This document shows, one piece after another, positions 1 through 64,000 of a DNA stretch of 64,000 nt. The notes beneath the pieces are model-generated. The model did no database searches. It had not been told where the DNA came from and saw only the letters and a program-made list of their open reading frames with translations. How positions within the stretch are numbered: position 1 is the stretch's first letter; every line of letters starts with the position of its first letter. The translations under genes and the position numbers were made by a program. Source of the DNA: Xanthocytophaga agilis (GTDB taxonomy: Bacteria > Bacteroidota > Bacteroidia > Cytophagales > 172606-1); assembly GCF_030068605.1 (NCBI RefSeq), contig NZ_JASJOU010000018.1, forward strand, positions 62,001 to 126,000. The letters run 5' to 3'.

Positions 1-2286
1 TGGAAGTGCTTGAGTGGCGCTTACTGTAGGGCTGATCTTTAGAACGATGCGATTGGTTTCTCTATGTGTTGCATCCAGGAAAAAGAAACCTCGCTTGACC
101 GGCTCATAGGGCGACTGCATGACCATATCTTTGACAATACCCAGCACACGCCACGAGCGGCTGTTGTCGTTGTATTTAATCGTTTGACCAATCAAATTCT
201 GAATTGAGGACTTAGCCGGACTAATGTATCTGGCGGCAGCTTCGTTGATGATCACACCGGTTGAGTCAGTGGAAAATTCCTTGGAAAAATCGCGACCAGC
301 TATAAACTGCCAGCCTACGGTTTTGCCAAAATTATGGGAAACCCGGATTACTGAAAAATCGGAAGCCAGCTCGGGATCTTTGCCTGTCCAGGTGTAGCCG
401 CCCGAGTTGTTCCAAACGGCGGTGAGCGGACTGGACGAATAGGCAACATCAGACACCATTCCTGTATTGATCAATTGACTGGTGAGTACCTGCTGCCTGC
501 CTTTGTAATTGGGATCATTGTGAGGCACATGAATCAATCCCTCCCGGTTGTAACCCACTGGCCGATTCTGGGCGTGCTGAATTTGCCGGTACACAATAAT
601 TGTTCCGATGATCAAAGCAACAGAAACGGTAAACTGAACCACCACCAATAGTTTGCGGGGCAAAGCTGCGTAGCGACCCTGGCGCAGGGTGCCCTTGAGC
701 ACTTTGATCGGTTGAAAGGAAGAAAGATAAAATGCTGGATAAAGTCCTGCCAGAAAACCAGTGAGCAACAAAAATACAAGGCAGACCAGCCAGAACAGCG
801 GCTTGTCAAGTGGAAACGTAATGTCTTTGCTTGCCAGTTGATTAAACCAGGGTAATGACAGTACAGTTAATACCACAGAAGCCACAAAGGCCAAGCAGGC
901 AATCAGAAGCGATTCGCCAAGAAACTGACCGACCAGCTGGCTGCGCACAGATCCAATGGCCTTGCGAATACCAACTTCCCTGGCCCGTTTTTCGCTACGG
1001 GCCGTACTCAGATTCATAAAGTTGATACAGGCCAAAAGCAACACAAACACACCAATAATACCAAACAACCAGACAAAGGTAATGCGGCCCCCAACAGCGA
1101 TGCCATTTTCAAATTCGGAGTACAAATGCCACTGCTTCATCGGATATAAAAACAACACAGGCTTGTATTTGGCTATATCCTTTGCAAAATCTTTGGGAAA
1201 TTGCCTGGCATAAAAATTTCGGATTGCCGCATTGGCCGTTTCGACAGAGGTGTTGGGCGCAAGTTGTACAAAGATGGTAAACGAACTGTTGTCCCACTTG
1301 TTGACGCATTCTTTCACCCAATCGTTAGAGGAGACCCACAAGTCCCAGGGTGCAAAAAACTCTAAATCGCCGAAGCTGGTATTCTGCGGCAAATCTTCAA
1401 ACACGCCCGTAACCGTTACATCTATCCGATTATCAATTTTCAGGGTTTGGTTGATCGGGTTTTCATTGCCAAAAATGGCTTTTGCTTTGGATGCTGAAAG
1501 AATCACCGAATGCGGATCGCTTAGCGCAGATGCGTTGCCATTCAGCATCTTGAGTGAAAGCATATCAATCACACCAGGTTCAATGAACCTGCCGTAGGAA
1601 GGTATCTTTTTGTCTCCATATGAAACAGTAAAATCGCCCGCCCAGAATGTCATCAGAATGTGTTTGAAATAGGGTTTATAGTTACCTTTCAACGCGGTGC
1701 CCAATGGAATTTGTATTGATTCGCCTGTAGTGGTAACTCCTGTGCCGGGGTAGGTGCTGAAATGCCGTATCTGTGCAATATCGGCATAGTTGGGATGGGA
1801 GGTATCGTAGCTCACTTCGTCATAGACCCACAAGCCGATGAGCGTTGCCACGCACATGCCGACAGCCAGTCCGCCAATGTTAATGAAAGAATAAGCTTTG
1901 TTTTTGAAAAGATTACGAAGGGCGATTTTCAGGTAGTTGCGCAGCATGATGGTGTCGATTGCAAGTGGATGGATTGGTATGTTTGAATGGATGGATACAG
2001 GAGCAAGCAGGGAAGTAGATACCGGTGAATGAACCGGCATGGAAGAGGAGCTTTCTCTTTTGCCCAAAAGAGGCATCCGTCCGAATGGCCTCAGCAGCCG
2101 CAGGGCATTGTAGACATAGCACCAGTCGGCAGTCCGCTTGCCACGGGTCTGCAGCCAATAAACGTACAGTTCGGCTAGATCCCCCTGCACCTCTTCCAGG
2201 TCCTGATCCGGGCAGAACCGTTCCAGTAACGCTTCCGCCCAGCGGGGCGGGGTCTTCCGATGTGGATTGATAGGGCTTTGCTTCAT
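1..2286 (-). CDS. FtsX-type ABC transporter permease with N-terminal prefix domain (runs off the left edge)
   Basis: Inner-membrane permease of the MacB/FtsX class, thought to couple an ATPase to export or to movement of periplasmic substrates. The start at 2286 overlaps the PadR stop by 4 bases (ATGA), so the two are translationally coupled. Residues 1-75 hold the Cytophagales permease prefix domain (PPRWAEALLERFCPDQDLEE, then a GDLAELY motif). A spacer rich in Ser, Pro and His follows, and around residue 115 the real permease begins (MLRNYLKIALRNLFKNKAYS) with its first membrane helix. The frame stays open to base 1, giving about 762 codons. Relatives with this domain order are usually near 880 residues, so the last FtsX segment lies outside the window. 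No ATPase gene is visible on this side. The family call is safe; the substrate is unknown. Confidence 0.9.
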   Translation of the reverse strand, partial: MKQSPINPHRKTPPRWAEALLERFCPDQDLEEVQGDLAELYVYWLQTRGKRTADWCYVYNALRLLRPFGRMPLLGKRESSSSMPVHSPVSTSLLAPVSIHSNIPIHPLAIDTIMLRNYLKIALRNLFKNKAYSFINIGGLAVGMCVATLIGLWVYDEVSYDTSHPNYADIAQIRHFSTYPGTGVTTTGESIQIPLGTALKGNYKPYFKHILMTFWAGDFTVSYGDKKIPSYGRFIEPGVIDMLSLKMLNGNASALSDPHSVILSASKAKAIFGNENPINQTLKIDNRIDVTVTGVFEDLPQNTSFGDLEFFAPWDLWVSSNDWVKECVNKWDNSSFTIFVQLAPNTSVETANAAIRNFYARQFPKDFAKDIAKYKPVLFLYPMKQWHLYSEFENGIAVGGRITFVWLFGIIGVFVLLLACINFMNLSTARSEKRAREVGIRKAIGSVRSQLVGQFLGESLLIACLAFVASVVLTVLSLPWFNQLASKDITFPLDKPLFWLVCLVFLLLTGFLAGLYPAFYLSSFQPIKVLKGTLRQGRYAALPRKLLVVVQFTVSVALIIGTIIVYRQIQHAQNRPVGYNREGLIHVPHNDPNYKGRQQVLTSQLINTGMVSDVAYSSSPLTAVWNNSGGYTWTGKDPELASDFSVIRVSHNFGKTVGWQFIAGRDFSKEFSTDSTGVIINEAAARYISPAKSSIQNLIGQTIKYNDNSRSWRVLGIVKDMVMQSPYEPVKRGFFFLDATHRETNRIVLKISPTVSATQALP

Positions 2287-2618
2287 ATGCCTTTAAGCTG
2301 GAGGTTTTTCGGAATCAGCGACCAGTACCGGTTACGCAACTGCTGAATATCTTCCAGGGCGCGGTAACCGGCCAGAGTGATGGCAAAGTAGCGTTTCCTC
2401 CGCCCACCCCTTTGGGCGGTGGCCCCTCCCATCCAGGAGGAAAGAAAGCCCTTTTCTTCCAATCTCTTCAGGGTGGTGTGCACGGTGCTGAAGTCGACAC
2501 TTCGCCCGGTCTGTCTTTCTATTTCCTGAGTGATGATAGCCCCGTAGGACGGCTCGGGTAGGACGGCTATGGTTAGCAGCACTACTTCCTCAAATTCTCC
2601 CAAATAGGTTCGTGTCAT
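2283..2618 (-). CDS. PadR-family transcriptional regulator
   Basis: A 111-residue winged-helix regulator. It starts MTRTYLGEFEEVVLLTIAVL and has the PadR pattern: YGAII in helix 1-2, TVHTTLKRLEEKGF in the recognition helix, and a wing with RRKRYFAITLAGYRAL. The length is normal for the short PadR class. AGGAAAG lies just before the ATG. Its stop overlaps the start of the permease, so it is the first gene of a two-gene operon. In Cytophagales this PadR plus prefix-domain permease pair is recurrent, and the regulator presumably controls its own operon. The ligand is unknown. Confidence 0.92.
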   Translation of the reverse strand: MTRTYLGEFEEVVLLTIAVLPEPSYGAIITQEIERQTGRSVDFSTVHTTLKRLEEKGFLSSWMGGATAQRGGRRKRYFAITLAGYRALEDIQQLRNRYWSLIPKNLQLKGI

Positions 2619-3283
2619 ATGCTTTCCTAAAAAATCATTCTGTCAAAGTATCCAGGAAAAGTGTTTGTTAAAAGTGTCTGTTAAAACTTTCCGGCAATGA
2701 CCCGTTGCATTGCCATCAAATGCCCGGTAGAATTGTATGGTTATTTCTTTGGGTTTTGTAGATCAAATCGTGGGCCAAAACCAAAAAATCTCTTAAACTC
2801 TCATTTACGGCCCTAAAACCTGATTTAGGTAAGTATCCCTTGTCCGAATGCGGACAATTTCTGTACGTAACTGAACACTAGGTAGCTAACAGGGCATAAA
2901 CTTTACTAAGCACGGACACCTGCCAAGCACAGAGTCAATAATGGAGAATGGCAATAAGCAGGAGTTAAGCACAAACTGACCCTAAATCCTAAGCTTGACA
3001 AACGACTAAGTTTACTCAAGCCCACAGGATGAAGAGCTTCAGTGCAGGAAAAAAACTCAGGGTGGGTTTGAACTGCGGAAGTAATTACTATCCTGTTTGG
3101 TTAAAAAATCTCCATGGGTTTTCAGATACGTTTCTATTCTGGTAGTAACTTCTCCCTGGTAAAATAAGACCATATACTATTTGATCGGTTCTTACCTGAT
3201 GCAGTCTTTATTTTATAGAGTTTACTCCTTCCGGCAGCAACAATATATAATTTAACACTATCGGCTAGCCACATCCGCTTCGA
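2619..3283. other. 665-bp spacer without a recognisable gene
   Basis: This stretch lies upstream of the padR-permease operon and downstream of the VOC gene. I see no convincing reading frame on either strand, no RNA gene and no long inverted repeat. The part nearest 2618 must hold the padR promoter, but no clear -33/-7 pair can be picked out. Confidence 0.5.
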
Positions 3284-3652
3284 TTATTGATCCTTATTCA
3301 TCCAAAAGCGTAGGATGTTGCCATCCGGATCGGTAAAGCTGGCAATATAAGCCCCTTCTCCCAAATCCATAATAGGATGGAGTAGCTTAATATCGTGGGT
3401 GGCGACAAAACTTTCTATATCGTCTACCACAAAAGAGAGTACGATTGTCTCGTTTGGCTGCTTATTCTCTTTTCCTTTAAGCACCGCGTAGTGAATACCA
3501 TTATAATCACATTCCCAATGTTCCGGCATGTTACCATGACGGTTAAGTACTAAAGGTATACCTAACACGTTTTTATAAAATCTTGCCAACCGTTCCGGCT
3601 GAGCAGATGACATGATGACTCCTGTCAATCCCTTTACGAATAAATTTTCCAT
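3284..3652 (-). CDS. VOC-family (glyoxalase/bleomycin-resistance fold) protein
   Basis: A single vicinal-oxygen-chelate domain of about 122 residues. The N-terminal beta-alpha-beta unit reads PERLARFYKNVLGIPLVLNR, the centre has HYAVLKG, and the C-terminal half ends with the typical TDPDGNILRFW. Such proteins are metal-dependent lyases, dioxygenases or drug-binding proteins; the substrate cannot be told from sequence. I prefer the ATG at 3652. An upstream GTG at 3682 is in frame, but using it would place coding sequence over the leftmost operator box. It is divergent from the MarR gene across a 123-bp region full of palindromes, so it is probably the target of that regulator. Confidence 0.85.
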   Translation of the reverse strand: MENLFVKGLTGVIMSSAQPERLARFYKNVLGIPLVLNRHGNMPEHWECDYNGIHYAVLKGKENKQPNETIVLSFVVDDIESFVATHDIKLLHPIMDLGEGAYIASFTDPDGNILRFWMNKDQ

Positions 3653-3658
3653 AATTAT

Positions 3659-3728
3659 ATCATGTATGATGTTTATAATCACAAATATATATCATGAATG
3701 ATACAATAACATCATATATGATGTTATT
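3659..3728. promoter_or_regulatory. Operator cluster between VOC and MarR genes: three ATCAT-N2-ATGAT boxes
   Basis: Three copies of the same inverted repeat, ATCAT-N2-ATGAT, lie at 3659-3670, 3691-3702 and 3711-3722. The third sits inside a perfect 24-bp palindrome (3705-3728). The first box touches the VOC start; the third is about 50 bp before the MarR start. Short symmetric AT-rich boxes in a shared divergent promoter are what MarR-type regulators bind, so these are most likely its operators for autoregulation and VOC control. Confidence 0.75.
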
Positions 3729-3743
3729 TTTTATTTTTACGAT

Positions 3744-3781
3744 AAATAGGATGCATATGAACAAATAGGATATATATGAAC
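3744..3781 (+). repeat. 19-bp tandem duplication covering the MarR translation start
   Basis: Bases 3744-3762 and 3763-3781 are two copies of a 19-bp unit (AAATAGGATxxATATGAAC) differing at two positions. Each copy carries AGGAT followed by ATGAAC. The first ATG (3757) opens a dead frame of three codons ending in TAG (3766-3768). The second (3776) starts the MarR protein. The result is a duplicated ribosome-binding/start region with a mini-ORF in front of the gene. Confidence 0.85.
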
Positions 3782-4372
3782 AAAACAGTCGAGTTAGTTA
3801 ACCTATGGGCTAAGTATGAGCAGGAAAATCCTGCTGCTGAATTAAGTCAGTTTTGCCAAGCCTATTTGATCAGTCAGGAGCAAAAAAATAAAAAGGCTGA
3901 CTTTTGGCAGTCACCCATTCCACCTGATAATATCAGTATGCTCACTAAGCTTATTGGAAGGATTGCCAAACTTCACCATCTCTATGCTGTTATAGCCTTT
4001 AAGGAATGTGGCATCAGTAGTTTTGACGAGTTTTTATATCTTAACTCGATTGCCACTGCACCCAATTCAAAGAAAACCAATGTCATTTTAGCCAATTTCA
4101 ATGAGTTGTCATCTGGTTTACTGATCCTTGACCGGTTAAAGAAAGCTAACCTGATTGCAGAAAAGGAAGATGAGCTGGACAAGAGAAGTAAACCCATATC
4201 GATAACCAAAGAAGGGGCAAGGGTATTAGAAGCTTGCTATCAAAAATTAAGTCAAGTCAACCAGATGTGTTTTGGCCAGTTAACCCAGGAGCAAATACAA
4301 CTGGGTATACAATTGTTGCAACCTATTGAGGCTTCACTTGCCAAGCAATGGTTAGCGGACAAAAAAAGATAA
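3776..4372 (+). CDS. MarR-family winged-helix transcriptional regulator
   Basis: A 198-residue protein with a longer N-terminal lead than usual for MarR, where about 140-160 residues is typical. The winged-helix core runs from about residue 85 to 150: an FDEFLYLNSI helix, then NVILANFNELSSGLLILDRLKKANLI as scaffold and recognition helices (positions about 100-125), and a wing with KPISITKEGARVL. C-terminal helices would make the dimer interface. It is divergent from the VOC gene and preceded by three palindromic boxes that fit its own operators. The translation start lies in a 19-bp tandem duplication. The effector is unknown; redox or xenobiotic sensing would be usual for the family. Confidence 0.85.
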   Translation: MNKTVELVNLWAKYEQENPAAELSQFCQAYLISQEQKNKKADFWQSPIPPDNISMLTKLIGRIAKLHHLYAVIAFKECGISSFDEFLYLNSIATAPNSKKTNVILANFNELSSGLLILDRLKKANLIAEKEDELDKRSKPISITKEGARVLEACYQKLSQVNQMCFGQLTQEQIQLGIQLLQPIEASLAKQWLADKKR

Positions 4373-4486
4373 TAGGAAAGAATATGCTTAGTTTATATGT
4401 AGATGTCAGAGGAAGTACATCAGTAATGATAGATCTTTTCTAGGATAAAATTCAGTCAGATTCAAGCAAGTAAAATAGATAAAATG

Positions 4487-4635
4487 TTACCGCTTAAGTA
4501 ATTCAGGGCTTACATATCTATATTCATGTAACCAAGATGCATTCAACCATTTTTCCATTGCCTCACCCTGGTCGGAATTAGTAGAAAACACATACCCAAA
4601 GCCTTTCTGTCCGTTAATCTTTTTGTTAATGTTTG
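4487..4635 (-). pseudogene. Possible C-terminal gene remnant of unknown family
   Basis: Minus-strand bases from about 4635 down to the stop at 4487-4489 encode an open, protein-like stretch: GQKGFGYVFSTNSDQGEAME, then KWLNASWLHEYRYVSPELLKR. It has no start codon, and its frame is closed upstream by a TGA at the end of the MFS gene. It looks like the tail of a lost gene. I do not recognise the family. Confidence 0.35.
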
Positions 4636-6099
4636 TTAATCAGCAGAGATAAACTGATCTTTTGGTTTTGAGATTGCAAGCGGGTTTGTATTGGAAGAAG
4701 AGGGATTTTCTGACTGGCTTTGACCGATTGTATCTGGAAGCAAATACAACATCAATCCTACCAAGGCAACGCAAACCAGTAATCCAAGCAAACCCGCATG
4801 GTAAGCTGCTTGCCAGCCATCCTTGGAGAAATAAAAGAAAATCCCTCCTAGTATACTGATCCCTAGCGCGGAAGCTGTTTGCTGAAAAGTTGAATAAACT
4901 CCTGCTGCCGCGCCTGCATAGTGTGTCGGAACGTTTTTAAGGGCAATATTCAGCAGCGATGGGAGCACAAGTCCATTGCCAAGTCCCCATACTCCCGTTA
5001 GCCCGATAATAAGCCAGGCACTCATTCCCGGTTTCCAAAACTCCAGCTGCAGGTAAAAGGCTAAAGCCAAGATACCAACGCCTGTTTGCAAAACACGTTT
5101 TCCGAACCTGATTATCATTTTGGAGGCCACAATCGAAGAGACAACAAATAAGATTCCCGGTGCAACAAAATAGAGTCCACATTGCAGTGCAGAAACACCG
5201 ATGCCGTTCTGAAGATAGACCGCACTCAACAGCAGGTAGGCTGTATGCAACATAAAATGAAACAATACTGCCATCAGGCCAATATTGAAGTCTTTTATCT
5301 GAAACAGTCTTACATCAATCAAAGGGTTTTTATTGTGGACAAGCTTGTATTTTTGATTGTAAATAAAAAATACAAAAATACCAAATGACAAAACAATTAA
5401 TCCTATACTCCATACAGGCCAGCCTGCTTCCCGGCCCTGGATCAAGGGGTAAATAAGACAAAATAGCGCTACTGTCAGAATTACTATCCCTGTATAGTCA
5501 AATGCTGTACTTTGATGTTTTTGGGTTTCACTCACATAGGTGTGGGTAGTCCAAAGTGTAACCATACCAATTGGCAGGTTAATGAAAAACACAAGTCGCC
5601 AGCCTTCTATCACCCAGTGAGTGTCTGATAAATATCCTCCCAATACCTGGCCAATAACGGCTGCCACGCCAAGTGTAATCCCAAATAAGCCAAATGCTTT
5701 GGCTCTTTCTTTTGTATCGGTAAAAAGTATTTGTATGAAAGCAATCGTTTGGGGAACCATAAATGATGCACTCAGTCCCTGAAAGAACCGGGTCAGATTA
5801 AGTTGAAAGGCAGTCATAGAAAGTCCGCACAGACAGGAAGTAACTGTAAAAAAGAACATTCCCCAGAAAAAAACCTTCTTACGTCCAAAATGATCCCCTG
5901 CCCTGCCGCCTGTGATAAGGAATGCTGCATAGCCCAGAAGATATCCTGCAATTACCAGCTGAAGTTGGGCATTGGTTGCATGTACTCCTTTTTTGATTGA
6001 GGGAATGGCCACATTGATAATAAATACATCGATGACAGAAAGCAACGGTGCTGATAATACAATAATCAGTTCCAGCCATTTATTTGTTAGCTGTTTCAT
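4636..6099 (-). CDS. DHA2-family (EmrB/QacA-like) MFS drug efflux transporter
   Basis: An inner-membrane proton antiporter of 487 residues with 14 predicted membrane helices, the normal size for the DHA2 class. Motif D1 is seen at residues 21-33 (SVIDVFIINVAIP). Motif A is at 64-75 (GGRAGDHFGRKK) in the first cytoplasmic loop. Motif C-like glycines follow in helix 5 (GVAAVIGQVLGGYL). It sits one base downstream of the TetR gene and shares its operon and operator. This is the usual arrangement of a TetR-repressed multidrug pump. Substrates are not predictable, and no membrane-fusion or outer-membrane partner is adjacent. Confidence 0.9.
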   Translation of the reverse strand: MKQLTNKWLELIIVLSAPLLSVIDVFIINVAIPSIKKGVHATNAQLQLVIAGYLLGYAAFLITGGRAGDHFGRKKVFFWGMFFFTVTSCLCGLSMTAFQLNLTRFFQGLSASFMVPQTIAFIQILFTDTKERAKAFGLFGITLGVAAVIGQVLGGYLSDTHWVIEGWRLVFFINLPIGMVTLWTTHTYVSETQKHQSTAFDYTGIVILTVALFCLIYPLIQGREAGWPVWSIGLIVLSFGIFVFFIYNQKYKLVHNKNPLIDVRLFQIKDFNIGLMAVLFHFMLHTAYLLLSAVYLQNGIGVSALQCGLYFVAPGILFVVSSIVASKMIIRFGKRVLQTGVGILALAFYLQLEFWKPGMSAWLIIGLTGVWGLGNGLVLPSLLNIALKNVPTHYAGAAAGVYSTFQQTASALGISILGGIFFYFSKDGWQAAYHAGLLGLLVCVALVGLMLYLLPDTIGQSQSENPSSSNTNPLAISKPKDQFISAD

Positions 6100-6100
6100 A

Positions 6101-6664
6101 TCAGATAAGTTTTTGAATGATGTTTTTTGCAGATTCTATTTCACTGGGTTGTTTAAAAACAGAGCCTATGGCGATGGCACCCTCTAAGGAGAGAAAGATA
6201 GTCTGTGTCAGTTCCTGATCGGTCAATAGCTTTTTGTGCCCTGAATTGGCCACAAGTGCGGCTATGAAATCTTTACTATGCTGCTTTGCCTGCTGTATCT
6301 GTGATAGGACACGAGGATCACTCATGCCTGCTTCATCATTTGCCTTTATGAATGGACACCCCCCAAACTGACGTAGTTGCTGCCGTTCCATATGGTAGTC
6401 AAAAATAGCCAGTAACTTTTCCTTCGGATCTGCCACCTGGTTAATGACAGTTTCAAACCTGTCAAACCAGCGTTCATGTGTGCGCTTTATATAGGCAATA
6501 AGCAAGTCGGTTTTAGTCTGAAAATGGTTGTACAAAGATGCCTTAGCAATATCGGACTCTTCTATCACCTGGTTAATGCCTGTATTACAATACCCTTGCG
6601 TGTAAAAAAGTCTTTCGGCTGTATCGAGTATCTTATCAGTTACTATTTGTCCTCGTTGTTTCAT
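6101..6664 (-). CDS. TetR-family repressor of the adjacent MFS pump
   Basis: About 187 residues from the ATG at 6664 (MKQRGQIVTDKILDTAERLF). A longer version would need a TTG inside the operator palindrome, so I reject it. The N-terminal helix-turn-helix is clear: GYCNTGINQVIEESDIAKASLYNHFQTKTDLL at about residues 25-56. The C-terminal part contains GGCPFIKANDEAG, as in the TetR_C subgroup found with AcrR/QacR-like regulators. The MFS gene follows after one base. The 20-bp-arm inverted repeat directly upstream is the likely operator. Confidence 0.9.
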   Translation of the reverse strand: MKQRGQIVTDKILDTAERLFYTQGYCNTGINQVIEESDIAKASLYNHFQTKTDLLIAYIKRTHERWFDRFETVINQVADPKEKLLAIFDYHMERQQLRQFGGCPFIKANDEAGMSDPRVLSQIQQAKQHSKDFIAALVANSGHKKLLTDQELTQTIFLSLEGAIAIGSVFKQPSEIESAKNIIQKLI

Positions 6665-6669
6665 AGCAC

Positions 6670-6713
6670 AAACATACAATAAATAGACAAATCTGTCTAT
6701 TTATTGTATGTTT
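6670..6713. promoter_or_regulatory. Large TetR operator palindrome
   Basis: Perfect 20-bp arms (6670-6689 and 6694-6713) are separated by AATC. The core reads TAGACA-N4-TGTCTA, a typical TetR-type half-site pair. The palindrome begins 6 bp before the tetR start, so binding would block transcription of tetR and the MFS gene. The full arms are longer than one TetR dimer covers (about 15-20 bp), so two dimers may bind. Confidence 0.8.
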
Positions 6714-6756
6714 TTTTGAAAGAAATTTCGCTCGTCAAAAAGCATAAGATAGATGA

Positions 6757-7313
6757 GCCGTTTATGTTGCGAGTGCTTCTATGGTGGTAAATGCTCTATA
6801 TTGGTCAGAAGGCATTACCAAATGTGAGAGTAGATCACTAAGCATTCCGCTTCAGGCAGGCAAACGGTATTATATTGAAGCTCTTCATAAAGAAGCCACC
6901 AGTGGTGATAATCTGGCAGTGGGCTGGCAAACACCTCTGATGGCAACGACAGCCACTCCGGTAGTTATACCAGGCACCTGCCTGTCTCCCTATGGAATAA
7001 GCGGAGCCAGAGAAGTCACAGCTGATAGAGAGAACAAGTAATCAACGCCGAAACTACTCAGCTAAACATACTACCAAACCCTACCACAGGTAAATTTACG
7101 ATTGTAGTTACAGTTTCCTATTCAGGTCCGACGTCTTTGGATCTGTATACAGCCAATGGAAAGTTAATCAACCGGATTTTTGAAGCTACACTGCAGGAAG
7201 GTCAAAGCAAGCAGGTTCAGTACGATGGCAGTAATCTGTCTAATGGACTGTATATTCTGCATCTGCACACACCCGGAAAAATTCAGTATAGAAAACTGGT
7301 CATTAATCGCTAA
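6757..7313 (+). pseudogene. Remnant of a secreted protein with PA14-like tail and type IX secretion sorting domain; frameshifted
   Basis: Bases 6757-7041 encode a fragment with LQAGKRYYIEALHKEATSGD then NLAVGWQTP, the end of a PA14/sugar-binding-like domain common in Cytophagales extracellular enzymes. That frame stops at 7039-7041. The next frame, from about 7035 to the stop at 7311-7313, continues with LNILPNPTTGKFTIVV... and ends SNGLYILHLHTPGK...KLVINR. This is a textbook T9SS type A sorting domain: NPTxGxF start, GxYxL near the end. The frames join if one base is gained or lost in the GAGAGA run near 7027-7033. No signal peptide or catalytic part remains. This is a decayed 3' end of a large cell-surface or secreted protein gene. 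Confidence 0.75.
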
Positions 7314-7770
7314 CTGGTTTTCAGCAAACACCTTTCCAGCATGATATACTTCGAACGTAAGACTAGTAACAAGATTATTAATCAGAGTATTAACCGGATT
7401 GAGCGTAGAGGTGGTTTGAAAAAGAAAGGGTAAGTTCGTTTGGTTCGATACAGCGGTACAAATACATATTTGTACTGCTGTTCTGCGAGGACCTAATACA
7501 ATACTTGTGTCTGGGTATCTAATAACAGAATCTATATAACAGAATCCAGAACAAAAAACCATACACCAGCGCTCCTATCAGATTGTACTAAATTTTTAAT
7601 CTAACTCAAACCGTTCATGCAGTCTGCATTAAAAACAGGCTGCTTTTAATGCACAGTCATCTGCGTCAAGTTTTACCTACGACAGTTACAAACTATGGAA
7701 AAGAAAGTTTGAACAGTTATTGCTAAACAACAGATACTGGAACAAGAACAACGCCGGTAACACAACAGCA
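7314..7770. other. Spacer without a recognisable gene
   Basis: Between the T9SS-substrate remnant and the end of the Bcr/CflA gene. Frames on both strands are short and not protein-like. Nothing else stands out. Confidence 0.5.
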
Positions 7771-9000
7771 CTAGTGACTGACGACTACCCTCTCGCTGGT
7801 CACCCCTGTAAATTTTCCGCGGTTTATACGAAGGCTGATAAAAAATAGCACAAAGGCAATACCTGCTGTGCCACACATTACCGCTGCCAAGGGTACAACA
7901 GAAAGGCTGTCAAAAAAGCTAACACTGGTTGATACCAGCGCGCCAATACCTAATTGTAATGCACCAAACAGCGATGAGGCTGTACCTGCATTTCTGGAAA
8001 ATGGAGCAAGGGTTAATGCAGCCGCATTGGAATTGATCATGCCCAGGCAGCACATGAACAGGAAAATCATCACAATAGTACCCCAAAAGCCAAGTACACC
8101 TGTTACCGAACCGATCAGGAACAATATTCCCACCAGAGCCTGTGCCGGCAAAAAAACCTTAACGATCTGCTCACTGGTAAAATAGCGCAATACCAGACTA
8201 TTCACCTGGCTTGAGCCAATGAAACCAACTGAAATTCCGGCAAATATCCAACCGAAGACGGTGTCATCTACCCCAAATACTTTCATAAATACCAGTGGCG
8301 ACCCGGCCACATAGGCAAATAGTCCGGAAAAGGCAAAGGAGCCAGTGAAGGTATAGGTGTAGAACTGCGGGATTTTAAACACATTTAAAAAGCCGGTTAT
8401 GATGGGCTTTGGTTTCAATGAAATGGTAGGATCAGGTCGATAGGTATTGGGCAACACAAGTAGTACGGCTACCAAAATAAAAACAGCCATAAGGGCTAAT
8501 ATGATAAATACCCACTGCCATCCGGGTCCTGCCGTTACATAACCACCAATAGTAGGGGCCACCATGGGCGATGCGCCTACTACCAACATGAGCAGCGCAA
8601 AAACTTTGGCATTTTCATTGACTGGAAACAGGTCGCGTACCATGGCCATGGATGCTACCGCCGCCGCGCAACTTCCTATAGCCTGGATCACACGCAAACC
8701 AATCAGTTCATCCAGTGTAGTAACCATCGTACAACCGATAGAGGCAATAATGTAAATACTTAACCCAACAAACAACGGCTTTTTGCGGCCAAATTTGTCT
8801 AGTAGCGGTCCATACAATAGTTGTCCTGCTGCCAGACCAATAAAAAAGCTGGAGAGTGATAGTGCTACACCGGCCACGTCGGTGTGCAAATAGGTTGCAA
8901 TAGCCGGAAATCCCGGCAAATACATATCTATCGAAAAAGGACCTAACGCTGTTAGCGTTCCTAGTATTAGAATAAGCGAGATGTAACGTTTTCTACTCAT
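7771..9000 (-). CDS. Bcr/CflA-family multidrug efflux MFS transporter
   Basis: A 409-residue, 12-helix inner-membrane antiporter of the DHA1 class, close to the usual length. Helix 1 carries the subfamily signature PFSIDMYLPGFPAI (residues 21-34). Motif A (GPLLDKFGRKKPLF) lies at about 64-77, followed by R-x-x-Q-A-x-G in RVIQAIG. Helix 5 has GASPMVAPTIGG, another Bcr hallmark. It stands alone with no adjacent regulator and a 330-bp upstream spacer. Likely exports drugs or small hydrophilic metabolites; family members act on bicyclomycin, chloramphenicol or sulfonamides, but the substrate here is not known. Confidence 0.92.
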   Translation of the reverse strand: MSRKRYISLILILGTLTALGPFSIDMYLPGFPAIATYLHTDVAGVALSLSSFFIGLAAGQLLYGPLLDKFGRKKPLFVGLSIYIIASIGCTMVTTLDELIGLRVIQAIGSCAAAVASMAMVRDLFPVNENAKVFALLMLVVGASPMVAPTIGGYVTAGPGWQWVFIILALMAVFILVAVLLVLPNTYRPDPTISLKPKPIITGFLNVFKIPQFYTYTFTGSFAFSGLFAYVAGSPLVFMKVFGVDDTVFGWIFAGISVGFIGSSQVNSLVLRYFTSEQIVKVFLPAQALVGILFLIGSVTGVLGFWGTIVMIFLFMCCLGMINSNAAALTLAPFSRNAGTASSLFGALQLGIGALVSTSVSFFDSLSVVPLAAVMCGTAGIAFVLFFISLRINRGKFTGVTSERVVVSH

Positions 9001-9334
9001 GATTTTTATTTACCTGTGCGCATAGCAATGATTTACCAGAATTTGACTTCCCGGTCAGCAGTGTTCTTTCAGCTATGTTCTTATAAGCTTTATCGACTTC
9101 AATTGGTTCGCCCTTTATCAGTTTTACATCAATCCTCTACATCAGAATAAATTTTATGAGCTATGAGGGATTCAGGCATTTTCTTTATATCCTTTAAACT
9201 TCCAATCCTGGCAGTGTATGTAGTATGGTGGAACTTATAGTATTGTAGAGTGGGTAGCTGGTATGAATCAAAACCAGGTGCTGAGCTTTAATCAAGGTCG
9301 AATACTGTATTTCTAAAGTCTGTTGACAAGATAA

Positions 9335-9553
9335 ATGAACCGCAAGTGGTCCACTTTAGTTAGCTTACTCTTTATGGCAGGGATCGCGCCGGACATAAAA
9401 ACTCAGGCACTTTCTGAGTCATTATACACCTGTAGGCGCCAGGTTCAAAAGAAAGAAAATCCATGGACCTTTGCCAATAATGTAAGTTTTCAGCCCAGTC
9501 CGCTCCTTGTCAATGCATCTCCTTCAACAGGCTATCGACTTTCAGAGAAATGA
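9335..9553 (+). CDS. Possible small secreted protein or gene remnant
   Basis: A 72-codon frame whose N terminus looks like a signal peptide: basic MNRK, hydrophobic LVSLLFMAGIA, then a possible TQA cleavage site. The mature part (about 47 residues) has no recognisable motif and ends abruptly in LSEK. It may be a truncated 5' end of a secreted-protein gene. The rest of the 9001-9791 spacer shows no other coding signal. Confidence 0.3.
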   Translation: MNRKWSTLVSLLFMAGIAPDIKTQALSESLYTCRRQVQKKENPWTFANNVSFQPSPLLVNASPSTGYRLSEK

Positions 9554-9791
9554 ATCATAGGTCTGGGTCCCTCCTATCAGTATCCTCTCCTATCTGTATG
9601 TGAAAGAGGGTCTGAGCAAAGCTGTTCATCTGATAAAGGATACACTTATTCTTGCGGGAAGAGCTTTTTAGCCTCCCGCAGAATTTATAAAAAGCTATTT
9701 GGACAAGTAGAGTCAATCCGATGAACTATTCTTAGTATGATAACAATCATACCAACCTTACTATCATCCTTATCTACAAGTTAAGAAGATA

Positions 9792-10109
9792 TTAAGGATT
9801 TAGCCATTCTTCTATACTATACTTGTCAATCTGTTTGTTGATCCATTCAAAAACAGGTTCACGATCCTTTCCTGTTAATCTTTTTATAGGCTGGCCTTTC
9901 AATAAATTAATTAACCTGCCATCTTCTTCTTTGGTTGGATCTAATTGAAATTTCACAAATCCATCTGCATGAAAATATCTCTTATCAAGGTTTTCAGTCA
10001 CATATTCCGCTATTATACATGTATTCTCTATTTTACGAAGTATAAAACGTTTATTCAGATTTTGATAGTCGGTTCGTATAGCCTGCAGTAACTTTACATA
10101 TTCCAGCAT
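9792..10109 (-). CDS. Hypothetical protein, 105 residues
   Basis: A small cytoplasmic protein with balanced composition and no signal peptide or membrane helix. It starts MLEYVKLLQAIRTDYQNLNK and ends with EWINKQIDKYSIEEWLNP. The pattern (N-terminal helix, beta-rich centre with KRYFHADGFVKFQ, amphipathic C-terminal helix) could fit a small immunity or accessory protein. I do not recognise the family. It lies downstream of a decayed AbiEi-like gene on the same strand but is separated by about 350 bp. Confidence 0.6.
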   Translation of the reverse strand: MLEYVKLLQAIRTDYQNLNKRFILRKIENTCIIAEYVTENLDKRYFHADGFVKFQLDPTKEEDGRLINLLKGQPIKRLTGKDREPVFEWINKQIDKYSIEEWLNP

Positions 10110-10459
10110 ATATTTTTTTGAGATAGTGTGTATCAGTTAATCCGGCTGATAGACAATAGGTAAACCTTTCTTATCAAGTCTTTGCGCTAGCCATATAAGT
10201 TAGCCTTCGTATCAAAAAGTGCAATTAGCTAAGTTTTGGCTATCCATTCTACGCTGAATTAAGGCTTACTCAATTGTATCCCGACACATGTAGTCTCATT
10301 TGACAATACGTCCATAGTAAACATCCATAGTAAAAAGTCCTGATAGGCTCTGTGAGGCTTTATATTGAAGGATAAAAACGGAGTTATTTCATGTAGAATA
10401 GAAATAGATTGTGCCTGCATTCGTACAGACAATTGATACATACAATTAGTATATACAAC

Positions 10460-10935
10460 TTAGTACATACAATTGATCTTGTCACAAAGCGCCTTTTCGG
10501 GGCTTGCAATCGGAGCTATCTGTTTGGGCTGTAATCTGACACTTGGCAGACCAAAGCTGTCATAGGGAAAAGAAATATGCTGATAACCAAACCTGCATTT
10601 GGATGTTTTATAGGTTTTGAGACGTTCAGTGTCACAGAACTTATTTCATAGACGCTTTCGGGAATAATCTCCCAATACGATAAAGCCGATTCGAGGGAAA
10701 CATAACTGGCTTTGTACAGATGATTAGCTATAAGGAAAGGCTCCGGACCCGGCAATTCTGCGTTTGCTCCAGGTACGTAAAGGCCTTTCTTTAACGAGGC
10801 TAACTGGTTAGTTTTTATCAAGTCACTGATCTTATCGTCTGGACGCTTCTAGTCTTTAAGCATTTCCAGCATAAGCTGCCTCGAGAATAGAGCATTGGCA
10901 AACTGTCTGGCTTTTCTGGTAAAAACCAGAATAAT
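10460..10935 (-). pseudogene. Decayed AbiEi-like (type IV toxin-antitoxin) antitoxin/regulator
   Basis: Reading the minus strand from about 10935 gives KARQFANALFSRQLMLEMLK then D, an in-frame TAG, and KRPDDKISDLIKTNQLASLK with KGLYVPGANAELPGPEPFLI. ANHLYKASYVSLESALSYW, IPESVYEISSVTLN follows. This is the AbiEi pattern: winged helix, LKKGLYxxG, YVSLESALSY, IPExVYxISSVT. Near 10615 the frame slips, and the conserved end continues one frame over: RFGYQHISFPYDSFGLPSVR, then IASPEKALCDKI, with a stop at 10460-10462. One nonsense codon, one frameshift and a lost C-terminal third make it non-functional. AbiEi proteins repress the operon of an AbiEii nucleotidyltransferase toxin; no AbiEii gene is seen here. 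Confidence 0.7.
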
Positions 10936-10955
10936 AGATTTTCAACACATTATAC

Positions 10956-11002
10956 TGTTACACTTTCGGTCGTCTATCCGATTAACGACCGAAAATGTAA
11001 CA
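10956..11002. other. Long hairpin upstream of the AbiEi remnant
   Basis: Arms TGTTACA + TTTCGGTCGT (10956-10973) and ACGACCGAAA + TGTAACA (10985-11002) pair over 17 of 18 positions around an 11-base loop. It lies just upstream of where the AbiEi-like gene would have started. AbiEi-type antitoxins bind inverted repeats in their promoter, so this may be a surviving operator. A terminator is less likely, since no T-run follows. The rest of 11003-11499 is AT-rich spacer without genes. Confidence 0.6.
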
Positions 11003-11499
11003 GATGATTATTTCTTCAATGAAGATAAAAGCTGTAGTAGGGAGTCTTGAGGGCTTTTTTACTCTCTGGTTGTCTAACTTTTTCATAGCCTTAAAAACAA
11101 CAAAACCCAACAGTATGTAACTGGCAAGTTTGGGTAAGAAAAATATGCCATTCAAAAATCAGGACAACACTCTTTATATTCGTATTTTGGGTATTTTCCA
11201 AATATGCAATCAGACTGCTTTTAGCAACAATAGCCAGCAACTACAAGAAAGGTGGAATTTGCTATTAAGGTTAAAATTCATTTATTTGGAAAGTATATGA
11301 AAGCTAAATTGTCTGTCTGAAATACAACCTGGCAGGTAAATAGTTTAGTTCAGGTGAAATAGTTCAAAATCAGAAAGAGATAGTTTAAATTCAAAAAGAA
11401 ATCAGGTACAAATTTCACATATTTTATTGGTACTATACCCTATTTGTACTATACTCCGCTCATACAAACGAAACCAACCTATCCTTAAATCTGTCTGAT

Positions 11500-14400
11500 A
11501 TGCAACTACTTCCTTTGATACGAAAGGAGAACATCTATCTTTTTTGTACCTATATAGCGTTTTTTTTGTCTTTGCTACTCTATAGTGGATGCGCAGAAAG
11601 AACCGCAGAAAAACAAACAGCCTTATTTGAATCACTTCCCTCCTCTCATACCGGAATTACATTTACCAACCGATTGCAGGAAAGTCAACAACTCAATATT
11701 GTCACGTTTGAATATTTCTATAATGGAGGGGGGGTTGGAATTTTGGATATAAACAACGATGGCTTGATGGATGTAGTGCTGGGAGGAAATATGGTTCCTT
11801 CCCGACTGTATCTGAACAAAGGTGATTTTCGCTTTGAAGACATCACCATACAGGCTGGTATGCAAACCCAAGGGTGGGTAAGCGGAATTTCAGTAGCGGA
11901 TGTAAATGCAGATGGGTATATGGATATCTACCTGTGTAAAGCAGGTCCTTATCGGGCATCCAAACCCGATCGAAACACCAGACAAACCAATGAATTGTAC
12001 ATCAATCAAAAAAACAATACATTCAAAGAACAAGCCCAACAATACGGACTCAATTTTACCGGTCATACAACCCAGGCAGCCTTTTTTGATTATGATCGGG
12101 ATGGGGATCTGGATTGTTATCTGCTTACCAATGTAATGGAATCTGTGGGTCCCAATATTATTCGTCCGAAGGTGTCTGATGGCTCTTCCATTACTACCGA
12201 CAGGCTTTACTGCAATAACGGAGATCAAACGTTTTCGGATGTAAGTTTAAAAGCGGGCATTGTACATCAGGGGTATGGACTTGGACTAGCCATTACCGAT
12301 ATCAATCAGGATGGTTGGCTGGACGTGTATGTATCCAATGATTATTTGTCCAATGACCTGCTGTATATCAACCAGCAGAACGGCACCTTTACAGAAGAGG
12401 CTTCTGTCTGTTTCAAGCATCAGAGTTACTCAGCCATGGGCAATGATGCTGCCGATATTGACAATGATGGACTGGTCGATATTGTGACGGTAGATATGCT
12501 GCCAGCCTCTAACGAGCGGCGTAAGCTCATGCTCGGATCGATGAACTATGACCGCCATCTGGCCGAACTTCGGGCGGGATATGCGCCCCAATATGTACGC
12601 AATACATTACAGCATAACAATGGCAATGGCACCTTCAGTGAAATTGGTCGTCTGGCAGGAATTCATGCGACAGACTGGAGCTGGGCTCCATTGCTGGCAG
12701 ATTTTGATAATGATGGATACAAGGATCTGCTCGTTACCAATGGCTACCCCAAAGATATCACCAACCGGGATTTTGCACTTTACCGGATGGAAGCGTTTCA
12801 TTCGACCTTGTCTGATGCTCAGTACAGGAAACAACTGAGTGGGATGTTAACATCTGTTAAAGGGGCATTAGTGCCTAATCATTTGTTTAAAGGTAGCTCT
12901 GACATGCTCTTCTCAGATCAGTCAGAGGCATGGGGAATGTCGGAGCCTTCCTATTCGAATGGAGCAGCGTATGCTGACTTGGACAATGACGGAGATCTGG
13001 ACCTGGTGATTAACAATATTGACCGGGAAGCCTTTGTCTACCGTAACCGACTAAATGAGAAATCCAGTTCTGAGAAATCCGTTCAAAGTAGACATCATTT
13101 CCTGCGCATTGTCCTTACTGGAGAAGGAAAGAATACGCAAGGATATGGGGCCAAGGTTGACATTTTTTATGGCAGACAGCATCAGTTCTTCGAACAGTCT
13201 CCTTTGCGGGGTTATCAGTCAAGTGTTGATCCTGTCTTACATGTGGGTTTAGGGAATATAGATCAAGTTGATTCACTTATTGTTACCTGGCCCGATGGAA
13301 AAAAAGAGTGTGTCAGACAGCTGCGTGCAGACAGAACACGGACCCTTTCAGCTGTTAACGCTCATCATATCCGGCAAGAAGTTAAACCTGCTGAGAAGGT
13401 ACTGTTCACAAAAGCACCTATACAGATGGACCTTGACTATAAACATACTGATGAACCTTACATTGACTTTAAAATACAACCTTTGCTTTTGCATCTGCTT
13501 TCCCAGCAGGGACCCGGGCTGGCAGTAGGGGATATGGATCAGAATGGGCTGGAAGATTTTTATGTTGGGGGTGCCTTTAACCATTCCGGAAGGCTTTTTT
13601 TTCAGCATCAGGGAGGCACTTTTAAACATAAGCCACTGGTAATGGGAAAAAAATATGAAGAAGATGAAGGCGTTTTACTTTTTGATGCTGATGGAGACAA
13701 GGACCTGGATCTGTTTGTGGTGAGCGGCAGCAGTGAATTTGCTCCCGGCTCAGCTTACTATCAGGACCGGTTGTATCACAACGATGGAAAAGGAAACTTT
13801 ACGCTGACGCCTGATGCATTACCCCGTATGCGTAGTAGTGGCACCTGTGTCAGTGCCGCCGATTATGACCGGGATGGAGATCTGGATTTGTTTGTGGGGG
13901 GCAGTGTAATACCTACCCGCTATCCGTTCTCTTCCAAAAGTTATATTTTACGCAATGACAAGGGACGGTTCATAGATGTAACCTATACACTCGCTCCGGA
14001 GTTAACCTCAGCAGGCATGGTTAGCAGTGCGCTCTGGACAGACTTTGATCAGGATGGCTGGATGGATCTGATTCTGGCAGGCGAGTGGATGCCCATTACC
14101 TTCTATCACAATCTAAAAGGGCGATTTGTAAATGTGACCGAGGCCACAGGGCTCATTCATACACACGGTTTGTGGAACAGCATCACTGCTGCTGACTTTG
14201 ATGGAGATAACGATACTGACTACGTACTAGGAAACCTGGGACTTAACAATGAATACCATGCATCTGCTCAAAGACCCTTGGTACTATATGCCAACGATTT
14301 TGATCAGAATGGAGTAGTTGATCCGGTCATTTTTCAGGTAAGTGGAGATACACACAAAAAAAATGATTCACTCTATCCTGTGCATTCACGGGATGAAATG

Positions 14401-15126
14401 ATAAGTCAGATGAATTATCTGAGAAAAAGATTTCCAGCCTACGCTCCCTATGCCCGTGCCACGCTGGCCGATATCTTCTCTGTTGAAGAACAAAAGGCTG
14501 CCAGCGTATTTTCCTGTGAACGTCTGGAAAGTGTATATATTGAAAATAAAGGCAAAGGAAAGTTTGCCTTAGCTGCCCTTCCACTGGCGGCTCAGGTAAG
14601 TCCGGTCTTTGGCATGGTAAGTGGTGATTATGATGGAGACAGTTATCCGGATTTACTTTTAATCGGAAACTCGTATGCTACCGAGTCCATTACCGGATGT
14701 TATGATGCATCGGGTGGGCTATTGCTGAAAGGAAACGGAAAGGGAAAGTTTATCCCTGTGCCCGCGCAGAAAAGCGGATTCTGGGTGGATAAGGATGCAA
14801 AGGCACTGGCAGAGGTCTGTTTGTCTTCGGGAAAAAAAATCCTTCTGGCAACACAGAATAATGATAGCCTGAAAACATTTCTTGTTTCCAGGCCTTCGGG
14901 TAAACGAGTCTTTACCCCTCAAGCGTTGGATGCATGGGCAGAGCTTCGTTTTCCATCAGGCAGAGTTCAGCGACTTGAGTTTTATTATGGATCTTCGTAT
15001 TTATCCCAGTCTACCCGTAGTTACTGGATAGAAGCTTCCTGTCAGCTGACTGTATATGACTTTCAGGGGAAAGCACGAAAGATTATACCGACTATTGCTT
15101 TAAATAAGCATAGCCCGATTTACTGA
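11500..15126 (+). CDS. Large FG-GAP/VCBS-repeat lipoprotein with ASPIC/UnbV domain
   Basis: A surface lipoprotein of 1208 residues. A lipobox-like LLLYSGC puts the lipid on Cys31. About fourteen DxDxDG calcium-binding loops are spread along the chain (DINNDGLMD, DVNADGYMD, DYDRDGDLD and similar), each marking a VCBS/FG-GAP blade, so it probably folds into two beta-propellers. Between them, at about residues 548-620, lies an ASPIC/UnbV domain (GYGAKVDIFYGRQ... and VTWPDGKKE). Proteins of this build are common in Bacteroidota near SusC/SusD loci and are presumed to bind glycans or calcium at the cell surface; the biochemical role is unproven. It converges on the small lipoprotein and the SusCD operon. 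The C-terminal 150 residues are less repeat-like. Confidence 0.9.
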   Translation: MQLLPLIRKENIYLFCTYIAFFLSLLLYSGCAERTAEKQTALFESLPSSHTGITFTNRLQESQQLNIVTFEYFYNGGGVGILDINNDGLMDVVLGGNMVPSRLYLNKGDFRFEDITIQAGMQTQGWVSGISVADVNADGYMDIYLCKAGPYRASKPDRNTRQTNELYINQKNNTFKEQAQQYGLNFTGHTTQAAFFDYDRDGDLDCYLLTNVMESVGPNIIRPKVSDGSSITTDRLYCNNGDQTFSDVSLKAGIVHQGYGLGLAITDINQDGWLDVYVSNDYLSNDLLYINQQNGTFTEEASVCFKHQSYSAMGNDAADIDNDGLVDIVTVDMLPASNERRKLMLGSMNYDRHLAELRAGYAPQYVRNTLQHNNGNGTFSEIGRLAGIHATDWSWAPLLADFDNDGYKDLLVTNGYPKDITNRDFALYRMEAFHSTLSDAQYRKQLSGMLTSVKGALVPNHLFKGSSDMLFSDQSEAWGMSEPSYSNGAAYADLDNDGDLDLVINNIDREAFVYRNRLNEKSSSEKSVQSRHHFLRIVLTGEGKNTQGYGAKVDIFYGRQHQFFEQSPLRGYQSSVDPVLHVGLGNIDQVDSLIVTWPDGKKECVRQLRADRTRTLSAVNAHHIRQEVKPAEKVLFTKAPIQMDLDYKHTDEPYIDFKIQPLLLHLLSQQGPGLAVGDMDQNGLEDFYVGGAFNHSGRLFFQHQGGTFKHKPLVMGKKYEEDEGVLLFDADGDKDLDLFVVSGSSEFAPGSAYYQDRLYHNDGKGNFTLTPDALPRMRSSGTCVSAADYDRDGDLDLFVGGSVIPTRYPFSSKSYILRNDKGRFIDVTYTLAPELTSAGMVSSALWTDFDQDGWMDLILAGEWMPITFYHNLKGRFVNVTEATGLIHTHGLWNSITAADFDGDNDTDYVLGNLGLNNEYHASAQRPLVLYANDFDQNGVVDPVIFQVSGDTHKKNDSLYPVHSRDEMISQMNYLRKRFPAYAPYARATLADIFSVEEQKAASVFSCERLESVYIENKGKGKFALAALPLAAQVSPVFGMVSGDYDGDSYPDLLLIGNSYATESITGCYDASGGLLLKGNGKGKFIPVPAQKSGFWVDKDAKALAEVCLSSGKKILLATQNNDSLKTFLVSRPSGKRVFTPQALDAWAELRFPSGRVQRLEFYYGSSYLSQSTRSYWIEASCQLTVYDFQGKARKIIPTIALNKHSPIY

Positions 15127-15227
15127 TTTTTGATGCAATCTTTCATTTAATAGCATTTTCTATTTAATAGCAGTTTCGGGAAGACTTTTATAACAGGTCC
15201 CAAACGATCCCTTCACGGGTAGTCCCT

Positions 15228-15716
15228 TTAACGGACGACGCCGTCTGTCAAACCTGTCCGGGAAAAAAAGCGCATTTCAAAAATAGTCTGATTTTTGCCC
15301 GACAGCATAGGTTCTTTTTGTTTTTTTAGTACCAGCACCTGATCGTTGAGCCGCATAATCCGGTAGCCACTCAGAAACTCACCTGTACTATCCTGGTAGA
15401 CGAGCGAATCCCGTTCTATAACCTGGTAACGTAGTCGCCGGGACTGGCGATGTTTTCTTTCTGTTACCCAGCCAGAACCATCATACTCGTATTCGCCCCA
15501 CTCTGTAATGGGTGTATTATAGGGCATGCCAAATCCATTTGCATAATTGTAGACAGAATCTGTCTTCCAATTGCCCAGAAAATCGGTATTGGTATAGGAC
15601 TTGGGTTGACAACACATCAGTAAACAAAAGCAGGTGACTAGCAAACCAACCCAGACAATGAAACGGAGTAAAGATATGCAATAGGAAAATAAGCAATACA
15701 TTAGGCGAATATTCAA
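15228..15716 (-). CDS. Small lipocalin-like lipoprotein
   Basis: A 162-residue protein with a long hydrophobic N terminus (about residues 8-35) ending in LLMCCQ, consistent with a lipoprotein signal. The mature part starts near NTDFLGNWKTDSVYNY, reminiscent of Bacteroidota lipocalin-like domains, which begin LxGxW. It also has YEYDGSGWV and RYQVIERDSLVYQDSTGEF strands. It follows susD on the same strand after 100 bp and may be part of that operon. The function is unknown. Confidence 0.6.
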   Translation of the reverse strand: MNIRLMYCLFSYCISLLRFIVWVGLLVTCFCLLMCCQPKSYTNTDFLGNWKTDSVYNYANGFGMPYNTPITEWGEYEYDGSGWVTERKHRQSRRLRYQVIERDSLVYQDSTGEFLSGYRIMRLNDQVLVLKKQKEPMLSGKNQTIFEMRFFSRTGLTDGVVR

Positions 15717-15816
15717 GATGAGTCAGGAAACTAAAATACTACTTGTCTGGTTTCTTTCAGGCAAGTAGTATTCTTTACAGAAGATTATTCTTGGGATTGT
15801 TATTGATAGAGAATTA

Positions 15817-17271
15817 TTATTGAGCATAATTCTCATTTTGTTTGAGCACACCATTGCTCAGATCAATCTCCCGTTGTGGCAAAGCGAAATAATAGTGTTT
15901 TGGCCGTTGGAAGTTACGCGCCGGTTTAAGAGGTCCTCTGTCTTTTTTGTAATGCGCCACAATATCAATAACACCCGCTTTATCCCATCGCATCAGGTCC
16001 TGATGACGCTCATTTTCGCAAGCAAGCTCCACACGTCGTTCATGAATGATATCTTCCATAGTTGCACCACTCTTTGGCTGTAGTCCGTTCCGGATACGTA
16101 CCGCATTCAGTTCCGCATCCCCACTCTGTCCGGACTGAATTTTGGCTTCTGCTACCAGCAAATACACATCCGCAGAGCGTAACAGTGGTGCATTCTGTCC
16201 CTGATCGAGCCCTCCGGTAGTACGCCAGCTGGCATATTTCCGAAAGTGATACCCTGTCTGAGACAAATCTGTCGTATACTGCTGCACCCCCTCTTCTCCT
16301 CCCAGATCTACCTGATCCCCTGGTCTAAAAACGGTATAACTCAGGCGGGGATCACCTTCCTCAAACTCATCAACCAGATCCTGGATAGGTTCCTGAAAGT
16401 CCCATCCACCCCATGGACGAGGTGTAGTATAGATCGCCGGGCAGTCATCTCCTGTCCAGCCATCTTTATATTGGAGGGCAAAAAGCACTTCCGGATTGTT
16501 TTCTGTGGCAATCTGAAAATTTTCAACAAAACTATCTGCCAGCTTATAGGCTGCATTGGTTGTAATTTTTTCGCCGGTTTGGATGGCCTTTGCCCATTGC
16601 TGCTCATAGACATACAGCTTGGTCAGAAAGCCATAGGCAGTGCCTTGTGATGCTCTGCCCAGATTATTGGCATCGTAGCTTACTGGCAGCATATCTACTG
16701 CTTTGAGCCAATCAGATTCAATCTGGGTCTGCATCTGCTCAAAAGTAGATTTGGCTTTATTCAGATTGCCTGCCAGCACATCTTCCTCTGTAAAAACAGG
16801 AACTTCTCCATAGATCAGATATAATCTCCAGTACGCAAACCCTCTCAGAAAATACGCTTCGCCCAGACATCTTTTTCGCAACGACTCATCCATCTCAGCT
16901 TTTGAGGCATTGATCAGTACAGCATTGGCACGGGAAATCATCTCATACTTGTATGACCAGCTATAGCGCAACTGAGGATTACTTGGATCAAAGGTAAAAT
17001 CTTCAATAGCCTGATCTTCTCCATGGTCGCCAGCTCTCCACATATCATCCGAACAAATATCAAAGGTCATCTCTGCATGGCCCAGAAAATCTTCTGCCAG
17101 CATTGGCTCATAGATCGCATTGGTAGCGGCAACGACATCATCGGCATTGCGCCAGAAACGGTCAGAAGTAGACTGACCATACGGAGTAGAAGTGAGCAGA
17201 TCATCACTACAACCAGAGAAGGGAAACAGTATCAATACAGATAAAATAAAAACGATCTTTTTCATATGCAT
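15817..17271 (-). CDS. SusD/RagB-family nutrient-binding outer membrane lipoprotein
   Basis: 484 residues. The signal peptide ends at SGCSDD with Cys21 as the lipidated residue. The N-terminal SusD signature is present: TSTPYGQSTSDRFWRNADDV, then NAIYEPML. TPR-like helical repeats follow (AYFLRGFAYWRLYLIYGEVPV). The C-terminal SusD_RagB domain contains LRSADVYLLVAEAKIQ, IHERRVELACENERHQDLMR and W. SusD caps the SusC barrel and captures oligosaccharides or other large nutrients. It lies 21 bp downstream of susC on the same strand, one transcription unit. The start could be two codons further in (ATG at 17265). The substrate is unknown. Confidence 0.95.
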   Translation of the reverse strand: MHMKKIVFILSVLILFPFSGCSDDLLTSTPYGQSTSDRFWRNADDVVAATNAIYEPMLAEDFLGHAEMTFDICSDDMWRAGDHGEDQAIEDFTFDPSNPQLRYSWSYKYEMISRANAVLINASKAEMDESLRKRCLGEAYFLRGFAYWRLYLIYGEVPVFTEEDVLAGNLNKAKSTFEQMQTQIESDWLKAVDMLPVSYDANNLGRASQGTAYGFLTKLYVYEQQWAKAIQTGEKITTNAAYKLADSFVENFQIATENNPEVLFALQYKDGWTGDDCPAIYTTPRPWGGWDFQEPIQDLVDEFEEGDPRLSYTVFRPGDQVDLGGEEGVQQYTTDLSQTGYHFRKYASWRTTGGLDQGQNAPLLRSADVYLLVAEAKIQSGQSGDAELNAVRIRNGLQPKSGATMEDIIHERRVELACENERHQDLMRWDKAGVIDIVAHYKKDRGPLKPARNFQRPKHYYFALPQREIDLSNGVLKQNENYAQ

Positions 17272-17292
17272 TTGCGATAGAAGAATCAGGAA

Positions 17293-20200
17293 TTAAAAGG
17301 AAACACTGGCTCCGATAGTAAAGGTACGGGCCTGCGGATATTGCGCATAGTCCACGTTCTGCTGGGCAAATTGTCCCTGCGAACGGTTTCCATCAGCAAA
17401 GCCCAGTTCCGGATTCATACCCGAATAAGGGGTAATGGTAAAGATATTCTGACCAGTTACATAGATCCTCGCCTGAGAAATATGCAGCAGATCCAGAATG
17501 GCCTTTGGAAGAGTATACCCGAGTGAAATATTTTTTAGCCGCAAAAACGAACCATTTTCTACAAACAGATCAGATGTCCGGTAGTTCAGGTTATCACGTT
17601 TGGTACTCATACGGGGAATAGAGTTGCTGGTACCTTCCCCATGCCAGCGATTGATTGTTTCCACATACATATTAAACGGATAAGTAGGATCAATTCCCTG
17701 CATCCTGTCGGCATTGTAAATCTGTGCGCCACCCACTCCCAGAAAGAAAAGTGTCAGATCAAAGCCTTTGTAGCTTAGACTCGCATTGAGGCCATAGTTT
17801 ACCTTCGGTTGTGGATTGCCAATAATGGTGCGGTCCCTATCATCAATAATGCCATCTGCATTCTGGTCCACAAACCGTACATCACCTGGTTGAATTAGTT
17901 CCTGTTCCCGCCGATTATCATTGGCAATACTGGGATCATTGTCAATTTCAGATTGATTCTGATAGAGCCCGTTTGTTTTCCAGCCATAAAAGGTACCATA
18001 GGGATGTCCTTCATAGCTACGGGTGATTTCCTGGCCTGTTCTGCCATAGGTTTGTGCAGAAAGGAAGTTCCCGTTAAAAAGGCGGGTCAGCTCATTTTTG
18101 ATAAAGGAAGCATTGCCACTTAATGAATAACTAAGCTCTCCGACCTTACCACGATATACCAGTTCGAGTTCCAGACCCAGATTACGCAACTGGCCTACGT
18201 TCTGATCCGGGATAGTCGCTCTACCATTGGATCCTAATGAAGGAGGAGGCAGAAGCATTTTCTTGGTATCTTTGATAAAATAGTTTACTGTAGCTAAAAG
18301 GCGATTTTGCAGAAATCCGGCTTCTAATCCAACGTTTGTCATTTCAGCCGTTTCCCAGCCAATATTAGGGTTCGGAATCCGGCTTTGAGCAGCACCTGTT
18401 GTGTTCTGTCCCCCAAATGAATAGCGGTAGCCTGAAGTAATCAGCGCCAGGTATTGCAACGCATCCACGGCCTGATTACCTAATTGCCCCCATCCTCCGG
18501 TGATTTTGAGGTTACTAATGGTCGAGGTCAGGTTCTGAAAAAAGGGTTCACTCGAAATACGCCATCCCAGTGAGAAAGCAGGAAAGTACCCCCACTTTTT
18601 TCCTTTGGCAAATTTGGAAGATCCATCTGCCCGGAAGGTAACTGTTGCCAGATAGCGATCTTTAAATGCATAATTACCTCTGGCAAAGACAGATTGCAAT
18701 GCATCATAATCGCGTGTTCCATAAACTTCTGTAATTGCCTGGGCGGCACGCAGATAGCGCATATCAGGTGATTCATCCAGAAAGTCTTTGCCTTGTGAGC
18801 GGTTATAGACATCATTAAACGTCTGTGAGGTATACCCACCTACCAGAGAGAGTGTATGGGAAGCAAGCTGTTTGTCAAACGAAAGAAAATATTCCTGCAA
18901 AAAGGCATAGTATTTTTCATTGCTGACTGTGAGCGAATTGCGCGAGTTTGTACGAATCTGATCATTGACAATAATGTTAAATTCACGTTTGTCAGTAATG
19001 GTACCATCCAGGGCAAAGTTGGCTTTGGCTTTCAGGCCTGGTAATAGCTCAAACTCTCCGTTTATACTTCCCAGAATGCGGTTGCGAACAGAATTTTTGT
19101 CCTGTGTATCTATGGTAAAGACAGGATTGTTAATATCGCCAAATTCCGAGCTGATCTGAGAGGTACTATAACTTCCATCCGCTTTTTCTACAGGTAGACC
19201 CGGATGGAAACGGATGGCACTCCATAACAATCCATCCTGGGCTGATAAGGTATTAGGCGCATTGTCTTTCTGGTTGGTAAACTGCAGACTCTGGCCAATT
19301 TTAAACCGATCGCTGATCTTGTGATCGGAGTTGATACGGAAGGTATAGCGGGTATAGTAGGATTTGCGAATCATCCCTTGTTCATCATAATATCCTCCGG
19401 AAAGAAAAAACGAAGATTTCTCTCCTCCTCCGGCCATAGACAGATCAACATTGGAGGTAGTACCCTGTTGCAGGATCTCTGTCTGCCAGTTGGTTTGCTG
19501 CGTCTGATAGGCAGCATTCTCCCAGATTGGATTAATAGCTAATCCGTCGTTGGTATATCGCTCCCGCTTTAACTGAGCCAGTGTAGGGGCATCCAGCACA
19601 TCAATTGTCTTGATACGGTTGGATATACCCGAATACCCATTGAGTGTAAAACGGAGTTTTTGTCCTGTTTTGCCCCGCTTGGTTGTAATAATAACTACTC
19701 CGTTTGCAGCACGGGTCCCATAGATAGCCGAAGAAGAGGCATCTTTGAGGATATCCATCGATTCAATGTCGTTGGGGTTAACGTCATTCATGCTGCCGGC
19801 AGGGACTCCGTCGATGATAATCAGCGGATCAGCATTGTTAACTGTTCCTATGCCTCTGATGCGTATAGAGCCCGCATTACCCGGAGCGCCCCCGTTGCGG
19901 ATAACATTCACGCCAGCTGCTCGCCCCTGAAGGGCCTGTTGTGCTCCACCGGATGGAAGATTTTCAATCTCAGTACCTTTGACAGCCGAAATAGCGCCTG
20001 TTACATCTTTTTTCTCCTGAGTCCCATAACCTACTACCACTGCTTCTGTCAGTGTTTGTATGTCTTCAACCAGATTAATGTCTATACTTGTTTGGCTCCC
20101 AACTGTGACTTCCTCCTTCAGATATCCCACAGCTGTAAAAACAAGAATAGTTTCCGGACCTTCAACCTGTATGGAATAATTGCCATTGACATCGGTAGAA

Positions 20201-20484
20201 ACGCCTGTGGTGGAGCCTTTGACAAGCACGGTCACACCGGGTAAACCTTGTCCATCACTTCCTCTAACTTTCCCTTTGATGGGGATATCAACGATTGGAA
20301 TATCAACAATTGGAATATCAACTGGCCACTCCACTACATGTATAAGAGTGATATCACTCAGAATAGACTGTGGTGCCGTATGATTTGCCAGAGCTGACTG
20401 GATGGGGAAGGCCTGAATTGCCAGCCCGGACAACAGAAAAAAACAAAACGACTTCCTCCAAAAAATTCGTAAGGATTTGATCAT
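17293..20484 (-). CDS. SusC/RagA-family TonB-linked outer membrane receptor
   Basis: 1063 residues. A signal peptide is followed by an unusual short linker containing three DIPIV/DIPI repeats, encoded by a 15-bp tandem repeat. Then comes the carboxypeptidase-like regulatory domain (KGKVRGSDGQGLPGVTVLVK, about residues 75-150) and the plug with the SusC signature VVVGYGTQEKKDVTGAISAV, GSIRIRGIGTVNNADPLII and DASSSAIYGTRAANGVVIIT. The 22-strand barrel ends with an aromatic-type C terminus (TIGASVSF). It imports the nutrient captured by SusD using TonB energy. It is the first gene of the susCD operon. No anti-sigma or ECF pair is adjacent, so its regulation is not evident. Confidence 0.95.
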   Translation of the reverse strand: MIKSLRIFWRKSFCFFLLSGLAIQAFPIQSALANHTAPQSILSDITLIHVVEWPVDIPIVDIPIVDIPIKGKVRGSDGQGLPGVTVLVKGSTTGVSTDVNGNYSIQVEGPETILVFTAVGYLKEEVTVGSQTSIDINLVEDIQTLTEAVVVGYGTQEKKDVTGAISAVKGTEIENLPSGGAQQALQGRAAGVNVIRNGGAPGNAGSIRIRGIGTVNNADPLIIIDGVPAGSMNDVNPNDIESMDILKDASSSAIYGTRAANGVVIITTKRGKTGQKLRFTLNGYSGISNRIKTIDVLDAPTLAQLKRERYTNDGLAINPIWENAAYQTQQTNWQTEILQQGTTSNVDLSMAGGGEKSSFFLSGGYYDEQGMIRKSYYTRYTFRINSDHKISDRFKIGQSLQFTNQKDNAPNTLSAQDGLLWSAIRFHPGLPVEKADGSYSTSQISSEFGDINNPVFTIDTQDKNSVRNRILGSINGEFELLPGLKAKANFALDGTITDKREFNIIVNDQIRTNSRNSLTVSNEKYYAFLQEYFLSFDKQLASHTLSLVGGYTSQTFNDVYNRSQGKDFLDESPDMRYLRAAQAITEVYGTRDYDALQSVFARGNYAFKDRYLATVTFRADGSSKFAKGKKWGYFPAFSLGWRISSEPFFQNLTSTISNLKITGGWGQLGNQAVDALQYLALITSGYRYSFGGQNTTGAAQSRIPNPNIGWETAEMTNVGLEAGFLQNRLLATVNYFIKDTKKMLLPPPSLGSNGRATIPDQNVGQLRNLGLELELVYRGKVGELSYSLSGNASFIKNELTRLFNGNFLSAQTYGRTGQEITRSYEGHPYGTFYGWKTNGLYQNQSEIDNDPSIANDNRREQELIQPGDVRFVDQNADGIIDDRDRTIIGNPQPKVNYGLNASLSYKGFDLTLFFLGVGGAQIYNADRMQGIDPTYPFNMYVETINRWHGEGTSNSIPRMSTKRDNLNYRTSDLFVENGSFLRLKNISLGYTLPKAILDLLHISQARIYVTGQNIFTITPYSGMNPELGFADGNRSQGQFAQQNVDYAQYPQARTFTIGASVSF
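20285..20322. repeat. 15-bp tandem repeat inside susC (two full copies and a partial third)
   Basis: Plus-strand units ATATCAACGATTGGA, ATATCAACAATTGGA and a partial ATATCAAC lie in tandem. On the coding strand they encode DIPIV-DIPIV-DIPI in the linker before the regulatory domain. The unit is five codons, so copy number can change without breaking the frame. Confidence 0.8.
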
Positions 20485-21553
20485 AGACAGACTAGTTGAT
20501 GTGTAAAACAGGATTAGACATAGACAAGCTTGGGGATTTATTGACAGAGTAAAGAATTGTATTGCTACTTATTTGTTAATTCCCTGTAAGCTAATTTTTT
20601 CTGCACCTACCCATAAACATACTAACCAACCGTTAGTAAAGCCATCCTATTGTTCACGGATTTTGATTCGTTGTATGGGTCTTATCTTAATAAACTTTAT
20701 CAATCATATAGCTACTGATCTGGAGTAGAGAAAAGTCGCCTTATCTACCTATAACTTTGTAACAAATCCTGGCATTATAACTAACCTGTCTCCACATACA
20801 TGAAAGTCACATAATGGATGTTACAATGGATGCCTGACCGAGTAGCTCTCGGTATAGATTTCTCTTTTACTATTCCCTGTTTCTATAGGGCATCAAAACT
20901 GATTTTCTGAATACTTGGATTGGAACAGATAATTATTCACTAACACCTGGCTTATAGAAGCCTATGACTTACTATCATCTACAAATATTGCCTAAGACTT
21001 ATTATCATCTGGCTTATGCATCATCAATGTTTCACTGCTATTATCAGGTCACTGCAATCTATTGCTGTTTGGATCTTCGGGGTGCAATGACAGTAGGTAG
21101 TCGCCAGTATTACAGTATATTAGAGAAGAAAGATAGTATTTTTTTTCTGTGAGTCAAATATTCTTCCCACAAACTAAACTTCTTCCTTGCAAACTATCTT
21201 ATCAGCTTTTTTATTGTCTTCTCTGGACACAAATAATCCACTATCATTACATAGTTACAGGTCAATTATTGAAGTTATTGTAACGGGTAGTAAGGTATAC
21301 AGATTTGCAGAAAGACAGAAAAACAACCAATTAACAAATCTTTAAATCTGCTCTTTGGTTTTATCTGTTTTTTTAGAAGAACAATCTGTACCTACCTGTC
21401 TCCAATAAGAATACTATCACCTGTCAAGTAGTTTGTTAGCCATATTTGCACAATACTGATAGCCAAGCCCAATTCTTTCAGCATAATGCATCAAATGGAC
21501 AAAAGGTGTATAGTCAGTTAAAAATAATTTGGTTTAAGTTATATCTGAGAAAA
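20485..21553. other. Long AT-rich spacer upstream of susC
   Basis: About 1 kb without a convincing gene. It holds a 20-bp imperfect direct repeat (20961-20980 and 20991-21010, CCTATGACTTACTATCATCT type), a short duplicated CTTCC-CAAACTA motif near 21175-21200, and presumably the susC promoter next to 20485. A 62-codon plus-strand frame at 20964-21152 runs through the repeat and is not protein-like. Confidence 0.5.
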
Positions 21554-21607
21554 GATATAGTTGAGAGATAGGATATAGTTGAGAGATAGGATATAGTTGA
21601 GAGATAT
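21554..21607. repeat. 18-bp tandem repeat, three copies, downstream of the OmpR-type regulator
   Basis: The unit GATATAGTTGAGAGATAG occurs at 21554-21571, 21572-21589 and 21590-21607, the last copy differing at its final base. It lies about 60 bp past the stop of the minus-strand response regulator. Translation of the minus strand gives LSTISY repeats, but I do not think it is coding. Confidence 0.9.
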
Positions 21608-21664
21608 AAAGCAGACAGGTAATAGATCAGGAGCCTAATTGCGCGGATACTCATTACTTTGGTA

Positions 21665-22381
21665 TTAGTTATTTTCGGGTTCAGGATCAAATTTATAACC
21701 AATTCCTTTTATGGTTTTAATGTAATCGACCTGTATACGTTCCCGGATTTTCCGAATGTGCACATCTACTGTACGTGGAGTAATATGCGTACCTGTCCCC
21801 CAAACATAGGTTAACAACTGTTCACGCGTAAATAGCATCCCCTTATGTTGAGCTAAGAAATGCAATAGTTCAAATTCTTTTTTCGGTAACTGGACGACAT
21901 TAGTATGATAAGTAATGGTATAGCTGTGACTATCAATTTTCAGATCAGCTATGTGCAACTCACTTGTTATTTGCTCCTGTGCGCTTTTATGCTTGAATAA
22001 AGCTTTCAAACGACTCACGAGCGCTCGTGGTTTAATGGGTTTTACCACATAATCATCTGCGCCAATGTCAAACGCAGCTACCTCAGCATATTCTTCTATA
22101 CGGGCTGTTAAATAAACCAAAAGGGTATCTTCAAGTGTGGGTATTTGTTTGAGGAGATGTCCGGCTTCAATTCCATCCATGATAGGCATCGAAATATCAA
22201 GCAGGATCAGATCCGGAAGAAAGGACTGTGCCAGTGGAATCGCCGTTGAACCATCCCAGGTAGTTTTGACCTGGTAGCCTTCCTTACTTAACGTATATTC
22301 AAGCAGTTCAGTAATTTCTTCATTATCATCCACCGCAAGTACTTTGTACCCTTTTGGTGTAATCTTTGACTGATTCATCAA
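21665..22381 (-). CDS. OmpR/PhoB-family response regulator (orphan)
   Basis: 238 residues. The receiver domain (about 12-125) has the acidic pair in LAVDDNEE, the phospho-acceptor Asp62 in LLDISMPIMDG, Thr in LVYLTAR and Lys in DDYVVKPIKP. The C-terminal winged helix (about 140-232) has the PhoB pattern: LPKKEFELLHFLAQHKGMLF, TREQLLTYVWG, TVDVHIRKIRERI, IKTIKGIGYKF. It resembles the Bacteroidota RprY-type regulators. No histidine kinase is adjacent, so the partner is elsewhere. A TAAATTTG box on the minus strand (22413-22406) lies about 25 bp before the start and fits the -7 element of Bacteroidota promoters. Confidence 0.93.
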   Translation of the reverse strand: MMNQSKITPKGYKVLAVDDNEEITELLEYTLSKEGYQVKTTWDGSTAIPLAQSFLPDLILLDISMPIMDGIEAGHLLKQIPTLEDTLLVYLTARIEEYAEVAAFDIGADDYVVKPIKPRALVSRLKALFKHKSAQEQITSELHIADLKIDSHSYTITYHTNVVQLPKKEFELLHFLAQHKGMLFTREQLLTYVWGTGTHITPRTVDVHIRKIRERIQVDYIKTIKGIGYKFDPEPENN

Positions 22382-22554
22382 GTAAAAAGGTTCAAGTGGT
22401 CAGCCAAATTTAGAAACTATGATCCAAATTTGTTCTAAAAGCCTGAACTTGTTGTGATTTTTTATTGGGATTACATACCTATTAAATAATTTATATCAGA
22501 AAGTATCTATATCAGTAAATGGTTTCCCTGTAACAGGTTTCACTTTTGAATAAA

Positions 22555-23205
22555 TTAAGCATCTTCCCACACATCGGTAAACAAAAGGTCAAATATAGTA
22601 GCTTCATGCATTTCTCTCCGTTGTGTTCCTATTTGTAATACCCGATAATGTAATAATTCCGTTGGAAATAATTGCAGTCTGGGAAGGAATTTCGGATAAG
22701 CCTCAAGAATTTGGTCAACTATGGGAGCTATTGCAGAAGGAGACTGATTCCAATAACGTTCAAATGGCGGTGGAGGGGGTGGATTTCGATACAATTCTTC
22801 TAACATCGCATCCGTCATGGGTGGGTGTTCTTCATGAACAGTTTCTGGTTTATGCTTCTTTTCATTGATGTAGTAAGCATGGTAAGGCATTAGATTACTA
22901 TAATGAAATACTACAGTATAATCGTTTCCTGACATATTCCAGAATGAAATAATCACTTTATAACAGGAACAAATACTTGGGGTATAATTACGATCTTGAA
23001 CAAATGAATTTGGATAGGTCTCACTTATATAGTTGAGAAAATCCTCCCAATTTGCTTTAGATCCTTCATATTTTTTATGAGTCAAAGTTTGGTTTAGAAT
23101 TTCCAAAGAGGTCTCATAATTAATGCTCCAGGGAGAGATATTTCTTGGGTAGAAATGATAAAGTGTGGTAATTATTTCATTGATGAAATGACCTGTAATT
23201 TTCAT
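22555..23205 (-). CDS. Hypothetical protein, 216 residues
   Basis: A cytoplasmic protein with no signal peptide or membrane helix. It is rich in aromatic residues (HFYPRNISPWSINYET, YTVVFHYSNLMPYHAYYINE) and has a run of six prolines (NPPPPPPFERYW) near residue 145. I do not recognise a domain. The overall look (about 200 residues, aromatic-rich, single gene) resembles immunity or uncharacterised housekeeping proteins in this phylum, which is only a guess. The frame and composition support a real gene. Confidence 0.6.
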   Translation of the reverse strand: MKITGHFINEIITTLYHFYPRNISPWSINYETSLEILNQTLTHKKYEGSKANWEDFLNYISETYPNSFVQDRNYTPSICSCYKVIISFWNMSGNDYTVVFHYSNLMPYHAYYINEKKHKPETVHEEHPPMTDAMLEELYRNPPPPPPFERYWNQSPSAIAPIVDQILEAYPKFLPRLQLFPTELLHYRVLQIGTQRREMHEATIFDLLFTDVWEDA

Positions 23206-23535
23206 TGTAGCACATTTATCAGTAAGATGTAAAAACTAATTAAAGGCAAATTGATCTGCAATAAAATCATCCGTCTGTAAATAAACTCTTTTATGGCTAT
23301 TCACTGTAAATTACATCTTATATAATTATTAAATATGTCTATAAATTAGCTACAATTAGTTAATGTGTAAGATACTTTTAGAGGATGATTGAAATAAAAG
23401 TGACTTAATTTATTTATATCACAAAGATCTTTCATACAGGTATTCTGAATGTAGCCTATCTGTAGAAAGTAGAAATAAGCAAGTTTGTACAGGTATGTGT
23501 TAATGTGCAGGTATGTGATAAAATGAAAGAATGAC

Positions 23536-23598
23536 TAAGCCATTGAAAAAGAGTGTTCACAAAGCAACTTTGCTTAAAAACTGATTTCCAATGGCTTA
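23536..23598. other. Nested hairpin between the Tat-SDR and hypothetical genes
   Basis: Outer arms TAAGCCATTG (23536-23545) and CAATGGCTTA (23589-23598) pair perfectly. An inner AAGCAA/TTGCTT hairpin lies near 23562-23576. It sits about 90 bp past the SDR stop (minus strand) and may end that transcript or form a small structured RNA. The remainder of 23206-23686 shows nothing else. Confidence 0.45.
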
Positions 23599-23686
23599 CA
23601 CAAAAAAGATAAATATATGTATATCACAGTAAATGGTTGGTTAATTGTTTTTAATCCAGTCAACCATTCACTGATTATCCCTATCG

Positions 23687-24685
23687 CTAAGGGAGTCCTC
23701 CTCCACCGGCTGCACCATAGATTTGTCCGGTAGCATAAGTGGCATCACTGGCAGCCAGTTGTACATAAATCGAAGCCAGCTCGGCGGGCTGACCTGGTCT
23801 GCCCATTGGTGTATCCCCTCCAAACTTCTGAAGCTTCTCCTGGGTAGCTCCACCACTCACCTGCAAAGGTGTCCAGATAGGACCCGGTGCTACTCCATTC
23901 ACACGAATGCCCTTTGGACTGAGTTGTTTTGCCAGTGAACGAACAAAATTGGTAGTAGCCGCCTTGGTCTGTGCATAATCATATAAGTCTGCAGAAGGGT
24001 TGGTAGCTTGTTCTGAGGAAGTGCCAATGATAACTGATCCGGGTTTGAGATGAGGCAAGGCTGCTTTAATGATCCAGAAGGGAGCATAGATATTGGTTTT
24101 CATCGTCCAGTCAAACTGTTCAGTGGATATATCCAGAATAGATGCCACTGCTTGCTGGCGGGCGGCATTGCTCACTACAATATCCAGACCGCCCAAGCCA
24201 TTGACTGCCTCATTTACCAGTTTTTTGCAAAAAGCTTCCTCACGAAGATCTCCTGGAATAGCAATGGCTTTGCGGCCTTCTTTTTTGATCAAAGCAATTA
24301 CTTCCTGGGCATCAGCCTCTTCAGAGGGCAGATAATTGATAGCCACATCGGCTCCTTCGCGCGCATATGCAATAGCGGCTGCCCTGCCCATTCCTGAATC
24401 GCCACCTGTAATAAGAGCCTTACGGCCTTTCAGACGACCAGAACCTTTGTAGCTCGCTTCTCCATGGTCTGGCTTGGGGTCCATTTTGCTGGCTAGCCCT
24501 GGCCAGGGTTGTGTCTGTGATTTGAAAGGAGGCCTGGGATACTTCTGGATCGGATCTTCCAGTTGAGCAGTCGACTCTGTATGAGGCATTTGGCCAACTG
24601 CCAATCCGGGTGTCATGGCAGTGGCCAAACCGGCACCTAAACCACTGATGGCCTTGCGCCGGGTAATCATTTCTAATTTTTTCAT
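23687..24685 (-). CDS. Tat-exported short-chain dehydrogenase/reductase
   Basis: 332 residues. The N terminus ITRRKAISGLGAGLATAM (twin Arg at 9-10, then a mild hydrophobic stretch) is a Tat signal, so the folded protein is probably exported to the periplasm. A proline-rich linker follows (KYPRPPFKSQTQPWPG). The SDR domain starts near residue 84: nucleotide loop TGGDSGMG at 93-100, SNAA in place of NNAG at 172-175, and the catalytic YxxxK as Tyr237/Lys241 (YAQTK). The end, GQIYGAAGGGGLP, is unlike the usual DGG motif but matches the long-N-terminus SDR group (YghA-like, often annotated glucose/ribitol dehydrogenase). The gene stands alone. The substrate is unknown. Confidence 0.85.
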   Translation of the reverse strand: MKKLEMITRRKAISGLGAGLATAMTPGLAVGQMPHTESTAQLEDPIQKYPRPPFKSQTQPWPGLASKMDPKPDHGEASYKGSGRLKGRKALITGGDSGMGRAAAIAYAREGADVAINYLPSEEADAQEVIALIKKEGRKAIAIPGDLREEAFCKKLVNEAVNGLGGLDIVVSNAARQQAVASILDISTEQFDWTMKTNIYAPFWIIKAALPHLKPGSVIIGTSSEQATNPSADLYDYAQTKAATTNFVRSLAKQLSPKGIRVNGVAPGPIWTPLQVSGGATQEKLQKFGGDTPMGRPGQPAELASIYVQLAASDATYATGQIYGAAGGGGLP

Positions 24686-25098
24686 AGATTGCTGTTTGTT
24701 TTATTTTTTTATAAATAATATATTCTCTAAAACATGTTCATAAATACTACGTTTGCCTCTTCTTATGAAGCAGAAGCGTTGAGAGAAGAACTACGTTTTC
24801 ACATTAAGACGTTCCTAAAGCGTATGATCATTCTACAGCCACTAAAGGGCACTAACATCTTATTAAAGTAATAGGGATAAAGTGGTAACATGTAAACACG
24901 TTAGTATAGCATCGAGATTTAATGTAGTATCGAGTTAGTGTGTAAGTTGAAAACACTGTGCCCTGAGTGGATGATTTTTGGGCTTGTAAGATGATGCGGA
25001 TAATTCTCTACTGCGGTGCATTATCTCTACAAACCTGATCATCAAATACATATACTTTTCTAAAGGGTTGATGTGTCTTACTAATATGGATCATACCT
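24686..25098. other. Spacer without a recognisable gene
   Basis: Upstream of the Tat-SDR gene. It is AT-rich and presumably holds that gene's promoter near 24690-24750; I see no coding frame or repeat. Confidence 0.45.
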
Positions 25099-25386
25099 AT
25101 GATCCATATTAAGTATGAAGGATTGAGATTCTGTATTAATAATTCCTTATTAACAATTAGTGAGAATAACTCAAGCAGGTGGAATTCAGCTAAACCGATT
25201 GCACAAGAGAATAAAAGGCTTCTAATAATGCTGGGTACAATCGGTATAGGAACTGTGGTTGTATCCATTTTTGGAAAAGAAAAAGTGCTGGGTTGGCTTG
25301 ATCAGGCGGCAGAGGTGAAAAACCAGCAAAGCCAAAAAATTAATAAACTCTATGAAAACAAAATTGCCTCCACAACTATCTCCTAA
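25099..25386 (+). CDS. Possible small membrane-anchored protein
   Basis: A 95-codon frame with one clear membrane helix (LLIMLGTIGIGTVVVSIFG, about residues 41-59) followed by a charged, helical tail (KEKVLGWLDQAAEVKNQQSQ). This one-helix plus coiled tail plan is protein-like and probably real; the first 25 residues may not be. Its end overlaps a possible next gene starting at 25352, as in an operon. The family is not recognised. Confidence 0.45.
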   Translation: MIHIKYEGLRFCINNSLLTISENNSSRWNSAKPIAQENKRLLIMLGTIGIGTVVVSIFGKEKVLGWLDQAAEVKNQQSQKINKLYENKIASTTIS

Positions 25387-25670
25387 AGAATGCCCGGTGA
25401 GCAATCAAGGCATCCATCGGTAAGCCGCCCATCTGTAGAAAGCAATTCATCCCCAATGATTATTCATCTGCTCTTGACAGTTGGGTTATATCAATTGGGT
25501 ACACCTGGCTGTTTACGCATCATTCCCTGCAGAACCACCCGCAGGATTTCCAGTGTGACGATCCCCAAACACCAAGAGGATATTTTGAGACTTTGGAAAT
25601 AGCTAGCCAATTTGTAGCCTATAATCACTATTTTATAAACACCATTAATCCAGAACTCAACTTACATTAA
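25352..25670 (+). pseudogene. Frameshifted small gene of unknown function
   Basis: An ATG at 25352 opens MKTKLPPQLSPKECPVSNQG IHR, then a TAA. From about 25415 the +1 frame continues in strongly protein-like fashion, KPPICRKQFIPNDYSSALDS, WVISIGYTWLFTHHSLQNHP, QDFQCDDPQTPRGYFETLEI, and ends ...NTINPELNLH with the stop at 25668-25670. That second frame has no start of its own. One single-base change near 25415-25425 would restore about 105 residues. The product is not recognised. The following bases to 26217 hold no gene that I can support. Confidence 0.5.
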
Positions 25671-26217
25671 AATGGACCTGGCTTCTTGTTTACATTTCTT
25701 GTTCCAATTTCCAGATCCAATCATCCAAAGATTCCCTTGGGTGATCGGAAAATGATACCAATCAACATCGTCCAATCAGCAACGTATTGTGGTTTAAAAA
25801 GTTGGCCGAATCCCGGATCTGATCGGCCTGCCTGAAGGACAGATGCTTACTCAGTTGTACATGATGACAAATAAGCCGGTTATGATCCATTATCACTTTT
25901 AACTTACAAGCTGTCAGAAAAACAAGTAAAAATGAACAACGATAACAAACTATATTCCATTTCTTATCATCGATAGGTGCATTCAGACTTGCATCATGTT
26001 TTGTTGTGTGTTTTTAATATGTGTGTTTTCAATAATTGATCGGTTAGAGGAAAATCTAAAGATTAGTCTACTGAGAATAAATAAATAAGAATAAATAAAA
26101 ATGAGTAGAAATTAACCATCAGTTTGAACGTTTCAGCACACAAACCTGGACGTTTCAACAAAACACACATTGCAAGCCTAAATTACCTTTGTACTATACC
26201 TTTTAAACAATACAGAT

Positions 26218-27030
26218 ATGAAAAAAAATGTTTTAGTTACAGGCGCTTCGGCAGGAATTGGCAAAGCAACCGCAATTTATCTGGCACAAAATGGCTACAA
26301 TGTGTACGGTGCTGCACGTAGAATGGAAAAAATGCAAGAACTCACAACCTACGGGATCCAACCGATTGCATTGGACCTTACTGAAGAGGAAAGTATTCAG
26401 ACTTGTGTTGAACATATTTTCAAAGAAGCAGGTAGCATTGATGTATTGGTAAACAATGCAGGTTTCGGTTCGGAAGGTGCCATTGAAGACGTGACAATGC
26501 AGGAAGCAAAGTCTCAAATGGAAGTAAACGTATTTGGGGCAATGCATTTAACTCAATTAGTTTTACCGAAAATGCGAGAAAACAGATACGGTAAAATCGT
26601 AAACATTTCTTCCGTTGGCGGAAGAATTGCTTTGCCACTGAGCGGGTGGTATCACGCAAGTAAGTTTGCCATTGAAGCCTTGAGTGACTCGATGCGAATG
26701 GAAGTAAAACCATTCGGTATAGACGTAATTGTTATTGAACCGGGCGGAATAAAATCAGAATGGGGTGAGATCGCCATGCAAAGTTTGGTTCGTGTTTCAG
26801 GAAACTCTGCCTACAAAGAAATGGTCAAAGGAGCAGAAAAAGGGTATAAACGAACAGAAAACAACAACTCCGAACCTATTGTAATTGCAAGACTGATTAA
26901 AAAAGCAATTGAAGCAAACAAGCCAAAAACACGCTATGCTGGTGGTTCGATGGCAAAACCGTTGTTATTTTTACGGAGTATTTTGTCTGATAAAATGTTA
27001 GAGAGATTAATATTGAGCCAAATAAAATAA
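26218..27030 (+). CDS. Short-chain dehydrogenase/reductase (classical SDR)
   Basis: 270 residues. The Rossmann loop is TGASAGIG at residues 8-15, followed by DVLVNNAGFGSEGAIEDVT, the active-site Ser in KIVNISSVGGRIAL, and Tyr145/Lys149 in WYHASK. VIVIEPGGIKSEWG matches the usual PG motif. It is an NAD(P)H-dependent oxidoreductase, of the type often annotated as ketoreductase. A membrane protein and an AraC regulator follow on the same strand, a combination seen in Bacteroidota where the AraC protein likely controls the SDR. A TACCTTTG box (26184-26191) about 27 bp before the ATG could be its -7 element. Confidence 0.9.
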   Translation: MKKNVLVTGASAGIGKATAIYLAQNGYNVYGAARRMEKMQELTTYGIQPIALDLTEEESIQTCVEHIFKEAGSIDVLVNNAGFGSEGAIEDVTMQEAKSQMEVNVFGAMHLTQLVLPKMRENRYGKIVNISSVGGRIALPLSGWYHASKFAIEALSDSMRMEVKPFGIDVIVIEPGGIKSEWGEIAMQSLVRVSGNSAYKEMVKGAEKGYKRTENNNSEPIVIARLIKKAIEANKPKTRYAGGSMAKPLLFLRSILSDKMLERLILSQIK

Positions 27031-27110
27031 CACCTTAAAAAGTATAAACTAATGAAAAGCAGCATCAGTCGTTAAGCTCAAAGTCAAAAGACACACTATC
27101 AAAATCCGCT

Positions 27111-27218
27111 TAGTTAGAGTAAATTAATTAGAGTAAATTAGTTAGCGTAAAAGGAGTCAACTAAAACTACCAGGTGAACCCTGAGTAAGTTAAGTACCAG
27201 TTATTAAGTACCAGTTGT
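27111..27218. repeat. Two sets of 14-bp tandem repeats between the SDR and membrane-protein genes
   Basis: A TAGTTAGAGTAAAT-type unit is repeated three times with small changes (27111-27124, 27125-27138, 27139-27152). A TAAGTACCAGTTAT-type unit is repeated twice (27191-27204, 27205-27218). Both sets lie in the 250-bp spacer after the SDR stop. They may be slippage products rather than regulatory sites. Confidence 0.8.
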
Positions 27219-27282
27219 TAAGAGTAATTCTTATGCAGTTGAACTATAAAACTAAAGAAAAATCTATATCACACTTTTGGCA

Positions 27283-27726
27283 ATGCATTCATCGGTTCGC
27301 TGGCTGGTTCTGACAAGTTTGCTTTATGCGATTTACCGCGCCTATTCAGGATGGTTTTCAGGCAAACCATTTTCAAAATTTGACCATACAATTAGACTTG
27401 TTACTTCAACAATTTCCCATATTCAATTAGGTGTCGGGCTTTGTTTGTACTTTGTCAGCCCGATCATTGACTACTATTTGCATAACTACAAGGATGCAGT
27501 CAAGGATGAACAAATGCGTTTTTTCGAAATGGAACATGGCTCAATGATGTTACTTGCAATTGTAATTATTACCATTGGCTCTGTCCAGGTAAAAAACACA
27601 ATCAAGGACAACGAGAAGTTTCGCACGATGGCTATTTGGTTTACAATGGGACTTCTTGTAATCCTGATATCTATTTCGTGGCCATTTTCACCTTTGGCAA
27701 GCAGACCCTATTTTAGAACATTTTGA
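27283..27726 (+). CDS. Four-helix membrane protein of unknown function
   Basis: About 147 residues starting at the ATG at 27283; a TTG two codons upstream is also in frame. Four hydrophobic helices are visible: VRWLVLTSLLYAIYRAY, a second near SHIQLGVGLCLYFVSPII, a third in GSMMLLAIVIITIGSVQV and a fourth in MAIWFTMGLLVILISISW. Conserved-looking His residues (HSSVRW, FDHT, SHIQL, EHGSMM) recall heme-binding cytochrome-b-like helices, but that is inference. It lies between the SDR and AraC genes, likely co-transcribed with AraC. Confidence 0.7.
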   Translation: MHSSVRWLVLTSLLYAIYRAYSGWFSGKPFSKFDHTIRLVTSTISHIQLGVGLCLYFVSPIIDYYLHNYKDAVKDEQMRFFEMEHGSMMLLAIVIITIGSVQVKNTIKDNEKFRTMAIWFTMGLLVILISISWPFSPLASRPYFRTF

Positions 27727-27765
27727 CAGTTAGATCTGATTAGGATTCACATAAAATAATATATT

Positions 27766-28581
27766 ATGGAAAGCAGCTTGATTCTTCAGCATAATATGGT
27801 GTATTCCTGTAGTTATCAAAAAATAAAGAGCACTGAACATTACTTTCCTGAACACGCTTTAGGAATAATGCTTTCGGGTGAATCACTCTATTTTACAAAC
27901 CAGAGCACATTTGTAATGAAAGAAGAAGCAATTTGTTTAATGCGCAGAAATCAGTTATTCAAAAAATTGAAGAACCTTGGTCCGAATGGTGAACCCATCG
28001 CGTTAATCAGCCTGTTTCTTGACCAAAAATCTTTGAAGCAATACGCAGCCGAAAATAATATTACAAAACAAAGTGCCTATAAAGGGACACCTATGATTGA
28101 TCTGACGGGAAATGTGTTTTTGAAAGGTTTCTTTGACTCATTGCTGCCCTATATAGATAGTCCCAAGAAACTTACTGCAAAGATTGCCGAACTTAAAACC
28201 TGTGAAGCCATTGAGTTACTGCTTCAAACAGGGAGTGTATTTCAAAATTTTCTGTTTGACTTCAGCGAGCCTCATAAGATAGATTTGGAAGCATATATGA
28301 ACCATAATTACAAATATAACATTCCCCTCTCATCGTTTGCCAAACTCACCGGTCGTAGTCTTTCCACATTTAAAAGGGATTTTACAAAGCTATTTGAAAC
28401 AACACCCGAAAAGTGGTTACAACAAAAGCGTTTGGAGCAAGCCCATTTTTTGATTTCAAAGAAAGGCCAACGTCCCTCAGAAGTGTATTTAGAAGTTGGT
28501 TTTGAAAACCTGTCCCACTTTTCATTCGCTTTCAAAAAGCAATTTGGTTATGTACCGACGGAGCTAACAAAGACAGGATAA
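27766..28581 (+). CDS. AraC-family transcriptional regulator
   Basis: 271 residues. The N-terminal sensing domain (about 1-165) starts with TEHYFPEHALGIMLSGES, an ExsA-like cupin pattern. The C-terminal double helix-turn-helix (about 175-270) is typical: PLSSFAKLTGRSLSTFKRDF, then LEQAHFLISKKGQRPSEVYL and EVGFENLSHFSFAFKKQFGY. It ends PTELTKTG. It follows the membrane protein by 40 bp and probably regulates the upstream SDR unit. The inducer is unknown. Confidence 0.9.
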   Translation: MESSLILQHNMVYSCSYQKIKSTEHYFPEHALGIMLSGESLYFTNQSTFVMKEEAICLMRRNQLFKKLKNLGPNGEPIALISLFLDQKSLKQYAAENNITKQSAYKGTPMIDLTGNVFLKGFFDSLLPYIDSPKKLTAKIAELKTCEAIELLLQTGSVFQNFLFDFSEPHKIDLEAYMNHNYKYNIPLSSFAKLTGRSLSTFKRDFTKLFETTPEKWLQQKRLEQAHFLISKKGQRPSEVYLEVGFENLSHFSFAFKKQFGYVPTELTKTG

Positions 28582-29222
28582 ATTTCCCCTTTTGTATATT
28601 TTCAGCCGCTATATAACCAGCTACTGCAGACGACAAAAGTTACAGCCGCTAACAATAGTTTGGCTCAATGGGACGGACACACAAAATGAAAGGTTCCTGC
28701 TTGGATTCAGTATATATGTAGTTCAGTATCTGTGTAGGTTGACAGTTCCGTTCTTCAAAATGTCCACTGTGCCAGGCGTGGAATAAATCGAAACATTGTG
28801 TTCTCATCCCCTCCTGATGAGACAAAATCAAAAAATGTTTTTATACCTATCAACAAAAAAATGATATCCAGCTGCCTTATTTTCCCATTATACTTGTATG
28901 AATTATTTCCAAAAAAACCAAATGAAGCTCTGCAAGATGGCAGAGAGAAAAAAAGTTTGTATCTTTTAGCATAGAAATACCTTTTTAATGATTCAAGAAA
29001 GCCTCAAGTAATTGATCCCTTGCAAAAGTGTTTCTGTGCTCAGAGCCTTTAACTGATAAGAACAAATGGCAAAGACGAACACGCTAAGTGAAAACGGCAG
29101 CAAACAGATGGAAGTAAACAGCTTAAAGCAGGCAGACAGAATCAGGCATGAGGGTCAACACATAATCTTACGGATAAGAACAATTCATTCTATCTCTGGT
29201 ATGCTATCATCTGCACTCTTTT
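28582..29222. other. Spacer without a recognisable gene
   Basis: Between the AraC regulator and the TPR kinase. A plus-strand frame starting at 29066 runs on through the 18-bp repeats in a non-hydrophobic frame (LSVSDY units) but has no recognisable features. I see no promoter pair that I would defend. Confidence 0.45.
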
Positions 29223-31556
29223 ATGCTATCCCCTATTCTCATTGTCGTTTTCTTATCTTTACTATTTACCTTTCTGTGTCTGATTACCTTTCTGTGTCTG
29301 ATTACCTTTCTGTGTCTGATTACCTTTCTGTGTCTGATTACCTTTCTGTGTCTGATTACCTTTCTGTGTCTGAAACGCAAATTTTTCCTTTTCACTATTC
29401 TGACTCGCCACTTTATATCCGGTTGTAGCTGTCTTAAAAGAACGCATTCAATAGAGCTGAAATGGATATTTTTGGCAGCACTGGGACTAATAAGTGGAAG
29501 CTTATATGGACAATTTATAGCAGGATTACCTAAAGACAGCCTGCAAAAAGTGTTGCGCACCACACCTGCAGATACAAACAAGGTATTGTTATATCTGACA
29601 CTGGGTCAGCAATACGAAGGCAATCAACCTGATTCTGCCATCTATTTTTATCGGCAGGCCCGAGACCTTAGTGAACGGATTGGCTATATGAGTGGTGTTG
29701 TCAAATACATCAGCAATTACACTGCTGTGCTCAATACCCAAGGTAAATTTGACGAATCACTCCGTCTGAATCTACAGGCTGTAGCCTTGTGTAAAAAACA
29801 TAGATTGACCCAACAGTTATGGAAATCCTATGCGAATGTAGGTAGTGTCTATCAGTATAAGGAGGATTACAGACAAGCAGCCGCTTATGAATTAAAAGCC
29901 CTGGCTCTTATTGAAAATCAACCGTTTGGACAAGCCATCAGTTTATTGCATAATAATCTGGCCGGACTTTACATTAATCTCAGAGAATATACAAAAGCGT
30001 TATCTCATGCATTGCAAGCTATGCAGGCAGCCGAAAAAGGAGAGGATTCCTATGCTATCGGCCAGGCATGTATCAATGCGGGCAATGCTTATCTGAAGAT
30101 GGAGCAACTATCCAAAGCCATTCATTATCAGACACGGGCTTATCAGACCGGACTAGCGCTGCAAGATCTGATCCTACAGGAAACCGCTCTGATTAATCTG
30201 GGACAGATTTATAATAGTCAGGGTCGGGCGGATTTATCTATGCAGGTATTCAAAAAAGCCTTACCATTGGCGGATGCAGTAGAAGATCTTTCAGCAAAAG
30301 CTTATATCCTGCAGGGGCTGGCCCGAAATTATTTTTTAAAAAAGCAACTTCTCTTCGCTGCTGCTACAGCGGACAGCGCTATTGCCCTGGCAAGCGAAAA
30401 CAATTTCAAAGAGATCCTTTCAGATCTATACCGTATGCGGGCTGAAATAGCACTTGCGCGTCGGGAAGATCACTTAGTAATACCATTACTTGACAAACAG
30501 GACTCGATCCGGCAGTTGATTCATAATGATCAGATAGTCAACAACATTCAGGAACTGGAAACCCAGTACCAGCTGCAAAAACAGCGCAGCAAGGCACTGC
30601 AGCAAAATTTGCTTCTGCAGAAAAAGACAACGCAGACCCGTCTGCAACGTAACTGGCTCATTGCCTCAGGAATCGTTTTGGCGCTGATGATACTTCTTCT
30701 TTTATCTGGCTATCGTTATTATATACAGCGACAGACTTTGTATCAATCCACCCTTGCTACGCTACAGGCTCAACAGGAAAATGTACGGTTGAAAGCATTG
30801 CTAGAAGGACAGGCACAGGAACGACAACGCATCAGTCAGGAGTTACACGATGAAATAGGTTCAGGCCTTACCTCTATGTTGTATTTAACACACTCCCTGC
30901 ACAGTTCCTACCATTCACCTGTAGTTGATTCTCCTGAGAGGGAGCAGCTCCGGAAAGTAAATCCGGAAAACGTATCATCAGATACAACCTTACAAAAGCT
31001 AAGCAGAACGGCCAGCGGACTCATTGAAAAAATGAATGAGGTAATCTGGTTGATCAATGATGAGTATAATACTTTGCCAGATCTACTGGCATACATTCGT
31101 GTTAACCTGGCCGAAACCCTGGAAAATGCAGGGCTTCCCTATCATTTTTTTCCGCCTCCATCTGTCCCAAAAGTTTCACTTGGACAATCCTTCCGACGCA
31201 ATGTATATCTGATTCTGAAAGAAGCCGTACATAATACTATCAAGCATGCGGATGCTTCACAGGTAGAGCTTCGTATTGAGTGGAAAGAACTCTCTATAGA
31301 ATATCAGCAACTACAACAAGGGTTTAGTCAAAGGGCACAAAGAGGAGAATTACTGTTTTATCTAAGGGATAATGGCAAGGGTATAGATGTAGAATCTAAG
31401 CGGGTCTTTGGCAATGGTCTGAAAAATATGCAGCGACGAGCCTCAGAGATTGGCGGTGAATTGTTATTTTTATCTGAGGGGGATAGTGTTGATTCAAATA
31501 GTAAAATGTCACAAGGCACTATCCTCTCTCTTCGTGTTTTTATTGAGCTGCAATAG
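29223..31556 (+). CDS. TPR-containing sensor histidine kinase (HisKA_3/NarX type) with repeat-encoded hydrophobic N terminus
   Basis: 777 residues if started at the ATG at 29223. No other in-frame ATG exists before the TPR part. Residues about 16-51 are six in-frame copies of a hydrophobic hexapeptide (LITFLC), encoded by an 18-bp tandem repeat. A second hydrophobic segment, ELKWIFLAALGLISGSLYGQ at about 77-96, looks like the original signal peptide. TPR helices fill about 110-430, ending in a coiled coil. A membrane helix lies at 477-500 (NWLIASGIVLALMILLLLSG). The H-box is ERQRISQELHDEIGSG with His542. HATPase motifs are RRNVYLILKEAVHNTIKHA, LRDNGKGID and GNGLKNMQRR. It senses through the periplasmic TPR part and phosphorylates the LuxR-type regulator encoded 344 bp downstream. 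Confidence 0.85.
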   Translation: MLSPILIVVFLSLLFTFLCLITFLCLITFLCLITFLCLITFLCLITFLCLKRKFFLFTILTRHFISGCSCLKRTHSIELKWIFLAALGLISGSLYGQFIAGLPKDSLQKVLRTTPADTNKVLLYLTLGQQYEGNQPDSAIYFYRQARDLSERIGYMSGVVKYISNYTAVLNTQGKFDESLRLNLQAVALCKKHRLTQQLWKSYANVGSVYQYKEDYRQAAAYELKALALIENQPFGQAISLLHNNLAGLYINLREYTKALSHALQAMQAAEKGEDSYAIGQACINAGNAYLKMEQLSKAIHYQTRAYQTGLALQDLILQETALINLGQIYNSQGRADLSMQVFKKALPLADAVEDLSAKAYILQGLARNYFLKKQLLFAAATADSAIALASENNFKEILSDLYRMRAEIALARREDHLVIPLLDKQDSIRQLIHNDQIVNNIQELETQYQLQKQRSKALQQNLLLQKKTTQTRLQRNWLIASGIVLALMILLLLSGYRYYIQRQTLYQSTLATLQAQQENVRLKALLEGQAQERQRISQELHDEIGSGLTSMLYLTHSLHSSYHSPVVDSPEREQLRKVNPENVSSDTTLQKLSRTASGLIEKMNEVIWLINDEYNTLPDLLAYIRVNLAETLENAGLPYHFFPPPSVPKVSLGQSFRRNVYLILKEAVHNTIKHADASQVELRIEWKELSIEYQQLQQGFSQRAQRGELLFYLRDNGKGIDVESKRVFGNGLKNMQRRASEIGGELLFLSEGDSVDSNSKMSQGTILSLRVFIELQ
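29267..29374 (+). repeat. 18-bp tandem repeat, six copies, inside the kinase N terminus
   Basis: The unit TACCTTTCTGTGTCTGAT is repeated six times without a mismatch except the last base of copy six. 18 bp is six codons, so changes in copy number keep the kinase frame. In that frame the repeat encodes a very hydrophobic peptide. Perfect copies suggest recent or ongoing expansion. Confidence 0.95.
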
Positions 31557-31576
31557 CTGCATCAATCAACTAAACA

Positions 31577-31691
31577 ACCCAATCCATAAGGTAGCTAACA
31601 TGTGTGGATTGGGTCAAAGTATCAAAACACTGATTTGATACTAGGAAATGCATAATAAACCGGTTTTATCTGGTAACTATACCAGATAAAA
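31577..31691. terminator. Three successive hairpins after the kinase gene
   Basis: Hairpin 1: ACCCAATCCA (31577-31586) with TGGATTGGGT (31605-31614). Hairpin 2: AGTATCAAA (31618-31626) with TTTGATACT (31634-31642). Hairpin 3: TTTTATCTGG (31664-31673) with CCAGATAAAA (31682-31691). All arms are perfect and the three do not overlap. They begin 20 bp after the kinase stop and lie upstream of its regulator gene. The third is followed by an A/T-rich run and could terminate or attenuate read-through. Confidence 0.6.
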
Positions 31692-31810
31692 AAGCTCTGG
31701 TTTTTGATCAACTAGCTTTTCTGTAATATTGTATCCATTATTATACCCATTATCGTATTCTCATTAGTGTACATATTAGATAGAGACTAACTATATTGAA
31801 TGTACTTGGG

Positions 31811-31850
31811 AAGATAGTAACATAGTTCTGAAGATAGTAACATATGTTCT
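31811..31850. repeat. 20-bp direct duplication upstream of the LuxR-type regulator
   Basis: AAGATAGTAACATAGTTCTG (31811-31830) is followed by AAGATAGTAACATATGTTCT (31831-31850). The first 13 bases are identical and the rest is shifted. It lies 50-90 bp before the regulator start, so it may touch the promoter. Confidence 0.7.
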
Positions 31851-31900
31851 ATTGAGAATAAAGAACTGCTTTTGTAGCTTGCATCTTTGCTGATTAGAGA

Positions 31901-32536
31901 ATGATAATGGAAAAGCCAATTCGGGTTAGTATTGTAGAAGATATAGTAGAAGTTCGGGAAGGATTACGCTTTCTTCTCCATCAAACTGGTGAATTTGTCT
32001 GTGTAGCCACCTATGAAAGTGCAGAGACGGCACTGGCAGGTATGGAAGATAATCTACCCGATTTACTGATAATGGATATCAGCCTGCCTGCCATGAATGG
32101 ACTTGATTGCATTCGTTCTATTAAGAACTTTTATCCCTCTGTTGAATGTATTGTCTTTACCATCTACGAAGACAGTGAACAGGTTTTTGAAGCGCTTCAA
32201 GCAGGTGCAAGTGGATACCTGCTCAAAAAAACACAACCCCATAAGATCATTGACGCCTTAAAGGAACTGGCAGCTGGTGGTTCTCCCATGAGTGCATCCA
32301 TTGCGCGAAAAGTAGTCACTGCTTTTCAGGAAAAGGCAATACAAACGGAAGAGTATCATCTTTCTGAACGTGAAAAACAAATTCTGGATGGCCTTTCCAA
32401 AGGACTTTTTTACAAAGAGATCGCTCATCAGCTATCCATCGGATCTGGTACAGTCCGTCAGCACATTCATCGTATTTACAAGAAACTCCATGTACAAAAC
32501 CGCACCGAAGCCATCAATAAAGTTTTTGGAAGATAA
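31901..32536 (+). CDS. NarL/LuxR-family response regulator, partner of the upstream TPR kinase
   Basis: 211 residues; an ATG two codons in (31907) is an equally good start. The receiver domain has VSIVEDIVEVREGL, phospho-acceptor Asp59 (LLIMDISLPAMNG), Thr in IVFTIYEDSE and Lys in GYLLKKTQP. The LuxR helix-turn-helix is at about 150-208: LSEREKQILDGLSKGLFYKE, then SIGSGTVRQHIHRIYKKLHV. It forms a two-component system with the kinase ending at 31556. The hairpins and 344-bp gap suggest separate or attenuated expression. Targets are unknown. Confidence 0.92.
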   Translation: MIMEKPIRVSIVEDIVEVREGLRFLLHQTGEFVCVATYESAETALAGMEDNLPDLLIMDISLPAMNGLDCIRSIKNFYPSVECIVFTIYEDSEQVFEALQAGASGYLLKKTQPHKIIDALKELAAGGSPMSASIARKVVTAFQEKAIQTEEYHLSEREKQILDGLSKGLFYKEIAHQLSIGSGTVRQHIHRIYKKLHVQNRTEAINKVFGR

Positions 32537-33098
32537 GCTTTACGGCCTTCTGCAAATGATCACAAAGCCTGCTACAGACAAGTGCTAAATATACAGAGTT
32601 TCAGTGTAGTATATATTACCAGGAAATAGCCTGCTTACTCAATTTATTCTGCTGCGATCAAGAACTCCCACTGATTTTAATACCTTCTAGCTGTGTTCCT
32701 GTGTTCCTTTTTTCAAGTCCTGGTATTAGGTACGCCAGCTGTTATTTTCTGTTACGCTTACTTTCTTCCCAGATGCAGACAGAAGGCCATTGTAAGGTAT
32801 GTTCTCATGGTAACTTATATTCTATTGACATAAGGGTGGAAGGTGCTTTACCTTTGATTCATCAGACCAATAGGTCAAAGTCTGAATCCATACATCAGAC
32901 ACTGATTGTATATGTTTTTTGTATATGCATTCTATCTGAAAGTGGATTTTATATTCTCTAACATATTACAACTGTACCAGATCATGACAATATATATTCT
33001 GCCTTTCTGTTTTTTCTGTTAGCAGCTCGACTATGCTTTAACCCAATTCTTGCCTTGTATCCTGAATTATTTTGATAGTATTACTTATCCTACAACCC
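32537..33098. other. Spacer without a recognisable gene
   Basis: Frames on the plus strand (for example 32701-32961) have cysteine-rich, low-plausibility translations. I see nothing else here. Confidence 0.45.
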
Positions 33099-33965
33099 AT
33101 GCAAAAATCTATTCTTACCACGTTAGGCTGCCTGTGGCTCATATCCATACTTTCTGCTCAGCAACCTCTCTTTGCTCAGCAATTTACTCAGTCCACATCC
33201 CTTTACCAGATAAGCTCAACATATTTTCATTCCTACCCGCCTATACAAATAGGAGATTACTCTATAAGTCACAGTTCAGATGCACAATCAAAAGTGGGTT
33301 TAAGAAAACGGATCTATCTTCCTACGCAGATGGATCTTCACATGAATAAGGCATCTGATACTGCTTTACAGGTTGAATCCATTTCTACACAATCAAAGTC
33401 CAGCTATCCCTTATCGCAGTCCAGCTATTTGTTAGAATCTAAACCATTACCCAAACGAATGCTAGGTATCAATCCGCTGGGTGTACTGCAGTTTGGTCCT
33501 GTCTTTCAGGGTGAATTCCGTCTGACAGAACAAGGCTACCTGATGTCTCATGTGAGAATACCTTATCTGGGCTTGTTGTATCATATAATTACTATAGGCG
33601 GAGAGGAAAATGTGACTGTTTCACCACTGGCACTGGGCTTGGGAGCAGGCTACAAAAGTCTTTTTCTTACTCAGAAAGGTGCATTTTATATTGGTGGCCT
33701 GGCCGAATACTCTTTCGGAAGTTCAACCGGAAATGATGGCAGTGACTGGGAAAGTCATTTCAGCAATGTCGCCTTACTGGCCAATGGTGGCTACCGATGG
33801 CGATGGCCTGAAAAAAAATATGTTTTAAGTCTGGGAGCCTATATGGGGGCATACACAGCCTTGAAAGATGAATGGTATTATACAGCCTCGCCTGCCGAAC
33901 CTAAAGACGAACGTTCTACTACGTTATTGTTTATGATTGAACTTACATTTGGTTGGGAAAGATAA
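33099..33965 (+). CDS. Predicted outer-membrane beta-barrel protein
   Basis: About 288 residues from the ATG at 33099 (MQKSILTTLGCLWLISILSA), which gives a good signal peptide ending at FAQQ. The upstream in-frame ATG (33072) would add nine hydrophobic residues and weaken it. After a low-complexity Ser/Gln-rich stretch the C-terminal 160 residues show alternating beta strands typical of small Bacteroidota barrels: GEFRLTEQGYLMSHVRIPYL, GAFYIGGLAEYSFGS, WRWPEKKYVLSLGAYMGAYT, and a terminal strand LLFMIELTFGWER. The function is unknown. It stands alone next to two signalling genes. Confidence 0.65.
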   Translation: MQKSILTTLGCLWLISILSAQQPLFAQQFTQSTSLYQISSTYFHSYPPIQIGDYSISHSSDAQSKVGLRKRIYLPTQMDLHMNKASDTALQVESISTQSKSSYPLSQSSYLLESKPLPKRMLGINPLGVLQFGPVFQGEFRLTEQGYLMSHVRIPYLGLLYHIITIGGEENVTVSPLALGLGAGYKSLFLTQKGAFYIGGLAEYSFGSSTGNDGSDWESHFSNVALLANGGYRWRWPEKKYVLSLGAYMGAYTALKDEWYYTASPAEPKDERSTTLLFMIELTFGWER

Positions 33966-34753
33966 AAGCCAAACCAACCTCTGTTGCTCTTTTCAATCAC
34001 TCCCTGGTCCATGGAATATAAAGCGACAATCTGAGAATCAGAACTCCCCCTCTGCCAGATAAAAGTATCTTTCTACGGATGCTAAAGTGATTGTCTTTTA
34101 TTATCCGCTTAGCCATGAGCTTGTTCTTGACTAAGCGGAATCATATTGAGTTGCTATTACTTAATTAATGCAACAATTTCTGAAACAAGCTAGGATTGAC
34201 TACTACTCAACCAAAGTAAGATCAACTACTTCAGAACCCAAGTGGAAAATCCTGAGTAATGCCGATTAGTGTAGCATCAAATCCGTCATTAGTCCGATCC
34301 GTCCCATATGTTCCCAACTGGTGTTGGCGAGCCCTTTGTACGGCGTTATTAAGTTCTGTCCGAAAATCAAAAACAAGCTTTCATAATATGTTGGATAAGC
34401 CAAGCCTTCCTCTAAGGCGTTAGATCCACCCAATTTTATTCCGAGTAACACTCACTTAGCTTGCTTTGCTTAATAGGACATTTTACTACAGGCATTTACC
34501 TTCTACCAAAGTTATTCCTGCTTTTGGTAAAGTTGTTTCTTTCCTGATCTGGCATACAATTGAAACTCGTCTTATTCCATTTCAGGCTGTAAGCGCCAAT
34601 ACTATACTAAATTTATAGTATACTAAATTTGTCATTTTATGTATCAAATTGACAAATACAACGTAGTAGGCTAAAGTAAGAAATGGATTTTTTCTCCTTA
34701 TGGAGAATGCACTAAAAGGTGTATTATAATAATGTTACTTTAAATGATTTGAC
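33966..34753. other. Spacer with a possible gene remnant and a 16-bp duplication
   Basis: A minus-strand frame at 34266-34451 reads GGSNALEEGLAYPTYYESLF, LIFGQNLITPYKGLANTSWE, HMGRIGLMTDLMLH. It looks protein-like but has no family that I recognise and may be a leftover C terminus. ATACTATACTAAATTT is duplicated with one change at 34599-34614 and 34615-34630. No other features are seen. Confidence 0.4.
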
Positions 34754-36379
34754 ATGATAGAATGGATTGATTTAGTGGACAAGCGATTCATGCCACACGG
34801 ACATTGTTATTTTTGGGAACCCTTTGTTTTGTGGCCCTATGCCATCTCGGATAGTATCATTGCCATTGCCTATTTTTCGATTCCCTTAGCCTTGGGTTAT
34901 ATCTATCTGAAGAGGAAGGATTTTTCATATATCTGGATAGTTATTCTATTTGCTGTTTTTATTTGTGGATGTGGCATTACCCATATTTTTGATGTAGTCA
35001 ACATCTGGAGACCCTTGTATAAGCTGGATGTCATTGTTAGAATCATTACGGCTCTGGCCTCTCTGGGTACTGCCGTGGTGCTTATTAAAATTACTCCTAA
35101 GATTATTGACATTCCCAGCCTGGATGAATGGAAAGATCTCAACAACCAATTACAACATGCCAATGAGGAACTCTACGCAGCCAATGAGGAATTACAGGTT
35201 CAGCTTGAAGAACTCAGACGGAAGGATAAGACAATTCAGGCTTATAAAGAATTTGAGCGGCTGATCGAATCATTACCTCAACTGGTTTGGACTACTAATC
35301 CCTTTATTGGGGAGGATACTTCTATTTATATTAATCACAACTGGTATGTTTACACTGGCTTGTCCACTCATAATGACTTTGATACAATTTATTCTGTATG
35401 TGTACCCATAGAGCAGCAACAGGCAGTAAAAGAGCATTGGCAACACTGTCTGCAAACCCATGAAAGGTTTGAAAGAGAACTACTATTGAGACGGTTTGAT
35501 GGGCAATATCGTTGGCATTTGAGTACGGCAGTCTATTCGGTTGCTACCAACCACTGGGTTGGAACCTTTACCGATATTCACGAACAGAAGCTACTTTCTC
35601 AGAAAATGGAGGAAATGACTCAGCAACTGGCCCTATCAAACCAGGAACTTTTAGCAAGTAATCAAAGTCTGGAAAAAGTCAATGAGCAGCTATCGAGAAC
35701 CAATGAAGAGTTAGATCAGTATGTTTATAAAGTTTCACATGACATCCGTTCTCCTATTGCTTCGATCATGGGACTGCTTGGACTTATTAATAAGGAAATA
35801 CTTCCTGCACAGGAACTACAATACCTACATTTAATGGAGAATCGAATTAACCGGTTAGACGATTTTATCAAATCTGTACTCTCACACTCGCGTAGTTTGA
35901 ATACTGCTGTTAGTATGAGTCCGATTAACTTCGATAAAATTATTGATCAATGTCTGGAGGAGTTGCAGTATTATCCAGAGGTAGATCAACTTCATATAAA
36001 AAAGGAATTGCCCCAGACAGGTATTTTCTGGGGAGATGAATTACGATTAAGTATTATCTTCAAGAATCTGATTTCCAATGCAATCAAGTATCGTAACAAG
36101 CAAGTAAGAAGCATGCTTATTATCAGTGTTAGCGTATCAGCTCAGCAAGCATTTATTGTATTACAGGACAATGGACAAGGAATACCTGACCAGTATCAAC
36201 AACAAGTATTTACTATGTTCTTCAGAGCAACAGAGAAAGCAGATGGTTCTGGATTAGGGTTATATATTGTCAAACAAGCCGTAGAACGCATGGGAGGAAC
36301 CATTACCTTACAGAGTCAATTCGGGAAGGGAACAGCTTTTACCATACAGCTGCCGAACCAAAACTATTCGCATCTTTAA
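34754..36379 (+). CDS. Sensor histidine kinase with ethylene-receptor-like membrane domain
   Basis: 541 residues. Residues about 28-115 form three membrane helices that align without gaps to the ethylene-binding domain of plant ETR1: ISDSIIAIAYFSIPL, then AVFICGCGITHIFDVVNIW. Asp33, Tyr40, Pro44, Cys73 and His77 correspond to ETR1 Asp25, Tyr32, Pro36, Cys65 and His69, the last pair being the copper ligands. A coiled coil with ANEEL repeats follows (about 130-160), then a PAS domain (about 165-285, WTTNPFIGEDTSIYINHNW), a second coiled coil, HisKA with His329 (KVSHDIRSPIAS), and HATPase_c (KNLISNAIKY, LQDNGQGIP, GSGLGLYIVKQAVERMGG). No response regulator is adjacent. The signal could be ethylene or another small olefin, or copper; this cannot be decided from sequence. 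Confidence 0.88.
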   Translation: MIEWIDLVDKRFMPHGHCYFWEPFVLWPYAISDSIIAIAYFSIPLALGYIYLKRKDFSYIWIVILFAVFICGCGITHIFDVVNIWRPLYKLDVIVRIITALASLGTAVVLIKITPKIIDIPSLDEWKDLNNQLQHANEELYAANEELQVQLEELRRKDKTIQAYKEFERLIESLPQLVWTTNPFIGEDTSIYINHNWYVYTGLSTHNDFDTIYSVCVPIEQQQAVKEHWQHCLQTHERFERELLLRRFDGQYRWHLSTAVYSVATNHWVGTFTDIHEQKLLSQKMEEMTQQLALSNQELLASNQSLEKVNEQLSRTNEELDQYVYKVSHDIRSPIASIMGLLGLINKEILPAQELQYLHLMENRINRLDDFIKSVLSHSRSLNTAVSMSPINFDKIIDQCLEELQYYPEVDQLHIKKELPQTGIFWGDELRLSIIFKNLISNAIKYRNKQVRSMLIISVSVSAQQAFIVLQDNGQGIPDQYQQQVFTMFFRATEKADGSGLGLYIVKQAVERMGGTITLQSQFGKGTAFTIQLPNQNYSHL

Positions 36380-36921
36380 TCTGATATACTTTTGATCACT
36401 ATACTATCATAATCACTATACTATCAACGAAGAATAATTTACAAGAAGAATACATATAGTCCAAGCCAGACTGATTTCAAAAGTAAGGTAAGAAGTATGG
36501 AAGTAGATGCAAATCATTTGGAAAGCGTCAAGGCTAAAAATAGCTGCACAATTGAGTGTTTAGGGTTGATTCAGCATCCATTCCAGCTTACTTCTTCAAC
36601 TCCTCAATTACCCCTGAAATCGACGCTTACACAGCTTAAACGCATACTACCTATAAAATTTATGCCTAACAAAGGAAGTGGGTTTGTACAAAACCGGATA
36701 TTTACGAAGGGTTCTCAAAGTGGTTAGCTAGTTCCCACAATGGATGGTAAAAGATATGGCAACTAGCTGTTAAACAGGTATAACCAAAAGGTTATAACAG
36801 GTTGGTTCTTCTTTATTTCTTTTTGCTCTGAATTTCTTTTTTGCGCTGAAATAATCCTGTAAAATAGAGCAAATATCATTTGCTAGTATCAGCTTAAGCA
36901 AAGGTTGCGCCACGATACTGC
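36380..36921. other. Spacer with a 17-bp duplication
   Basis: ATCACTATACTATCATA (36395-36411) is repeated as ATCACTATACTATCAAC (36412-36428) right after the kinase stop. A 76-codon plus-strand frame at 36497-36727 has no recognisable features; I do not call it a gene. Confidence 0.45.
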
Positions 36922-37488
36922 CTATTCCAAAGGCAAGGGAGGGCCAACTACTTTCATCTCATTTTTGGCAAACTCCTTGGTGATTTCATCTGCAGAGGGT
37001 TCATGATCGAGTGATGCCACATTGACAAAAAAGTTTTCCAGTTTGCCCGCCGGTTGCAGTACAACCAACATCTTCCCTTTATCCGAGACCTGAGTCCAGG
37101 CATGAGGCACTTGCCTGGGAAGGAAAATAGAATCCCCAACGGTAAGAGTGTATTTATCTTCACCCACCTTGAACAAATACGAGCCCTCAATCACATAAAA
37201 TATCTCATCCTTTGAAGGGTGGACATGCAAAGGAGTACCTCTGCCTTTGCTAAGGGAGGTTTGTTCAAAAATGGCCAGATCGCCATTGGTGTCACTACCC
37301 GATATTTTTACATCCAGCATATTCTGGTTTACTCCCTTTAACTTTAAATGTCCGTGTTTTCTTCCTTCACCGGCTGAAACTTTAAAGCCTTTTGTCACCC
37401 GATCAACTAGGTGTCCAATCCTTGCAAAGGATAGGGAGGGTAGGGTAATCAGACCAGATAAAGCTGAGATAAATGTAGTACGTTTCAT
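36922..37488 (-). CDS. Secreted cupin-domain protein
   Basis: About 188 residues from the ATG at 37488 (MKRTTFISALSGLITLPSLS), which gives a Tat-less signal-like N terminus ending near SFA. The long upstream frame (to 37641) is Cys-rich and repeats in sequence, so I do not use it. The cupin barrel has motif 1 as TPLHVHPSKDEIFYVIEG (two His and one Glu metal ligands) and motif 2 as GDSIFLPRQVPHAW (third His). It is probably a metal-binding periplasmic enzyme or a small-molecule binder. The gene is isolated. An 18-bp duplication (GTCAAACAGGAC type) lies at about 37511-37546, just upstream of its start. Confidence 0.8.
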   Translation of the reverse strand: MKRTTFISALSGLITLPSLSFARIGHLVDRVTKGFKVSAGEGRKHGHLKLKGVNQNMLDVKISGSDTNGDLAIFEQTSLSKGRGTPLHVHPSKDEIFYVIEGSYLFKVGEDKYTLTVGDSIFLPRQVPHAWTQVSDKGKMLVVLQPAGKLENFFVNVASLDHEPSADEITKEFAKNEMKVVGPPLPLE

Positions 37489-37510
37489 AGGTATACGGAT
37501 GAAGTGGATA

Positions 37511-37546
37511 GTCAAACAGGACATGGAAGTCAAACAGGACTGTGAC
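37511..37546. repeat. 18-bp tandem duplication upstream of the cupin gene
   Basis: Two adjacent copies of a unit built on AGTCAAACAGGACATGGA / AGTCAAACAGGACTGTGA lie 20-60 bp before the cupin start. They may overlap its promoter or leader. Confidence 0.7.
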
Positions 37547-37965
37547 ATTTTTATTTTGTATAAAACTAAACAGATGATCTGGCTTATTCTATAACCCGTT
37601 TTACAACTATGTTGCTCACATACCTGGAAAAGAACAGTCACCCTACCCCAAAAGGGTCAGATGACTTTCTGAAGCGAATTATCTGTTAGGTCTTTATTCT
37701 GTGGGCAACTAGCTTAAAACTAGCTTCTAGTCAGACAGGCACTATACATCCGGCTAAATACACTACGTCTAACTAGATATACTCTGGGATACTACATCTA
37801 ACCACCTATAGACATAGCTTTGCCACCTAAACAAAGTAAAAATGAGCCCCACTAATCAGAAGCTTCCAACTCAAGTGTACTTTTATCCTAGAAATGGAAC
37901 GTGGTTTTTGCACAACTCTGGCAGTTGAATAACTTTTTGAGAGAGGAATATCGGATCAGGATAGT

Positions 37966-38045
37966 TTTGATTACAGATGATTCAATCTAAACACTAAAAT
38001 TATCTCTATAAAAATGTATAGTTTGGAAGCATAATAAAACAGACA
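37966..38045 (+). repeat. 80-bp repeat, copy 1, in order A-B
   Basis: Segment A (37966-38020, 55 bp, starting TTTGATTACAGATGATTCAA) is followed directly by segment B (38021-38045, 25 bp, GTTTGGAAGCATAATAAAAC plus AGACA). The same two segments occur at 44324-44403 in the opposite order. Segment B here overlaps the T-run side of the terminator of the downstream-reading SDR gene, so this locus is probably the original one. Confidence 0.9.
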
Positions 38046-38081
38046 ACAGCTCTCTTAGCAGATAAAAAGCTGTTGTCTGTT
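38031..38081 (-). terminator. Rho-independent terminator of the SDR gene
   Basis: Perfect 14-bp arms AACAGACAACAGCT (38038-38051) and AGCTGTTGTCTGTT (38068-38081). Read on the minus strand, the stem is followed by TTTTATTATG. It lies 30 bp past the SDR stop. A 17-bp duplication (38072-38088 and 38089-38105) copies part of the stem right next to it. Confidence 0.85.
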
Positions 38082-38105
38082 CTGTTACGTTGTCTGTTCT
38101 GTTAC
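38072..38105. repeat. 17-bp tandem duplication next to the terminator
   Basis: GTTGTCTGTTCTGTTAC occurs twice in a row (38072-38088, 38089-38105) without mismatches. The first copy contains one arm of the terminator stem. Confidence 0.9.
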
Positions 38106-38111
38106 AAAGTG

Positions 38112-38861
38112 TTACGCATTTTGTCCACCATCAACAGTTAATGTCGAACCTGTAATAAAAGAGGCCTCTGGACTTGCCAGAAAAGCGACTGCCGCTGCAA
38201 TCTCTTCCACTGTTCCATACCGACCCAATGCCAGACCGGATTTTACGCTCTGGGCGAAATCTGTATTATCCGGATTCATATCGGTTGCTGTAGGCCCTGG
38301 CTCTACGGTATTGACCGTTATTCCTTTTTTACCCAGGTCCCAGGCCCATCCCCTGGTATAAGCGGCAACAGCTGCTTTGGTGGCTGCATAGTCAGCAAAC
38401 CCTGAAAATCCTCCAAGACGGGAAGCAAAGGTAGAACCAATGGAAATAATGCGTCCGCCTTCGCCGATATATCTGGAAGCGATACGGGTAGCAGCTGCCA
38501 CACCACTCAGGTTAACTGCCAGAATTTTTTCCAGTTCAGCAGGATCTGTTTCCGTTGTATCTACAGGACTATATACGGAGATACCGGCACTGTTAACCAA
38601 AATATCCAGTTGTCCATACGCTTTTATCGTTTCTTCCACTGCCAGCTCCAGGGATTTGGGATTACCACTATCGGCTTTGATAGCGAGCGCATGCCCTCCC
38701 TTTTTTTCTATTTCCGTAACCAGAGCTACGGCCTTCTCTTCGGCATTCAAATAGGTAAAGACCACACTGGCACCATCTGCAGCCAAACGTTTTACGATTG
38801 CAGCACCAATGCCACGACTTCCTCCTGTGACCAATGCTACTTTGTTAGTTAAAGGTGACAT
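38112..38861 (-). CDS. Short-chain dehydrogenase/reductase (FabG-like)
   Basis: 249 residues, standard classical SDR size. TGGSRGIG at 12-19, NSAG at 90-93 (NNAG variant), Ser in IISIGSTFAS and catalytic Tyr158/Lys162 (YAATK). VNTVEPGPTATDMN and the final SFITGSTLTVDGGQNA are typical of 3-oxoacyl-ACP reductase-like enzymes. Adenine-ribose preference would be NADP, judging from the Arg in the loop. It follows the F420H2-reductase-like gene by 64 bp on the same strand, with a Crp-type regulator upstream. Such SDR + oxidoreductase + regulator sets are frequent, but the true substrate is unknown. Confidence 0.92.
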   Translation of the reverse strand: MSPLTNKVALVTGGSRGIGAAIVKRLAADGASVVFTYLNAEEKAVALVTEIEKKGGHALAIKADSGNPKSLELAVEETIKAYGQLDILVNSAGISVYSPVDTTETDPAELEKILAVNLSGVAAATRIASRYIGEGGRIISIGSTFASRLGGFSGFADYAATKAAVAAYTRGWAWDLGKKGITVNTVEPGPTATDMNPDNTDFAQSVKSGLALGRYGTVEEIAAAVAFLASPEASFITGSTLTVDGGQNA

Positions 38862-38925
38862 ATATATTGATTAATTTGTTTTATAAGCTGATTTATAAAT
38901 TGAGAAAATGAAAAACTGTCTTCGA

Positions 38926-39522
38926 TTAGCTTAACTTGATTAAATTATGGACAGCTAATACTCCATTGGGAAACTGTTGTAGTTTACCTCCTTCATCCAG
39001 CCGCCCCAGATCAATACCTGCAAACCCCAACCGGTTTACTATTCCTGCAACAATGTCTTTGGCAGTCTGATCATTCCCTGAATAAAACAGCACTCTATGT
39101 CCTGCTGCCTGATTCGGATCTGCGGCTACCAGGTGAGGAGGTAAAGTATTAAAGGCCTTTACGACCCTTGCTCCGGGAAATAATTCGGCAACCACTTCAC
39201 TGGACGTTTTAACACCCAAATTAGCCAATTTAAATCCAGGTAAGATGGGATTGGTAGGATCTATGACAATACGACCCTGTAGACTGGGTATACTCAAGGC
39301 AACATCTCTGAGTTTCTGCCAGGGTACAGCCAGAAATACTACCTCTGCTGTAGCTGCCTGCTCTACACTGGTGCTACTGACATTGTCTCCTAACTGATGT
39401 GCCAATTCAGCAAGTGTTTCAGGACCGCGGCTATTGCTGATCATTACCTGATATCCGGCCTGTGCAACCTGTTGAGCGAACGCTTTTCCGATAGCTCCAG
39501 CTCCTATAATTCCTATTTTCAT
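38926..39522 (-). CDS. NADPH-dependent F420 reductase-like / NAD(P)-binding oxidoreductase
   Basis: About 198 residues from the ATG at 39522 (MKIGIIGAGAIGKAFAQQVA). The upstream extension of the frame to 39654 crosses the regulator's terminator hairpin and is rejected. The Rossmann motif GAGAIG is at 7-12, followed by ISNSRGPETL, the NADP 2'-phosphate-binding NSRGP loop. The rest matches the F420_oxidored fold: VVFLAVPWQKLRDV, VIDPTNP, GARVVKAFNTLPPH, VLFYSGND. Cytophagales do not make F420, so the family name should not be taken as the reaction; it is likely an NADPH-dependent reductase of another substrate. First gene of the pair with the SDR. Confidence 0.85.
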   Translation of the reverse strand: MKIGIIGAGAIGKAFAQQVAQAGYQVMISNSRGPETLAELAHQLGDNVSSTSVEQAATAEVVFLAVPWQKLRDVALSIPSLQGRIVIDPTNPILPGFKLANLGVKTSSEVVAELFPGARVVKAFNTLPPHLVAADPNQAAGHRVLFYSGNDQTAKDIVAGIVNRLGFAGIDLGRLDEGGKLQQFPNGVLAVHNLIKLS

Positions 39523-39642
39523 ATCTGTTGGGTTTAAAATCTCTGATTGATTAACAATCTGATTAACAATACAAAGTTGCACCCGATCAGGGTCTTCTCC
39601 ATTGACATTTACAGGAAAAATACCTTTAGCTATGCAAAGAAA

Positions 39643-39666
39643 AAGTCTTGACAAATGTCAAGACTT
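39643..39666 (-). terminator. Terminator of the Crp-type regulator
   Basis: Perfect arms AAGTCTTGACA (39643-39653) and TGTCAAGACTT (39656-39666) around a 2-base centre. On the minus strand a TTTTTC run follows. It lies 25 bp after the regulator stop and in front of the F420-reductase-like gene. Its symmetry would also suit a protein-binding site for that gene's promoter. Confidence 0.7.
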
Positions 39667-39690
39667 CAGAATCCAGAGTGGAAAAACGGG

Positions 39691-40269
39691 CTATTTTTTA
39701 ACGGCCAGATGTCTGATCCGGCTTAGTGTTTCCGGAGAAACTCCCAGGTAGGAGGCGATCATATGCAGTGGAACCCGATTGAAGATATCAGGATACTTTT
39801 CGATAAAGTTGAGATATTTCTCTTCAGAGGTATAACTAATCGCGGCGTGGATTCTCTCCTGAGAGGCAATATAGCTGCGATGAATAAGATTGGTTATCAG
39901 CTGATCAAAAGCAGGAATCTGATCGCGTAAGGCTTCAAAGTCTTGCCTGGGAAACAAAAGTAATACTGAATCTTCGAGTGCATCAATATTGTATCGGGAA
40001 GGGGTACCATTCAGTAAGCTTTCTCTGTCTCCCGCCCACCAGTTTTCTATTAAAAATTTCAGAATATGTTCGTTGTCATGTGCATCGACACGGTAAGTTC
40101 GCAGACATCCTTTGCATATAAAGGCATAGTATCTCCATACATCACCTTCCTGCAACAAATATTGTCGCTTTCTGAGCTTTTTAATAATCCCTTTTGAACG
40201 TATCAGTTCAAACTCTTCCTCGGTTATCCGAATTTTATCAGTCAGATAAGTATAAAAGATTTCAAACAT
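39691..40269 (-). CDS. Crp/Fnr-family transcriptional regulator
   Basis: 192 residues. The cyclic-nucleotide-like beta-roll spans about 25-120 (YLLQEGDVWRYYAFICKGCL, then ILKFLIENWWAGDRESLLNG). The short C-terminal helix-turn-helix is VPLHMIASYLGVSPETLSRIR at about 165-185. No cysteine cluster as in Fnr and no strict cAMP-binding Arg-Ser pair are seen, as is usual in this Bacteroidota subgroup. Reading on the minus strand, it precedes the two oxidoreductase genes with a terminator between, so it probably controls them from a separate transcript. Paralogue of the regulator at 47780-48343. Confidence 0.9.
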   Translation of the reverse strand: MFEIFYTYLTDKIRITEEEFELIRSKGIIKKLRKRQYLLQEGDVWRYYAFICKGCLRTYRVDAHDNEHILKFLIENWWAGDRESLLNGTPSRYNIDALEDSVLLLFPRQDFEALRDQIPAFDQLITNLIHRSYIASQERIHAAISYTSEEKYLNFIEKYPDIFNRVPLHMIASYLGVSPETLSRIRHLAVKK

Positions 40270-41041
40270 GAGGGCTTGTTTTAGAATAAAAGAAAATAGA
40301 CTTCAAGATAGTGATTTTTCCCATTTGAAGCGTATTTCACTTATCTATCCTGAATCATAAGCCTATACCATAAACATATACCATAAGCCTATAGCTCAAC
40401 CAGACAGAACAAAGCTTTTTATATTGACAAAACAGCTAATTTGTGGAGTAAGGGTAGTACTTTTAAACAATTTAATTTATTTATCCTTTGTTGTAGCTAC
40501 AGCCAACAGTTATTCTGGGAATGATGGTTTTTCAGATCAAATCAGACTATAAGCAATGGCACTATTGTTTTTAAATGCAGTAAGACCATCTGCAGCGCTT
40601 GGACTATCTCCAATCCAAAAACAACAGGTTGCTTCTTTCCGGAAAGAAGTAATTCCATTACTTTCCGTTTTTCAGTTTTCCGGACTGACATAGAAGCTGT
40701 TTGGTTATTTAGTAAGAGGTAGAATTTTACGTAAAAAACGAATATAAAAGGGTATTATCTGAGTTACTAACTCTATACTAGATTCTCTGCCTCTACTATC
40801 TATGCTTAACATTGCAACTATACAGTCACTATTTTTCGAAGAGATTTTAATTGGGGATGGTATTTTTTGGTTCTCATTTCAAAAATTACTCTTTTTTGGA
40901 AATCCTTTCCTTGTAGTAAACAACTTACTATGCAATCAAAGCTTTACTAGAAATACATCAAAGGTATTTTAATTCCAAAAATTGATTTATATCATTACTA
41001 TTAAATTCGATCTATCAACTGCAACAGATAATTCGCGCAAC
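40270..41041. other. Spacer with a 13-bp duplication and a weak coding trace
   Basis: CCTATACCATAAA and CATATACCATAAG (40362-40387) form an imperfect tandem repeat. Between 40540 and 40690 frames are open on both strands; the minus-strand translation CCFWIGDSPSAADGLTAFKN NSAIAYSLI looks like a gene end, but no family can be named. No other structure is seen. Confidence 0.4.
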
Positions 41042-42178
41042 ATGGTCAAGCACAGTTTCAGCAAAATCCTTTGGGCAGTAGGCTGGGGAGTGATAAGCAT
41101 ACTTACACTTGCCCAGACAGGATGTGAAAAGAAAGAAAACCTCAATCCTCAGGACCGTACTTACTATATGGGTTTTACCCCTCTTCCGTACGCTTTAACG
41201 CCAGCTGCCATAGATTACACTTATACCCAACTCGAACAAAGTGCCGATATAGTCTGTCATCACTTCGACGATGGTGTACCGTGGGTGGAGGCACTGAAAG
41301 ACACAGCTTTTCATCCAGGCTTACAACAAGATTGGGCTTATCGTAAATCCCGGACATTACCTTCCCAAAAGGTATTTCTGGCATTTACCCCCATCCGTTT
41401 TGACCGGGTTGCCCTGGCTTCTTACCGGGCCGCTACACCCAATATGGATATGCCCTCCCCCTGGAATACCTATTCTTTCAATCATCCGGATGTAAAGAAA
41501 GCGTACCTAACCTATTGCAAACGAGGTATCGATTTTTTCAATCCTCATTATTTTCTGATGGGCATTGAGGTGAACCTGCTTTTGAAGCTCAATCCTTCCC
41601 TTTGGCAGGATTACCTGGAGCTGCATACTTATGTTTATCAGCAACTAAAGAAAGCCTATCCAGATTTGCCTGTTGCTGTATCAGTTAGTGGCATTGATTT
41701 ACTGGAAGGCTATACTGATGCAGACCACGCTCAACAAACGGAAGGTTTGACGCAAATTCTGCAACAGACCGATTTTCTGGGATTTTCACTTTACTCCTAC
41801 CAGACCCGCTATCTAACAGGCGATTTGCCTACAGATATGTTTAGCCAGTTATTTTCGCTTACCAGTAAACCCATTGCCATTACAGAAACGGGATATCCGG
41901 CTCAGAGATTCTCGGTATTTACTAATTCAATTACATTTGAAGGCACAGAGGACAAACAGGATCGTTATATCAGTCAATTGCTTACAGCATCAAATCATGA
42001 AAATATGTTGTTTGTGATCAACTTTGTGCTGCGTGACTATGACCAACTCTGGCAGGCCTGGGGCAGCAAAGACGATATTACAATTCTATGGCGTGATACT
42101 GGCTTAATCGATGAGAATGCCAGTCCACGAAAGGGATTCCAAACCTGGAAATCCTACCTGAAAATACCAAAAAAATAA
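41042..42178 (+). CDS. Glycosidase-like (TIM-barrel) lipoprotein
   Basis: About 378 residues from the ATG at 41042 (MVKHSFSKILWAVGWGVISI), with a lipobox ending AQTGC and a mature part starting EKKENLNP. The upstream start at 40982 adds 20 residues in front of the signal and is less likely. The body looks like a clan GH-A TIM barrel of the GH53/arabinogalactanase kind: YMGFTPLPYALTPAAID at the start, FFNPHYFLMGIEVNLLLKLN carrying the likely acid/base Glu, and SKPIAITETGYPAQRF carrying the likely nucleophile Glu. It is probably exported to the outer membrane and acts on plant or microbial glycans. The assignment is by motif only. Confidence 0.6.
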   Translation: MVKHSFSKILWAVGWGVISILTLAQTGCEKKENLNPQDRTYYMGFTPLPYALTPAAIDYTYTQLEQSADIVCHHFDDGVPWVEALKDTAFHPGLQQDWAYRKSRTLPSQKVFLAFTPIRFDRVALASYRAATPNMDMPSPWNTYSFNHPDVKKAYLTYCKRGIDFFNPHYFLMGIEVNLLLKLNPSLWQDYLELHTYVYQQLKKAYPDLPVAVSVSGIDLLEGYTDADHAQQTEGLTQILQQTDFLGFSLYSYQTRYLTGDLPTDMFSQLFSLTSKPIAITETGYPAQRFSVFTNSITFEGTEDKQDRYISQLLTASNHENMLFVINFVLRDYDQLWQAWGSKDDITILWRDTGLIDENASPRKGFQTWKSYLKIPKK

Positions 42179-43310
42179 GCAGGTTTTAAAGTCTGCATAG
42201 TAGAATTTACCAATAAAAAATTTTAATCCATTTTTTACAGAACCGGTTTACGTATAGATAGCCTACAAATATAATCGGCAGGCTTACCAATGAATAATAA
42301 TACACCGCTTCCTTGAGCCTGATGTTACTGATTAAAACTGGCAAAGCTTTAGTTGTGAAGGTTTCACAAAAGTCTTTATTTGCATTCAACGTAATGTATA
42401 CAGAAGAATAGATTCAGCAAGTCCAATAGTTGCAGCACTTATTTCTCACAGGCTTGAAATCCTTAGTTATGACTGTACGTCTTATACGAATTAACGAAGA
42501 GATTAAACAAGTTATGCAATTGTTGCAGGAACTGGATGCAGTTATAGAAAGCCATGTGAGGTAGTATGTCTCAAAAAAATAAATTGATCCTTGTTGTAAA
42601 TTTCCCACAGGTGCCACTACTCCTGGTATAGCGCAATTCCTTGATAATAGATTCGAAACTAAAGTCTATCAGTCCGCTTTAGATTCTGGGACCTACTAAA
42701 AGAGCTAAATAAAAGGATCAAAAATTGATCAAGAATGATAACAATTAAATACTGGATGAAGAATGCATGGGAACTACTCACTATTGCCTTACAAAATTGT
42801 GCAGTAACAGATAGACCTTTTTCTAACGAACTTCCCTGATTTTCTGGCTGGCTATGTTTTCAGCTTGTTTATTCACGGAGTAGTTTTCCGATTAATTATC
42901 CGGATTAATTATCCGGATCAGGTTTTACCAGCATTGCTCCAATCAATTGAAGTGTCCAGCGCCTACATCGCTGAAACGAAGATCAGTCCTATTCTAACCT
43001 TTGTATTTCAATGCCGGAAAGTAGATATATCCAAGGGCTTGGCGCATCAGAAAGAACAGTGTTAAAGGCCATCTTACCAATTCTGCCATCTTAGGCAGCA
43101 CCACTATCGGCAATGTTGACGTGATTTTGCAAAACCGCATTGGCCTGGAAGCTAAGAAAGACGTATGAAAAAAATGCTTGAGATATACGATTTGGTTGGG
43201 AAAGATACAAAACAACATACTATCACAAACGCACTATCACAATGGGCTCCATTAATAGTTTGGTATAAACCTTAATTTGGGCTTTGTTTAAAATTGTAAG
43301 AAAATGAGTA
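42179..43310. other. 1.1-kb spacer with scattered coding remnants and a 13-bp duplication
   Basis: A short plus-strand frame at 42469-42564 reads MTVRLIRINEEIKQVMQLLQ ELDAVIESHVR and looks helical and real, but is only 31 codons. Between 42930 and 43230 pieces of protein-like sequence appear in shifting frames (SAYIAETKISPIL, GHLTNSAILGSTTIGNVDV). I take these as remains of a lost gene. CCGATTAATTAT / CCGGATTAATTAT is repeated at about 42888-42916. Confidence 0.4.
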
Positions 43311-44114
43311 TCAGCTTATAGGATTGCAAATATCACATTGTAGTTTGAGGTATTTGGCAGGACTAAGGTTTATATAATAGTTGAAATCATTTATCAACTG
43401 GCTTTGGTCATAGTAACCACATTTGTCTATAATCTCAAACCAATCGTTCTTTGTTGCCTTTGTCGCAATACTTTGTATCATTTCAATCGCTTTTAGAAAA
43501 CGTTGGTATCGGGTTAGTTCTTTGGCTGAATACCCTAAATATTTTTTATGGTTTAGCTGAATAGAGCGTTCGCTCAGGTTTTCATTGTCAGCAACTTTTT
43601 TTATCGGGTTATAGGCAGAATGCTTTAGATGTACTAGCTTTTCAACTACTACATTTCTCTCTTTCAAGTAAGGTTTACAAAATGATAAAATATAATTAAC
43701 CTGATCTACTGGATCTTTGAATTGAGCCATTCCATCTCTAAGTATTGTAAAGCAGTTTTCTTCCAAAAGAGAGTCCGGATCCAAAGGTAAATTTTCGGCA
43801 ATAGTAGAAGATCCGAAAAAACGGTAAAATGCATCATCTTTAAAGTTGGCAACCAATAGTTGGGTACTGGGCAGAAGAGAATAGGTAAAGGCCTTTTTAA
43901 TCGGACCTAAAACAATGCATTTGTTAACCTGGATCTGTTCTTCTTCTGTGTAAAGAAAGGCACTGGCTCCAAAACTAAAAATCAGAATGGTTTGATAGGA
44001 AGGCAGAAGCGTTTTCGTTATAGAATGTTCAGATCTATTTTCCGCAAAATAGAAATGGGAGAAAACCTCACTAAACTCAGTAGAAACTGGTATTCTATAC
44101 TGCAAATACTCCAT
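43311..44114 (-). CDS. AraC-family transcriptional regulator with N-terminal DUF6597-like domain
   Basis: 267 residues. The N-terminal half (VFSHFYFAENRSEHSITKTL, QTILIFSFGASAFLY) is the beta-barrel sensor common in Bacteroidota AraC proteins. The C-terminal half has the two helix-turn-helix motifs: NPIKKVADNENLSERSIQLN, HKKYLGYSAKELTRYQRFLK, and CGYYDQSQLINDFNYYINLS followed by PAKYLK. The start lies 107 bp from the left end of the IS3 element, which reads in the same direction. No obvious target gene is adjacent. Confidence 0.85.
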   Translation of the reverse strand: MEYLQYRIPVSTEFSEVFSHFYFAENRSEHSITKTLLPSYQTILIFSFGASAFLYTEEEQIQVNKCIVLGPIKKAFTYSLLPSTQLLVANFKDDAFYRFFGSSTIAENLPLDPDSLLEENCFTILRDGMAQFKDPVDQVNYILSFCKPYLKERNVVVEKLVHLKHSAYNPIKKVADNENLSERSIQLNHKKYLGYSAKELTRYQRFLKAIEMIQSIATKATKNDWFEIIDKCGYYDQSQLINDFNYYINLSPAKYLKLQCDICNPIS

Positions 44115-44323
44115 AGTGCTCTCTCTATATTCTCTTTATTTTTTTAACTAAAATCTTCTCCTATTCACTTTAAGCTACTACTTTATAAAAAACATCATTT
44201 TCCTCATACTACCTTTGAGATGGTCCTAAAAACCGGGACACACGATTTGCCAGTAAATGAGATTAATTTGGTAAAGTTATTCAATTCTGCTGGACTTTTA
44301 TAGCCCAAAGCGGAATACCTCCT

Positions 44324-44403
44324 GTTTGGAAGCATAATAAAACAGACATTTGATTACAGATGATTCAATCTAAACACTAAAATTATCTCTATAAAAATGT
44401 ATA
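44324..44403 (+). repeat. 80-bp repeat, copy 2, in permuted order B-A, inserted in the transposase
   Basis: Segment B (44324-44348) followed by segment A (44349-44403), the reverse order of the copy at 37966-38045. Both segments match exactly over all 80 bases. GTTT occurs at both boundaries (44324-44327 and 44404-44407). Removing the 80 bp restores the conserved transposase end YYNRN-RRYSALGYKSPAEL, so it was inserted into the IS after the IS was in place. Confidence 0.9.
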
Positions 44404-44543
44404 GTTTCGATTATAATAAATTTCAACGTATTCAAAACATTCCGTCTTAGCATCTTCTGCTGATAAAAAAGTCCCATTTTCCACCAATTCTGCTTTAACC
44501 AGCTCGGCTATGATAGCGAGAGAAAAATGATTCGGCAATCTGA

Positions 44544-44580
44544 AACGTGAGTATCATCCAGCAACGTGAGTATCATCGGA
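44544..44580. repeat. 19-bp tandem duplication inside the transposase gene
   Basis: AACGTGAGTATCATCC and its neighbours are repeated with a 19-bp period (44544-44562, 44563-44580). It shifts the reading frame just before the conserved AESFFSR part. Confidence 0.85.
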
Positions 44581-45707
44581 TTCAGCATTATCGTATACTT
44601 GATCAGCTCTAGACATACTTTGATTGCATTTCCATTTTTTGATCAACGCTCTCAGCTTTTTGGAGACATATTGACCACCTCGATCTGAATGCAGGATTAA
44701 TCCAGGTGTTGGTTTCCTGGTCTGTAATCCATTTTGTAAAGCTTCAATAACTAATTCTTCCTCCATGGTTTTACCTACTTGCCAGCCCACTACATAGCGA
44801 GAAAACAAATCAATCCAAGTAGTCAAATAAGCAAATCCGCCATTCGCTAAAGGCAAGTATGTGATGTCTGATACCAGCCCATGCGGTAGTCATTAATCTG
44901 GTTTAGTTTCTCTGCTCTCGCTTGCTCCAAAAGCAAGTTTGGTGAATTCCGTTTTCCATGTTTGGATTGAGTGGTTTTAGGTACAAAGCTTTTTGGCTGA
45001 ATGGCCTGTAACTCTTTCTCTTTCAATATTTTTCGGATCTGATGTCTACCTATTATTCTACCTTGAGCTACCAATTCTGCTTGTAAACGACGAGTTCCAT
45101 AGCGTCTTTTATGTTCCCAAAACAAAGCTTCAATCTGTTGATTCAGTTCCTGTTTTTGTTCTGAAACCGAATAAGTTTCTCCTTTCAGATACCGGTAAAA
45201 TCCACTACGACTTACTTTCAAAACCTGGCACAAACGTTCTAGCACCCTAGTCTGAATTCAAACTCTTTACTCCATAATTCTACCCATTCATATTTTTCTT
45301 TTAGGGAGATTTGGAAAAAATAGCCACTACTTTTTAACCTGCTACGTGAATGAAGCGTATCTGCTTCATGGCATCGGCTCTAAGATATCTCGCTCTGTTT
45401 CTACCTCTCGTAGTTGCTCTTGCAACTGTTCCACTTTTTGCAAAAGCTCGCCAACTGAAACTGTTTTTTCTCTATATTGGAGGAGTTTGATTGAGCAAAC
45501 TGTTCATTCTTCCAGCGATAAATCACCGAAACAGATACGCTTCGTTTTCACTAATGCCTAGTTGTTGGCTAATTTTGCAAGCACTTTGTCCATTGAGAAA
45601 CATCTTTGAAGCCCATATGCGAACGGATGAGATTTACTTCGCTTTTGAAACCGGCACTATATCATGCCGATGGCGTGACAAGTTTTGTGTCCCAATTTTT
45701 AGGACCA

Positions 45708-45939
45708 CCTCCTTTTTACTAAATCAATAGTTATTTCAGTTGTAGCCTTACCTATTTTCTTTTTAAAAGTTAGGCTTTTATACTTCCCAAACCAGTCGAA
45801 GTATAATTCCATATCCTGCTTCACCTCATTAAGATCAATATTAAGATTTAGCAATTTTCCATCCTAACTCAATACTTTCCAGTTAACCGGAAAGGAGCAA
45901 CTGCATTACATTTTCTTTTTCATCCTGAAGTTTTGACAT
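45708..45939 (-). pseudogene. 5' remnant of a gene cut by the IS3 element
   Basis: From the ATG at 45939 the minus strand reads MSKLQDEKENVMQLLLSG, an early stop, then (after frame changes) SIELGWKIAKS, LNIDLNEVKQDMELYFDWFG, KYKSLTFKKKIGKATTEITI DLVKK up to the IS end. The opening ENVxQLLxSGxxxxIxLGxxIAxSL is the same plan as the start of the leucine-rich-repeat protein at 61736 (EENLYRLVYSGQPETVALGL). So it is probably the start of a paralogous gene. Nothing matching lies on the other side of the IS. Confidence 0.5.
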
Positions 45940-46035
45940 AGCTATTTACTCAACTTTTACTATTACTTCAATATAGATGAAACTGTAACAACTTTCCTAT
46001 GAATACACTAACAAAAGTAAGCAGTAATGTACCAC

Positions 46036-46443
46036 TTAAGCTTTTTGTAAAGCTTCAGAAACGGCATAACTATCTTCCAACAGCCGATACCAAACTATGT
46101 GACGATCTTTTATAGATAGCCGAATACAAAATAAGGAATTAACTATTTGATCCGTTGCAAGCATTCGGGTTGAAAACTCACCTGTAATAACAGCCTGATT
46201 ATTTTCTACCAATAGTAAATCCATCTGTACTGTAAGAGGCTCAGTCTGAGACCACAGAAGTTCATAGAAATTTTTCACATCCTGTTGGCTATGTCTTCTT
46301 CCTGTCCAGTGAGCCAGGGTTTCATTACCTGGTATGTACCAGTCTACTTTTTCTGCAAAAAGAAGGGTTAAGTTATCCAGATCTCTATTGGTTAGATGTG
46401 TCAGGAAATCCTGTACTAGCTGTTGGGTATTTTCAGTTGGCAT
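46036..46443 (-). CDS. SnoaL/NTF2-like protein
   Basis: 135 residues with the cone-shaped NTF2 fold pattern: VQDFLTHLTNRDLDNLTLLF at the start, AEKVDWYIPGNETLAHWTGR, then strands LTVQMDLLLVENNQAVITGE and FCIRLSIKDRHIVWYRLLED. The family includes ketosteroid isomerases, polyketide cyclases, dehydratases and proteins with no catalytic role. No catalytic residues can be assigned here. Single gene; the TetR pseudogene lies upstream and may once have controlled it. Confidence 0.8.
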   Translation of the reverse strand: MPTENTQQLVQDFLTHLTNRDLDNLTLLFAEKVDWYIPGNETLAHWTGRRHSQQDVKNFYELLWSQTEPLTVQMDLLLVENNQAVITGEFSTRMLATDQIVNSLFCIRLSIKDRHIVWYRLLEDSYAVSEALQKA

Positions 46444-46580
46444 ATGAAGTTTGATTATCTGTGTTAGTCTATAACAAAGCTAGATAATCTCTGCTGGAGA
46501 ATATTGATATTTTACGACAAAAAAGTGCAGCGTCCTTTACATAACCTAAGTTTCTTTAGTGTGCAGTCTGACAGACAATC

Positions 46581-47008
46581 TCAGCGTTTTTGAAGTACAG
46601 TGGAAAGATTTTTCAGGATATTTTTATTCTTCCCTTTTTCAATAAGTTCGGTTAACGGGTCAATAATACCTAACTATTGTTCTTTGCTTTCTTTCAGCAG
46701 TATAGGTGAGAAACCATATTGTTCGAGGAAGCTGAAATAATCTGGGTTGGAGACAAAAAATATAACAAGGTTTCTCATCATCCCTATGATCGTTTCCTTT
46801 AAAGGGTGGCTCAGACTGAAAGTTTTTAAAAACTACCACCTCAGATTCTCGTACAATCTTCTGGTACAATTCGTTAATAATTGTCTCCTTGCTGTCAAAG
46901 TAGATATACGCCGTCCCGATAGCTAACCCTGCCTCTTTTGCTAACTTCTTCATATTGAGATGATATAACCCTTCCCGGTTCACCAGTAAGTTGTATAAGT
47001 TTCCATCA
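46581..47008 (-). pseudogene. TetR-family regulator, frameshifted
   Basis: The TetR helix-turn-helix is intact: LVNREGLYHLNMKKLAKEAG, LAIGTAYIYFDSKETIINEL. It then runs YQKIVRESEVVVFKNFQ to about 46800. There the frame slips and continues ETIIGMMRNLVIFFVSNPDY, FSFLEQYGFSPILLKESKEQ, a stop at about 46670, and a further piece in another frame, GIIDPLTELIEKGKNKNILK with a stop at 46581-46583. The original start is also missing: the open frame begins right after a stop at about 47010. At least two frameshifts make it inactive. A TetR-type operator survives upstream. Confidence 0.75.
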
Positions 47009-47128
47009 TTTTAGAAGGGTACTTCCTGAAAATTCTAGCCAATATCGCTTAAATTAATTTACAATAGATCTCTTCAGCAAAAAGTCTGTTATACATATAT
47101 AGAAATAAAAATACGATAAAAACGGCAC

Positions 47129-47148
47129 ATGAATGAAAATTCATTCAT
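47129..47148. promoter_or_regulatory. TetR-type operator upstream of the TetR pseudogene
   Basis: ATGAATGAA-AA-TTCATTCAT, perfect 9-bp arms. The TGAATGA...TCATTCA form is a frequent operator of AcrR/FadR-like TetR proteins. It lies about 120 bp before the disrupted regulator. The rest of 47009-47262 has no gene. Confidence 0.6.
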
Positions 47149-47262
47149 TTATATACACAAAGCTTCTCGGTTATGAACTGTGTAGTTAAGCAATAATCTT
47201 TTCTATCTTACATAAAACAAAAGACCTGGACAGTTAATACAACCAAGTCTTTTGCTTTAAGA

Positions 47263-47652
47263 CTATTTCACAACAGTAGCTTCCAATTCGATTTTCAGGG
47301 TTTCGAAAAGGCTTTTCACTTCAAGCAGAGTGGTAGCTTGTTGTATACTGTGTTTTGCAACCCAGTCCTGAAATACATCAAAACAGGTAAATAACTCTGC
47401 TGATGAAGTAGTGAAGACATTCAACCGCACAATATTCTGGCATTCGTATCCTGCTTCATGAATCACTTGTTCCAGATTCCGGATGGCCAAAAGTAATTGC
47501 GTTTTCATATCATCTGTACTGGATCGTCCATCGGCATGTACTGCAGCCTGTCCTGAACAATAAAGTATACCTTCTGTTTGTTTTACTTCAACAGCCTGCA
47601 CGTAACTACGTTGATCCTGCCATTGCCAGGGATTAATTGCTCGTTTTTCCAT
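47263..47652 (-). CDS. RidA-family (YjgF/YER057c/UK114) protein
   Basis: 129 residues with the RidA trimer fold: ILYCSGQAAVHADGRSSTDD, MKTQLLLAIRNLEQVIHEAG, then IVRLNVFTTS and TLLEVKSLFETLKIELEATV. RidA proteins hydrolyse reactive enamine/imine intermediates from PLP enzymes; the catalytic Arg of the archetype (R105) is not obvious here (SLFETLKIELEA), so this is likely one of the Rid subfamilies with another role. It follows the Crp-type regulator on the same strand by 127 bp. That association is common in Bacteroidota. Confidence 0.85.
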   Translation of the reverse strand: MEKRAINPWQWQDQRSYVQAVEVKQTEGILYCSGQAAVHADGRSSTDDMKTQLLLAIRNLEQVIHEAGYECQNIVRLNVFTTSSAELFTCFDVFQDWVAKHSIQQATTLLEVKSLFETLKIELEATVVK

Positions 47653-47779
47653 TTGTCCATGTGTTAGTTTATGCCATTACAGGCACAACAGTGAATAAAA
47701 ATATACACGACAAAGGTCTGCAGACTACAGAATTTCTTTGTGTGACAAACATCACAACTTCACATTTACAAAAAGCAGC

Positions 47780-48343
47780 CTATGAGGATAGCCGACTCAA
47801 GGTTTCGCGCGAAACACCCAGATAGGAAGCGATCAACGTTTTAGGTACTCTCTGCAATAGAGCAGGATAACGTCTGAGGAGCTGCTCATACCGCTCAGTG
47901 GCATTAGAAGTTAAAAAAGATAGAATACGTTGTTGTGAGGAAATATGTCCTGAATTAGCTTTGGAAAGAAAGAAATGTTCCATCTTCTGAAGACCTGCAC
48001 ATAGTTTCTGATAGTTTTCCAATGAAAGACAGAGTACATGAGTAGGTTCAAGGCATTGTAATGAAAAAGTTGCTTTGGTCTGGGTATGATAAGCCAGAAA
48101 ATCGGTTTCCCACCAGTCTTCCATAGCAAATGAAACAATATGGTGCTTTCCAGCTTCGTCGTTGTATCCCAGCATTAAAAGTCCTGAAAGCACAAAATAG
48201 GCATACCTGACATTTTCTCCTTGCTCAATCAAAAACTCGCGTTTTTTATAGTTTTTCTCTATAAAGTGAGAAGACACAAATGCAAATTCCTCATCTGTCA
48301 GAGGTATTATCTTGTCTATATGTGCTCTTAGTTTTTCCTTCAT
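47780..48343 (-). CDS. Crp/Fnr-family transcriptional regulator
   Basis: About 187 residues from the ATG at 48343 (MKEKLRAHIDKIIPLTDEEF). The upstream extension to 48394 is hydrophobic and unlikely. The beta-roll contains FLIEQGENVRYAYFVLSGLL and VSFAMEDWWETDFLAYHTQT. The C-terminal helix-turn-helix is VPKTLIASYLGVSRETLSRL, ending two residues later. Same architecture as the regulator at 39691. It probably controls the downstream RidA gene. Confidence 0.9.
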   Translation of the reverse strand: MKEKLRAHIDKIIPLTDEEFAFVSSHFIEKNYKKREFLIEQGENVRYAYFVLSGLLMLGYNDEAGKHHIVSFAMEDWWETDFLAYHTQTKATFSLQCLEPTHVLCLSLENYQKLCAGLQKMEHFFLSKANSGHISSQQRILSFLTSNATERYEQLLRRYPALLQRVPKTLIASYLGVSRETLSRLSS

Positions 48344-48454
48344 GCAACTAACAAATATGGAAATGGTATTGAGCAAAAGTAACATATAGTTCACTACTAT
48401 TTTTAAATTCGATTACAAGTGTTTTCTTTATACCAGAATTAGCTTATTTTCTCT

Positions 48455-49402
48455 ATGCGTAAACTTTTTGTTTTTCTATTTTTGATTCAGTCAGCGGTTG
48501 TACTCTCTATCTCTGTAACCGCTCAACAAATAGGTTCCGACAGTGTGTCAATGATCCAGAAACGCTATGGCTTAGATCCGACAACTCCACTTACGCAACG
48601 GGTACGAAAAACCTCCGATAGCGTATTGGAAAAATTCAAAGAGGCAGGGATGAACCCAAGCGAACACAAAGTCACTCCAGAAGAGGAAAAAATCATAGCC
48701 GAAGCGTTTGCCACTTTGCCACCTTTGCATCAACGTGTACTCAAGGAACACTTACGCAGTATCAACTTTCTGGACAATATGCCCAATACTGCACTGACTT
48801 CCACTATAAATTTTGAGGACAAGTTTACCCTGTATGATATTACGATTCGGGCTGCTATTCTCAAACAAACGATCTCAGAATGGTTAACAACTAAAGAACT
48901 TACCTGTTATGATAGTACTCATTCTCAAACCAAAGTTTTTCTGATAGCAGGAGAATTAAATGCACTGGTGTATGTACTATTGCATGAAACTACCCATGTT
49001 GTAGATGGATCGCTAAAATTAATTGCAGAACCACCTTCTTCTGTTGCCAATTCCTTTTCAGCAGCTTTCACAAAAGGGATCTGGACAGCAAGAACCAAAC
49101 TGGCAAGTTCCTATCAGGACTCATTATTGCTAGCTAATCGGTTTCAATCAGGTAAAGCTGTGCCTGTCAGTTATGCACGAAAACTATATCAGTCACTGGC
49201 CAAAACACCTCTACTTTCGCTGTATAGTACCAGTAGCACACATGAAGATCTGGCTGAGTATCTAACAGTATATCACCTGACACATAAGTTAAAACAACCC
49301 TTTAAAATTGTTGTAGAGAATAAACAAAAGTTTGTTTATGAACCTTTTAATTCAAAGTTGGTAAAAAGCCGTACGAAGCTATTGGAGTACTTTTATATAT
49401 AA
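48455..49402 (+). CDS. Secreted HExxH-motif protein, putative zinc metallopeptidase
   Basis: 315 residues with a clear signal peptide (MRKLFVFLFLIQSAVVLSIS, cleavage near TAQQ). The motif ALVYVLLHETTHVVDG places HExxH at His177-Glu178-His181. A downstream acidic helix, STSSTHEDLAEYLTVYHLTH, with Glu264 or Glu268, could give the third zinc ligand, as in gluzincins. The start of the mature chain (MIQKRYGLDPTTPLTQRVRK) and the FATLPPLHQRVLKEHLRSIN region recall proteins annotated as hypothetical in this order. I infer a periplasmic or outer-surface peptidase; no known family was recognised. Confidence 0.6.
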   Translation: MRKLFVFLFLIQSAVVLSISVTAQQIGSDSVSMIQKRYGLDPTTPLTQRVRKTSDSVLEKFKEAGMNPSEHKVTPEEEKIIAEAFATLPPLHQRVLKEHLRSINFLDNMPNTALTSTINFEDKFTLYDITIRAAILKQTISEWLTTKELTCYDSTHSQTKVFLIAGELNALVYVLLHETTHVVDGSLKLIAEPPSSVANSFSAAFTKGIWTARTKLASSYQDSLLLANRFQSGKAVPVSYARKLYQSLAKTPLLSLYSTSSTHEDLAEYLTVYHLTHKLKQPFKIVVENKQKFVYEPFNSKLVKSRTKLLEYFYI

Positions 49403-49436
49403 AATGACTCTACACCATCCTAACCCAATAAGAAAC

Positions 49437-49476
49437 GCCCTCTCTTCATTATTGAAAAAAATAATGAAGAGAGGGC
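49437..49476. terminator. Strong bidirectional terminator
   Basis: A perfect 17-bp stem (49437-49453 with 49460-49476, GCCCTCTCTTCATTATT and complement) around a GAAAAA loop, placed between two convergent genes 35 bp after the stop of the first and 30 bp after the stop of the second. Confidence 0.9.
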
Positions 49477-49505
49477 AAACTTTTAAATGAAAATTGTCAT
49501 TCGTT

Positions 49506-50063
49506 CTATTGAGCGGTATATGTCACTTCATTGGTAACATAGGTCAACTTTCCATTTACATACCCATCAGTTGCTTTGAATTTTAAACGCAACGTTGTAT
49601 CGTTCAACTCCACGATTTCAGCCTCGCTCCCTAACAGAAAACCAAGCATTGCATTTTTATTATCCGTAGTCGGAACTGGCAGTCCGCTCAGCAATAACTT
49701 TTTATTATCGTGACTCAACTCCCATTTTAGATTGTTCACCTGACTAACTGACTTCGTGCATACTTTTGCACCTTCAGAGTAATTGGCATTTTGATCACTA
49801 CTCAATATCAAAATATTATCGTCCATACATAGGCCATCTATCCCCCGCTTGTACCCATTGGTATTCAGGCCGGTTACCTTCCAGGATTTACGACTGCCAC
49901 CTGTCAGTGATTGTACAGCAATAGAAATGTGTAACTTAGGGTCTAACTTGAGGTTGGAATTGGTTACTTTAGGCTGTGCAGAAACCTGTTTCGAAACCTG
50001 GGCCTGTGTAACATATGAAAATAGCCCCAGCAGGCAGACTGTAAAAATGGATCTGATAAGCAT
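49506..50063 (-). CDS. Secreted hypothetical protein, lipocalin-like
   Basis: 185 residues with a signal peptide (MLIRSIFTVCLLGLFSYVTQ, cleavage after AQA/AQ). The body has LTGGSRKSWKVTG, GLCMDDNILILSSDQNANYS, LKWELSHDNKKLLLSG and ending strands TTLRLKFKATDGYV. The W near the start, the C-C pair (GLCMDD and AKVCTKS) and DDNILI are features of Bacteroidota lipocalin-like domains (lipocalin_5 type). It follows the YD-repeat-like lipoprotein gene by 66 bp on the same strand, and both probably form an operon. The function is unknown. Confidence 0.65.
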   Translation of the reverse strand: MLIRSIFTVCLLGLFSYVTQAQVSKQVSAQPKVTNSNLKLDPKLHISIAVQSLTGGSRKSWKVTGLNTNGYKRGIDGLCMDDNILILSSDQNANYSEGAKVCTKSVSQVNNLKWELSHDNKKLLLSGLPVPTTDNKNAMLGFLLGSEAEIVELNDTTLRLKFKATDGYVNGKLTYVTNEVTYTAQ

Positions 50064-50129
50064 AATAAAAGAAGAGTGATAAAAAAAGTGGTTTCCAGAA
50101 TAAGAACACTCTGGAAACCATTCATAGAA

Positions 50130-51008
50130 TTATTGATAGAAGTAAGTAAAGGCATAAGGGCCTGGGTAGTAAGCAGAATTGGTATTAGTTGCTAACAGTT
50201 GCGCTGCAAACCCCCAGCCACTGTCATAACTATAGTTTACACTTACATTAGAAGCAAGCCCTGTGAGATCTGTAAAAGTATAGGTAGTTACATTATTGGT
50301 ATAAGACAACCATTGACCAGGAGTACGAGCAAGATCATACGCAACAGTTTCCATCCACCAGAAAGCAATGTTTGATTTAGCTGTAACCCATGGGCTTAGG
50401 TGTGAATCATACCTAGTTGCCTGAATAGTAAAATTACCATAGACGGGAGATCCGGTTCGAGTTACAGTATTCAGATTCCCGTTTGACAAATAGGTAAAGG
50501 CATACTGGTTGTTAGCACCTGCAATATTGTACTGAAAGTGATCAATCCGATTGGAAGCATCATAGAAGAACGACTGGCTAAACTGGAAAAAACCATTCAG
50601 GCTACAACTGGCTCCGGTAATTTTCCCATCGGTGCTTGTTGACACATTGATTACTGTACCATCATCTCCTGTTACTGTGGTTAGACGCAGATTGCTATCA
50701 TAGGCAAATCCCCAGCGGGTAGTTGTAATTCCACGTGATGGTGCTTTGAGTGCATCACTGATAACAGCCATATTCGGTACTTTACTGCCACTACGGTAAT
50801 AAAAGTTGATTGTTTTCCCTGAACCCAGCGAAATACTGGAAATATAGCCAAGCTGAATAGAAGGAATACTAATGCCTGCTCTTGCACTTTTGTCTGTAGA
50901 GCCATCTTGTGGAACAATATCATTTTCTTTTTGGCAAGAACTCACAAGAGTAATTAGCACCAGTAAAACAAAAAGAAGTGGGTTTGTGTGATTTTGATAG
51001 ATTTTCAT
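50130..51008 (-). CDS. Secreted lipoprotein of DUF4595-like, strand-repeat type
   Basis: About 292 residues from the ATG at 51008 (MKIYQNHTNPLLFVLLVLIT), with a lipobox ending VSSCQKEN. The mature chain shows repeating two-strand units: GFAYDSNLRLTTVTGDDGTV, SFFYDASNRIDHFQYNIAGA, AFTYLSNGNLNTVTRTGSPV, VNYSYDSGWGFAAQLL. These look like YD/RHS-like or DUF4595 repeats of Bacteroidota surface lipoproteins. The upstream ATG at 51068 adds 20 residues and is less likely. The function is unknown; operon with the next gene is likely. Confidence 0.65.
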   Translation of the reverse strand: MKIYQNHTNPLLFVLLVLITLVSSCQKENDIVPQDGSTDKSARAGISIPSIQLGYISSISLGSGKTINFYYRSGSKVPNMAVISDALKAPSRGITTTRWGFAYDSNLRLTTVTGDDGTVINVSTSTDGKITGASCSLNGFFQFSQSFFYDASNRIDHFQYNIAGANNQYAFTYLSNGNLNTVTRTGSPVYGNFTIQATRYDSHLSPWVTAKSNIAFWWMETVAYDLARTPGQWLSYTNNVTTYTFTDLTGLASNVSVNYSYDSGWGFAAQLLATNTNSAYYPGPYAFTYFYQ

Positions 51009-51220
51009 AAAAAATTGAGTTGAGGTTTGTAAAAGAGATTGATTTACGTAGTCCTCATGCCTGAACAAAACAAAACTTTTCAGTTACTCTCTCAGAATAA
51101 AAGTAAAGTACCGAGTAGCTATTTTGCTGAGATTGTGACAAAGGTAAAGACACCAGCTACATGTGATCAAGACATAAACATGTGCATTTGAGTAGGTGAT
51201 TAAGAGAGGATACCAGCACA

Positions 51221-51252
51221 AAAAAATAAAACCCGCCTTTGTAGAGCGGGTT
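51221..51252 (-). terminator. Terminator of the LuxR-type regulator
   Basis: AACCCGC (51230-51236) and GCGGGTT (51246-51252). On the minus strand the stem is followed by TTATTTTTTT. It sits 30 bp after the regulator stop. Confidence 0.85.
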
Positions 51253-51280
51253 CTGTCAGACAACAAAGAATAAGTCTGTT

Positions 51281-51931
51281 TTACACCAGTTTGTTTTTTA
51301 ACGCTTTGGCTACGGCTTCTGAGCGGGAATGAACCTGTAGCTTTTCATAGATACGTTTGATATATCCTCGTACTGTATCGATAGCCATTGCATATTTATC
51401 TCCAATCATTTTATAACTAAGCCCTTCTACCAAACCATTTAATACCTGGGTTTCCCGTTCATTCAGTTCTATCTTTTCCTTAGGAGACTGGTTAGAAACC
51501 CTTACCATAAATAATACTTTGCGGGCAATCTCGGCACTCATAAAAGACCCACCATTGTGTACCTGCTCAATAGCATTAAGGATATTTTCAGGTTTTTCAC
51601 CTTTCAGCAGATATCCCGAAGCACCTGTCACGATAGCCTCCAGAATTTTGTGATTATCTTCCAGTACACTGAGTACAATCACCTGTACATGGGCAAATGC
51701 TGCTAAGGCCTTGATTTTTTGTGTACAGGTAATGCCATCCATGTGTGGCATCTCAATATCCATCAACACTACTTGTGGCTGTGTTCGTGGTAACTCCTGT
51801 AGAAACTCATGTCCTGAATAATACTCACCTACACATTCAAAATCTTCTGAGAGCTGCAACATAAAAACCAATCCTTCACGATAGGAATGGTTATCATCTA
51901 CAATGGCAACCCGCAATGGTGAATTCTTCAT
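51281..51931 (-). CDS. NarL/LuxR-family response regulator
   Basis: 216 residues. The receiver has VAIVDDNHSYREGL, Asp58 in VVLMDIEMPHMDG, Ser in VIVLSVLEDN and Lys in GYLLKGEKPEN. The helix-turn-helix is ELNERETQVLNGLVEGLSYK then AIDTVRGYIKRIYEKLQVHS at about 150-210. It lies 132 bp downstream of the TPR kinase on the same strand and is clearly its partner. Same design as the regulator at 31901. Targets are unknown. Confidence 0.93.
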   Translation of the reverse strand: MKNSPLRVAIVDDNHSYREGLVFMLQLSEDFECVGEYYSGHEFLQELPRTQPQVVLMDIEMPHMDGITCTQKIKALAAFAHVQVIVLSVLEDNHKILEAIVTGASGYLLKGEKPENILNAIEQVHNGGSFMSAEIARKVLFMVRVSNQSPKEKIELNERETQVLNGLVEGLSYKMIGDKYAMAIDTVRGYIKRIYEKLQVHSRSEAVAKALKNKLV

Positions 51932-52063
51932 ACATGAATCCAGGAAAATAGTGTCTTTTTGAGATCAGGACCCATCTGCTAAACTAGGATGAGTATAAAG
52001 ACAAAGAAACCCTATGTAATGGTTATATGCGACACATAAACATGTGTATTACACCTACATCCT

Positions 52064-54106
52064 TTAAGAAGATGCTTTAAAACTAAGGCGAATTCGAGTT
52101 CCCTGTCCTGACTGGGAGTCAATAACAAGTTTGCCGCCTAGTTCGCTAGCTCTAGCCTGCATGTTGTTTAGTCCATTGCCTCTTCTGACATTACCTGGAT
52201 CAAAGCCAATTCCATCATCTGCTATTTCCATACTGATTATTCCCTTGCTCTCCCTCAGTTGTACAGTTACCGAAGTGGCTTTGGCATATTTGACTACATT
52301 ATTTATTGATTCTTTAAAAATCAGGTATAAAAACTTACGAATGTTCATATCCAGTTGTGCTTGTGACAGTGAATCATCGGCAACAAACACAAAACGGATA
52401 TTTCGTGATTCCAGCAGTGGATTGGCAAATTCTTTCATTCGGATAATGGTACGTTCGAGTATGTCATTGTCCGGCTTGATAGTCCAGATCAGATCATTGA
52501 TAGACGAGATACTACCATGTGCCTGTTGGCTGATGTTTTCCAGCAACGGGAGCGTGCGTTCCTTTTCGGCTGTCTGATTTTTCAAGAGCAGATCAGAATA
52601 CAAGGCAATGCTACTCAGGTTGGCACCTAATTCATCATGAAAGTCAGCAGCAATACGGTTACGTATACGTTCCATTTCCAAGCGTTTGCGAAGCCGATAG
52701 CGTCGATAACCTACCGTTGCTGCCACACCGCTCAACAATAAACCTGCAATCAACAGAAAGACATTGCGGCGTTGCACAGCTAGCTCCAGCGATTGAGAAC
52801 GGTTTTTTTCGTTGAGTAAGGCAATTTCCTGTTGCTTTCGATCTACCTGATACTGAGTTTCTACTTCAGCCAGTGCTTTTGCACTCTCTTTTTTTTGCAA
52901 AGTATCCCGTTCTGTACTATATAAGTTCTGGAAGTAATAGGCTTGTGTATAATTTTTCAGTGCTGCATGTGTTTTGGCAAGCAGCAGATAGGTATCAATT
53001 ATATCAACAGAACGTTCACTTTCCTGTTGATTTGCCAAAGCAGATTCAAGGTATTTTTTAGCCAGTTCATATTGTTCGTTTTTGACATACAATTCTCCCA
53101 AAGCCTGCTGTGTTCGGGCAATGGTAGGTTTGATGTCTGTTCTTTCGATGATAGCAAGAGACTGTTTCAGGTAGGATTCTGCCTGATCTGTTTTCCCCTG
53201 TTTTTCAGCAATAGTTGCCAGCCCATGATAAGCCTTTCCAACAATGTAATTATCCTCTATTGTTTTTCCATAGTCGATTACCTGCTGGTAATATCGTCTT
53301 GCTGAATCGGTTTGATTGAGCGTCATAAATAAATCAGCCATGGTAAGTTCACAGTTGGCAACTCTGTCCAGGTTCTGCATTTTAATAAATAACGTACGTG
53401 CTTCCTGAATATAAGCCAGTGACTTAGGATAGTTAGCCAGTGAGTTCTGAACCAGGGATACACCTTCCAGCGCAGAGGCCATTTCACTGGTATCTTTCTC
53501 TTGCTGATAATATTGATAGGCGCGAATATAGGCTTGTAACGATTGAGTAAACTTACCTCCATCATTTAACAAATTTGCTTCCAGCACCTCCAGATCACCT
53601 AGTATTTTTGTCGATTTAGCCCTACTAGCAACCTTCTTAGCTATAGAGAGTACCGAATAAGCAGAATCTTGTTTTCCCATCAGATTGTAAGTATAGATGA
53701 GTTGTATCCAGGTTCTGAGTTGTATGGCAGAGCCCGTTGGTGCTATCTGAGCGGCTTTGTGGAAATAATGGAGACTGCTATCAATCAGTGACTGAGCAGA
53801 ATAGGCAGAAGCCATAAAATACGTAAACTCAGCCGTAGCTGAATCTATTTTTGTCTTTTGGGAAAGAGAAATACCAGCCTGAGCATATCGAATCACCTCT
53901 GAAAACTTACCACTACGCCCCAGTTTACTAATTTCGTTTCGTAAATAGTTTATTTTATCAGGTGTATTCTTATAGGGTGTCAGATCTGGTTGTTGTCCCA
54001 TGGCAACCTGTATAATCAGTAACTGACTAATACATAAAAAAATGAAAGTTACTGTAGTATAGGATTTAAAAAATAATTTCAAAGAGTTCCACATGTATGG
54101 ATGCAT
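52064..54106 (-). CDS. TPR-containing sensor histidine kinase
   Basis: 680 residues. The signal/anchor is TTVTFIFLCISQLLIIQVAM, cleavage near GQQ (start at 54106, or four codons later). The periplasmic part is built of about seven TPR repeats (AYSAQSLIDSSLHYFHKAAQ, AYHGLATIAEKQGKTDQAES, and others), then a coiled coil. The membrane helix VFLLIAGLLLSGVAATVGYR lies near residues 448-467. The H-box is RIRNRIAADFHDELGANLSS with His490. HATPase motifs: KFLYLIFKESINNVVKYAKA, IADDGIGFD, GNGLNNMQARASELGG. With the LuxR regulator downstream it forms a two-component system, the second of its kind in this window. Unlike the first, its signal peptide is of normal form. Confidence 0.92.
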   Translation of the reverse strand: MHPYMWNSLKLFFKSYTTVTFIFLCISQLLIIQVAMGQQPDLTPYKNTPDKINYLRNEISKLGRSGKFSEVIRYAQAGISLSQKTKIDSATAEFTYFMASAYSAQSLIDSSLHYFHKAAQIAPTGSAIQLRTWIQLIYTYNLMGKQDSAYSVLSIAKKVASRAKSTKILGDLEVLEANLLNDGGKFTQSLQAYIRAYQYYQQEKDTSEMASALEGVSLVQNSLANYPKSLAYIQEARTLFIKMQNLDRVANCELTMADLFMTLNQTDSARRYYQQVIDYGKTIEDNYIVGKAYHGLATIAEKQGKTDQAESYLKQSLAIIERTDIKPTIARTQQALGELYVKNEQYELAKKYLESALANQQESERSVDIIDTYLLLAKTHAALKNYTQAYYFQNLYSTERDTLQKKESAKALAEVETQYQVDRKQQEIALLNEKNRSQSLELAVQRRNVFLLIAGLLLSGVAATVGYRRYRLRKRLEMERIRNRIAADFHDELGANLSSIALYSDLLLKNQTAEKERTLPLLENISQQAHGSISSINDLIWTIKPDNDILERTIIRMKEFANPLLESRNIRFVFVADDSLSQAQLDMNIRKFLYLIFKESINNVVKYAKATSVTVQLRESKGIISMEIADDGIGFDPGNVRRGNGLNNMQARASELGGKLVIDSQSGQGTRIRLSFKASS

Positions 54107-54181
54107 AAAGAGGAGTAATAGTGTAACTGGTTATATAGAGTATTAGTAAGTATAGGATACTTAAAAGTAATCAAAAGTCTT

Positions 54182-54230
54182 TTTTTCTGTGAAAAAAATA
54201 GGAGTAACTAGTAGCCTTCTCACAGAAAAA
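54182..54230. other. Inverted repeat in the divergent spacer
   Basis: TTTTTCTGTGA (54182-54192) and TCACAGAAAAA (54220-54230) are perfect 11-bp arms around a 27-base loop. AAAGTCTTTTT also flanks both sides as a direct repeat. It lies between the kinase start (54106) and the small gene at 54313, so it may be an operator or a leader structure. Confidence 0.5.
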
Positions 54231-54312
54231 GTCTTTTTATGGATATATATTTGAATGATTAAGAAATGCAGGAAATCAAATCCGAAATACACCTGACTAT
54301 AATTACAGCAAA

Positions 54313-54603
54313 ATGACTCAAACCAGCCGTTTGAATATCTTTCTTGACAGTCTTACCGATCAAGACTTTGAGACCATTAAACACCTGTATGATACAATCA
54401 AATATAGTAGAACTAACGCTCTGTTTTCCTATTCAGAAGATCCGGGAGTAAGGGAGATTATGGAAAGGAATTCTGGAAACATGTTATTTATAACCTCAGA
54501 AGGAGAAAGGAAGCAATGTGTGGAAACACTTGACAACTTATTTGGAGGAGAACAAAAAAGTGTGGAAGAACGCTATAAATCTGAAAATAACTCTGATGAT
54601 TGA
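54313..54603 (+). CDS. Small hypothetical protein, 96 residues
   Basis: A cytoplasmic, acidic, helical protein: MTQTSRLNIFLDSLTDQDFE, TIKHLYDTIKYSRTNALFSY, then ERKQCVETLDNLFGGEQKSV. Composition is protein-like and the frame is not explained by another gene. No family is recognised. It ends about 50 bp from the convergent GNAT gene. Confidence 0.5.
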   Translation: MTQTSRLNIFLDSLTDQDFETIKHLYDTIKYSRTNALFSYSEDPGVREIMERNSGNMLFITSEGERKQCVETLDNLFGGEQKSVEERYKSENNSDD

Positions 54604-54651
54604 TACGTTTTTGACATTTGTACAGAATAAAGTCGAAAACATATTTATTGT

Positions 54652-55233
54652 TTACTCAAACCCAGTAGACTTTTTTCGGAAGAAATACAACGTATACCCA
54701 AAATCCTGCTCTGCAAATAGCTCAAACCCGGATTTCTTATACCAGGGTATGTTCTTTAGCATGCTTGTTTCCAGATATACAGAGCGACGATCAGCATGTG
54801 CCTTACGCGTAATTTCCTCGAGAAGTTTTCTTCCAATGCCTTCATTTTGGCTTTGTGGATTCACACCAATATACCACAGATGATAAAAAGGTTCGGTAGG
54901 ATGTAGTGCTTTGATCCTGGCCTCACGATCCAGTATATAGTTAATCTTTCCGAAACCCGTACAAGTAAAGACAAGCTTTAAATCCCAAAACAGAGAACGC
55001 AAGGTAGTTCGTTTTTGGTCTGGAAAAACAACCAGAGCACAAGCTTGTCTGTCATCTGACAAATAAACTTCACCAAATGCACTACAAACATCAAAGGAAT
55101 ATTCCATCAGTCGTTTGATCCGATATTCGCGCCGCCCTTGTTGGATTATTGAATTAACACTTTGATTGTTTTCAAAAGCAGCAGTGAGTATATCTGCTAT
55201 ACGTTTTTTATCCTCCAAAGTTGCTTTGATCAT
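54652..55233 (-). CDS. GNAT-family N-acetyltransferase
   Basis: 193 residues with the GNAT fold. The acetyl-CoA loop is IGVNPQSQNEGIGRKLLEE (Q/RxxGxG/A form, about 120-138). The next strand reads RRSVYLETSMLKNIPWYKKS GFELF, typical of motif B. The N-terminal helix pair IADILTAAFENNQSVNSI matches the family start. The acceptor substrate is unknown. Isolated gene between the convergent small gene and the GH3 gene. Confidence 0.88.
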   Translation of the reverse strand: MIKATLEDKKRIADILTAAFENNQSVNSIIQQGRREYRIKRLMEYSFDVCSAFGEVYLSDDRQACALVVFPDQKRTTLRSLFWDLKLVFTCTGFGKINYILDREARIKALHPTEPFYHLWYIGVNPQSQNEGIGRKLLEEITRKAHADRRSVYLETSMLKNIPWYKKSGFELFAEQDFGYTLYFFRKKSTGFE

Positions 55234-55330
55234 TCTTTACGAAATAGAAAAGTTTGTGCAAGATAGTAGGATTTTACAAGCAATTAGAGATAGATTAGTG
55301 TCTGACGGCAATACTATAGTTATAAAATCA

Positions 55331-55362
55331 CAGGCTCCAGCCTAGAAATAGACAGGAGCCTG
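55331..55362 (-). terminator. Probable terminator of the GH3 gene
   Basis: CAGGCTCC (55331-55338) and GGAGCCTG (55355-55362), perfect 8-bp arms with a 16-base loop. On the minus strand TGATTTTAT follows. It lies about 30 bp after the GH3 stop. Confidence 0.7.
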
Positions 55363-55389
55363 CAAATGTAGATAGTACAAGTAAGAATC

Positions 55390-57750
55390 TTATTTCAATG
55401 TCAAAACAGACTTTTGATATCTGGTAGTTCGGGCATCTTTGATAACGCCTTTCCAGTTCATACCATAGGCAAAATCATAGGTATGGCCTTCGGAATCTGT
55501 ATAACATTTCATATCACGGGGCACATCCTCAGCCTGAGCCTCTACTGTCTGCATATCAGCTGGCATTTGTAATGGCAACAATGCAGATGGTTCACTGTTA
55601 CCTGTAATTAAATCCAGCAAAGCCTGATCCTGCACGCCAAAATGTACGAGTATTGCATTTGACTGCTTTTCAAATTCACTCATCACCGCCGGATTAGATA
55701 TATTCATGGCAACAATAACTGGCTTGCCTTTCATTTTTGTATACGTATCTGTCACCATTGCCAAATCAGTCTTGTTGATGGTTTGGGTGCTTTTGCCATT
55801 ATATGAACGATTGGTAAACTTTTCAAGTGGATCACCACCTGCAATACTTGGATTTCGTGAGCTTTGTGCCGTATAGTCTCCATATTGTAAACTGATAGGC
55901 ACATATCCGGTTTCACCTGCTTTCGCAGCCTCACTGTTATACCCTAATCCGGAATTAGGACTTGCAATAAACACCAACGCTACATCCGCTTCGTCGGGAT
56001 TGTCAGTGACTTTAAAATACTTGCGTACAATATCCAGGTTTACCGGATAGTCAAGCTTTTCCGGATAGGGCATACCCAGGAAATTACGCCCAGCTGGAGT
56101 AAAACGTTTAGGGATATAAACTGTTTTATTTTTGGCAATGGGCAATGCCTGCGCTTTATTTTTTAGCATTACTACTGACTGCAATTGAGCTTGAAAGCCT
56201 GCTTTCATAAAATCAGGCTTACCCACTGTCTGTTTGGAAACCTCAGGGTCCAGATACGGATTTTCGAACAAACCCACCCGAAAGATATTGCGTAGCAACC
56301 GAACAGCAGATTGTTCAAACCGCTTCCGCATAAAAGCTTCTCCGTGTTCTTTAACACCCATTTGATAAGCTTCCAGCACGGGTGCTACTTCATTATTTCC
56401 ACCATACTGATCCACTCCAGCCATCAGCGCCTTGTAGTGACGTTGACCTATAGACAGTTTCTCCGCACCCCAGGATTTACCCGTAAGAAATATATCCACA
56501 GCTGTTTCATCTGCTGTAACCAGCCAATCCGTACATACAACCCCATCATACTTGTATTTTCCCCGCAGCAGATCACCAATAATGTATTTGTTATAGCTGT
56601 TGCCTACATTTTCGTTATAAGTCTTATCCTGGTTATACGAGATAGTATAGTACGGCATTACAGCTGAAGCCATACCTGTTTTGCCTTGTAATTTAAAGGC
56701 TCCTTCTGTAAAGGGTAGAAAGTGTGTCTGAAAGTTATTACCTGGGTAGACTGCATATTTCCCAAACCCGTAATGTGCATCACGTCCACCTTCTCCGCTA
56801 CCCCCCCCCGGCCAGTGTTTTACCATAGCATTGACACTCGTATATCCCCATCCATCTTTAATCTCATTGGTTCCTGTAGAGGTTTGGAAACCATCAATGT
56901 ATGCTCGTCCAATATCGGTAGAAAGCAAAGGATCTTCACCAAACGTACCACTTACCCGATTCCAGCGAGGGTCTGTTGCCAGGTCTACCTGAGGTGAAAG
57001 AGCTGTAGCAATACCCAGTGCCCGATATTCCATTGCAGCAATTTGTCCAAAATTACGAACCAGTTCCGGATTAAATGTGGCTGCCAGCCCCAGCGAACCT
57101 GGCCACATCGAAATAGCACCACCCGCTCCTGCATTGAATTCGGCATCTGCCCGTGTACCATGACGTGGATCAGAACTGGTATTTATCGGAATGCCCACAC
57201 CATTTTTCTCAACCAGCGCCTGGGCTTTGTTATTCCAGCGAGCTGCTATTTCCGGACTTTGAACGGAGGTAATGAGTACATGTCGCAGGTTATCTTTGGT
57301 CAGAAACTCAATCTGCTGATCAGAAAGATCGTATGGTTTTGCTCCACTTTCTGCAAAAGCCTTTCCATTGTACTTCCCAGCAAATGGTCCTCCTGGGGCA
57401 GTGGGAATAGCCTGATGGCGACTGTATAACATTAAACCTGCTATCTGCTCTACTGTCAGTCGTCCAGCCAGATCTTTCGCACGTTCGTCAGTAGGAAGCC
57501 GCCAGTCTTCATATTTATCCAATTTACCATTCTTATTTAGGTCTTTGAAAGCCTGGCCATTTACTGTCAGCACTTTCACACCGGAAACAAGTGAATAGCC
57601 TAAAGTTGGACCTTTTTTATTAGCAATGATTCGTATGCTGTCATCCAGCGCTTTCTCAGTCCATTGCTTTTCAGACTCTTTTCCTGTAAATGCCCAGATG
57701 GTCAGAGGTACTGCAACAAGGATCGGTAATTTTAAATATAGGTGTTTCAT
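55390..57750 (-). CDS. Glycoside hydrolase family 3 (beta-glucosidase/xylosidase-like)
   Basis: 786 residues with a signal peptide (MKHLYLKLPILVAVPLTIWA). The EF-hand-like FKDLNKNGKLDKYEDWRLPT comes first (about 72-90). The N-terminal TIM barrel has VEQIAGLMLYSRHQA, GVGIPINTSSDPRHGT, LATDPRWNRVSGTFGEDPLL and VKHWPGGGSGEGGRDAHYGF. The nucleophile Asp408 is in GVVCTDW. The C-terminal alpha/beta sandwich has SVVMLKNKAQALPIAKNKTV and a late part with AVMSEFEKQSNAILVHFGVQ, then DQALLDLITGN. The KH in VKHWPGGG and RYGT-like motifs are the substrate-binding hallmark. The enzyme is probably periplasmic or secreted and removes terminal beta-linked sugars. Stand-alone gene. Confidence 0.93.
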   Translation of the reverse strand: MKHLYLKLPILVAVPLTIWAFTGKESEKQWTEKALDDSIRIIANKKGPTLGYSLVSGVKVLTVNGQAFKDLNKNGKLDKYEDWRLPTDERAKDLAGRLTVEQIAGLMLYSRHQAIPTAPGGPFAGKYNGKAFAESGAKPYDLSDQQIEFLTKDNLRHVLITSVQSPEIAARWNNKAQALVEKNGVGIPINTSSDPRHGTRADAEFNAGAGGAISMWPGSLGLAATFNPELVRNFGQIAAMEYRALGIATALSPQVDLATDPRWNRVSGTFGEDPLLSTDIGRAYIDGFQTSTGTNEIKDGWGYTSVNAMVKHWPGGGSGEGGRDAHYGFGKYAVYPGNNFQTHFLPFTEGAFKLQGKTGMASAVMPYYTISYNQDKTYNENVGNSYNKYIIGDLLRGKYKYDGVVCTDWLVTADETAVDIFLTGKSWGAEKLSIGQRHYKALMAGVDQYGGNNEVAPVLEAYQMGVKEHGEAFMRKRFEQSAVRLLRNIFRVGLFENPYLDPEVSKQTVGKPDFMKAGFQAQLQSVVMLKNKAQALPIAKNKTVYIPKRFTPAGRNFLGMPYPEKLDYPVNLDIVRKYFKVTDNPDEADVALVFIASPNSGLGYNSEAAKAGETGYVPISLQYGDYTAQSSRNPSIAGGDPLEKFTNRSYNGKSTQTINKTDLAMVTDTYTKMKGKPVIVAMNISNPAVMSEFEKQSNAILVHFGVQDQALLDLITGNSEPSALLPLQMPADMQTVEAQAEDVPRDMKCYTDSEGHTYDFAYGMNWKGVIKDARTTRYQKSVLTLK

Positions 57751-57975
57751 AACAGGTAGTGATAAGGTAGGATTTACATTGCGTTTGATAGACGCAATGT
57801 AAATCCTTTTCTTTGAATAGTAAAAAATAGTATCAGTTTTTTACAAGTATTAACTGACTTATTTACCAGACATACCTCCTATATGGAAAGAAAGTCATAT
57901 TCTATGAACGACTCACTACTCTCTACAAAATGACAAAGCTACTGTCTATCCTATCTTGACAAGAATAGTCAACCA

Positions 57976-58152
57976 GTTTATATCAACGGACGAAGAGCTA
58001 CCTATATAGATGTAAATTTTACTGAAGAAGGTAATACTTATCTATTTTAAAAGACAGGCAAGTTGGAAAACATTCGTTCTGTTACCTTTATTGTTAGTGG
58101 AGCTACTGCCTTAGCCAGTGAACTAGCCATTAACGCGTTACGCTCTTATTGA
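57976..58152 (+). pseudogene. Remnant of a gene of unknown function
   Basis: In one frame: VYINGRRATYIDVNFTEEGN TYLF, an internal TAA (58048-58050), then KTGKLENIRSVTFIVSGATA LASELAINALRSY with a stop at 58150-58152. The upstream part QNDKATVYPILTRIVNQ is open in another frame. The sequence is protein-like and ends cleanly, so it is the tail of a decayed gene. The family is not recognised. The other parts of 57751-58348 hold nothing else I can support. Confidence 0.45.
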
Positions 58153-58348
58153 GAAGTGAAGCTGATTGGATAACAAACTGATGGCAAACAGTGAGTTTTC
58201 TGTCCATTGGGTTCAGAATAAGCAAATCGTGGTATCAAAAAAGATGCTTATACTACCAGATTTAAGTAAACATCATACTTGAAATTGTAAGAAGAGGTTA
58301 TCATTTACTATTCTGGTAACCTCTTATTGTTATTTGTACTATAAGCTA

Positions 58349-60757
58349 TTATTCCACCTTCAAACTTTTCACCGGATCGGCATGGGCGGCTTTGTTTGTT
58401 TGAAGGATGATCAACAAAACTGTAAGTAGGGTTAATATTACTACAACACCCATAAAAGGAAGAGCTGTCAGAGTTATTTTATACGCATAGTTACTCAGCC
58501 AGTTATTCATAATCACCCAAGCAACCGGACATGCAATAATCCAGGAGATTATCAGTACACCCAGAAAATCTTTGATGAAAAGCATTATGATGCTACTTGT
58601 TGAAGCACCCAGTACCTTACGTATCCCTATTTCTTTTGTTCTCTTTTGTATACTTAAAGAAACAATGCCAATCACTCCCAGAAAAACAATAACTAATGAT
58701 AATGCCACAGAGGCATAAGATGCCTTTTGCAATTGTATTTCTGTTTTATAGACCCTTTTTAATGTATCATCCATAAAACGATATTCAAAGGAACTTCCAT
58801 GTAATAGTATAGCCCATTTCTTTTCAATAGCACTGATAGCAGAAATGGTATTACCCGGTTTTAGTTTGAACGACAAATAGCGGTATGTATTGGCTACTTT
58901 TACATGGCTGAATACCATAGGCGGTATCTTATGCTGCATGGAGTTAAAGTGGTAATCATCGGTAACACCTGTTATAGTACAAATTGGAACAAAGCCCGAA
59001 AACTTAACCTGCTGACCAATGGCATCACGAGCATTGGCCCATCCCATTGCTTTTGCTGCAGCCTCATTTATAACGACTTTAGTAAAATCGGTGGCTGTTG
59101 CTGCTGTTAAAAAAGAACCTGCTTTTACGGGTATACCATAGGTAGTTAAAAAATACTCATCTGTATTCATGAACTGTGCAGCAATGGCATGTGTGGAATC
59201 TTGCTCAGCTCGGTAAATTAATCCTTGCCCGCCATTCATCCCATCAGGAATTTCGTAAGATAATGTTACATTGACTACTTCAGGCATCGCCGCAAACTCA
59301 TTGCGAACAGTTTCCATTTTTTGTACACCCAGTGGAGACCAATCTCTGGGAACCTGTGAGGAAACAATATAATCCTTTGTATAGCCTAGACTCTGACCAA
59401 AAAAATAGGATATCTGCTCAGTAACTATGAAGGCCGCAATCATTACAATTCCGGCCAGACAAAACTGAAAACCTGCCAGCACTTTACGTAAACCGATATT
59501 CTCCTTAACTGTCTGGAATTTCCCTTTTATTGAATCGGATATTTTAAGGGCTGAGAGTCTCAGAGCAGGGTAGAAACCAGCAGCCACTCCAACCAATAAA
59601 ATAAGAAGAGTAGGGAAAGCGATGAAAAACAGGGGAAACGAAGTAAGTCCGGGAATTGGTTTTCCAATCAGATTCCCAAATACCGGCTGTGCTAATGGAT
59701 ACAAAAGCAGAGCAAACACAGTAGCTACAGAAACAAGAATGACAGACTCCGCAAGAAATTGAATAATAATCTGGTTCTGCAAACCGCCTAATACTTTCCG
59801 AATCCCGATCTCTTTGATTCTTGTGGAAGAACTACTGATAGAGATATTGATAAAGTTCACAATAGCCATGAGCAAAATAAACATTCCCACGGAAGATAAT
59901 GCATATAACATTCGATTTACCAGACTATTATCTTTTGTCAGGTAATACTCAGTCAGAGCAATAGGCTTTACAGTTAGGATTTCCTTAATCTCATCAGGTG
60001 CATTCTGGGCTATAAGCCTTTTCAGAGGTAACTCTAAATCTTTTGCTGTAACTCCATCTTTTAACTCAATGTATGAAGGAAATGAAGAAATAGTCCAGTC
60101 TTCTCTATCTGCACGGGGGAAAAACGAAGAGCTACTGGCAGGAATAAAAAGTTGATGATGGTTATCGTTATTTAAATCTGTAATGGAATTTTCAGGAATA
60201 TCGTCGAGTACTCCGGTAATCCGAAAGTCATGATTTGTATTTGAAAAGTTTTGAATCTGAATCGTTTCTCCTACTACATTAGTCCGGCCAAAATATTTGA
60301 AGGCAATCTCTTTCTTTACGACCACAGAAAACGGTTCCTTCAGAGCTGTAGTTGCATCCCCATGTAACAATTTAAATCCATACATGGCAAGTAAAGTACT
60401 GTCTCCGATGTCCATGGATTCACGAAAGTGTTTGTCTCCTTTGGAAACGATCGAAGTGATGTAATCTCCCCGAAAGTAGTTGGCCACCAGCGTAGGGTAT
60501 TCTTCTTTCAACCGCTTCGCAAGTGGTCCCAGTGTAGTAAGCGGGATTCCCATATTAGGGTCTCTCCATTCACTGGTAAGAAAATATTGGTTCTTAGCCT
60601 GCCGTAACTGCCTGTTTACCTGCAGTTCACCCAGAATATAGATGCCTATTAACAGAGAAAATAGTATACAAGTACAGATACTGATGATATTGAGCAAGGC
60701 AAAGAAAGGGCGTTTAAGAATATTGCGCCAACCAACAATAAAGTAATTCTTGATCAT
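58349..60757 (-). CDS. FtsX-type ABC transporter permease (MacB-like)
   Basis: 802 residues, the usual size for the Bacteroidota class with two FtsX segments. It opens MIKNYFIVGWRNILKRPFFA with a first membrane helix at about 17-40. The MacB periplasmic core follows (YRGDYITSIVSKGDKHFRES type). First FtsX core: ISISSSSTRIKEIGIRKVLG at about 305-325 and the helices after it. Second: LSIQKRTKEIGIRKVLGAST at about 700-720. KEIGIRKVLGA occurs twice, as expected. Unlike the permease at the left edge, it lacks the prefix domain and has no PadR gene beside it. It is probably part of an ABC export or stress-response system with an ATPase encoded elsewhere. Confidence 0.93.
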   Translation of the reverse strand: MIKNYFIVGWRNILKRPFFALLNIISICTCILFSLLIGIYILGELQVNRQLRQAKNQYFLTSEWRDPNMGIPLTTLGPLAKRLKEEYPTLVANYFRGDYITSIVSKGDKHFRESMDIGDSTLLAMYGFKLLHGDATTALKEPFSVVVKKEIAFKYFGRTNVVGETIQIQNFSNTNHDFRITGVLDDIPENSITDLNNDNHHQLFIPASSSSFFPRADREDWTISSFPSYIELKDGVTAKDLELPLKRLIAQNAPDEIKEILTVKPIALTEYYLTKDNSLVNRMLYALSSVGMFILLMAIVNFINISISSSSTRIKEIGIRKVLGGLQNQIIIQFLAESVILVSVATVFALLLYPLAQPVFGNLIGKPIPGLTSFPLFFIAFPTLLILLVGVAAGFYPALRLSALKISDSIKGKFQTVKENIGLRKVLAGFQFCLAGIVMIAAFIVTEQISYFFGQSLGYTKDYIVSSQVPRDWSPLGVQKMETVRNEFAAMPEVVNVTLSYEIPDGMNGGQGLIYRAEQDSTHAIAAQFMNTDEYFLTTYGIPVKAGSFLTAATATDFTKVVINEAAAKAMGWANARDAIGQQVKFSGFVPICTITGVTDDYHFNSMQHKIPPMVFSHVKVANTYRYLSFKLKPGNTISAISAIEKKWAILLHGSSFEYRFMDDTLKRVYKTEIQLQKASYASVALSLVIVFLGVIGIVSLSIQKRTKEIGIRKVLGASTSSIIMLFIKDFLGVLIISWIIACPVAWVIMNNWLSNYAYKITLTALPFMGVVVILTLLTVLLIILQTNKAAHADPVKSLKVE

Positions 60758-61000
60758 AAGGCTGTAAGGTTAATAAGTTCAAAATCCATATTTTATTGCA
60801 ATACCATACTTCTAGAAGAAAGTTGATTATTTATTTATCAGAGTAAACAATCTACTTTTCTTATTGTAAGCTGACTTGTTATTTGATGGCAATACTTTTC
60901 AATAAACTCCTAAGCATTTGTAGATTAGATCAATATACATTAAAATCCAATGTAGTAGTAAAACGACAATTATATCTACAAACTGTGTAACACTATTTAT

Positions 61001-61540
61001 TTATGGACTACCCTTACGCTGAAGCCGACCTTTTACAAGGGTGTACTGATACTTGTCATGAAGAAAGCTTACTAGTTCTGCTGTATAGTCTTTCACTTCA
61101 GGACTAGAATACAATACACCTTTATGATGAAACAGAAAAGATAAATTCAGATAGTTAGCAAAGGAATAACAATCCAACCCAATAGCAACACGAAGTTGGT
61201 CAACATTTCGTTTGCGAAAAGCTGGTATAACATACAGAACGCTATCCTGATAATGTACCATATGATCATACAAGTTATTTGCCTTTTCTGACATAGCACG
61301 AGTTGCTTCCTCACTACCACAACAAGCACAAATACTATTATCTAACCATTCCATTAAATCCATAAACTTCCCTTTCCACACTTCTACAGAATCTGTAAAT
61401 GATCGGGATTTCAAAAGTGCGCGCCTCTCGATCTCCCAGCGATACGGATGTTTTTCAACCAAGCTATCCAGATTAAAAACTCCTAGTTGTGCAGAGGCCA
61501 TTAGTGGAAAAAGCAGAAAGAACCAATATACCAGTTTCAT
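61001..61540 (-). CDS. Secreted hypothetical protein with Cys pair
   Basis: 179 residues with a signal peptide (MKLVYWFFLLFPLMASA, cleavage after ASA). The mature chain is helical and contains SICACCGSEEATRAM, three close cysteines, and a fourth in IGLDCYSF. This could bind a metal or form a disulfide. No family is recognised. Single gene flanked by 240-bp and 195-bp spacers without other features. Confidence 0.6.
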   Translation of the reverse strand: MKLVYWFFLLFPLMASAQLGVFNLDSLVEKHPYRWEIERRALLKSRSFTDSVEVWKGKFMDLMEWLDNSICACCGSEEATRAMSEKANNLYDHMVHYQDSVLYVIPAFRKRNVDQLRVAIGLDCYSFANYLNLSFLFHHKGVLYSSPEVKDYTAELVSFLHDKYQYTLVKGRLQRKGSP

Positions 61541-61735
61541 GAAAGCATATTTATAACTACTGCCCTAAGGTAATCTGTATATCATACCTTCTGGAATTCT
61601 TAACTATTTTTAACACCTTTCCTTATAGTCAGATAAAGATAGCACTGTCACCTTAATCTCTTACATAAATAGTCTGCTACAACATACCCAGAATTAGGTA
61701 AATTTGCTCCCGTAACTACCACAGTCCAGAAAAAT

Positions 61736-62671
61736 ATGTTATCTGTTAAAGAAGAGGAAAATTTATATCGTTTGGTATACTCTGGCCAACCGGAAACGGT
61801 AGCACTTGGCCTGGAATTAGCTCAGTCACTTCAGTTCAGTCTGGAAACGTTCATCTCTCCTATTCATCACTTGGATCAATGGTTACAAGAGCATGCAAAG
61901 GACTATAAAACACCAACAGAGATTCTGGCAGAAAAGATAGCTAGGGTGTTATCAATGCAAGGGTTGACTCTGACCTACAAAAAGCCCGTATTCCTACCTG
62001 AGTCCATTGGCATTTTGAAGAATCTTAGGCGTTTGGAAGCTTCTATAGTGGAACTTACCTCTTTACCAGAATCAATGGGTCGATTGACAGGGTTAATCTG
62101 GTTAGTACTAACAAACAATCGTCTAACGTTGTTACCAGAATGGATTGGACAGTTAGAGCAACTAGAGGAATTATCTTTATCAAGTAATCAACTTACCTCT
62201 CTCCCTGAATCCATAGGTAAACTTACAAAACTGAAAAGACTAACAGTTATTGACAATGAGCTGACTTCTCTTCCTGAAACGATAGATCAGTTGAAGCAGT
62301 TGGAATCGTTTCAGGCACGTTCCAATAAGCTTATCTATCTCCCTGAATCAATGGGTAAATTAACAAATCTAAAAAAGTTGGATTTATCAGATAACCTAAT
62401 CTATGAATTACCAAAATCGGTAAGTGGACTTAGCAACCTGAAGGAATTACGTTTGCAGAAAAATCAGCTTACATCTTTGCCTGAATCCATTGGCAGTCTC
62501 ACAAACCTGGAGAAATTAGATGTAAGTACCAATCCTCTCAAATCACTACCAGAATCTATCAGTGAATTACAAAATCTTCAAAGCCTAAATGTGTCTGGTA
62601 CTCTCCTACCCCATCAACTGAAAAAGCAACTTTTTCGGTGGCTGCCTAACTGTTCTGGATTATCTGTCTAG
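61736..62671 (+). CDS. Leucine-rich-repeat protein
   Basis: 311 residues, no signal peptide. The first 90 residues form a helical cap (EENLYRLVYSGQPETVALGL, ELAQSLQFSLETFISPIHHL). Then about nine LRRs of 23 residues follow the pattern LxxLPESIGxLxxLxxLxLxxN (GQLEQLEELSLSSNQLTSLP ESIG and so on). These belong to the bacterial SDS22/plant-type group. The protein is probably a protein-protein interaction scaffold in the cytoplasm. A TAAATTTG box at 61699-61706, about 30 bp before the start, fits a Bacteroidota -7 element. A remnant with the same N-terminal plan lies beside the IS3 element. Confidence 0.85.
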   Translation: MLSVKEEENLYRLVYSGQPETVALGLELAQSLQFSLETFISPIHHLDQWLQEHAKDYKTPTEILAEKIARVLSMQGLTLTYKKPVFLPESIGILKNLRRLEASIVELTSLPESMGRLTGLIWLVLTNNRLTLLPEWIGQLEQLEELSLSSNQLTSLPESIGKLTKLKRLTVIDNELTSLPETIDQLKQLESFQARSNKLIYLPESMGKLTNLKKLDLSDNLIYELPKSVSGLSNLKELRLQKNQLTSLPESIGSLTNLEKLDVSTNPLKSLPESISELQNLQSLNVSGTLLPHQLKKQLFRWLPNCSGLSV

Positions 62672-62774
62672 ACCTTCATGTTATACACTTTTGCAAACTA
62701 CCGAAAGGGTTTTTCCAGGTATAATCATACATTTTCTCTGATTCCATGTATCTTGCTCTTAAAATTTACTTTCT

Positions 62775-63227
62775 ATGAATAAACCAGCCGCCGCATCCTA
62801 TCGGCAACCCATGACAGAGGAAGAAATTCAGCTACTACACCAGATGGCATATATTGCTCCTGCAAAGATTCTGTTACTGGCAGGTTTTTATGGTTTTTTC
62901 CTCTGGCTATCCTTTCATGTACATTTTACTGCATTATTGTTGCTGGTTGGGCTGATACTGTTTAGTCTTGCCTATATAGTATATACACAGTTTTTTCCAA
63001 ACAACTTGCTGAGGCAGGATATCAAAAATGGGCAAAAGATAGTCGTACAAGGTCAGGTTGAAGAGAAAAGTGAAGCTGGTCAAAACGATTCCTATACATT
63101 AACCATTCTCAACCATGCATTCACAGTTTCTGAAGAAGATTGGCAATCATTTAGGAAAGGTCAGATGGTAGAAATCCATTTTGCTCCCTTAAGTAAGCAC
63201 TTGTTTGAGGTCAATCCCATTAACTAA
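62775..63227 (+). CDS. Small membrane protein with two helices
   Basis: 150 residues. Two adjacent membrane helices, KILLLAGFYGFFLWLSFHVH and ALLLLVGLILFSLAYIVYTQ, at about 33-70. A cytoplasmic beta-rich tail follows (IVVQGQVEEKSEAGQNDSYT, LTILNHAFTVSEEDW, MVEIHFAPLSKHLFEV) and resembles an OB-like or SH3-like strand set, as in NfeD-like or DUF3592-like proteins. I do not recognise the family with certainty. It follows the LRR gene by about 100 bp and is likely co-transcribed. Confidence 0.65.
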   Translation: MNKPAAASYRQPMTEEEIQLLHQMAYIAPAKILLLAGFYGFFLWLSFHVHFTALLLLVGLILFSLAYIVYTQFFPNNLLRQDIKNGQKIVVQGQVEEKSEAGQNDSYTLTILNHAFTVSEEDWQSFRKGQMVEIHFAPLSKHLFEVNPIN

Positions 63228-63300
63228 TTCATAAATCAACAAGTATCATGCAACCCTTGCAAACTGGTAAGTGCCATGGTAAAAGCTGATCATAAGGATG

Positions 63301-63987
63301 TTATACGATGACTCCAGGCTCCCATTTATCTTTTTTACAAACAACACATGTAGAATCTTTTACAGCCTGTGTATTTCCACAATTGGAACACACATGCATT
63401 TCTTCTGACTTTTGTTGCTGATTTCTAAATCCCTTGTCCCATACAGGTATAAGTGACAAACCCGGACGGGGATTTTGTGATTCAATAATAGTAAAGCTGC
63501 CATTGGCTTCCATATACATACGTTCTATCATTCCCAGATGTAATATACCTTTTTGACGGATTGCAGCAGTGAGTCGCTCTTTGGAAAGCCCTACCTGATG
63601 CATGTCGTGGAGTTGAAACACTCCATCAGCAACCAGGGTATTGTATTTCCCATTAACCAGATTGGCAACCTTTTGATTGGAAAAAGCCCACAGGGAAAGC
63701 AGGCGCTGAATGCCTACAATCACAATCGCAATAATAATAGCCGGAAGTAAGCCTCTCGTGGGACTCATCATCGGAATTCCTATGGCAGCAGCCAGTGATA
63801 CTATAGAGGCCTGCTTGATACGATTCTGACTACCCGTTTGTGATTTTCCAGATAGTCGCAAGGTAATGATGAGAAGAATAAATAAAAATAAAAAGCGAAT
63901 AACCAATTCCAGTAAAAAACTAACGGGTGCATCTGACCCAAATAGAATTCTGGTAATATCATTGAATTTAATGTCTTCTGCTTTCAT
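63301..63987 (-). CDS. DUF421 (YetF-like) membrane protein with C-terminal zinc ribbon
   Basis: 228 residues. Three membrane helices at the N terminus (VSFLLELVIRFLFLFILLII, SIVSLAAAIGIPMMS, LLPAIIIAIVIVGIQRLLSL) are followed by the DUF421 soluble domain (KVANLVNGKYNTLVADGVFQ, LTAAIRQKGILHLGMIERMY, MEANGSFTII). The last 30 residues add CSNCGNTQAVKDSTCVVCKK, a CxxC...CxxC rubredoxin-like zinc ribbon, which ordinary YetF proteins lack. The start at 63987 is 13 bases from the window end. Role in the membrane is unknown. Confidence 0.85.
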   Translation of the reverse strand: MKAEDIKFNDITRILFGSDAPVSFLLELVIRFLFLFILLIITLRLSGKSQTGSQNRIKQASIVSLAAAIGIPMMSPTRGLLPAIIIAIVIVGIQRLLSLWAFSNQKVANLVNGKYNTLVADGVFQLHDMHQVGLSKERLTAAIRQKGILHLGMIERMYMEANGSFTIIESQNPRPGLSLIPVWDKGFRNQQQKSEEMHVCSNCGNTQAVKDSTCVVCKKDKWEPGVIV

Positions 63988-64000
63988 ATTATGGCTGGAA

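Follow-up and report, generated by a model that had tools for sequence, protein, structure and literature searches.

An 80-bp sequence inserted in circularly permuted order into a degenerate IS3-type element of Xanthocytophaga agilis: a probable one-off templated insertion

Two copies of one 80-bp sequence, circularly permuted with respect to each other, were found in the window, that is, the whole 64,000-nt stretch of Xanthocytophaga agilis DNA analyzed here (G000:C18:62001-126000). At 37966-38045 the sequence reads A-B, with segments of 55 and 25 bp, and at 44324-44403 it reads B-A, on the same strand and with 80 of 80 bases identical. The second copy is probably (we would put it at about 0.6) a one-off templated insertion, made with an 80-bp back-jump on the donor, and not an element in its own right. 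Exact string comparison confirmed the initial annotation, which had reported an 80-bp sequence present twice in permuted order with every base conserved. Segment A occurs in the window at 37966 and 44349 alone, and segment B at 38021 and 44324 alone. The longest run common to donor and recipient, including the right-hand GTTT, is 59 bp (37966-38024 = 44349-44407), a length far beyond chance. The inserted bases exactly reproduce DNA found elsewhere in the same genome, as in templated insertion of the template-switch or MMBIR-like kind, and are also an exact circular permutation of their donor, as in duplication through a circular intermediate. When the assembly (9,768,099 bp in 66 contigs) was searched with the 80 bp (E <= 0.001, best 40 of 53 candidates), three matches were obtained, all at the two known places (Table 1).

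Table 1. Features of the donor and recipient loci, in window coordinates
Feature	Position	Strand	Evidence
Source segment A, 55 bp	37966..38020	+	Exact match to 44349-44403
Source segment B, 25 bp; starts with the opening-joint GTTT and ends 14 nt into the left arm of the hairpin	38021..38045	+	Exact match to 44324-44348; inverted-repeat arms
Hairpin terminator, arms 38032-38051 and 38068-38087, 90% complementary	38032..38087	-	Inverted repeat; RNA fold; terminator-like site 38083-38036 on the minus strand
Short-chain dehydrogenase (SDR) gene, 249 aa, upstream of the terminator	38112..38861	-	PF13561, E 1.3e-59
CTTT, left target-site duplication, identical to 45712-45715	44213..44216		Sequence identity
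Degenerate IS3-type element with terminal inverted repeats, 1415 bp minus the insert	44217..45711	-	Inverted-repeat matches; homology to G001:C13; rve and HTH_21; intact homologues
Recipient copy of B, GTTT first	44324..44348	+	Exact match
Recipient copy of A	44349..44403	+	Exact match
Second GTTT, left as the joint once the insert is removed	44404..44407		Empty-site alignment
Insertion of about 16-18 bp in the IS relic, without a template found	44499..44516		Alignment to G001:C13
19-bp insertion, near-tandem copy of the next 15 bp	44544..44562		Repeat and alignment
Insertion of about 18 bp, resembling inverted IS sequence 45528-45543 (15/16)	45349..45367		Alignment and template search

The RNA fold of the minus strand at 38000-38130, which spans the terminator hairpin, gave a z-score of -4.56. 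This fold, together with the empty IS sites described below, supports the earlier proposal that the first copy overlaps a native terminator and is the source. An exact 17-bp tandem copy, GTTGTCTGTTCTGTTAC, adjoins the hairpin at 38072-38105, and pairing of the hairpin's left arm is also possible with the second unit of this tandem (88%). The source carries the direct repeat ATAGTTT at 37961 and 38018 as well, which was rejected as the origin of the joint because a 57-bp ring formed from it would be without B.

Members of the IS3 family are marked by rve and HTH_21 domains, terminal inverted repeats, and a target duplication of 3-4 bp. All of these are present in the recipient, the transposase of which contains PF00665 (rve) and PF13276 (HTH_21), and which is bounded by inverted repeats and by CTTT at both sides. 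In the named genome collection, its protein has one close match, 82% identical, in Xanthocytophaga flavus YF14B1; the second of the two loci matches at 28%. With the 80 bp omitted, the alignment to a copy on contig C13 of G001, a genome of the same genus, is continuous across the site, with GTTT present (CTGTTTCAATTAT). Also continuous are the alignment to contig C8 of the same genome as the window (78%) and, in one frame, the translated match to intact IS3 proteins (RRYSALGYKSP). The copy on G001 contig C28 is uninterrupted at the site, and eight further G001 copies (contigs 12, 14, 15, 20, 25, 26, 29, and 34), which end with their contigs about 13-18 bases past it, have no insert within the sequence present. 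Those on contigs 15 and 26 have AATT where the window IS has GTTT.

Because the relatives have empty sites, IS3 proteins match through the site, and the source stands at the SDR terminator, we read the copy at 44324 as derived, with the terminator locus as donor and the IS as recipient. The direction of transfer, a single insertion, and a joint at GTTT had all been claimed beforehand, and the uninterrupted related copies bear them out. It had also been claimed that removal of the insert restores the coding sequence exactly and leaves GTTT; this holds for the local frame and for the GTTT, but the transposase is otherwise broken by frameshifts, stops, and further short insertions.

At the opening joint (A/GTTT), donor and recipient share the 4-bp identity GTTT, which serves both entry and exit, and an identity of at least 4 bp was reached in 1.9% of 200,000 random trials. 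The inner, ring-closure joint (CAGACA/TTTGATT), where B meets A at 44348/44349, has 0 bp of microhomology, with no bases common to the source ends, and lies at a different point from the opening joint. Each of the source ends shows some likeness to the IS site, with a score of 7. Homology-guided pairing beyond GTTT was nevertheless rejected, since 872 of 9468 low-GC GTTT sites score equally well. With entry and exit at one GTTT, an exact permutation follows from any single circuit of the donor, and this dual use removes most of the apparent cassette precision.

In the reading that we prefer, a break or a stalled fork in the dead IS copy would have exposed a 3' end at ...CCTCCTGTTT, which would have annealed by its GTTT to the terminator locus, at a distance of 6.3 kb. 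Polymerase would then have run along B as far as a stop within the hairpin's left arm, a position that fits a stalled polymerase. Synthesis would have restarted 80 bp upstream at TTTGATT, through a back-jump or over a circle or tandem dimer, and A would have been copied as far as the same GTTT before the return to the IS. A back-jump, a transient circle, and a tandem dimer give the same product, and the sequence alone cannot separate them.

Further short insertions are present in the same element. The window IS and its relative on G001 contig C13 are both pseudogenes, and their comparison, the 80 bp aside, shows eight insertions of 16-35 bp (13 + 5 and 17 + 1 merged). Five of the eight, which are not fully independent (the inverted match of G001 2014 is to another insertion, 1483, or to its apparent template at 1950), have an exact match within the element or 1 kb, three of them direct or tandem and two inverted. 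The match length required was at least 12 bp, a threshold chosen after a first look at the matches; among control segments drawn from these elements, 2.9% (n = 2744) and 3.6% (n = 2448) also matched at this length. At 13 bp or more, the figures were three of the eight insertions against 0.8% and 2.3% of the control segments. No local template was found for the remaining three, one of which is the 35-bp insertion, and a wider template search for the insertions at 44499 and G001 1742 gave nothing above 11 bases. The insertion at 45349-45367 has a 16-base exact match in an IS fragment on contig C32. The G001 contig C28 copy is without the 18-bp tandem and a 25-bp stretch but has the 17-bp insertion in common with the others; the insertion differences are therefore of different age.

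Insertions copied from nearby sequence would be the expected leavings of template switching and break repair, and as such they point to a repair or replication process. The apparent habit of copying templates is shown for this IS only. In the relics at window 44217-45711 and L018 1352-2822, several insertions within the narrow size range of 16-19 bp are present, along with one of 35 bp. The G001 copy has an 18-mer like GCCCATGCGGTAGTCATT in three slightly different versions, one of them inverted.

Short tandem repeats are in excess in the genome. With units of 11-19 bp, 88 were counted in 1,367,156 bases, coding and non-coding repeats pooled, against 3 in the control, a single Markov-resampled sequence. 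A genome-wide peak of tandem size at 18 bp, which IS insertions of 16-19 bp had suggested, was not seen, the highest count being at 15. Within the window, an 18-bp unit, TTACCTTTCTGTGTCTGA, stands in six exact copies at 29266-29373.

Other permuted pairs were also searched for (exact seed of 16, partner of at least 12, gaps of up to 8, up to 6 copies per seed). A first scan of 1,367,156 bases gave seven rows: this pair twice, four in one repeat cluster on contig C8, and one in a repeat cluster on contig C15. The second, which covered 2,242,835 bases (about 23% of the genome) in both orientations, gave six: this pair twice, a 318-bp tandem, one C8 repeat, and one inverted pair on C15 twice. The two scans differ in their distance limits and in how repeated matches are followed, so some rows of the first are absent from the second. 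The rows other than this pair are thus the 318-bp partial tandem or belong to repeat clusters, and a sole permuted pair in 2.24 Mb that is neither tandem nor in a repeat cluster fits a rare accident. Among 36 gaps of at least 8 bp in 81 kb aligned with orthologous G001 DNA, few resemble their neighbors, as judged by eye. Non-coding dispersed pairs of at least 18 bp numbered 242 in 1.37 Mb, many of them apparently pieces of mobile elements.

A search for a Ku homologue (PF02735) found none in the one genome examined, and the control search matched in 1 of 14 genomes. Because Ku was not found, Ku-dependent end joining is not an obvious route, and if ends were joined, the route was probably another. 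A reverse-transcribed RNA circle was set aside. There was one reverse transcriptase match, at G000:C23:101589-102197 (L155; PF00078, best PADLOC match RT_XIII), and nothing connects it with the locus studied here.

Taken together, the exact A-B/B-A relation, the presence in two places in the assembly, the empty sites, the five insertions that resemble nearby sequence, and the tandem excess favor a templated insertion. The blunt inner joint is unusual for template switching and speaks against it, as do the three insertions without a local template and the lack of significance of the resemblance beyond GTTT. The whole case rests on one event in one assembly.

Similar processes are known in other organisms. 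In short-patch double illegitimate recombination of Acinetobacter baylyi, short pieces of the cell's own genome are inserted via microhomology; the present case is alike in that a short own-genome piece was inserted in a bacterium, and we know of no permuted insertion from that process. Quasipalindrome mutations of Escherichia coli correct a single imperfect inverted repeat locally, whereas the template here is 6.3 kb away. Hairpin-forming repeats are nonetheless common to these template-switch mutations, as outlined in PMC7202029, and to our locus, where two neighboring insertions resemble inverted copies. In yeast, short pieces of local or distant DNA are inserted at breaks, commonly two from one locus, and microhomology-mediated template switching has been proposed, according to the summary of that work (PMC11724301). 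Our insert is likewise short DNA copied in as two pieces of one locus, but the two-piece events given as common there are inverted, and here both pieces are direct and in swapped order (PMC11724301).

The alternative that fares best, although clearly less probable than the templated insertion, is a minicircle. A piece of the terminator locus, 80 nt long and single- or double-stranded, would have been closed end to end at the blunt CAGACA/TTTGATT joint and captured at the GTTT of the IS, which would account in few steps both for that joint and for the coincidence of entry and exit. Small double-stranded circles are, however, hard to close, we know of no bacterial process that makes circles of 80 bp, and no further insertion of the segment was found in the assembly or in 97 other genomes. 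The initial annotation had taken an 80-bp circle, or a tandem copy, as the simplest model; either would explain the order of the segments, but the cassette-like integration at GTTT that went with this model was not supported. The same signature is borne by human circularly permuted duplications of about 20, 23, and 130 kb, reported in a paper that also cites cases in cattle and yeast and whose authors expect undetected permuted cases below 500 bp (PMC7188851). As in those duplications through circular intermediates (eccDNA), a segment was reinserted elsewhere in permuted order, like a ring cut at another point; unlike them (about 20-130 kb; PMC7188851), ours is a bacterial case of 80 bp for which a ring is one reading among several. 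To the statement that no element of this size is known to do this, the human cases (PMC7188851) give an answer in kind, at another size and outside bacteria. Among the titles and abstracts screened in the open-access literature, no bacterial circularly permuted insertion of this kind came up. Were a minicircle the true intermediate, circle-mediated duplication, known from large eukaryotic segments, would occur in bacteria at the scale of tens of bases.

A tandem dimer at the source is unlikely. The donor would once have read A-B-A-B, one GTTT-to-GTTT period would have been copied to the IS, and the source would later have collapsed to one unit. The exact permutation then becomes trivial, and short tandem repeats are indeed in excess; a partial tandem of the A-B-A form can be read from the match of C8:264330 to C8:264648. 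This last locus, G000:C8:264330-264768, is an apparent partial tandem duplication with a period of 318 bp and a second copy of 121 bp. Against the dimer, two extra events are needed, there is no remnant at the source, and a check for tandem arrays, covering units of 33-120 bp, turned up no near-exact case in 1.37 Mb.

An assembly artefact is very improbable. The assembly is a draft in 66 contigs, and the nearest named relative has a SPAdes-style contig title. However, an artefact would require the assembler to have made up each of the insert's three joints, assemblers do not join sequences on overlaps as short as 0-4 bp, and no other full-length copy of the IS with which it might be confused was found in the assembly (best 40 of 50 candidates).

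Elements that excise and insert at one recombination site have the same ends in every copy, and integron-type gene cassettes have a foldable attC site and open at the closure joint. Here, the segment has no notable DNA fold (z = +0.64; 148 of 200 shuffles fold as well) and was opened away from its closure joint, and in place of further copies with the same ends there are two places in its own genome. No Rfam family reached its gathering score within window 37000-46500. A search for further copies of A and B gave no third place in the assembly, and relatives of the donor stretch were found neither in 97 other genomes, where there were two matches of 30-31 bp alone (best 8 or fewer candidates per genome), nor in phages and plasmids; an exact 39-base pattern had no match in IMG/VR. 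The cassette-like integration first proposed, in which a recombinase would have placed an 80-bp mobile element at 4-bp identity, has in its favor the precision of the insertion and the GTTT, but with differing joints, no fold, no third copy, and no relatives it is not supported and is the least probable reading of all.

As a templated insertion, the 80-bp copy would be a rare but intelligible accident of repair or replication, a small-scale bacterial variant of an already known type of duplication. It would provide a clean, base-exact record of such an event, with the donor known, from a bacterium whose genome yielded no Ku homologue. Being a single case, it chiefly documents a mutational process; if permuted copies proved recurrent, bacteria would pass short DNA through a looped intermediate.
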